From Nitrospirota bacterium (GTDB taxonomy: Bacteria; Nitrospirota; Thermodesulfovibrionia; Thermodesulfovibrionales; UBA6898), in the NCBI GenBank assembly GCA_016215155.1, contig JACRLQ010000049.1:1-33738 (forward strand): 33,738 nt of DNA, in the 5' to 3' direction. Below, piece after piece: positions 1-33,738 of this stretch (position 1 is its first letter; every line of letters begins with the position of its first letter). Under the pieces are notes generated by a model, which was not told the origin of the DNA, did not search any database, and worked only from the letters and a program-made list of their open reading frames with translations. The position numbers and the translations under genes are program-made.

Positions 1-228
1 GGTGACATGGGAATCAGCAAAGAATCGATAAGCGGGGGCGGAAGAAGCCTTGCAGTGACAAGGGCGAGGGCAGTTCTGGCATATGCGTGGGTAAGACATC
101 TGGGCAGAAGCGGCCATGAATTGGCGAAGGCGCTTGGTGTAACTCCACAAGCCTTATATGCCTCTTCGAGTCGGGCCGAATCTGCTAATGTGATTCACTC
201 AGAGGATTTGAAACGATGGTGCGCATGA
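1..228 (+). CDS. C-terminal fragment of a REP-associated tyrosine transposase (RAYT-like), cut by window edge
   Basis: The frame is open to the first base, so this is the 3' end of a gene entering from the left; a Met exists at base 7 but there is no reason to take it as the start. The visible part reads SRARAVLAYAWV-type followed by a helix-turn-helix (GHELAKALGVTPQALY). This arrangement of an arginine-rich stretch, an 'RARAVLxY' helix and a short HTH is what I know from the C-terminal tail of many Y1/HUH transposases of the RAYT group. The catalytic HUH and Tyr motifs would lie outside the window, so this is recognition of a tail only. A REP-like inverted repeat starts about 90 bases downstream, which suits a RAYT. 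Alternative: tail of another DNA-binding protein. Confidence 0.5.
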   Translation, partial: GDMGISKESISGGGRSLAVTRARAVLAYAWVRHLGRSGHELAKALGVTPQALYASSSRAESANVIHSEDLKRWCA

Positions 229-314
229 TAAGTTGTTTAAGTTGGCAACGTCCCCTAAAGTTCGCGGTATTTCTGCCGGAGGCTAGCCGCCGTCATCAAA
301 TCAAAGGACCAAAC

Positions 315-419
315 AAAGGGGACAGGCTGGTTTTTGAATGAAATTGATGGATGAGCTATGAGAAAACAGAAAAACATAACAGGAAAGAATAGACACATGA
401 AAAGTAGCCTGTCCCCTTT
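315..419. repeat. REP-like inverted repeat pair
   Basis: The 14-mer AAAGGGGACAGGCT at 315-328 occurs as its exact reverse complement at 406-419, separated by 77 bases. GGGGACAGGCT-type palindromes are commonly seen next to RAYT transposases (family knowledge), and a RAYT-like tail ends at 228. I read it as a REP/BIME-type unit mobilised by that protein. The 229-545 stretch otherwise shows no convincing gene. Confidence 0.65.
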
Positions 420-544
420 TCGATGTTCCCCAACGCCACAGCAACAGAAATAACAACAAATATGAAAGCTCCCAGAATCAATCAAATCAATCCGATTCGG
501 CTTTGCCTCTCGGGCTATTTATCCCGTTATCTGTAAAAAAATAC

Positions 545-596
545 TTGATTGATACATATCAATTAGACATACTTATACATATATATTATATTGATA
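545..596 (+). promoter_or_regulatory. Promoter and palindromic operator of vapBC
   Basis: A perfect inverted repeat ATTGATA-CA-TATCAAT lies at 548-563, and a third ATTGATA half-site lies at 590-596, just before the Shine-Dalgarno AGGAG (596-600). The segment is strongly AT-rich. A possible -35 is TTGATA (549-554) with TATACA (574-579) as -10, a spacing of 19. VapB antitoxins usually repress their own operon through such repeats, so autoregulation is the inference. Confidence 0.5.
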
Positions 597-605
597 GGAG
601 AATTC

Positions 606-803
606 ATGAAGACTACACTCAACATAGAAGACAAATTACTTGAAAGAGCATCGAAGTTGACGGGAATTACGGAAAAAACATCGCTTGTCAGGCTGGGACT
701 TGAAGCCCTTATCGCAATGGAAAGCAGCAAGAGACTTGCAAATCTAGGAGGGACTGAAAAGAAATTAGATGTGATACCTCGCAGAAGGTCGGCAGGCGCG
801 TAA
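606..803 (+). CDS. vapB: VapB-family antitoxin
   Basis: A 65-residue protein resembling the VapB antitoxin family, with an N-terminal DNA-binding part (KTTLNIEDKLLERA) followed by TGITEKTSLVRLGLEALI and a basic C-terminus that would wrap the toxin. Its role is to neutralise the downstream VapC ribonuclease and repress the operon. The ATG at 606 is preferred over the longer frame from 591 because AGGAG (596-600) is spaced correctly for it and because family members begin with this M-K/R-T-T-L-N-I pattern. It ends one base before vapC, so the two are co-translated. A palindromic operator lies immediately upstream. Confidence 0.85.
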   Translation: MKTTLNIEDKLLERASKLTGITEKTSLVRLGLEALIAMESSKRLANLGGTEKKLDVIPRRRSAGA

Positions 804-804
804 A

Positions 805-1179
805 ATGGTCCTTGTTGACACGTCGGTATGGGTCGAACATTTCCGAACCGGCAACATCGGTCTTGGAAACCTACTGAATGTAGGCGATGTTGCTTGTCAT
901 CTGTTCATCGCCGGTGAACTCGCATGCGGAAATCTTTCAAACAGAACTGAAATCCTGTCTCTGTTGCGTGCGCTGCCCCTGGTAAATCATGCCGAACATG
1001 GTGAGGTGCTGCAATTTATCGAAAATTATAAACTAATGGGAAAAGGGTTGGGGTACGTTGATATGCATTTGATCGCTTCGGCTGTATTGTCTAAAGTCCC
1101 AATCTGGACACTCGACAAGAAACTCAAAGATGCTTCTTCAAGACTGGGGTTAGACTACCGACAAACGAAGGGCAGATAA
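805..1179 (+). CDS. vapC: VapC PIN-domain ribonuclease toxin
   Basis: A 124-residue PIN-domain protein. The acidic metal-binding residues expected of the family are visible: D5 in VLVDTSVW, E38 in IAGELACG, D86 in GYVDMHLIA and D104 in WTLDKKL. VapC toxins cleave RNA, often tRNA, when freed from VapB. All catalytic positions are intact and length is normal, so the toxin is probably functional. It starts one base after vapB stops. The terminator-like hairpin beginning at its stop codon would isolate the pair. Such pairs are typical mobile accessory genes, consistent with the transposase tail and REP repeat to the left. Confidence 0.88.
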   Translation: MVLVDTSVWVEHFRTGNIGLGNLLNVGDVACHLFIAGELACGNLSNRTEILSLLRALPLVNHAEHGEVLQFIENYKLMGKGLGYVDMHLIASAVLSKVPIWTLDKKLKDASSRLGLDYRQTKGR

Positions 1180-1223
1180 CACCGTCCTTCAACCGGACGC
1201 GGAATAAGCCGGGCGGTGTTTTC
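1179..1223 (+). terminator. Possible terminator of vapBC
   Basis: ACACCGTCC (1179-1187) pairs with GGGCGGTGT (1211-1219) as a 9-bp stem with one G-U pair, followed by a short TTTT. It overlaps the vapC stop codon. The loop is long (23 nt) and the T-run short, so this is tentative. Confidence 0.4.
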
Positions 1224-1484
1224 AGCTGTGGTCGCCCGCTCCGGTTAGAGACCAACGTTGAAGATGAAGGGAAGATATCCCAAGCAGCCGTGGCTGGAGG
1301 ACCCATGGAACGCAGTCCCAACGAGGAGGGCGAAGCCGAAAAGGACGTAGTAGCGAAAATAATTATAACCATCTGTTTGGAACGTTACAGACTGTTGCCG
1401 GAGGGTTCCTTTCCTGTTTTTTCGTGATAAAATCTTTTTATGATGGCGGAACTGTCAAATCTCACTGAATAGCCGGAGGTAGAA
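1224..1484. other. Non-coding gap between vapC and the molybdenum-hydroxylase operon
   Basis: No supported gene. A 40-codon frame at 1305-1427 has no ribosome binding site and no recognisable motif. TAAAAT around 1428-1433 could be a -10 for the downstream operon, but no convincing -35 is seen. The Shine-Dalgarno GGAGG just before 1485 belongs to the 2Fe-2S subunit. Confidence 0.4.
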
Positions 1485-1949
1485 ATGTATTCTCTCATGA
1501 TCAATGGAAAGAGGCAAAAGGTCGCGGTCAGTCCCGATACCCCCCTTCTTTGGGTGATCCGGGAGCACGTCGGGCTCACTGGCACCAAGTTCGGCTGCAG
1601 CAAGGCGCAGTGCGGCGCCTGCACCGTACTGATAGACGGGAGGGCGGAACGCTCCTGCCAGACACAGGTGAAGGACGCCGTCGGGAAGAAGATAACCACG
1701 ATCGAGGGCATACCCGATAACAACCCCGTGAAAAAGGCCTGGATCTCGGAGGACGTCCCCCAATGCGGTTACTGCCAGTCCGGCCAAATGCTGCAGGCAG
1801 TGGCGTTGCTTAAAGCCAAGCCCAAACCGACGGAAGCGGATATAGATGAATTCATGTCCGGCTGCATATGCAGGTGCGGGACATACCAGAGCATACGCAA
1901 GGCGATACATATCGCCGCGGGCATGTCTTCGAAAGGAGGCGGGAAATGA
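1485..1949 (+). CDS. iorA: Molybdenum hydroxylase [2Fe-2S] subunit (isoquinoline 1-oxidoreductase alpha / aldehyde oxidoreductase type)
   Basis: A 154-residue small subunit of the xanthine oxidase family carrying electrons from the molybdenum site. The N-terminal plant-ferredoxin-type cluster is seen as C38, C43, C46 and C58 ([16 protein letters not shown]). The C-terminal helical cluster is seen as C94, C97, C129 and C131 (QCGYCQSGQ and CICRCGTY). All eight ligands are present. The start at 1485 follows a good GGAGG. Its stop overlaps the start of the large subunit as ATGA, so the two are translationally coupled. No FAD subunit is encoded, which matches the two-subunit IorAB-like type that passes electrons to a cytochrome or other external acceptor. 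Substrate cannot be told from sequence; the gene symbol indicates the family. Confidence 0.9.
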
Positions 1950-4108
1950 GCAGGATCGTCAATATAAGCCGTCGTGATTTTCTAAAGACCGGGGCGATGG
2001 TCGGGGGCGGCCTGATCCTCGGGTTTTCGATCCCGGGCGCGGCCCCGGGAACACCTGTGAAGCCGAAGGCCCCTTTTTCTCCCAATGCCTTTATAAGGAT
2101 CGGGACCGACAATATCGTTACTGTCATAGTGAACAAGTCCGAGATGGGACAGGGAGTCTACACCTCCCTGCCGATGCTTATCGCCGAGGAACTCGAATGC
2201 GACTGGTCGAAGATACGTGTTGAGCCCGCTCCGGTAGCTCCTGAATATAACCATACGGAGTGGGGTCAGCTTCAGGGGACGGGCGGAAGCTCAAGCGTAC
2301 GCTCGACCTGGGACCAGTTCCGCAAGGCAGGGGCAGCAGCCAGGATGATGCTCGTGAAGGCTGCCGCATCTAACTGGCAGGTCTCCCCCGATTCCTGCCG
2401 CGCTGAAAAAGGGTATGTGATCAATGACGGACTGAATAAAAGGCTGAACTTCGGGGCCCTGGCTGAAAAGGCCTCCAGGCTTTCGCCGCCGAAAGAAATT
2501 ACCCTGAAAGGGCCCGGGGACTTCAAGGTTATCGGCAGGCCGACCAGGCGGCTCGACACAGTCGATAAGGTCAGAGGGAAGGCCCTGTTCGGCATCGATG
2601 CGAAGGTAGAGGGCATGCTTGTCGCGGTAGTCAGCAGGGCCCCCGTCTTCGGCGGGAAGGTAAAGACATTCAATGATGAAAAGGCCAGGAAGGTGGCGGG
2701 CGTAAAGCATGTCGTTCAGGTGCCGTCGGGTGTGGCGGTCATAGCAGCCGATTTCTGGTCCGCGAACAAGGGCCGGGACAGCCTTGAGATCGAATGGGAC
2801 CTTGGGGAAAACGCCGGGCTTTCTACCGAAGATATGCGCGCCCGGTATACGGGGCTTGCGGCGACTGCCGGCATAGTTGCCAAAAAAGAGGGGGATGCCG
2901 AGAAGGCGTTCGCCTCGGCGGTCCGGAAACTGACGGCGCAATACGAGGTCCCGTACCTCGCACATGCGACCATGGAGCCTCTTAACTGTCTGGTGGACCT
3001 CAGAAAAGACAGCTGCGAGATCTGGACCGGCACGCAATTTCAGACGGTCGACAGAAATAACGCGGCATCGATATCGGGGCTTGAGCCGGAAAAGGTCAAG
3101 ATACATACGATGTTCCTCGGCGGAGGGTTCGGAAGGCGGGCCAACCCCCGTTCCGATTTCGTGAGCGAGGCGGTGCATGTCGCAAAGGCGCTGAAGAAGC
3201 CGGTCAAGGTGATCTGGACCAGGGAAGACGACATCCACGGCGGTTATTACCGGCCGATGTGGCATGACAGGATATCCGCCGGTATCGACGAAAAGGGAAT
3301 GCCTGTTGCCTGGCGGCATACCATCGCAGGACAATCGATTATCAAGGGCACCCTGTTCGAACAGGGTTTCATCAAGGACGGGATCGACAAAACGTCGGTC
3401 GAAGGGGCCGCCGACATACCCTACAGCATCCCCAACGTATATGTAGACCTCCATAGCACTGACGTAAACGTGCCGGTGCTCTGGTGGCGTTCGGTCGGTC
3501 ATTCCCATACGGCCTTTGTTGTCGAGAGCTTCATGGATGAGCTTGCGCACGCGGCAGGCAAGGACCCCTACGAGTACCGGATGGCGCTTCTCGACAAACA
3601 CCCGAGGCACAGGGCGGTGCTCGAAATTGCAGCTAAAAAGGCGGGGTGGGGGACCCCCCTCCCGAAGGGGCATGCCCGCGGAATAGCAGTGCATGAATCC
3701 TTCGGAAGCATCGTCGCCCAGGTCGCCGAGGTCTCGGTAGGGAAGGGGGGAGAGGTGAGGGTCCATAACGTCGTCTGCGCCATAGACTGCGGAAGCGTGG
3801 TGAACCCGGCCACGGTTAAGGCTCAGATGGAATCAGGGATAGTGTTCGGTCTCTCCGCAACCCTTTTCAGCGAGATCACCTTTAAGGGCGGCAGGGTCGA
3901 ACAGAGCAATTTTCACGATTACGAGGTTGCCAGGATGAAAGACATGCCGGGGATCGACGTGCATATAATGCCCGGCAAGGAGCCTCCCCAGGGAGTAGGC
4001 GAGCCCGGGGTGCCGCCGGTTGCGCCCGCGGTCTGTAACGCCATATTCACGCTGACAGGAAAGCGGATAAGGCGGCTTCCCATAAGGGCGGAAGAGTTGA
4101 AGGCATAA
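1946..4108 (+). CDS. iorB: Tat-exported molybdopterin-binding subunit of xanthine dehydrogenase family (IorB-like)
   Basis: A 720-residue large subunit holding the molybdenum cofactor. The N-terminus has a twin-arginine signal, [10 protein letters not shown] followed by a hydrophobic stretch [16 protein letters not shown], so the folded enzyme is probably periplasmic, carrying the small subunit with it. Family signatures include [32 protein letters not shown] and the C-terminal [12 protein letters not shown], whose Glu is the expected catalytic base. The ATG at 1946 is chosen over the upstream in-frame Met because AAAGGAGG precedes it, it overlaps the iorA stop as ATGA, and it places the Tat motif near the N-terminus. 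Downstream xdhC and the mocA-like gene supply cofactor maturation. No partner cytochrome c is in the cluster. Confidence 0.9.
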
Positions 4109-4115
4109 CCAGTAA

Positions 4116-4143
4116 CGCCCCCCGCTTAAGCTAGGAGGGGGCG
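4116..4143. repeat. GC-rich hairpin between iorB and xdhC
   Basis: CGCCCCC (4116-4122) and GGGGGCG (4137-4143) form perfect 7-bp arms around a loop containing CTTAAG. There is no T-run, so it may be an mRNA-stabilising or processing hairpin or an intergenic repeat unit rather than a terminator. Confidence 0.4.
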
Positions 4144-4185
4144 AGGGGGAGTTATGAGTTCGTGAAGGGTCTGAAAGGCGGATGA

Positions 4186-5028
4186 ATGGAAATATATGAA
4201 GAGATTGTAAGGCTGAAAAAGGAAGGCAGGCCCGCTGCCCTGGCAACGATCGTCCAGACCGTGGGGTCGACCCCACAGAGGCAGGGGGCTAAGATGCTTG
4301 TGAGGGACGACGGCAGCATCATGGGCACTCTCGGCGGCGGCTGTATTGAGGCGGACGTAATCCAGGCGGCAATAATGGCAATAAAGGACGGGCAGCCCTC
4401 TACTGTGCCCTTTGAACTGACCGAAAAACAGGGGGGCCTTGTCTGCGGCGGCAAGGTCCTCGTATACATCGAGCCCGTGCTTCCTGATCCGGAGCTGATC
4501 ATTCTCGGCGCGGGGCATGTCGGCGCGGCCCTCTCGACGCTTGCGAAATTCGCGGGTTTCAGTGTGACCGTGACCGACGACCGGGCGGAGTATGCAAACA
4601 GGGCAAACATTCCCGCGGCCGACCAGGTCGTCGTCCATGATTTCGGGGACATATTTTCGAAGGTACGGTCGGGCCGGAACCAGTATGTCGTTATCGCAAC
4701 GCGCGGCCACAACCACGATCTGGACGCGCTCAGGGCTGCCCTGAGGACAGAGGCGGCCTATATCGGTCTTCTGGGAAGCAGGCGGAAGAAGGCACTCCTT
4801 TTCAAGACGCTCAGCGAGGAGGGATTTTCAGACCAGGATATATCGAGGATTGTCATCCCGGTCGGCCTTTCGATCGGTTCGATCACTCCGGAGGAGATCG
4901 CGGTCAGCATAATGGCGCAGGTCATACAGAAAAGGAGGGAATATGCGCTTCCGGGTATCCGCCCTTCTGCTTGCGGCGGGCTCGGGCAGAAGGATGGGGC
5001 GGACAAAACAACTGCTGCCGCTCTGTGA
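4186..5028 (+). CDS. xdhC: XdhC/CoxI-family molybdenum cofactor maturation protein
   Basis: A 280-residue protein with the XdhC_CoxI N-terminal domain (ALATIVQTVGSTPQRQGAKM, GTLGGGCIEADV) and a C-terminal Rossmann domain (IILGAGHVGAALSTLAKFAG; TRGHNHDLDAL; YIGLLGSRRK; SIGSITPEEIAVSI). XdhC proteins bind molybdenum cofactor, promote its sulfuration and deliver it to xanthine-dehydrogenase-type enzymes, matching the two subunit genes upstream. The ATG at 4186 follows AAAGGCGG. The usual family end is near residue 250; the last 28 residues are read in a second frame through the first 86 bases of the next gene, giving a long overlap. This tail looks low-information and may be neutral, or may couple translation. 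Confidence 0.88.
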   Translation: MEIYEEIVRLKKEGRPAALATIVQTVGSTPQRQGAKMLVRDDGSIMGTLGGGCIEADVIQAAIMAIKDGQPSTVPFELTEKQGGLVCGGKVLVYIEPVLPDPELIILGAGHVGAALSTLAKFAGFSVTVTDDRAEYANRANIPAADQVVVHDFGDIFSKVRSGRNQYVVIATRGHNHDLDALRAALRTEAAYIGLLGSRRKKALLFKTLSEEGFSDQDISRIVIPVGLSIGSITPEEIAVSIMAQVIQKRREYALPGIRPSACGGLGQKDGADKTTAAAL

Positions 5029-5533
5029 CAGGCCTGCCGTCGAGCATGCCGCCAGGAGCATTTTAATGGGAGGGGTTGACGACGTAGTCGTCGTGACCGG
5101 GACAGGACATGAAGCGGTCCGCGCGTCCCTGACGCATCTGCCCGTGAGGTTCGCATTGAACGACGATCCTGAAAGCGATATGGCGGGGTCGATAAGGGTT
5201 GGCCTGAAGGAGATCGCAATCTCTTCTTCGGGCGTGCTCGTCTGTCTCGCCGACCATCCCCTCGTATCCCATGAGACGATAACGGGGATTATCCGTGAGC
5301 ATGCGAAAGGCCCCGGCAGGATCATCATCCCCGCCCATAACGGAAAGAAGGGCCACCCCACTCTTTTCCCTGCCCCGTTGATACGCGGCATAGCCTCGAC
5401 CGGCTCGCTGCGGGATATCATCGCCGGCAACCCCGGCCTGGTCTTTTTTGTCGATGTGCCCGACGAAGGCGTTCTCCTCGATATGGACACGGAGGAGGAT
5501 TACAGGAGACTGCTCGAAAGGTTCAGGAAATAG
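4943..5533 (+). CDS. mocA: MocA-like molybdenum cofactor nucleotidyltransferase
   Basis: A 196-residue MobA-like NTP transferase. The N-terminal signature LLLAAGSGRRMGRTKQLLPL is the nucleotide-binding motif, and VLVCLADHPLVSHETI (family QPxVxxxxI with D) plus KGHPTLFP and DMDTEEDY are MocA/CoxD-type motifs. MocA attaches CMP to Mo-molybdopterin, giving the dinucleotide cofactor used by two-subunit hydroxylases, so it completes the logic of the iorA-iorB-xdhC operon. The start at 4943 is fixed by AAGGAGG and lies inside the xdhC frame. It could instead be a related cytidylyl- or guanylyltransferase; context favours MocA. Confidence 0.85.
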   Translation: MRFRVSALLLAAGSGRRMGRTKQLLPLCDRPAVEHAARSILMGGVDDVVVVTGTGHEAVRASLTHLPVRFALNDDPESDMAGSIRVGLKEIAISSSGVLVCLADHPLVSHETITGIIREHAKGPGRIIIPAHNGKKGHPTLFPAPLIRGIASTGSLRDIIAGNPGLVFFVDVPDEGVLLDMDTEEDYRRLLERFRK

Positions 5534-5621
5534 GCCGGTATAGGTTTGACCCCAGGCCCCCGCTGTAAGAAAACGGGGAGCGACAAGACAGCGAAACTAT
5601 TTAAGGAAGAAGTGACGGAAT

Positions 5622-6683
5622 ATGATGAAATTGATTGACATAGGTTTTGATCCATGGTTTGAGGCGCATGCCGATGCCATTGTCCACGAAAATCAAGGAA
5701 TTGCTCGCGTGACGGCAGTTGACCGCAATTCCTACAGGGTCATGAATGAACTCAGAGAAATTCCCGCTGAACTTGCGGGGAAGTTCTATTTCCATGTCGA
5801 GTCATCGTCTGAGCTGCCTTGTGTCGGCGATTGGGTCACCGTGCAGTATCACAATCACGACACTTCGGCAATCATCCATGGGGTTTTTCCGCGAAGAACT
5901 TTTTTACGCCGGAAACGCGCCGGCGCGGAAGTAGACTATCAGATGATTGCAGCCAACATTGACATTGCCTTCGTTGTTCAGTCATGTCGCATTGATTTTA
6001 ATCTGCCCAGAATGGATCGGTATTTGGTAATGGCAGCTGACGGTCATGTCGAGCCGATTATCATTCTTGCCAAGACGGACCTGGTCCCCCACGATGAGCT
6101 GCAACAGAAGCTTGCGGCCATTAGACAGGCCGGCATCACGGCCGGAGTTATTGCCCTTAGCAACGTAACCGGCTCCGGATTTGATGAATTCCGGCAGGTG
6201 TTAAGGCCGGGGCGCACATATTGCCTGCTTGGATCGTCCGGTGTCGGCAAAACTACACTAATCAACCGCCTGATCGGACGGAATGCCCTCGATACTAAAG
6301 CTGTCAGTGGGACAGGCGAAGGCACGCACACAACAGCGCGCAGACAACTCATTGTTCTTGACAAAGGAATGATGTTAATCGATACACCCGGAATGAGAGA
6401 ACTCGGCCTTCTGGGCGCAAGTGACGGTGTAAGCAAAGGGTTTGAAGATATTCTTGAGCTTTCCGCGGCATGCCGCTATGCCGATTGCAGCCATACGCGG
6501 GAATCAGGCTGCGCGGTTGTTAATGCAATTACAAACGGTGAGTTGAGTCAGGAGCGCTATTCCAGCTATATGAAGCTAAAGAAGGAATCCGAGTACCACG
6601 AAATGTCGTATCTGGATAAACGTAGAAAGGACAGGGCATTCGGACGCTTCATTAAGACGGCAAAGAAGGATATGAAAAAATAA
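5622..6683 (+). CDS. rsgA: Ribosome small-subunit-dependent GTPase A
   Basis: A 353-residue circularly permuted GTPase that acts late in 30S subunit assembly. Order of parts: N-terminal OB-fold, then G4 (AKTD near residue 150), G1/P-loop GSSGVGKTTLINRL, G2-region GEGTHTT, G3 DTPGMREL, and a C-terminal zinc site CRYADCSHTRESGC (Cys, Cys, His, Cys). All motifs are intact. Two adjacent ATG codons open the frame; AAGGAAGAAG lies upstream. The gene is visibly richer in A/T-ending codons than its GC-rich neighbours and has its own gap on both sides, so it may be a separately acquired copy. I cannot see whether another rsgA exists in the genome. Confidence 0.93.
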   Translation: MMKLIDIGFDPWFEAHADAIVHENQGIARVTAVDRNSYRVMNELREIPAELAGKFYFHVESSSELPCVGDWVTVQYHNHDTSAIIHGVFPRRTFLRRKRAGAEVDYQMIAANIDIAFVVQSCRIDFNLPRMDRYLVMAADGHVEPIIILAKTDLVPHDELQQKLAAIRQAGITAGVIALSNVTGSGFDEFRQVLRPGRTYCLLGSSGVGKTTLINRLIGRNALDTKAVSGTGEGTHTTARRQLIVLDKGMMLIDTPGMRELGLLGASDGVSKGFEDILELSAACRYADCSHTRESGCAVVNAITNGELSQERYSSYMKLKKESEYHEMSYLDKRRKDRAFGRFIKTAKKDMKK

Positions 6684-6964
6684 AAAAATACACCGAACGC
6701 CGGCGTTATTTCCGTAATGCTCTCCGACTTCCTTAAAGACATTTCTAATGGCGTAACACCTTGAAAATAGTACTGGACTTTAACGTGCCTTTGACTTATC
6801 ATACCAACGTCTGCCGGAGGAACGGGGCATTGCAGCAATGCTTTCACATAGTCCAAATCCATGGAGGTGGCTGATTGTAAGCGGAAACTCTTCGCTGATA
6901 TTCCCGGAAAAACATGGTGTTTCATTGTCGGTCATAAATATAAAAAGAACGGGGCGCACTAATA

Positions 6965-9616
6965 TTGAAATCCGGCGTTATTGAAAATATATTCAAAAGA
7001 ATTGAAGATGTGACCCTGAGCGCGCTGGAGTCGCTGCCGTTTCTCGGGGCCCTGCTCAAGAGGCAGTATCGCCTTAAATCATTTGTCTGTACCGTCGTTT
7101 TGGCAGTCTCCTTTCTGAGCTTCGCCCTTTCCTATTTTGTAAGCTCATCGATTTTTATGCGCGCCTTTGAAAGGCATACGCATAATGTCTCGGAAATGGT
7201 CTCGGGGCAGGTCTTTAACGCCATGACACAACTTATGGAAAAAGGCTGGACCAGGGCCGAACTGCAGAAATTTCTGGACTCCGGCATGGCCCCGGGCAGT
7301 TCCCTGCCCTACACGGTCGAGATTTACAGGGGAGAGATAGTGGAGGGCCAATACGGCAGGATAGCCCAGCCCGCGATGGACAAGGACATTAAAAAGGTGT
7401 TCGAGACGAAGAAAAGCCTGAATGTAGATACGGGGCCGGCCCTTGCGACGATCTATCCCGTGACGGCCGACGCGCGATGCTTCGGCTGTCATGTAAATGC
7501 GGCGGAAGGCGACATCCTCGGAGTGATAGCCGTACGACAGGACATCCGGGCGGTAGTCAGCGAGGCGACGAAATATTTCGCGGTCCTGTTTTTCCTCCTT
7601 GTTCCCATTCCTTTTATAGTCGCCGGACTTGTGGCCAATTTTCTTAACGCCAGGATAAGACGGTCTTCGGAGCTCTTTTATGACCAGATAAAGAATTTCA
7701 ACAAGATCAATGACCTGGGTGATATCGATATCGGGACGAAAAATCTGGGCTTTGAGGAATACAACAGGATCCTTGCCGAGCTGCAGAGCTTTATCCGGAA
7801 GATCAAGGCGGTCGCGATGGACAGGGAGATATTCGAGTTCGAGCTACAGATCCTCGAAAAATTCATAATAACCTCCGAGGTCGTCAGGGACTGGAAGACC
7901 CATGTCTCGAACCTCCTTCTGGAGGCAAACAGGATAATCGAGGTTTACATAATGTTTTCGATATTCAGGATGACCGACGACAAATGCCGGATAAGCGTAT
8001 TCTGGATCTATGGGCCGTCGGAGGACGTGAAATTAAAAGTGGAGAACATGATCAGGGAGCATGTGGTGAAGAAGAACATCCTGTTTCAGGGAGGGGTGGA
8101 GACCGTATTCGTGCATACCGTGGCCGATTCCACGAGGACGCTGAACGATTTTGACGACAACGTGACCCATCTTAAGACAAAGGTCCTGGCGATAGAAAAT
8201 CCGAAGATTGACGGGGTGGTCGGGGTGAGCGTCGAAAGGGGGTTCAGGAAAGACGCCATGATGTCCCTGATGATCGACGGCATACTGACGACGCTTCTTA
8301 ACGTGGTAAGTTCCGTGGAGGCCCTGGAGAGGTATACGAAAGACCTCGAATATTACGCCACCAGGGACCCGCTGACGCTTCTTTATAACCAGAGGATGCT
8401 CTGGGAATTGCTTGGCTACGAGGTCGACCGGTCCGTAAGGCACCAGAACAAGTTCGCGCTTCTTGTCATAGACCTCGACAACTTCAAGCTGGTCAATGAC
8501 TCTTTCGGACATCTCTTTGGAGACAGGTTCCTGGTGGAGATCGCAAACAGGATAAAGGGGATATTGAGACAGGGGGACATCTTCTCGAGGTACGGCGGCG
8601 ACGAATTTGTCGCGGTGCTTCCCGAAAGCGACAGGGAGGAGGCTTTGCTCGTGTCCAACAGGATCAGGGAATGTATCGCCGGCCTCGAATACGCGACGAC
8701 CGACGGGATCAGGGTAAGGACGTCCGTGTCGATAGGGTTCGGCGTATTTCCGGAGCATGCGTCCACCGCCACGGACCTTTTCATGTTCGCGGACAATATG
8801 ATGTACAAGGCAAAGGGCGAGGGCAAGAACATGGTCGTTGCGCCGACCGAAAAGGACGGGGTCGAGACGTTCCGCAAGTCCGCGGACGTGGCGTCGATGA
8901 TCATCAGGGCCATCGAGGACAAATCGGTAATCCCTTATTTCCAGCCCATTATGACCCTCAATACCGGCAAGATAGAGTGTGTCGAGGTCTTATGCAGGAT
9001 ACAGACGGACGACGGGATTCACAGCGCCATTGAATTTATAGAGGTCGCTGAAAAACTGGGGCTCACCATGAGGCTCGAACAGATAATGATCGAGAAGGCG
9101 TTTGAAGAGGCGAAGCTCAAGGGTTATGAGGGATATCTTTTTATTAACCTTTCTCCAAGGGTTATAATCTCTACTGATTTTATTCCGCATATACTTGCCC
9201 TTACCGATAAACATGCGATAGACAGGACATCGATAGTCTTCGAGATTACCGAAAGGGACACGGTAAGGAACCTCGATATCCTGGAGGACTTCGTCCTGGC
9301 CCTGAAGGCGGAGGGTTTTAAATTCGCCATTGACGACTTCGGATCGGGGTTTTCGTCATTTCAGTACATGAAGAAGTTCCCTATAGATTTCGTGAAGATA
9401 GAAGGGGACTTCATCAGGAGCATGGTGGAAGAAGAAAGAGACGCGGCCTTTGTCAAGATAGTATGCATCCTGGCGAAGGAACTGAACATAGAGACAATCG
9501 CGGAATGCGTGGAAAGTCATGAAATCCTGGCCGCCGTCCGGGCCGCTGATATCGATTACGCCCAGGGCCATTTCTGCGGAAGGCCTTCCCCGGACCTGAT
9601 CGATACCCCTCAGTAA
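6965..9616 (+). CDS. Membrane GGDEF-EAL protein with periplasmic CXXCH (haem-type) sensor domain
   Basis: An 883-residue c-di-GMP enzyme. Layout: transmembrane helix about 38-62; periplasmic domain about 63-204 ending in C172-F-G-C175-H176, the covalent c-type haem motif of DUF3365/Tll0287-like sensors; second membrane helix about 205-228; a cytoplasmic linker region about 230-460; GGDEF domain with G544-G-D-E-F548; and an EAL domain about 645-875. The inhibitory I-site RQGD (535-538) sits five residues before GGDEF, so product inhibition is likely. The EAL signature is altered to EVLCR (E674), but NLSPR, EITERD, DDFGSGFSS, VKIEGDF, AECVES and QGHFCGRP are present, so phosphodiesterase activity may be kept. 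A stop at 6941-6943 limits the start; TTG at 6965 is the most upstream choice and retains the first membrane helix. Redox or ligand control is inferred. Confidence 0.88.
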   Translation: MKSGVIENIFKRIEDVTLSALESLPFLGALLKRQYRLKSFVCTVVLAVSFLSFALSYFVSSSIFMRAFERHTHNVSEMVSGQVFNAMTQLMEKGWTRAELQKFLDSGMAPGSSLPYTVEIYRGEIVEGQYGRIAQPAMDKDIKKVFETKKSLNVDTGPALATIYPVTADARCFGCHVNAAEGDILGVIAVRQDIRAVVSEATKYFAVLFFLLVPIPFIVAGLVANFLNARIRRSSELFYDQIKNFNKINDLGDIDIGTKNLGFEEYNRILAELQSFIRKIKAVAMDREIFEFELQILEKFIITSEVVRDWKTHVSNLLLEANRIIEVYIMFSIFRMTDDKCRISVFWIYGPSEDVKLKVENMIREHVVKKNILFQGGVETVFVHTVADSTRTLNDFDDNVTHLKTKVLAIENPKIDGVVGVSVERGFRKDAMMSLMIDGILTTLLNVVSSVEALERYTKDLEYYATRDPLTLLYNQRMLWELLGYEVDRSVRHQNKFALLVIDLDNFKLVNDSFGHLFGDRFLVEIANRIKGILRQGDIFSRYGGDEFVAVLPESDREEALLVSNRIRECIAGLEYATTDGIRVRTSVSIGFGVFPEHASTATDLFMFADNMMYKAKGEGKNMVVAPTEKDGVETFRKSADVASMIIRAIEDKSVIPYFQPIMTLNTGKIECVEVLCRIQTDDGIHSAIEFIEVAEKLGLTMRLEQIMIEKAFEEAKLKGYEGYLFINLSPRVIISTDFIPHILALTDKHAIDRTSIVFEITERDTVRNLDILEDFVLALKAEGFKFAIDDFGSGFSSFQYMKKFPIDFVKIEGDFIRSMVEEERDAAFVKIVCILAKELNIETIAECVESHEILAAVRAADIDYAQGHFCGRPSPDLIDTPQ

Positions 9617-9618
9617 TT

Positions 9619-10569
9619 TCAGTTACTGAAGCCGGGCGCTTTTTCCGCCTTAAGAATTCTGCCCACGCCCGCAAAGTCATCGATGACCAGGACATTCCCG
9701 AACCCATGCTGTCTTGCCATCTCCGAGACTTCGTCCGCCTGTCCATATCCAAGCTCCAGAATGACGATACCGCCTTCTTTCAGGCGGGCGGGCGCGCCGG
9801 ACAGGATCGCCCTCATGAAATCCAGCCCGTCAGCGCCGCCATCGAGCGCATTTTTGGGCTCCCATTGTCTTATCTCCCTCTGCAGTCCGTCTATATCAGA
9901 CGTGACGATATAGGGCGGGTTCGAGACGATGAGGTCGAACCTCGCGCCTTTATTAAGGGGTCCGAACAGATCGCCTTTTTTAAAAGTGACGTTACAAATA
10001 TTGTGTGCCGCCGCGTTTTTTCTGGCGTAGCGCAGCGCCTTCGCGGAGATGTCGGTCCCGAAGACCTTGGCCCCGGGGAGTTTTTTTGCCAGGGCCAGCG
10101 CGATGCATCCGCTCCCTGTACAGAGATCGAGAACAGACAGTGAAGGGTGAGGGGTGAAGGGTGAAAAGTCAATAAGCCCGGCATCATCGCTTGATGGTCC
10201 GTCTTTAGCGCCTGAGTCGTTACGTTTCACGTTTAACGCTTCACGTTTCGCGGTCTTTAAGGCCTCTTCAACGAGGAGTTCGGTTTCGGGTCTCGGGATG
10301 AGCACCCCTTTGCCTACGCTTATGGTGAGCCCGCAGAACTCGACGTGACCGATGATATACTGGAGAGGTTCCCCGGAGCCCCTGCGGGCGGTGAGCCTCT
10401 TTATTTTTGAAAACAGGCCTCCGCCGATCTCCGGATTGTCGATATAAGCAGAGAGCCGTTCGGCCCTCGCGGCATTAAATACCAGCATTTCGGCATCGGT
10501 AAGCGGGTCGTCCACCCCGGCCTTTTCGAGCCTCTCCAATGAGTATCTTACCGCGTCGAGTATCCGCAT
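9619..10569 (-). CDS. prmC: Peptide chain release factor N5-glutamine methyltransferase
   Basis: A 316-residue SAM-dependent methyltransferase that modifies the Gln of the GGQ motif in release factors. Motif I is seen as VLDLCTGSGCIALALAKKLPG and the substrate-clamping NPPY motif as IVSNPPYIV; the N-terminal helical domain ends in IGHVEFCGL and VLIPRPETE. Its substrate gene prfA lies immediately upstream on the same strand, a common pairing. Between RPETELLVEEAL and motif I there is an extra segment of about 35 residues that the family normally lacks. It is encoded by two heptanucleotide arrays (10140-10249) and keeps the reading frame. The gene ends two bases from the convergent GGDEF-EAL gene. 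Confidence 0.93.
   Translation of the reverse strand: MRILDAVRYSLERLEKAGVDDPLTDAEMLVFNAARAERLSAYIDNPEIGGGLFSKIKRLTARRGSGEPLQYIIGHVEFCGLTISVGKGVLIPRPETELLVEEALKTAKREALNVKRNDSGAKDGPSSDDAGLIDFSPFTPHPSLSVLDLCTGSGCIALALAKKLPGAKVFGTDISAKALRYARKNAAAHNICNVTFKKGDLFGPLNKGARFDLIVSNPPYIVTSDIDGLQREIRQWEPKNALDGGADGLDFMRAILSGAPARLKEGGIVILELGYGQADEVSEMARQHGFGNVLVIDDFAGVGRILKAEKAPGFSN
10140..10249. repeat. Two heptanucleotide tandem arrays inside prmC
   Basis: On the plus strand four 7-base units of GTGAAGG type run from 10140 to 10167, and four units of ACGTTTC type (ACGTTTC, ACGTTTA, ACGCTTC, ACGTTTC) run from 10222 to 10249. Both lie in the region encoding the extra linker of PrmC. The second array read on the other strand is GAAACGT-like, so the two are related in opposite orientation. 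A similar array lies in lptD. Confidence 0.75.
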
Positions 10570-10611
10570 ATGGTGTCAAATAAAGATTTCAGCCGTGGGG
10601 AGAAAAAGATC

Positions 10612-10709
10612 GTCATTTCGACCAAAGGGAGAAATCTGTCTGGATGCCGTTTTTAAAACAAGATTTCTCACGTTGCCGCTCAAGGCTCCTGCTTCTGGTC
10701 GAAATTGAC
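10612..10709. repeat. Intergenic inverted-repeat element (REP/MITE-like)
   Basis: Outer arms GTCATTTCGACCA (10612-10624) and TGGTCGAAATTGAC (10696-10709) are near-perfect reverse complements; inner arms GAGAAATCT (10629-10637) and AGATTTCTC (10661-10669) are exact. The element fills the gap between prfA and prmC. GTCATTTCGACC-type elements ending in AGATTTCTC are dispersed in many bacterial genomes (general knowledge). No coding capacity. Confidence 0.65.
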
Positions 10710-10740
10710 ATAACTCAATTGTTTTTTTGAATCGAGGAGA

Positions 10741-11805
10741 TTAGGTGATTTCTTTGAGCCGTTCCGCATTGAAATAGGTGGTCATATTGTCCAGCACTTC
10801 GTCCAGGTTCCCTTCGAGCACCTGCTCCAGTTTATAGAGGGTCAGGCCGGTGCGATGGTCGGTGATCCGGTTTTGGGGATAGTTGTAGGTCCTTATGCGT
10901 TCGCTCCTGTCTCCGGAGCCGACCTGAGATTTTCTCTGCTGGGCCCTCTCGCGCTCTTTCTCCTCGATCTCCATTTCATAAAGTCTCGCCCTCAGGACCT
11001 TCATCGCCTTGTCCTTGTTTTTGGTCTGGGAACGCTCGTCCTGGCACTGGACAACCAGGTTCGTCGGGATATGGACTATCCTGACGGCGGAATAGGTGGT
11101 GTTGACGCTCTGTCCTCCGGCGCCGGAAGAACAGAAGGTGTCTATCCGGAGGTCCTTGCTTTCGATCTTTATATCGACTTCCTCCGCCTCGGGCAGGACG
11201 GCCACCGTCGCGGCAGACGTGTGGATCCTTCCGGACGCCTCTGTCGAGGGGACACGCTGCACCCGGTGGACACCGCTTTCATATTTTAGCTTGCTGTAGG
11301 CGCCTTTGCCCATGATGGACGCGACCACTTCCTTGACGCCCCCAAGGCCGGTGGCGTTCATACTGATAAGCTCAACCTTCCACTTCTTCGACTCGGCAAA
11401 CTTTGTATACATGCGGAAGAGGTTTGCCGCGAACAACGCGGCCTCCTCGCCGCCCGTGCCGGCCCGGATTTCCAAAATGACGTTTCTCGAATCCCTGGGG
11501 TCAACCGGCAGGAGCATCAGCTTGAGCTCTTCCTCCAGGACGGGCCTCTTTTTCTTCAACTCATCGAGCTCCGCCTGGGCCAGTTCCTTCAACTCAGGGT
11601 CGCTTCCGTTTAAGATCTCTTCCGCTTCGCCCAGGGCCTCCATAACGGTCTTATATTCCTTTATTTTCTCTACCAGAGGCTGGAGGTCGGAATGCTCCCG
11701 TGAGTATTTCTGGAACTCTGTCTGGTTGGCGTGGACCTTAGGGTCCATCAAAAGGCCGGTCAGGTTATCATATTTCTCCTCTATGGACCTGAGCTTGTCA
11801 AGCAT
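10741..11805 (-). CDS. prfA: Peptide chain release factor 1
   Basis: A 354-residue class I release factor that ends translation at UAA and UAG. The codon-recognition tripeptide P-x-T appears as P-S-T in [16 protein letters not shown], the form found in RF1 rather than the SPF of RF2. The catalytic GGQ is in [15 protein letters not shown]. Length is normal. The start overlaps the end of the DUF1385 gene by 8 bases, and prmC, whose product methylates the GGQ Gln, follows after a gap occupied by an inverted-repeat element. The arrangement rpmE-DUF1385-prfA-prmC is widely conserved in bacteria. Confidence 0.96.
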
Positions 11806-12676
11806 CTTCCTGCTCCAGGCTGAGGACCTCTGAAAGCGCGGTGAGGGCGACCTCGATCTGCGAGTCGTCCGGTTCCCTAGTTGTCAGACGCTGCAGTAAA
11901 AGTCCCGGGGCGATCATCGCATGCATGATGGCGTTATGCTGCCATTTCGCGGAGAGCTTCAAAAATTCAAAAGACGATCCCGCGATCAGGGGAATGAGCA
12001 CCACCCTCGAAAGGAATTTATACAGAAAGGGCCAGTGCTGCGGGATGAAGGAAAAAACGAGGATGCTGAAGACCATGACGATCATAAGAAAACTCGTGCC
12101 GCAGCGGGGGTGCCTGGTGCTGTAGCTCCTCACACCCGAGACCGAGAGCTCGACGCCCTCTTCATAGGCGTGAATGACCTTATGTTCCGCGCCGTGATAC
12201 ATGAATATACGGGCCATCTCTTTCCAGAGGCCTATGGCCACGACATAAAAGATGAATACGAGGACCCTTATAAGGCCGTCCGTAAAATTGAAAATGAAAG
12301 AACTTCGGGATATGCCTCCAATCAGCAGCCCCAGGAGTTTTGTGGCATAAAGCGGAAGGAGAATAAACAGGCCTATGCTCAGAAGGATGGACACCAGTAT
12401 CGTGACCATGATCGAAAATTTACTGAGGGCCTCTTCGGACTCCTCTTCATAGGCCTTGCCGGCGGAAAATTCTATCGCCCTGATGCCTATGCCGAGCGCC
12501 TGAAAAAGCGCGGCGACGCCGCGTATCACAGGCAGCTTGAGAAACCGGTGGGTCGGCTTCAGCTTTTCTCTTTTTACATGTATGGCGCCGGACTTGTCCC
12601 TGACCGCTACCGTCCAGCTTCCAGGGGCCTTCATCATCACCCCTTCTATGACCGCCTGACCGCCGATATTTTTCAC
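11798..12676 (-). CDS. DUF1385 (YqhQ-like) integral membrane protein
   Basis: A 292-residue protein of the DUF1385 family, recognisable from the N-terminal [12 protein letters not shown], the [14 protein letters not shown] motif and [10 protein letters not shown]. Several hydrophobic segments are seen (for example [21 protein letters not shown] and [16 protein letters not shown]). Its function is not established; the conserved His, Glu and Cys residues suggest a metal site. It sits between rpmE and prfA as in many other bacteria and overlaps prfA by 8 bases, so it is co-translated with the release factor. A short AAAGGT precedes the ATG. The terminator upstream suggests partial uncoupling from rpmE. 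Confidence 0.9.
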
Positions 12677-12710
12677 ATTGACCTTTTGAGCAAGTAGTAT
12701 GTTTTTAAAG

Positions 12711-12742
12711 AAAAAAACAGGAAACCCGTAAAGGTTTCCTGT
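12711..12742 (-). terminator. Rho-independent terminator after rpmE
   Basis: On the minus strand ACAGGAAACC, a 6-nt loop and GGTTTCCTGT form a perfect 10-bp stem (12717-12742) followed by seven T residues (12711-12717). It lies between rpmE and the DUF1385 gene, so transcription into DUF1385-prfA-prmC must either read through or start afresh. Confidence 0.85.
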
Positions 12743-12765
12743 CCCTGGTATAGATCCTGGTATGG

Positions 12766-12966
12766 CTACTTCTTCGCGTACTTCTTCTTGAACTTCTCGA
12801 CCCTGCCCTCAGCGTCAAGTATCTTCTGTTTGCCGGTATAAAACGGATGACACCTTGCGCATATATCGACATGGATATCTTTGCGCGTCGATCTTGTGGT
12901 GAAGCTCTCGCCACAGGCGCATGCAATCTTTACTTCCTTATATTCGGGGTGAATTCCTGCTTTCAC
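12766..12966 (-). CDS. rpmE: 50S ribosomal protein L31 (zinc-binding form)
   Basis: A 66-residue L31 with the full zinc ribbon C16-x-C18 and C36-x-x-C39 ([23 protein letters not shown]), so it is the zinc-containing paralogue rather than the zinc-free one induced under zinc limitation. The start codon is GTG, with a perfect AGGAGG six bases upstream. It has its own promoter in the gap to lptD and its own strong terminator, allowing high independent expression, and it heads the conserved rpmE-DUF1385-prfA-prmC block. Confidence 0.97.
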
Positions 12967-12992
12967 GTGCGTCCTCCTGAAATTAATTATAT

Positions 12993-13022
12993 ATTCTAAT
13001 AAATTTAGGTCATTTTAATCAA
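12993..13022 (-). promoter_or_regulatory. Putative sigma-70 promoter of rpmE
   Basis: On the minus strand TTGATT (13022-13017) and TAGAAT (12998-12993) are separated by 18 bases, in an AT-rich gap between lptD and rpmE. The -10 matches consensus at five of six bases and the spacing to the GTG start allows a short leader with the AGGAGG. Confidence 0.55.
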
Positions 13023-13030
13023 TGGGAGGA

Positions 13031-15082
13031 TCAGTATCCTGTTTTATTACTGTCGGCGCCGCGTTTCCCCGTTAGTCCGGTGAGCTCCACCATCGCCTTA
13101 AGGGAAAAATCACCCGGTTTCTTTATCGCCTCCAGCCGCATGCTCCAGCACTGCCTGGCATATTTGACTACGACGTTTACGTCCCTCAGTCCGGCGCCCT
13201 TGGCGTCGTACCAGAGGGTCCCCGCCAGGTTGACCCCCTTTGCTGGGCTGAACGCCGCCCCGGCGGTGAAGACATTTATCTCCTCTTTTTTGTTGAACCG
13301 TTGTCCGAAGGACAGGTCTGCCATGAAAAGCCTCAGGCTTACCTCGGAACTCGCGGTCTCCAGCCTCTTTTCATAGAAATCATATGACGCCCCGACAGTG
13401 ACATGTACCGGGGCCCGCAGCGAGGCGTCCAGCCTCAGAGGCAGAAAAGGCCGGCTGCCGTTGTTAGTGTCGATCCCCTGCAGCGCCCTTATCGTAAGGA
13501 CCTCCGAGCCCCTGACCAGGCCTCTGTTGAGCAGCCCAAGCTCTACCGTCGAGGTCTTCGAAAACATCTCCACGGAATCAAATACAGAGGGAATGTTCCC
13601 GGACGGGGACACAAAGTGGTACCTGAGGGAGGGTTCTATAATATGGCTGAAAGAATTATAGTTTTTATAAAGCCTCGTATGCCCCGTCACGTCATATTCA
13701 AAGGCGGTCCTGACTGAAGAGTCGTCTCCGTTGTTCGCTTTATAGAAAGAATAAAATGTCTCCCTGAGACCCGCCGTCTGCACTACGGTGAAGTCTTTTC
13801 CGAAGGAATGCATGACCTTCGGATAGGCGTCGAACCTTGCCGCCGAGACCCCGTGTTCCCTGAACATGTTCGAAACTGTCACGGAAGCCGACAGCATCAT
13901 CTTTCCCATGTTTGTATAATTTCTCACGTAGCCCGCCTCGGGGAGTTTCTGGGGCACGTTGCCGTTACCGTTTTTCAGGTCAATCCAGTATTGCGAAAGG
14001 AGATAGACCCTCGAATTGTCCATCGGCATAGTGATCTCCGCGGTCGATTCAAGGAAACGCATCACCCTTAAGTCCCTGTAATAAAGGAACTCCCGGTAAT
14101 AGTCCCTCTCGTTTACATAGTTGAGGTTAAGGAACCCTTTTATCCGCTGCCCCGACCTGTCTTCATGGCGGGCCCTTATTTCGAAGAAGTCCCTGTCAAG
14201 GAGGGTGTCCCTGATATGGTAGAGCAACCAGCTGCCTTTGACCTCACCCGGCTCGATGAAACGGTATTCCATGCCCTCCCCCATCCCCCTTTTGCTGTAT
14301 ATGTCGATCATGGCCGTCAGGTCCCTGTTTTCTGAAATCGCCCAGAAAAAGGGGATATTGATCCCGGCCCCTCTTTTTTTGGTGTAGCTCGGCCCGGGCA
14401 TCAAAAAGCCGGTCTGTCTTTCCGTGTTTATCGAGGCCCAGAGGTAGGGGGCATATAAGACCGGCACGTCTTTTATCAGGAAGGAAACGTCCCTCGCCTT
14501 TATGGCGTCCCCGGCGGTAGCGGTGACCTCCTTGCCCTTAAAGCACCATTCAGGCACGGGGAGGTCGCATGTTGTAAACGCGGCGGCGGGACTGTAATAT
14601 TCGTCGTCTCCCCTTTTTTCTATTATGTCTCCGATGAGATGGTAGTTGTTCTTCTTCCTCAGAAATTCCGCCCTGTACAGCGTCCCTGTTTTGTCGTCTA
14701 TATTCAGGTCTGCCCTGTCGGCCCGGATAGAGGTCCCCTCATCGTCGTATCTGACATTGCCCCGCGCCTTTACCTCGGAAGTCTCCTCGGTGTATGTGAT
14801 CTCATCGGCGCTTATGACCGCGTCCTGCTTTATTATGGTCACCCCGCCGGAGGCCACGTACTTTTTCGACTCCGAAAAAAGCTCCAGCCCGTCCGCAAAC
14901 AATACCGTATCATACTCCCCGGCAAAGGAAACATCCGTGAAAGGTGAAAGATGAAAGATGAACAGAAAAAAGAAAATCGCGGCCCAACTCCCTGACGGAA
15001 GCGGGGGCCCGCAACCCGGCCGTTCCCTTTGAGGAGGCGCAGTCAGCCTGGGGACTTTTGAATAACGGTCTTTCACTATCAA
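13031..15082 (-). CDS. lptD: LPS-assembly outer membrane protein LptD
   Basis: A 683-residue protein that inserts lipopolysaccharide into the outer leaflet of the outer membrane. After a hydrophobic signal (about residues 33-54, ending VSFA) comes the OstA/LptA-like beta-jellyroll (YVASGGVTIIKQDAVISADEITY, ARGNVRYDDEGTSIRADRADLN), then the barrel region with LYAPYLWASINTERQTGFLMPG, a hallmark of LptD. Mature length is short for the family but typical outside Gammaproteobacteria. The start is uncertain: the longest frame opens with TTG and gives an unusually long, Pro-rich n-region of about 32 residues; a GTG two codons later is equally possible. The signal region is partly encoded by a heptanucleotide repeat. 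It lies 17 bases after folC. Confidence 0.9.
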   Translation of the reverse strand: MIVKDRYSKVPRLTAPPQRERPGCGPPLPSGSWAAIFFFLFIFHLSPFTDVSFAGEYDTVLFADGLELFSESKKYVASGGVTIIKQDAVISADEITYTEETSEVKARGNVRYDDEGTSIRADRADLNIDDKTGTLYRAEFLRKKNNYHLIGDIIEKRGDDEYYSPAAAFTTCDLPVPEWCFKGKEVTATAGDAIKARDVSFLIKDVPVLYAPYLWASINTERQTGFLMPGPSYTKKRGAGINIPFFWAISENRDLTAMIDIYSKRGMGEGMEYRFIEPGEVKGSWLLYHIRDTLLDRDFFEIRARHEDRSGQRIKGFLNLNYVNERDYYREFLYYRDLRVMRFLESTAEITMPMDNSRVYLLSQYWIDLKNGNGNVPQKLPEAGYVRNYTNMGKMMLSASVTVSNMFREHGVSAARFDAYPKVMHSFGKDFTVVQTAGLRETFYSFYKANNGDDSSVRTAFEYDVTGHTRLYKNYNSFSHIIEPSLRYHFVSPSGNIPSVFDSVEMFSKTSTVELGLLNRGLVRGSEVLTIRALQGIDTNNGSRPFLPLRLDASLRAPVHVTVGASYDFYEKRLETASSEVSLRLFMADLSFGQRFNKKEEINVFTAGAAFSPAKGVNLAGTLWYDAKGAGLRDVNVVVKYARQCWSMRLEAIKKPGDFSLKAMVELTGLTGKRGADSNKTGY
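14937..14963. repeat. Heptanucleotide tandem array in the lptD signal-peptide region
   Basis: Plus-strand units GTGAAAG, GTGAAAG, ATGAAAG and ATGAACA run head to tail. They encode the stretch FIFHLSPFT on the minus strand. The prmC array at 10140-10167 has the same type of unit and yields a similar SPFT peptide. Confidence 0.7.
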
Positions 15083-15099
15083 CTGCCTGAGGGCGGCAT

Positions 15100-16404
15100 T
15101 TATTCCCTGAGCCTCGTGAGCACTCCCTTCAGTCCAAGGGCCTCACGCGCCTCTCCTATGGTATAAAAAGACCCTGTAATCAGGATAAGGTCCCCCTGCG
15201 CGCACAGGGCTTTTGCAAGCGTTATCGCCTCCGCGACGGTCCCGGCCTTATGATGCCGGCGTCCGGAAGCAGAGGCCTCCGCCGCCAGGACTTCCGGCGA
15301 GGCCGCCCTGCCGTACGCAGGCGCGGTGAATATGATCTCCGCCGAAAGAGGCATCAGGGGCCCGAGTATGCCGCGTATGTCCTTGTCCGCCATTATTCCG
15401 AATATCGCGATTATCCTTTTGTAGTTGCGGCCGAGTACACGCTTAAGATAAACCGCCAGTGCGGCGGCGGCATCCGGATTATGCGCCCCGTCGATCATAA
15501 TAGGGGGTGCGTCGGATATCATTTCGAGTCTTCCAGGCCATCGGGTCCCTTCTATACCCCCTTTAATGTCGAGTGACATTTCAGGGTGGCCGGAGGCTAT
15601 CAGTTCGGCCGTCCTGCACGCCAGAGAGGCATTGGTGACCTGGTGCTCCCCGCGTAATGGTATTGCGATGTTTGCAAGGACGCCCGCGCTCCTGAACGTA
15701 AACGAGAGCGGGTCAGTTTCAGATAAAAGTTCCGAGAAAAAATCCTTCCGGTATGCAGACAGCGGGGCGTTTTTTTCCCTGGCTAGGCGCGTCAGCACTT
15801 CCATAGCCTCAGGCGCCTGATCGGCGGTGACGACCGGAGTGTCCTGTTTAATGATCCCCGCTTTTTCGGCCGCTATTTCCCCTATGGTGTTCCCCAGAAA
15901 CTCACAGTGGTCGGACCCTATCTTAGTGATGACCGAAACCTCAGGATGGATGATGTTAGTGGAGTCGAGCCTCCCCCCAAGTCCTGTCTCAACGACCGCC
16001 CATTGCACCCCCATGCGCCTGAAATGGATAAAGGCCATCGTCGTGACGACCTCGAAGAAGGTCGGGGAGAAATCGTCGATCCTGCCGGAGAGCTCTCTGA
16101 CCTCATCGGCCAGTCCCATCACGTCACTTTCGGATATCTCTTGCCCGTTTATTCGTATCCTTTCGGTAAAATTTATCAGATGGGGGGACGTGAACAGTCC
16201 GGTCCGGAGACCTCCCGTCCTCAGGATCGATTCCATCATCGCGCCGGTGGACCCTTTGCCGTTGGTCCCGGCTATGTGGACCGATAGAAAGGACCGGTGG
16301 GGCTGACCGCAGGCGTCCATAAGCCGGGTGATGTTGTCGAGACCGAACTTCATGCCGTGCTTCTGGAGCCCGTAAAGATAATCGAGAGTGGCCTGATAGC
16401 TCAT
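15100..16404 (-). CDS. folC: Bifunctional folylpolyglutamate synthase/dihydrofolate synthase
   Basis: A 434-residue Mur-ligase-fold enzyme adding glutamate to dihydropteroate and folates with ATP. The P-loop is GTNGKGSTGAMMESIL (from about residue 46). Other family landmarks are TSPHLINFTERIRING, FFEVVTTMAF, VETGLGGRLDSTN, GSDHCEFLGNTIGEIAAEKAGIIK and MIDGAHNPDAAAAL. The start ATG overlaps the accD stop as ATGA, so accD and folC are translationally coupled, an arrangement found in many bacteria. It is followed 17 bases later by lptD. Confidence 0.96.
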   Translation of the reverse strand: MSYQATLDYLYGLQKHGMKFGLDNITRLMDACGQPHRSFLSVHIAGTNGKGSTGAMMESILRTGGLRTGLFTSPHLINFTERIRINGQEISESDVMGLADEVRELSGRIDDFSPTFFEVVTTMAFIHFRRMGVQWAVVETGLGGRLDSTNIIHPEVSVITKIGSDHCEFLGNTIGEIAAEKAGIIKQDTPVVTADQAPEAMEVLTRLAREKNAPLSAYRKDFFSELLSETDPLSFTFRSAGVLANIAIPLRGEHQVTNASLACRTAELIASGHPEMSLDIKGGIEGTRWPGRLEMISDAPPIMIDGAHNPDAAAALAVYLKRVLGRNYKRIIAIFGIMADKDIRGILGPLMPLSAEIIFTAPAYGRAASPEVLAAEASASGRRHHKAGTVAEAITLAKALCAQGDLILITGSFYTIGEAREALGLKGVLTRLRE

Positions 16405-17234
16405 GTAAGGATTTCGATTATTTTCGCGACTGTCTGTTTTATTTCCTTCCTGTCGACTATCCGGTCAATAAATCCATGTTCTAGCAGGAACTCCGCCCGC
16501 TGAAAATCCTCCGGCAGCTGCTGTTTTATCGTCTGCTCGATGACATTTCTTCCGGCAAAGCCGATAAGACTTTTTGGTTCGGCCAGGATTATGTCGCCAA
16601 GCATCGCGAAGCTGGCGGTCACGCCGCCGAAAGTGGGGTCGGCGAGAATTGAAATAAACAGGTTGCCGCTGTCTTTGAGCCTGCCCACCGCCGCGGCCAC
16701 GCGGGCCATCTGCATCAGTGAGAATATACCCTCCTGCATCCGCGCGCCCCCTGAGGAGGCGAAGGTGATCAGGGGTTTTTTCGCCTCGATCGCGGCCTCG
16801 GAAGCGCGGACTATTTTTTCTCCGACGACAGGCCCCATGCTGCCGCCTATAAATGAAAAGTCCATTATCACGAGTATGACCTCGTGACCGCCCACGGTCG
16901 CCTCGCCGGATATGGCCGCATCCTCCAGCCCGGTCTTTTCCCGGTTTTCGAGGAGTTTTTCCTTATAAGACACCTTGTCCTTGAAGTTCAGCGGGTCGCC
17001 CGACATGAGTCCGGTGTCCATTTCCCTGAAACTCCCCTGGTCGGCGATATAGTTCAGGCGTTCCCTGGCGCTTACCCTGAAATGGTAGTTACACTTGGGG
17101 CAGATCTTCAGGTTCTTGTCGATCTCTTTCCTGTATATGATCTCCTTGCAGCTGTCGCATTTGACCCATAACCCTTCGGGTATCTTTATCTTTTTTTCCG
17201 TCTTAGGTCCTTTGCCTTTTTTAAACCACGCCAT
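16401..17234 (-). CDS. accD: Acetyl-CoA carboxylase carboxyltransferase subunit beta
   Basis: A 277-residue subunit of the carboxyltransferase that makes malonyl-CoA for fatty-acid synthesis, working with AccA. The N-terminal zinc ribbon has C26, C29, C45 and C48 (KCDSCKEIIY, KICPKCNYHF). The crotonase-like core shows SSGGARMQEGIFSLMQMA and PTFGGVTASFAMLGD. Length is normal. The start at 17234 is preceded by GAGGA. It overlaps folC by four bases, and a 64-base gap separates it from the upstream phosphodiesterase-like gene. No accA is in the window. Confidence 0.96.
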   Translation of the reverse strand: MAWFKKGKGPKTEKKIKIPEGLWVKCDSCKEIIYRKEIDKNLKICPKCNYHFRVSARERLNYIADQGSFREMDTGLMSGDPLNFKDKVSYKEKLLENREKTGLEDAAISGEATVGGHEVILVIMDFSFIGGSMGPVVGEKIVRASEAAIEAKKPLITFASSGGARMQEGIFSLMQMARVAAAVGRLKDSGNLFISILADPTFGGVTASFAMLGDIILAEPKSLIGFAGRNVIEQTIKQQLPEDFQRAEFLLEHGFIDRIVDRKEIKQTVAKIIEILT

Positions 17235-17298
17235 ATTGTCCTCTATATGTCCTGAAAATTAATTTTATTGGTCCGTTCATAACTAAGTTGAAACGTCA

Positions 17299-18060
17299 TC
17301 AAATTCGGTATGTCCTGCCGTCCTGAAGCATCTCGATGGACGCTTCCCGGATCTGTTTTATCTCCTTGCTGATCTGCCCGATATACTGGGGTTTCGGATG
17401 GGTTATCAGTATCTTTCCCGGCATTATTTTCATCTTGCCGAGCTCTTCGACAAGGAGGGCCGGGGTCATATGCCCGGTCTTAAGCGCAAGCGCCTCCATC
17501 GCGTTCGGGAAAGAGACCTCGATTATCGCCGTGTCTATCCTGTCGTTCGATTTCCATATGGAAGAGGTCGGCCCGGTATCGCCCGTGTATAACAGGGTGC
17601 TGCCTTTGGGGTCCCTGACGATATAACCTACGGCCGGGACGGTATGGTTGACCCTGTAGGCGATGATAGAATAATTTTCGACCTTGAACCGTTTGCCGGG
17701 GGAAATATTTTTCAGTTTCAGCACCGGCTCGATGGCGGCGGATATTTTAGTGAAGTCCGGCCAGATCCTGCCGTTGAGCACGTTTTTCCGGAGGGACCCG
17801 AGCGTTTCCCTTATCCCGTAAATAGTGATCGTGGAATCGCCGTTATTGATGATCATGTTGTCGGCCAGAAACGGGATCCCCTTGACGTGATCAAGGTGCG
17901 AGTGGGTGACCAGGATGTCCTTTATCTTCAGTTGCTGATGTGAGGTGAGCTTCGAGCCGATTGTCCCGGCGTCCAGCAGAAGCGAACCGTCTATCAGAAA
18001 AGCGGGCGGATTGTATCCGGGGAATTCGGCCCCGGCGCTCCCCAGGACCTTAAGCAGCAT
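17299..18060 (-). CDS. Class II cyclic-nucleotide phosphodiesterase-like metallo-hydrolase
   Basis: A 253-residue metallo-beta-lactamase-fold protein. The metal motif is H53-S-H55-L-D57-H58, with further metal-ligand candidates in YRVNHTVPAVGY, LYTGDTGPT and LITHPKPQY. The HxHLDH form and the SAGAEFPGYNPPAFLID opening match the 3',5'-cyclic-nucleotide phosphodiesterase class II family (PF02112-type), though RNase Z-like relatives are an alternative. It overlaps the upstream GAF/HD-GYP gene by 11 bases, so two second-messenger phosphodiesterase-type genes are coupled inside a trp-acc-fol operon. Substrate (cAMP, other cyclic nucleotide, or none) is not proven. Confidence 0.75.
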   Translation of the reverse strand: MLLKVLGSAGAEFPGYNPPAFLIDGSLLLDAGTIGSKLTSHQQLKIKDILVTHSHLDHVKGIPFLADNMIINNGDSTITIYGIRETLGSLRKNVLNGRIWPDFTKISAAIEPVLKLKNISPGKRFKVENYSIIAYRVNHTVPAVGYIVRDPKGSTLLYTGDTGPTSSIWKSNDRIDTAIIEVSFPNAMEALALKTGHMTPALLVEELGKMKIMPGKILITHPKPQYIGQISKEIKQIREASIEMLQDGRTYRI

Positions 18061-19147
18061 CGCCGCCCCTGTTGTCCATAAAACTTACGAAATGATCGAC
18101 CACTTCCGGGTCGAACTGAAGACCTGAAAATTTCCGGAGTTCCTCGACGGCGGTCGCGGCGCTCAGGGCCTTTCTGTAGGGTCTGTCGCTGGTCATGGCG
18201 TCAAAGGCGTCGGCCACGGCGATGATCCTGGCAACAAGGGGGATGCCGCGGCCGGCGAGCCCGTCCGGATAGCCCGTGCCGTCATATTTCTCATGGTGAC
18301 TTCTTACCCCCGGGATGACGTGGCTCAGTTTCTTTACGTGTTCCAGGATCTCGGAGCCGTATTCGGTATGCTGGTTCATCATGGCGCATTCCTCTTTGTC
18401 GAGTCTGCCGTTTTTCATCAGTATATTGTCCCTTACGCCTATCTTCCCTATATCATGAAGGATCGCCGCGAGCCTGAGGTCCTCGAGATGTTTTTCGGAC
18501 AGCCCCATTTTCTTCCCTATTTCCATGGCGTAGCTCATGACCCTGTGCGTGTGCCCCCCCGTATAGGGGTCTCTTTTTTCGATCGTCTCGGCGAGCGCCT
18601 CCGCCGTATCGTAAAACGTCTCTTTCAGTTCGCCGTAAAGGCCGGCGTTTTCGACGGCCGTCGCGACCTGGTTGGCAAGGGCGGTCAGGATTTCCATGTC
18701 CTCGGAATCAAAGATACCCTCTTTTTTGTTGATGGCCTGGAGCACGCCTAGTACCCTGTCTTTTGTCTTTACCGGAAGGCATATCATGTTCCTTGTCTTA
18801 AAGGAGCTCTTCCTGTCCGCCCCGCTATAGAACCTCGGATCGGAGTCCGCGTCATTGATGATGACCCCTTCGCCGGTCTGCGCGACCCATCCCGCGATGC
18901 CCTGTCCTTTGGAAAGCCGCATTTCCTTCAGTATGTCGCCTTTGTCCCCGAGCGCGACCTCGAAGAAAAGGTCCCCGGTCTCGGCGTCGATCAGAAGGAG
19001 GCTTCCGGTTTCGGTGTTCGCCAGTTTTGCGGCGGCCTCTATTGCCCTATGCCTGATCACTCTTGTGTCGAGGGTCGAGTTTACCAAAGACGTGAGTTCC
19101 ATCAATGTAGTAAGCTGGGCAACCTTTTTCCCCAGCGCTTCCTTCAT
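18050..19147 (-). CDS. GAF and HD-GYP domain protein (cyclic-di-GMP phosphodiesterase type)
   Basis: A 365-residue cytoplasmic protein. The N-terminal GAF domain is about residues 15-165 (TETGSLLLIDAETG, GIAGWVAQTGEGVIINDADSDPRF, ICLPVKTKDRVLGVLQAINK). The HD-GYP domain follows at about 180-355 with GGHTHRVMSYAMEIG, AAILHDIGKIGVRDNIL, HHEKYDGTGYPDGL and RIIAVADAFDAMTSDRPYR, all metal-ligand positions present, so c-di-GMP hydrolysis is expected. No membrane segment. The start overlaps the trpA stop as ATGA and its end overlaps the next gene by 11 bases. The GAF ligand is unknown; given its position, a metabolite is an attractive guess only. Confidence 0.9.
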   Translation of the reverse strand: MKEALGKKVAQLTTLMELTSLVNSTLDTRVIRHRAIEAAAKLANTETGSLLLIDAETGDLFFEVALGDKGDILKEMRLSKGQGIAGWVAQTGEGVIINDADSDPRFYSGADRKSSFKTRNMICLPVKTKDRVLGVLQAINKKEGIFDSEDMEILTALANQVATAVENAGLYGELKETFYDTAEALAETIEKRDPYTGGHTHRVMSYAMEIGKKMGLSEKHLEDLRLAAILHDIGKIGVRDNILMKNGRLDKEECAMMNQHTEYGSEILEHVKKLSHVIPGVRSHHEKYDGTGYPDGLAGRGIPLVARIIAVADAFDAMTSDRPYRKALSAATAVEELRKFSGLQFDPEVVDHFVSFMDNRGGDAA

Positions 19148-19920
19148 CGTATGGCCTCTCTTAATGAATTCAGGTAGTCCCTTATTTCCTCGTCAGGACG
19201 CCCTGCCTGTTTGACTATCGCGCTGCCCACTATTACTCCGTCGGCAAACCTTGAAACCGCTGCCGCTTCCTCAGGCGTCGATATGCCGAAACCTACCGCG
19301 ATGGGTGTGCCGCTTTTTTCCCTGATAGCGGCGATATGGGATTCTATGGACAGGTCCATGGAGAGTTTGGAGCCGGTAATGCCGGTTATCGAAACATAAT
19401 ATATGAACCCCGTCGAGGCCTTCGTCACCCTTTCGATCCTGGGCGCCGTGGAGGTCGGGGCAAGCAGGAAAATGGTGTCCAGCCCGTGGGCCCTCGAATG
19501 TTTAATAAGTGTCCCGGCCTCATCGGGCGGAAGGTCTGGGATAATGACGCCGTCAACCCCGGCCCGCGCGGCATCCGCGGCAAAGCGCTCTTCACCGTAT
19601 TTGAAAACCGGGTTGTAGTATGTCATGAGGATTATCGGTATCTGAGTTACATTTCTTATGCCGCCGACAAACTCAATGACGCTCCTGAGCGTCACCCCCT
19701 GCTGAAGCGCGGTCTGCGCGGCCTGCTGTATGGTCGGGCCGTCGGCAAGAGGGTCCGAAAAAGGCACCCCCAGCTCTATGATGTCCGCTCCGGAATCCTC
19801 CAGGATATGAATGAGCCGGCGGGTCCGGGCGATATCAGGATGTCCCGTCATAATATACGGGATGAAGGCCTTGCGTCCGGATTTTTTCAGGTCCCTGAAT
19901 TTTTTCCCTATGCGTGACAT
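19144..19920 (-). CDS. trpA: Tryptophan synthase alpha chain
   Basis: A protein of about 258 residues that cleaves indole-3-glycerol phosphate to indole and passes it to TrpB. The catalytic pair is present: Glu in DIIELGVPFSDP and Asp in PLADGPTIQ; the phosphate-binding GFGIS and VGSAIV are near the C-terminus. The ATG at 19920 is chosen over a TTG one codon earlier because it forms a TGATG junction with the trpB stop, a classical coupled start. Its own stop overlaps the GAF/HD-GYP start as ATGA. Confidence 0.97.
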   Translation of the reverse strand: MSRIGKKFRDLKKSGRKAFIPYIMTGHPDIARTRRLIHILEDSGADIIELGVPFSDPLADGPTIQQAAQTALQQGVTLRSVIEFVGGIRNVTQIPIILMTYYNPVFKYGEERFAADAARAGVDGVIIPDLPPDEAGTLIKHSRAHGLDTIFLLAPTSTAPRIERVTKASTGFIYYVSITGITGSKLSMDLSIESHIAAIREKSGTPIAVGFGISTPEEAAAVSRFADGVIVGSAIVKQAGRPDEEIRDYLNSLREAIR

Positions 19921-21116
19921 CAAAGCTCGATCCCCTTTATCCTGGCGACATGCTGAACGTCTTTGTCTCCCCGGCCTGAGAGGTTGACGATGATTATCTG
20001 GTCCTTGGGCAGCCCTGGCGCAAGTTTTGAGGCCTCTGAAACGGCGTGGGCCGACTCAAGCGCCGGGATGATGCCCTCCGTGCGTGACAGCAACTCGAAG
20101 GCCTTAAGCGCCTCTTCGTCGCAGGCGTAAGTGTATTTGACCCTGCCTGTGTCCCTGAGGTGCGCGTGCTCCGGCCCCACTGACGCGTAATCGAGCCCCG
20201 CCGAGACGGAATGGGTCCCGAGGACGTTTCCGTTTTCGTCCTGAAGCAGATAGCTTTTCGCGCCCTGGAGGACACCCACCGACCCGCCCGCGAAACGGGC
20301 TGCGTGCTCGCCCGAGTCTATCCCTTTGCCCCCGGCCTCGACGCCTATCATACGGACGCCGTGATCGCCCAGGAAATCATTGAAGAGCCCTATCGAGTTG
20401 CTTCCGCCCCCGACACAGGCGATAAGGTAATCCGGCAGCCTTCCTTCGGCCTTCAGGATCTGTTTTTTTGCCTCCCTGCCGATGACGGACTGAAAGTCCC
20501 TTACCATCGAAGGGAACGGATGAGGGCCGAATACCGTGCCCATGACGTAGTGGGTCGTCCTGACGTTCGTGGTCCAGTCGCGGAGGCCCTCGTTTATGGC
20601 GTCTTTAAGCGTCCTTGAGCCGGTGGAAACCTCGACCACCCGCGCCCCCAGGAGTTTCATCCTGAAGACGTTCAGCGACTGCCGGGCGATGTCGTCCGAG
20701 CCCATATATATTTCGCACTCGAGCCCGGTCAGCGCGGCCCCAGTGGCCGTAGCGACCCCATGCTGCCCGGCGCCGGTCTCGGCGATCAGCCTTTTCTTGC
20801 CCATTTTTTTCGCAAGGAGCGCCTGGCCGATGGCGTTATTTATCTTATGTGCCCCGGTATGGGCGAGGTCCTCCCTCTTGAGGTATATCCGCGCGCCCCC
20901 GAGATAGTCCGTGAGCCTCTTGGAGAAGTAAAGGGGGGTGGGCCTGCCTATATAGGTTTCCTGCAGCTGGGAGAGTTCCTTGAGGAACTCCCTGTCTTTT
21001 TTTATGGCCCTGTAGGCGGCGTCAAGTTCATCGAGCGCCGGCATGAGTGTTTCAGGCGCAAAGCGCCCTCCGTACGGCCCGAAATAACCTCTTTTGTCAG
21101 GTAATCTTTTTATAAT
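19920..21116 (-). CDS. trpB: Tryptophan synthase beta chain, probable non-canonical start codon
   Basis: Makes tryptophan from indole and serine. The PLP lysine is in [25 protein letters not shown] binds the PLP phosphate. The first ATG in frame (21044) would remove the conserved N-terminus, but the frame stays open upstream and reads [20 protein letters not shown], exactly the conserved TrpB beginning. No ATG, GTG or TTG occurs between there and the stop at 21140-21138; the plausible starts are ATT (21116) or ATA (21113) just after AGGGGG. I therefore place the start at 21116, giving about 398 residues, the normal family length. A promoter with perfect TATAAT lies just upstream. It heads the minus-strand operon. 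Confidence 0.9.
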
Positions 21117-21150
21117 GCCCCCTGCCTGATGATCTATTTAAGCGAAGACT

Positions 21151-21181
21151 ATTATATCCAAAAAGCCAACAAATATGACAG
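21151..21181 (-). promoter_or_regulatory. Putative promoter of the trpB operon
   Basis: On the minus strand a perfect TATAAT (21156-21151) is preceded at 19 bases by CTGTCA (21181-21176), which matches TTGACA at four of six positions. Transcription would begin near 21144, leaving a leader of under 30 bases before the ATT start, too short for a trp attenuator. Confidence 0.55.
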
Positions 21182-21219
21182 TGGTTGCATCTGGGATAAA
21201 TGGCTCCAGACCTTTCACC

Positions 21220-21261
21220 TTGATAATTATTCTGAAATCGGTTATTCTGAATTCAGAATAA
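21220..21261 (+). promoter_or_regulatory. Promoter with overlapping palindromic operator of the AbrB/PIN operon
   Basis: TTGATA (21220-21225) and TATTCT (21243-21248) are spaced 17 bases. The -10 lies inside a perfect 20-bp palindrome, TTATTCTGAA and its reverse complement (21242-21261). A further TTATTCTGAA half-site is at 21227-21236, within the spacer. This is the geometry of autorepression by the AbrB-type antitoxin encoded downstream (inference). The divergent trpB promoter is about 60 bases away. Confidence 0.65.
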
Positions 21262-21280
21262 TTAAGTGTGGAGGCGGACC

Positions 21281-21571
21281 ATGAATGAAGCAAAGACGGT
21301 AACGGCGGAGGTAAAGACACGAGGGCAACTTACCATACCGAAGAAAATCAGGGAGAAAAGCCATATTGATGAGGGAAGCATCGTCTCCATCCTCCCTGTT
21401 GGTGATTCACTGATCATTACCCCGAAGAAGCTTGGACTCGACGAGGCGCGCAGGGAGCTTCGGAGGCTCCTTAAATCGTCAGGGTTTTCCGCGGACGACC
21501 TTGTCGCCGATCTTGATTCCGAAAGGGACAATTTCTTCAGGGAAACCTATGGGAAAAATAAGAAGATTTAA
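21281..21571 (+). CDS. AbrB/MazE-like SpoVT-domain antitoxin
   Basis: A 96-residue protein with an N-terminal swapped-hairpin AbrB DNA-binding domain (VKTRGQLTIPKKIREKSHIDEGSIVSILPVGDSLIITPKK) and an acidic, helical C-terminal tail (DDLVADLDSERDNFFRETYG) suited to binding a toxin. The ATG at 21281 is preferred over an upstream GTG at 21266 because GGAGGCGG sits between them at the right spacing. It overlaps the PIN gene by 23 bases. A palindrome covers the promoter upstream, so it probably represses its own operon. Confidence 0.82.
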   Translation: MNEAKTVTAEVKTRGQLTIPKKIREKSHIDEGSIVSILPVGDSLIITPKKLGLDEARRELRRLLKSSGFSADDLVADLDSERDNFFRETYGKNKKI

Positions 21572-22025
21572 GGTATTTCTCGACTCAAATGTGCTCCTGT
21601 CCGGTGTCTTTTCGGATAAAGGGGCGCCGAGAATTATCCTTGATCTCCTCGCCCTTCATCTGCCCATGCTGGCTGGAGCCACGGGCAGATATAATATTTT
21701 GGAAGTCGAGCGGAACCTTAAAAAGAAGATGCCTCAGGCCGTGCCGATATACAACAGATATTTGACTATGCTCGGCCTTGAGATCGTCGCGCTCCCGTCA
21801 ACGGAAACCGTGGCGGCCATGACCGGTGTGATTGCAGACAAGGACATACCGGTCCTTGCTTCAGCCTATGCATGCCATGCGGATTATCTGGTTACAGGCG
21901 ATAAGAAGGACTTTGCCGGATTAAAGACGGCCGGATCCCCCGACATCAGGATTGTAAGCCCCGCTGAGTTCGTTGATTCGATAGTGCCGGAGATTTTGAA
22001 GGATTATGTCTCCGGCTATCAATGA
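21549..22025 (+). CDS. PIN-domain protein, probable toxin
   Basis: A 158-residue PIN-fold protein. Acidic positions expected for the nuclease site are D12 in VFLDSNVLLSG, E52 in YNILEVERNL, the Asp pair in IADKDIPVLASA and D in LVTGDKKDF. It is longer than VapC and resembles the PIN proteins often found behind AbrB-type antitoxins. The ATG at 21549 lies inside the antitoxin frame and follows AGGG at a suitable distance. With the upstream gene it forms a second type II toxin-antitoxin module unrelated in sequence to vapBC at 606-1179. RNase activity is inferred from the fold. Confidence 0.8.
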   Translation: MGKIRRFKVFLDSNVLLSGVFSDKGAPRIILDLLALHLPMLAGATGRYNILEVERNLKKKMPQAVPIYNRYLTMLGLEIVALPSTETVAAMTGVIADKDIPVLASAYACHADYLVTGDKKDFAGLKTAGSPDIRIVSPAEFVDSIVPEILKDYVSGYQ

Positions 22026-22250
22026 TTCAAAAAACCGGGTTCAGTTATTTGGATTGACAGGCCGATATAAACATGAAAGTCTGCATTCAAATCTGCCATT
22101 AACCCCGAAACAAAAGAGTGTAAGAGGATTATGACCCACCCCTGCCCACCTAGCAATCGGCGGGCAAGCTCCCCTTATTACTGCACTGGAATTCAACCGG
22201 ATAACCATGTTAGAATGTCGAACAACTCTATTTTTACAGGATATTAAGCT

Positions 22251-24526
<2,276 letters not shown>

Positions 24527-24529
24527 CGT

Positions 24530-25774
24530 ATGGCCAGGAAGAAGACAGAACCGGAAAAGTCCGTCAAGGACGTCCTCAGCAAACTGGCCATCGATGAGCT
24601 CAATATAAAGGGCAAGCGTGTCTTCATAAGGGCGGATTTCAACGTCCCTCTCGATGACAACCTTCACATAACGGATGACGGTCGTATCCGCTCCACGCTG
24701 CCGACGATCAACTACGCCATTGATGAAGGCGCCAGGGTGGTCCTCGCCTCTCACCTGGGGAGGCCGAAAGGGAAGCCGGACCCCCGTTACAGCCTCGCCC
24801 CCGTGGCCAAGAGGCTCCAGCGGCTGCTGGACAAGGACGTGGTCTTCGCCCCGGATTGCATAGGCCCCCAGGTCGAAAGCCTTGTGGCAAAGATGAAGGA
24901 CGGCGACGTCCTGCTGCTTGAAAACCTGCGGTACCATGCCGAAGAAGAGGGCAATGACGAGGAATTCTCGAAGGGGCTCTCCAGGCTCGCCGACTTTTAT
25001 GTGAACGACGCCTTTGGGGCGGCCCACAGGGCTCATGCCTCGACCGTAGGCATAACGAAGTTTCTCCCGTCGGCCGCCGGGTTCCTGATGAGGAAGGAGA
25101 TAGACTACCTCAAGGGGGCTGTCGATAACCCTGTGCGGCCTTTTGTGGCCATCCTTGGCGGGGCAAAGGTCTCGGGCAAGATCGGCGTACTCGAACATCT
25201 CGATGGGAAGGTGGACAAGGTGCTGGTAGGCGGCGGTATGGCCTTTACCTTTATTAAGGCGATGGGGTATGAAGTCGGTGATTCCCTGGTCGAGGCCGAA
25301 ATGCTCGATACCGCCCAGAGGATAAGGAAAAAACTGAAGACCGAGGGGGTCAAGTTCTATCTGCCGGTTGACTGCGTCATAGCCCAGTCGCTTGAACCGG
25401 GGGCGGAGACAAAGATCGTCCCTACCATGGAGATCCCGAAGGGGTGGAGGGCGCTCGATATAGGGCCGGCCACGGTCAAGCTCTTTTCCGAGGCGCTCGC
25501 AAACGCCAAGACCATACTCTGGAACGGGCCGATGGGTATCTTCGAGATCGATGCCTTTTCGAGGGGGACCTTCGCCATAGCGAATTCGGTCGCTGATGCC
25601 TACGCGCTGACTATTGTAGGCGGGGGGGACACTGACCTGGCCGTACACCGCGCCGGGGTATCAAATGCCCTTTCGTTCATCTCAACAGGCGGAGGCGCGT
25701 CGCTGCAGCTTCTTGAGGGCAAGGAACTTCCGGGGATAGCGGCGCTTACCGACAGGGCTTCCAATCAGCACTAA
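24530..25774 (+). CDS. pgk: Phosphoglycerate kinase
   Basis: A 414-residue kinase making ATP and 3-phosphoglycerate. Signature KGKRVFIRADFNVPLDD, substrate-binding SHLGRPKG, LENLRYHAEEE, NDAFGAAHRAHAS, WNGPMGIFEI and the nucleotide loop IVGGGDTDLAV. Compared with most bacterial PGKs there is an extra basic N-terminal stretch of about 20 residues (MARKKTEPEKSVKDVLSKLA) before the first strand. The core starts normally, and an internal Met start is not available, so the extension is probably real. The gene ends at a strong bidirectional terminator. Confidence 0.97.
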   Translation: MARKKTEPEKSVKDVLSKLAIDELNIKGKRVFIRADFNVPLDDNLHITDDGRIRSTLPTINYAIDEGARVVLASHLGRPKGKPDPRYSLAPVAKRLQRLLDKDVVFAPDCIGPQVESLVAKMKDGDVLLLENLRYHAEEEGNDEEFSKGLSRLADFYVNDAFGAAHRAHASTVGITKFLPSAAGFLMRKEIDYLKGAVDNPVRPFVAILGGAKVSGKIGVLEHLDGKVDKVLVGGGMAFTFIKAMGYEVGDSLVEAEMLDTAQRIRKKLKTEGVKFYLPVDCVIAQSLEPGAETKIVPTMEIPKGWRALDIGPATVKLFSEALANAKTILWNGPMGIFEIDAFSRGTFAIANSVADAYALTIVGGGDTDLAVHRAGVSNALSFISTGGGASLQLLEGKELPGIAALTDRASNQH

Positions 25775-25800
25775 AATATAGACCGGCTCTCTCATATGTC

Positions 25801-25830
25801 AAAAAAAAAGCCCGCGTTACGCGGGCTTTT
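25801..25830. terminator. Bidirectional terminator between pgk and speD
   Basis: GCCCGCG-TTA-CGCGGGC (25810-25826) is a perfect 7-bp GC stem flanked by nine A on the left and TTTT on the right, so it can end transcription from both the plus-strand gap-pgk operon and convergent speD. Confidence 0.9.
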
Positions 25831-25856
25831 CCGTATACACTCCCGTTTTCGGCGCT

Positions 25857-26300
25857 CTATACGTATTCGAGCTCGGGGTCGGTGATCTTGTGAGGCAGTT
25901 TTTCGTTCGAAAGGGGAGACAGTATCCCCCTCTTCAGTTCTACGATCGAAGGGCTCTTGCTCTCAAATTTCTCTATCAGAAAAGTGGCCGCCACTTCCGG
26001 CTTGATGATATCGCCGCAGGTAAAGATATCCACCGCCGCATACGCATACTCCGGCCATGTGTGTATGGACAGATGAGATTCAGCGATAATAACCATTCCG
26101 CTAATGCCGAAAGGGTTAAATTCGTGGAAGGAAATATCAACTATTGTAGCCTGTGCCTCTTTGGCCGCGGAGACCAAAATGTTCTTGACCTTCTTGAGAT
26201 CCTTGATGATCTCAGAGTTGCAGTCCCTTAACTCAACTAATAAATGGGTACCTAAAGCATGCAATCCTTTACCCCCCTTCCTATTGGGATATAGGGCCAT
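25857..26300 (-). CDS. speD: S-adenosylmethionine decarboxylase proenzyme (prokaryotic class 1B type)
   Basis: A 147-residue proenzyme that decarboxylates SAM to supply aminopropyl groups for spermidine. The self-cleavage site is IIAESHLSIHTWPE, where the Ser after Glu (S75) becomes the pyruvoyl group. Other catalytic residues expected in the family, in GISGMVII and YAAVDIFTCGD, are present. The ATG at 26300 is preferred over the GTG one codon earlier because of spacing to AGAGGGG. A speE partner is not in the window. It is transcribed toward the pgk terminator. Confidence 0.95.
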   Translation of the reverse strand: MALYPNRKGGKGLHALGTHLLVELRDCNSEIIKDLKKVKNILVSAAKEAQATIVDISFHEFNPFGISGMVIIAESHLSIHTWPEYAYAAVDIFTCGDIIKPEVAATFLIEKFESKSPSIVELKRGILSPLSNEKLPHKITDPELEYV

Positions 26301-26378
26301 CACGCCCCTCTTAAGCTTTTTATATTACAGTAAAAAAATATTCTCTGTCAATAAAAAACAGGGTCTTTCAAAAAAATA

Positions 26379-27263
26379 TCAGGGTATCACCTTGCTGAGC
26401 TGATATTCCACGATACCCGAGGCGTTCGCCTTTTTAAGCTTCGGGATCAGATCACAGATGAGTTTATCGTCTATGACGACGTCCAGATCGTACCACCCGG
26501 TATCAGAGAGGGCGGAAATAGTGGGTGAGTGCAGCGCCGGAAGAAGGCTCATCACCCTTTTGAGGTCTTTTTTTGAGACGTTCATCTTTAGGCCGACCTT
26601 TTCTTCAGCGGCAAGGGCGCCCTGAAGGAGCATGACGATGTTTTCCATCTTCTGCCTCTTCCATTTGTCCTGCCAGGCCTTTTTATTCGCGATAAAACGC
26701 GTGCTGGACTCCAGGATAGTCTCGACAACCCTGAGGTTGTTCGCCCTCAGTGAATTGCCTGTTTCCGTGAGTTCCACGATGGCGTCGGCAAGATAAGGGG
26801 GCTTTACCTCCGTGGCGCCCCAGGAAAAGTCTATATTCGCCTTGATCTTTTTTGCTTTGAGGTATCTTTTTGTGAAGCCGACCAGTTCGGTGGCTATCCT
26901 CTTTCCGTTTAGGTCTTTTAATGTCTTTATCTTCGAGTCGTTAGGCACCGCGACGACCCAGCGTACGGGTCTGAGCCCTTCTTTTCCGTAGTTGAGCTCG
27001 GCGACTTCTTTTACGTCGGCCGCCTGCTCCATGATCCAGTCCAGGCCGGTCAGGCCGCAGTCCAGTATCCCGTTTTCGACATATCTGGCCATTTCCTGCG
27101 CCCTTATCAGCATCGATTCTATCTCCGTATCAGTGAAGACCGGATAGTAGGACCTGCTTGATACCGAGATATGATAGCCCGCCTTTCTGAAGAGCTTCAG
27201 CGTGGCCTCCTGGAGGCTGCCCTTGGGCAGTCCGAGTCTGAGCATTTTTGTTTTTGATGTCAT
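26379..27263 (-). CDS. hisG: ATP phosphoribosyltransferase, long form
   Basis: First enzyme of histidine synthesis, about 294 residues. The N-terminal catalytic part has [23 protein letters not shown] and the PRPP-binding loop [14 protein letters not shown]. The C-terminal HisG_C regulatory domain ([27 protein letters not shown]) marks the long homohexameric form that binds histidine itself and needs no HisZ. I take the ATG at 27263 rather than a TTG two codons earlier because AGGAAGGG is seven bases upstream; it then begins two bases after hisD. Only hisD and hisG of the pathway are here. Confidence 0.96.
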
Positions 27264-27265
27264 GG

Positions 27266-28579
27266 TCAATCCCTTCCTGTGTCAATTCTTTGCTTTTTTA
27301 AAATCCTGCTTCTTCTTATTCTCACGGTATTGGCGTGCGCCTCAAGGCCCTCGATATCGGCGATCGCCTCGACGACGCCCGAGAGTTTCATGAAGCCTTT
27401 TTTTGTAAAACCTATAATGCTCGAACGTTTGTAGAAGTCATACACCCCAAGAGGTGAGAAAAAGCGTGCCGTGCCGCCGGTAGGCAGCGTGTGGTTAGGT
27501 CCGGCCGCGTAATCTCCCAGGGCCTCCGGCGTCCAGGGCCCAAGGAATACGGCCCCGGCGTTTTCGATCGAAGGAAGGAGCGACATCGGGTCTTCCGTCA
27601 TCACCTCAAGGTGCTCCGGGGCTATCTCGTTTGACAGGGCGACAGCGCTCCCGATGTCTTTTGTTATGATAACCGCGCCGTAATTGTCGAGAGACTTCCC
27701 CGCGATCTTCTTCCTTACGAGTCCGGAGAGCTGTTTTTCAAGTTCTGTGGCAACACTGTCGGCAAGCCGCCTCGACGGTGTGATCAAAACAGAGGACGCA
27801 AGCTCGTCATGTTCAGCCTGGCTCAGAAGGTCTGCCGCCACGAATGCCGCGTTGGCTGAACCGTCGGCGATGATAAGTATCTCACTCGGGCCGGCTATCA
27901 TGTCGATATCGACCAGTCCGAACACGGTTTTCTTAGCAGTGGCCACATAGATGTTTCCGGGCCCTACGATCTTATCGACCTTCTTTACGGACTCGGTCCC
28001 GTAAGCCATGGCGCCTATCGACTGCGCCCCGCCCATCGCATAGACCTCAGTGATTCCCAGCATCTTCGCCGCGGCCATCACGTACGGGTTTAACTGTCCG
28101 TCGGACGACGGGACGCACATCGCGATTTCCTTCACCCCCGCGACCTGGGCCGGGATGACGTTCATAAGAACCGTCGAGGGATACGCGGCCTTGCCTCCGG
28201 GGACATAGACCCCGACCCTTTTGATCGGCCTTATCGCCTGTCCCAGTATCGTCTCGCTTTCCGTGAAGGTCCAGGATTTTTCGGCCTGCATCTCATGGAA
28301 CCTTCTTATGCGTTTTGAGGAGACCTCAAGTGCCCGGACGATGGCCGGGTCAGCCTTGTTCGCGGCCTTTGATATCTCCGAAGGGGTCACGCGGAGTTTC
28401 GCGGCCTTTTTGTAATCGAATTTACGGGTATATTTAAGTACTGCACTGTCGCCGTTTTTGGCGACGTCGAGCAGTATGGCCTTGACGGTCTTTTCTATTG
28501 CGTCACTGATGCACGCGCCGCGCTGCCTGAGCAGGTCGAGAAATGCGCCGGTTTCTTTTTTGTTCTTTAGCTGTCTCAT
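27266..28579 (-). CDS. hisD: Histidinol dehydrogenase
   Basis: A 437-residue zinc enzyme performing the last two oxidations of histidine synthesis. Family landmarks: [72 protein letters not shown] and the catalytic Glu-His in [11 protein letters not shown]; also [18 protein letters not shown]. The ATG at 28579 is chosen; the frame continues 12 codons upstream, but that extension is not family-like and reads into the intergenic region. hisG follows directly, suggesting a small hisD-hisG operon separated from other his genes. Confidence 0.95.
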
Positions 28580-28772
28580 GACCTTAATTCTAAAGCTAAC
28601 AAGGCAATTATGCAAGATGTATTGCGATAATAAACGCGCGCATATTTACAAACCTTGTGTGCCGGGAGCATACCCGGAAGATATGTGTAGCAGTGAACTT
28701 TATGATATTATGTCTATCAGGCCATTAACCGGCTCTTCAGTATGAATTTATTCAAGGTCAGGGGGAACATTT

Positions 28773-29012
28773 ATGAATGGCACAGGAAAGAATTTACCTG
28801 GAATTCAGATCGTTAAAAGGGCGCTTGTCCTGGCAGTGCTCGTAACTATTATTTCCGGGGCAGGGGTTTCCACTGTTCATGCCGTTGAAAAGACATTTGT
28901 GAGTTCAGATTCTTTTCCGATTGCGATACCGGACAATAGTGTCCCGGGTGTCAACTCGACGCTCAACGTGCTTCCAGGCAAGTGCACCAAAATCATGGAT
29001 GTCAAGGTCTGA
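28773..29012 (+). CDS. N-terminal part of a secreted P-domain protein, ending at an in-frame TGA
   Basis: Codons 1-79 of a frame that continues to 31316. It begins with AGGGGG nine bases upstream of ATG and encodes a signal peptide (VLVLAVLVTIISGAG-like core, cleavage after VHA near residue 37). The first half of a proprotein-convertase P-domain follows (SDSFPIAIPDNSVPG, CTKIMDVKV). The TGA at 29010-29012 interrupts the domain mid-strand; the next codons VKSTHSRVGDLKFTVTHNDTG continue the same domain without a frameshift. Alone this fragment cannot fold into a P-domain. Either the gene is a nonsense pseudogene or the TGA is read through; selC lies downstream. See the downstream part and the finding. 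Confidence 0.7.
   Translation: MNGTGKNLPGIQIVKRALVLAVLVTIISGAGVSTVHAVEKTFVSSDSFPIAIPDNSVPGVNSTLNVLPGKCTKIMDVKV
29010..29012 (+). other. In-frame TGA (premature stop or recoded codon)
   Basis: The aligned position in P-domain 2 of the same protein is Ala: IMDLNVAVQATHTWVGDL against IMDVKV-TGA-VKSTHSRVGDL. A hairpin CGGTGA/TCACCG with an 8-nt loop lies at 29036-29055, about 30 nt after the TGA. That distance suits a bacterial SECIS, but the loop lacks a G in its first two bases and the residue is not a Cys position, so selenocysteine insertion is doubtful. Confidence 0.6.
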
Positions 29013-31316
29013 GTCAAGTCAACGCATTCCCGGGTCGGTGATCTGAAATTCACCGTTACTCATAATGATACCGGCAGCAATGCGGTGCTCATTGACCGAC
29101 CGGGCGTTCCGGCGACGACATGGGGTTGCAGCAGGGCCAATATCGATGCGGTCCTTGACGACGCAGCCCCATCTCCGGCCGAGGGACAGTGTTCAGTAGA
29201 CCTGTACGCCGCGATAAACGGGACGTTCAGCCCTAATACCCCCCTGTCTGTCTTTGACAATGAAAATGCGGCAGGGACCTGGACCCTGACCTCGGCGGAC
29301 CTTTCAGGTGATTATGCCGGACAGCTTGACGGCTGGGGCCTCATTATCGCGTGTGCGGATGTGAATGAAGTGAATGTTGTTGAGCCGGAGCCTGTTTCCC
29401 AGGGCCTGATGGGAATGCCCTATGGGACCGCGCAGTTTGGGCCGGTATATGCCCCGGTAGATATCAAAAAATATTTCTACCTTCCGTCGGGCAGTGTTGA
29501 CGCTTCAAACCTGCTGGGATGCAATGCCTGGCCGGCCGGGACCTTCACCGGTATGGCCGCAGTGATCAAGCGCGGGACCTGTGCCTTTGTCACAAAGGTG
29601 AAAAATGCGCAGGATGCCGGGGCCGCGGCCGTTGTCGTGTGCAACGCCGAATCTGGAGGAGATGAACTGATGAATATGGGAGGGGCTGATTCGACGATCA
29701 TTATCCCGTCAGTGTTTATCGGCAATACCAACGGCAACGGGCTGGTCAGCTGGTATGGTACGAACGGTCCGTCGTCCAGGCTGCAGATCAGCTATGCGGG
29801 CTATCCTCCAACAGTAACTATAAGCCAGGCTACCGCAATCACGAATACTGCTGCAACCTTAAACGCGGGCGTCAACGCGAATGGACCGGACACAGTGGTT
29901 AGCTTTCAGTATGGGACAGACATTACTTATGGGACTACGGTGGCTGCGCTGCCGGGGACCGTCTCAGGAGGGAGTCCGACTGCCGTGAGCGCCGGCATAT
30001 CAGGCCTCGCCCCTGATACCCTGTATCACTATCGTGCTGTTGCGACGAGTTTCTATGCAACTACGTACGGCCCTGACACCATGTTCATGACCAATGGCAC
30101 CTATTCCAGCACGGATGCCTTCCCTGTGGCCATTCCGGACAATACTCCTGCAGGCGTTACGTCGACACTTGTAATCCCGGCAGATGCCTGCACTTCGATC
30201 ATGGATCTGAATGTTGCTGTACAGGCGACACACACCTGGGTCGGCGATCTTATATTCACACTGACGCATAATGAAACGGGGACGAGCGCGGTGATCATAG
30301 ACCGCCCCGGGACCGTCGGTGGTGGGTTTGGTTGCACCTTGAACGATATCAATGCCACGCTGGATGATGAGGCGGCCTCACCGGTCGAGGAACAGTGCTC
30401 GGGGACCCCTGCGATCAGCGGCACCTTCAGACCGAATAACCCGCTTTCGGTATTCGACGGCGAGAATGCCGCCGGCACCTGGACTCTCAGGGCAGTGGAT
30501 GCATTTAACGGAGACACCGGACATATCACCGGATGGGGCCTTAATCCTGCCTGTGGGAACCGTCTCGACGTGGCGGTCAACACGGGTTCGGGTTCCGGGA
30601 CGGTCACGAGTACTCCGGCCGGCATCAGTTGCGGCTCGACCTGTACCGCTGTATTCCCCCGATATGCTTATGTCAGCCTTGACGCGGCACCCTCTGCGGA
30701 TTCGTATTTGTCCGGATGGACCGGAGTATGCGCCGGTTACGGCGCGCAGTGTCCGGTGACCATGAGTGTACAGCGATCGACCACCGCAGTTTTTGAAGCT
30801 GTCGCTGACTTCACTTATACGATGGACCCGGTATCAGGTAATGCACCGGTTACGGTCAGCTTTGCCGGATCGGCAGCCCCGGGGACAACGGCCTGGTCCT
30901 GGGATTTCGGAGACGGTCAATACAGTTCAGTACAGAATCCTGTCCATAACTTCAGCACCGCCTCGGTATGGCCGGTGACCCTGACCGTAACAAAAGACGG
31001 CTCACCCTTCAGCATAACGAAGAATGTTACAACGAATGCCTGCGGCGACACTTATCCTCAGGGGATACTGGGAACGGGTTATTTCCCGACGGTACAGGCC
31101 GCATACAACAGCGCATTATCCGGAGATGCGATCCTGATCCAGGCTAAGGATATAGATATCGCCGGCACCCTCACGCTCAACAGACCGGTACTGGTGACGC
31201 TGGAGGGCGGCTATAACTGCGGGTTTTCGTCGAACCTTTTCTTTACAACGCTGTTGAACAGCGCTGTTGTAATAAGCGGCGACGCCGTGACTTTCGAAAA
31301 CATAGCGATCCATTAG
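29013..31316 (+). CDS. Main part of secreted multidomain protein (P-domain, PA, Fn3-like, P-domain, PKD), downstream of in-frame TGA
   Basis: In frame with the preceding fragment; total 847 codons if the TGA is read. Order by combined residue number: rest of P-domain 1 (to about 195), PA domain about 243-330 (GTCAFVTKVKNAQDAGAAAVVVCNAE), an Fn3-like region (AATLNAGVNANGPDTVVSFQYGT) to about 440, P-domain 2 about 443-600 (THTWVGDLIFTLTHNETGTS; FDGENAAGTWTL), an InlB-B-like GSGTVTSTPAGISCGSTC repeat, a PKD domain about 677-756 (WSWDFGDGQYSS), and a C-terminal segment resembling the start of a beta-helix. No protease catalytic domain is present; it looks like a surface or secreted adhesion-type protein. 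A GTG at 29085 is the first start after the TGA but has no Shine-Dalgarno and would lack a signal peptide. Confidence 0.75.
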   Translation, partial: VKSTHSRVGDLKFTVTHNDTGSNAVLIDRPGVPATTWGCSRANIDAVLDDAAPSPAEGQCSVDLYAAINGTFSPNTPLSVFDNENAAGTWTLTSADLSGDYAGQLDGWGLIIACADVNEVNVVEPEPVSQGLMGMPYGTAQFGPVYAPVDIKKYFYLPSGSVDASNLLGCNAWPAGTFTGMAAVIKRGTCAFVTKVKNAQDAGAAAVVVCNAESGGDELMNMGGADSTIIIPSVFIGNTNGNGLVSWYGTNGPSSRLQISYAGYPPTVTISQATAITNTAATLNAGVNANGPDTVVSFQYGTDITYGTTVAALPGTVSGGSPTAVSAGISGLAPDTLYHYRAVATSFYATTYGPDTMFMTNGTYSSTDAFPVAIPDNTPAGVTSTLVIPADACTSIMDLNVAVQATHTWVGDLIFTLTHNETGTSAVIIDRPGTVGGGFGCTLNDINATLDDEAASPVEEQCSGTPAISGTFRPNNPLSVFDGENAAGTWTLRAVDAFNGDTGHITGWGLNPACGNRLDVAVNTGSGSGTVTSTPAGISCGSTCTAVFPRYAYVSLDAAPSADSYLSGWTGVCAGYGAQCPVTMSVQRSTTAVFEAVADFTYTMDPVSGNAPVTVSFAGSAAPGTTAWSWDFGDGQYSSVQNPVHNFSTASVWPVTLTVTKDGSPFSITKNVTTNACGDTYPQGILGTGYFPTVQAAYNSALSGDAILIQAKDIDIAGTLTLNRPVLVTLEGGYNCGFSSNLFFTTLLNSAVVISGDAVTFENIAIH

Positions 31317-31324
31317 AAGACGGT

Positions 31325-31347
31325 AGGTGCCGGGGTACTTTGCACCT
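31325..31347. terminator. Weak hairpin between the P-domain gene and selC
   Basis: AGGTGC (31325-31330) and GCACCT (31342-31347) are perfect 6-bp arms with an 11-nt loop just after the TAG stop. There is no T-run, so termination is uncertain; it may instead mark processing upstream of the tRNA. Confidence 0.3.
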
Positions 31348-31377
31348 GCGGCGCAAAAGAAGTCGAATATCATCATT

Positions 31378-31475
31378 GGGAGTGCATAGGGTTCTGGTGT
31401 CCCTCCCGGCCTTCAAAGCCGGTGTTTCCTGCCAAAAGCGGGAAGGGTGGGTTCGATTCCCACACGCTCCCGCCA
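31378..31475 (+). tRNA. selC: tRNA-Sec (UCA anticodon), selenocysteine tRNA
   Basis: A 98-nt tRNA with CCA encoded (31473-31475). The anticodon stem CCGGC/GCCGG (31406-31410 and 31418-31422) carries the loop CTTCAAA with anticodon TCA at 31413-31415, identical in loop to known bacterial tRNA-Sec. The acceptor has eight positions (GGGAGTGC against ACGCTCCC, last pair C-A mismatched), the T-arm is GTGGG-TTCGATT-CCCAC, and there is a long variable arm with TTCCTGC/GCGGGAA (31426-31444). The 8+5 geometry and the long variable arm are diagnostic. The organism therefore decodes UGA as selenocysteine; selA, selB and selD are not in the window. tRNA-Sec genes are well-known integration targets, and island-like DNA follows. 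Confidence 0.95.
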
Positions 31476-31542
31476 GATTCCTTTATTATTTATAAAAAAG
31501 AGGCTTTTTTTATAGATTAGGGAAATCTCCACGGAGGTGCGT

Positions 31543-31752
31543 ATGCAGGAATTTACCGTGATTATTGAACAGGATGAAGAGGGATACTTCATCGCAGACG
31601 TTCCTTCACTGAAGGGATGCCACACGCAGGCAAAGTCCCTTGACACCCTCATGAAAAGGGTCAGGGAGGCCATTGAGCTTTGCCTGGAGGTTAAGGGGGA
31701 TAAACGGCGGCCAAGGACTCACCTCGTAGGTGTTCAGAAAATTGCGGTATGA
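31543..31752 (+). CDS. hicB: HicB-family antitoxin
   Basis: A 69-residue protein matching the partial RNase H-like fold of HicB: FTVIIEQDEEGYFIADVPSLKGCHTQAKSLDTLMKRVREAIELCLE. HicB neutralises the HicA mRNA interferase. GGAGGT lies just upstream of the ATG at 31543, which I prefer to the GTG at 31537 that overlaps it. The C-terminal DNA-binding part found in longer HicBs is absent. The stop overlaps the next frame as ATGA, exactly where a hicA start would be expected in hicB-hicA order, but that frame departs from HicA after about ten residues. This is therefore probably an orphaned antitoxin. Confidence 0.8.
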   Translation: MQEFTVIIEQDEEGYFIADVPSLKGCHTQAKSLDTLMKRVREAIELCLEVKGDKRRPRTHLVGVQKIAV

Positions 31753-31958
31753 GCATTTTTCCCTCTTTATCCGGAAGAAGGCATTCTGTTGCGTCTTTGG
31801 CAGCATCTAGTGGTGTGTCGATAGCGATTATCAAGGAAGTTTTAGGGCATACTGATATAAGGACAACGCAAAAGTATTCTCATGTTGACGTTCTTTCGCA
31901 GCCGCAGGTTTTTGAGGTGCAGGGCAAGAGGAGTATTCGAAAGAAATCTTATGTTTGA
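31749..31958 (+). pseudogene. Chimeric remnant: HicA-like start fused to tyrosine-recombinase (integrase) C-terminus
   Basis: A 69-residue frame whose first residues MSIFPSLSGR resemble the start of HicA toxins (M-S-x-L-P-x-L-S-G). From residue 11 it reads RHSVASLAASSGVSIAIIKEV-LGHTDIRTTQKYSHV, the C-terminal end of a tyrosine recombinase, including the conserved R-H, LGH and the catalytic-Tyr motif (T-T-x-x-Y). The rest of the recombinase, including the first catalytic Arg and Lys, is missing, so it cannot be an active integrase. The likely origin is a deletion joining hicA to an integrase 3' end, leaving a scar of the element once integrated near selC. Confidence 0.7.
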
Positions 31959-31969
31959 GAAACCTGAAC

Positions 31970-31998
31970 TTGTAAAGATCATTATGTTTTGGTATATT
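31970..31998 (+). promoter_or_regulatory. Promoter giving an apparently leaderless mRNA for the SDH-type protease
   Basis: TTGTAA (31970-31975), a 17-base spacer and TATATT (31993-31998). Transcription would start six to eight bases later, essentially at the ATG at 32006. No Shine-Dalgarno is visible in front of that ATG, which agrees with leaderless translation. Confidence 0.55.
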
Positions 31999-32005
31999 CA
32001 TCATC

Positions 32006-33034
32006 ATGGCTAAAGAGCAAAGACATAAAATTATCAAAGAGTTGGAAGAAGCTAGGGGGAATACTCTTCTAATTTCGTATGTAACTAGTACGAGATCGAA
32101 TCTGGAAGTGCAGATAGAAATTGATAGTGTTAGAAAGATATACGAGCATCTTATAGTTAACAAAGCCCAAAAGAAGAATACCAAAATAGACCTCTTTATA
32201 AACAGTAATGGTGGCAATGGAATAGTTCCTTGGCGACTTATTACTTTATTGCGCGAGTATTGCAAACATATTACTGTCCTTATTCCGCATAGAGCTTTTA
32301 GTGCTGCTACATTATTGGCTCTAGGTGCTGATGAAATCTTGATGCATCCTATGGGAATGCTGGGACCAGTCGACCCAACGGTAACTAATCCTTTTAATCC
32401 GACAGACACGAGAACTAATCAGACTCTTGGCATCAGCGTCGAAGACGTGAGCTCATATATCACCTTGATAAAGGATGATGTGGGTATTCGCCATGAAGAT
32501 GAACTTATTCAGGCTTTCAATCTTTTAGCTTCGAAAGTTCATCCGTTGGCATTAGGCAACGTTAAGCGATTTATGGTTCAGTCCAGAATGATGGCCAAGA
32601 AACTTCTGGAGTTACATATGAGCAAGGCAAGTGATGAACATAAGATTGGTGAAATAGTCGAAAATCTGACATCTAAGCTTTATTATCATGGCCACCCAAT
32701 TAATAGGCAGGAAGCTTGTGATTTAGGACTTAAGATCGGGAAAATAGATGAGAAAGTGGAAGATATCATGTGGAGGCTTTACTGCGAATATGAAAATGAA
32801 ATGTTGCTTGATGCTCCGTTCAGACCTGTAGATGATTTTGTTCAGGCCAATCCATCATTGGCAGCTAACGCAACGGCTTCTCTTCGGTTGTCTCCATGTA
32901 AGGGGGTTTTTATCGAAAGTTTGGGAAGGACTGATGTCTTTTCGATAGATTTTGAAGTCTTCGGGCAGAGACTTGCCAATCTGTCTTATCAAACTAATAT
33001 ATCCACATTAAAGCAGGGGTGGGGAACAGAATAG
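32006..33034 (+). CDS. SDH-type serine protease (ClpP/SppA fold, PF01972-like)
   Basis: A 342-residue cytoplasmic protein of the serine dehydrogenase proteinase group. The ClpP/crotonase core shows IDLFINSNGGNGIVPWRLI (oxyanion GG), then HRAFSAATLLALGADEILM with the presumed nucleophile S99, then HPMGMLGPVDP. The C-terminal part is helical, and no signal peptide or membrane segment is seen at the N-terminus. Homologues are scattered in bacteria and archaea, often in accessory regions; their physiological targets are poorly known. The gene is clearly AT-richer than the housekeeping genes to the left and follows an integrase remnant, so horizontal acquisition is likely. It has a near-consensus promoter and no Shine-Dalgarno. 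Confidence 0.8.
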   Translation: MAKEQRHKIIKELEEARGNTLLISYVTSTRSNLEVQIEIDSVRKIYEHLIVNKAQKKNTKIDLFINSNGGNGIVPWRLITLLREYCKHITVLIPHRAFSAATLLALGADEILMHPMGMLGPVDPTVTNPFNPTDTRTNQTLGISVEDVSSYITLIKDDVGIRHEDELIQAFNLLASKVHPLALGNVKRFMVQSRMMAKKLLELHMSKASDEHKIGEIVENLTSKLYYHGHPINRQEACDLGLKIGKIDEKVEDIMWRLYCEYENEMLLDAPFRPVDDFVQANPSLAANATASLRLSPCKGVFIESLGRTDVFSIDFEVFGQRLANLSYQTNISTLKQGWGTE

Positions 33035-33078
33035 ATCTAGCGTTGAATAGATAGCTGGAAAATGGTATAAATAAAGAT

Positions 33079-33249
33079 ATGGTAAATGTCCATTTGATAA
33101 GTGATCAGAAACAACTTGATAACGTCGGTAACAATTTTGACAGGAGCATTATTGCCCCGGATTTGACGAACGTTTCCGAGTTTATATTCGATTCAGTTTC
33201 GCTTGAATTTAGTCAAATAACTAATCCTCTTATAGTTCTGCCTGAATAG
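33079..33249 (+). CDS. Small hypothetical ORF (56 aa) after the protease gene
   Basis: ATG at 33079 to TAG at 33247-33249: begins MVNVHLISDQKQLDNVGNNF and ends with the hydrophobic ITNPLIVLPE. It starts 44 bases after the protease stop on the same strand with similar AT-rich codons. No good Shine-Dalgarno and no recognised family. It could be a partner of the protease, the 5' remnant of a larger gene, or chance. Confidence 0.3.
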   Translation: MVNVHLISDQKQLDNVGNNFDRSIIAPDLTNVSEFIFDSVSLEFSQITNPLIVLPE

Positions 33250-33316
33250 ATGGTTTTGTTGATATCAGAGCTTGGCTGATTAAAGCTTCAATAAGAAATT
33301 GTGGTCGGGTCTTTGT

Positions 33317-33455
33317 AGCCTGTTGAAAAAGTGTTTTCAGATGTTTTCGCGTCATTCCCGTGCAGACGGGAATCCATTGTTTTTAAGGAGTTTGGATACC
33401 CGCCTTCGCGAGTATGACGGCTCTAACTGACAAAACAAGAGTTTTTCAACAGCCT
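33317..33455. mobile_element. MITE-like element with 14-bp terminal inverted repeats
   Basis: The ends AGCCTGTTGAAAAA (33317-33330) and TTTTTCAACAGCCT (33442-33455) are reverse complements at 13 of 14 positions. The interior has CGTCATTCCCG-TGCAGA-CGGGAATCC and CCGCCTTCGCGAG, typical of dispersed CGTCATTCCCG repeats. At about 139 bp with no coding capacity it is a non-autonomous insertion or repeat composite. Outside it, 33250-33553 holds no recognisable gene. Confidence 0.65.
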
Positions 33456-33553
33456 GTTTGATCTTGAATTATCAATAATGCATTGCTGTCCTTCCGCATC
33501 TCCTGAGTGATAACCGTATTTACATTGCCGTGTCGCTATGCTAATTTAAATTC

Positions 33554-33738
33554 ATGACAAAGCTTGAGAAAAAAGAAATTCAGACAACTATCAACGGAAT
33601 TGTAAATCGTCTTGTGTCGAATTTCGATGTCGAAAAAATAATCCTGTTCGGTTCCTATGTTACCGGCAAGCAGACAAGAGACAGCGATATTGATATTTTT
33701 GTGTTGCTGAATACAAGAAAAAATGGTATTGAACGGCA
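33554..33738 (+). CDS. Nucleotidyltransferase-domain protein (MNT/minimal NTase type), cut by window end
   Basis: The first 61 codons are visible: TKLEKKEIQTTINGIVNRLVS, then DVEKIILFGSYVTGKQTRDSDIDIFVLL. GSY-x9-DxD is the NTP_transf_2 (pol-beta-like) active site with both metal-binding Asp residues present. Small proteins of this kind are usually the MNT antitoxin of a HEPN/MNT toxin-antitoxin pair or related modules. The partner, if any, would lie beyond the window or in the missing part. No Shine-Dalgarno precedes the ATG. It continues the accessory character of the region after selC. Confidence 0.75.
   Translation, partial: MTKLEKKEIQTTINGIVNRLVSNFDVEKIILFGSYVTGKQTRDSDIDIFVLLNTRKNGIER

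Follow-up and report, generated by a model that had tools for sequence, protein, structure and literature searches.

The window, by which we mean the whole 33,738-nt stretch of Nitrospirota bacterium DNA that we analyzed (contig JACRLQ010000049.1), contains hisD, a long frame interrupted by a single TGA, and selC, the gene for the selenocysteine (Sec) tRNA (Table 1). Translation of the frame (28773-31316, + strand) gave 79 codons, a TGA at codon 80 (29010-29012), 767 open codons and a TAG stop (31314-31316) – a single lesion in 847 codons and no frameshift. A preliminary description of this DNA had reported the frame as open except for that TGA, with selC 61 nt beyond its stop codon on the same strand; its coordinates and content proved accurate, and both ARAGORN and Rfam place tRNA-Sec there.

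Table 1. Features of the hisD-selC locus (positions are those of the window)
Feature	Position	Strand	Remarks
hisD	27266-28615	-	ancestral upstream neighbor of selC in G003, G001 and G004; TIGR00069, 6.6e-167
5′ part of broken gene, 79 codons	28773-29009	+	N-terminal hydrophobic segment, signal peptide-like (by eye); first third of P-domain 1 (P-domain alignment)
In-frame TGA, codon 80	29010-29012	+	sole internal stop among the family matches listed
Remainder of frame, 767 codons	29013-31316	+	rest of P-domain 1, PA domain, second P-domain, PKD domain, C-terminal module, TAG stop
Hairpin of 6 bp, loop TCTGAAAT	29036-29055	+	chance level; not convincing as SECIS
Gap of 61 nt	31317-31377	+	probably contains selC's own promoter; resembles G022 and G004 selC upstream regions
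selC, tRNA-Sec, anticodon TCA	31378-31475	+	ARAGORN; Rfam RF01852 (31378-31471)

Because PA, P-proprotein and PKD domains are recognized 3′ of the TGA (PF02225, 1.6e-15; PF01483, 8.2e-13; PF18911, 1.4e-10), the 767-codon open frame is real coding sequence and not a product of chance. Searched alone, the part before the TGA gave no Pfam domain match. When the TGA was read as X, however, the first of the protein's P-domains showed 55% identity to the second with the frame unchanged, and the best matches elsewhere to the piece flanking the TGA likewise covered both of its sides – bearing out the earlier statement that P-domain homology runs through the TGA without a frameshift. As in a selenoprotein gene, then, an in-frame TGA has coding sequence and homology on either side.

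One reading of this arrangement is that the UGA is decoded as Sec by the product of the adjacent selC together with SelB, yielding a full-length selenoprotein. The genome is equipped for this: it encodes SelB (368 bits, above the curated cut-off), tRNA-Sec and known selenoproteins. We identified three molybdopterin oxidoreductases of the FdhA formate dehydrogenase type (L165, L169 and L170) in which UGA stands for Sec, each with one TGA in the motif R-x-UGA-H-S-x-T-V (DHCARL-U-HSPTV, EHQARI-U-HSATV and ENQARI-U-HSSTV). After the TGA, the three genes share C-A-C-T-C and, at about position 20, a core that reads CGGTCTGG, CGGCTCTGG or CGGACTGG.

The preliminary description had also pointed to a hairpin at SECIS-like distance from the candidate TGA as a link to Sec. 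A hairpin of six base pairs does exist, at chance level: the folding energy of the 51-nt stretch from the TGA onward is -10 kcal/mol, against -9.8 (sd 2.5) for shuffled sequences (z = -0.09), and 89 of 200 shuffles do no worse. We also applied a loose in-house SECIS rule, its limits taken from general knowledge of bacterial SECIS models, that asks for a stem of at least 4 pairs, a loop of 3-14 nt that begins 16-37 nt past the UGA and a G at loop position 1 or 2. Under this rule the three genuine FdhA sites have 8-pair stems against 6 pairs (with a GGT loop) for the candidate, and since 21% of 6141 codon positions in genes of the window are also followed by stems of at least 6 pairs, the candidate hairpin is no evidence for recoding. 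The loop of its minimum-energy hairpin begins TC, and the C-G-G-x-CTG-type core of the genome's genuine SECIS elements is absent after the candidate TGA. Bacterial SECIS elements have been described as stem-loops lying immediately downstream, with a small apical loop and a conserved G (PMC1088965), a description that the candidate does not fit.

We aligned the interrupted P-domain with nine relatives: the second P-domain of the window's gene, three domains of a paralogue in the same genome, two P-domains from G007, one from G002 and two from G004. The paralogue (on contig C60) is an intact 1175-aa protein with three P-domains. Residues in the TGA column are Ala, Ser, Phe, Leu, Gly, Gly, Ser, Asn and Arg; Asn and Arg belong to the G004 sequences, which are more distant and align with less certainty. 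A Cys homologue at the Sec position is a usual criterion for predicting bacterial selenoproteins (PMC1088965), and neither Cys nor Sec stands there in any of the nine relatives compared. The context of the TGA (MDVKV-UGA-VKSTH) contains no redox motif, and the column as a whole suggests a variable position with no hint of redox activity. The missing motif and the Ala of the second P-domain had both been pointed out beforehand, and the alignment agrees.

Also in favor of Sec is the position of selC, 61 nt downstream. One tRNA-Sec serves every selenoprotein gene of a cell wherever that gene is located, so a place beside selC carries no weight for recoding. Set against the genome's own SECIS elements and the residues of the relatives, decoding of this UGA as Sec appears very improbable.

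We observed that in three congeners (G003, G001 and G004) hisD and selC are direct, divergently transcribed neighbors with a short gap between them. The hisD flank of the window matches these congeners up to ~28617 (78% identity to G003, 69% to G001 and 71% to G004) and the selC flank matches from ~31366-31378 onward; the P-domain gene sits between the two flanks, and no DNA match to it was found in 30 relatives. In the absence of an orthologue, the choice between gain and loss comes from parsimony over the three congeners, whose hisD-selC gaps lack the gene, and this favors a lineage-specific insertion gained here and not lost elsewhere. A gain in this lineage would make the adjacency to selC recent and unshared. 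The same three empty gaps run counter to the proposal that the adjacency marks a functional link.

Searches for an orthologue of the P-domain gene found none in 176 genomes of the order, a sample of 396 of the phylum and a scan of 84,980 species. Together with searches of 26 other genomes of the family and of IMG/VR viral contigs, they returned only paralogues and shared modules (PKD, PA and P-domain). An ordinary non-Cys sense codon in orthologues had been named in advance as an argument against recoding; paralogues and distant homologues do carry such codons, a true orthologue not having been found. Outside the candidate gene, none of the family matches listed from its own and related genomes has an internal TGA or other stop. 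Paralogous and distant P-domain frames are thus intact in the relatives, as expected if the candidate is a pseudogene.

The surroundings of selC have features of a mobile island. In G003, the 3′ end of selC (~27-30 nt; window 31450-31479) is directly repeated ~8 kb downstream of selC (L176, contig C3, 2911-2937 and 10915-10941), and a tyrosine integrase of 427 aa lies between the two copies. A near-identical copy of the selC 3′ end is present in the window's genome on contig C22 (L175, 5394-5423), and contigs C33 and C22 may adjoin. Just 3′ of selC, the window contains a C-terminal remnant of a tyrosine integrase (LGHTDIRTTQKYSHVDVLSQ; 31803-31958) that scores below the Pfam cut-off (E 3.9e-5), and G004 has a comparable remnant close to its selC (L178, 5231-5446). 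A small HicB-like antitoxin gene directly after selC (31543-31752) and a gene for a ClpP-like, SDH-type serine proteinase (PF01972, 5.4e-19; 32006-33034) are probably island cargo. By eye, we also noted an inverted-repeat-like stretch (CCTGTTGAAAAAGTGTTTTC ... GAGTTTTTCAACAGCC, 33310-33470) similar to those that small non-autonomous mobile elements carry. selC is an island attachment site in enterobacteria, and from these repeats and integrases it looks like one in this genus too.

We aligned the flanks of the insertion locally to the selC upstream regions of relatives and compared the scores with those of 1000 shuffles. The score of the 61 nt before selC was reached by 1 of 1000 shuffles for G022 and 5 of 1000 for G004; for the nearest congener, G003, it was reached by 206 of 1000 and is not above chance. 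A simple sigma-70 scan gave nothing above chance near selC. Since the right flank resembles the G022 and G004 regions better than the left flank fits G003 (a weak fit, 20 of 1000 shuffles), the 61-nt gap probably still contains selC's own promoter, though the chance-level fit to G003 keeps this from being firm. The same comparison makes it less likely that the ancestral selC promoter now serves the inserted gene.

These flanks bear on a regulatory role for the UGA, in which read-through by tRNA-Sec would relieve the Rho-dependent polarity that a long untranslated frame brings about and thereby feed back on selC transcription. Gene and selC lie on one strand, Rho could be drawn to the 2.3 kb of RNA left untranslated beyond the TGA, and the weak alignment of the left flank leaves room for co-transcription. 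Read-through by tRNA-Sec, however, needs SelB and a SECIS, and we found no convincing SECIS; a promoter of its own in front of selC is probable, and the arrangement is present in one genome only. We regard such feedback as no likelier than decoding as Sec. Its fullest form – a cis-acting, selenium-sensing leader gene in which low-frequency UGA read-through couples translation to transcription, so that selC expression tracks selenium status – seems more improbable still. Every available computational test speaks against both readings, and the suggestion of a regulatory or recoded UGA that senses selenium finds no support in the variable non-Cys residues, the chance-level hairpin and the lineage-specific adjacency.

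The state of the frame itself points to a recent loss. Only 2.9% of the possible single substitutions create a stop in frame, so a lone stop with no other lesion suggests few neutral changes so far and fits a mutation of recent date. Beyond the TGA, codon adaptation is 0.63-0.67 per 600-nt block with no decay along the frame, compared with 0.59 before it; most neighboring genes (0.58-0.83) lie above the broken gene, as expected for an accessory gene. With a single lesion, no frameshift and even codon adaptation, the more mundane possibility raised at the outset – a pseudogene whose nonsense mutation is very fresh – gains support. Against it, an otherwise perfect frame is also expected of a recoded gene or of a sequencing error.

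A sequencing or strain artefact is the main alternative: the draft assembly would owe its TGA to an error of base calling or consensus building, or to a minority strain variant, and the gene would be unbroken in the population itself. That the assembly is a draft of 101 contigs, that the frame is otherwise perfect and that no independent copy of the gene turned up in the collections searched would all suit an artefact. The TGA site, however, has no homopolymer and no positive sign of error, and assemblies in general err less often by substitutions than by indels. We consider an artefact unlikely, though far likelier than any form of recoding.

We therefore favor, with a probability of roughly 85%, an accessory gene for a secreted or cell-surface protein that arrived as a lineage-specific insertion and was recently inactivated by one nonsense mutation. 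A gene for a multidomain surface protein (P-domain, PA, P-domain, PKD) would have been inserted between hisD and selC, and the mutation at codon 80, presumably recent and fixed, would have inactivated it afterwards. Ribosomes would stop at the TGA and release a 79-residue fragment comprising the signal peptide and the beginning of P-domain 1. The 61-nt gap most likely supplies selC with a promoter of its own, and selC would have no functional connection to the TGA.

This is chiefly a negative result: an in-frame TGA adjoining selC is no evidence of recoding. Most of the case is settled at little cost by setting the locus beside its congeners and beside the genuine SECIS elements of the same genome. 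Were recoding true, the gene would encode a selenoprotein with a non-redox Sec, in a fold for which Sec is not known, or form part of a new regulatory circuit for selC.

Among known systems, the three FdhA formate dehydrogenases resemble the candidate in having one in-frame TGA within a long frame, in a genome with SelB and selC. They differ in that their U sits in the conserved R-x-U-H-S-x-T-V with a SECIS core directly after it, whereas the candidate lacks both and its relatives lack Cys. Closer in kind are bacterial genes for accessory secreted proteins that a nonsense mutation has turned into ordinary pseudogenes; they share with it an early single stop, a lineage-specific gene, an intact remainder and an intact paralogue. 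From these the candidate differs in nothing of substance; it is its chance position by selC that makes the TGA look suggestive.
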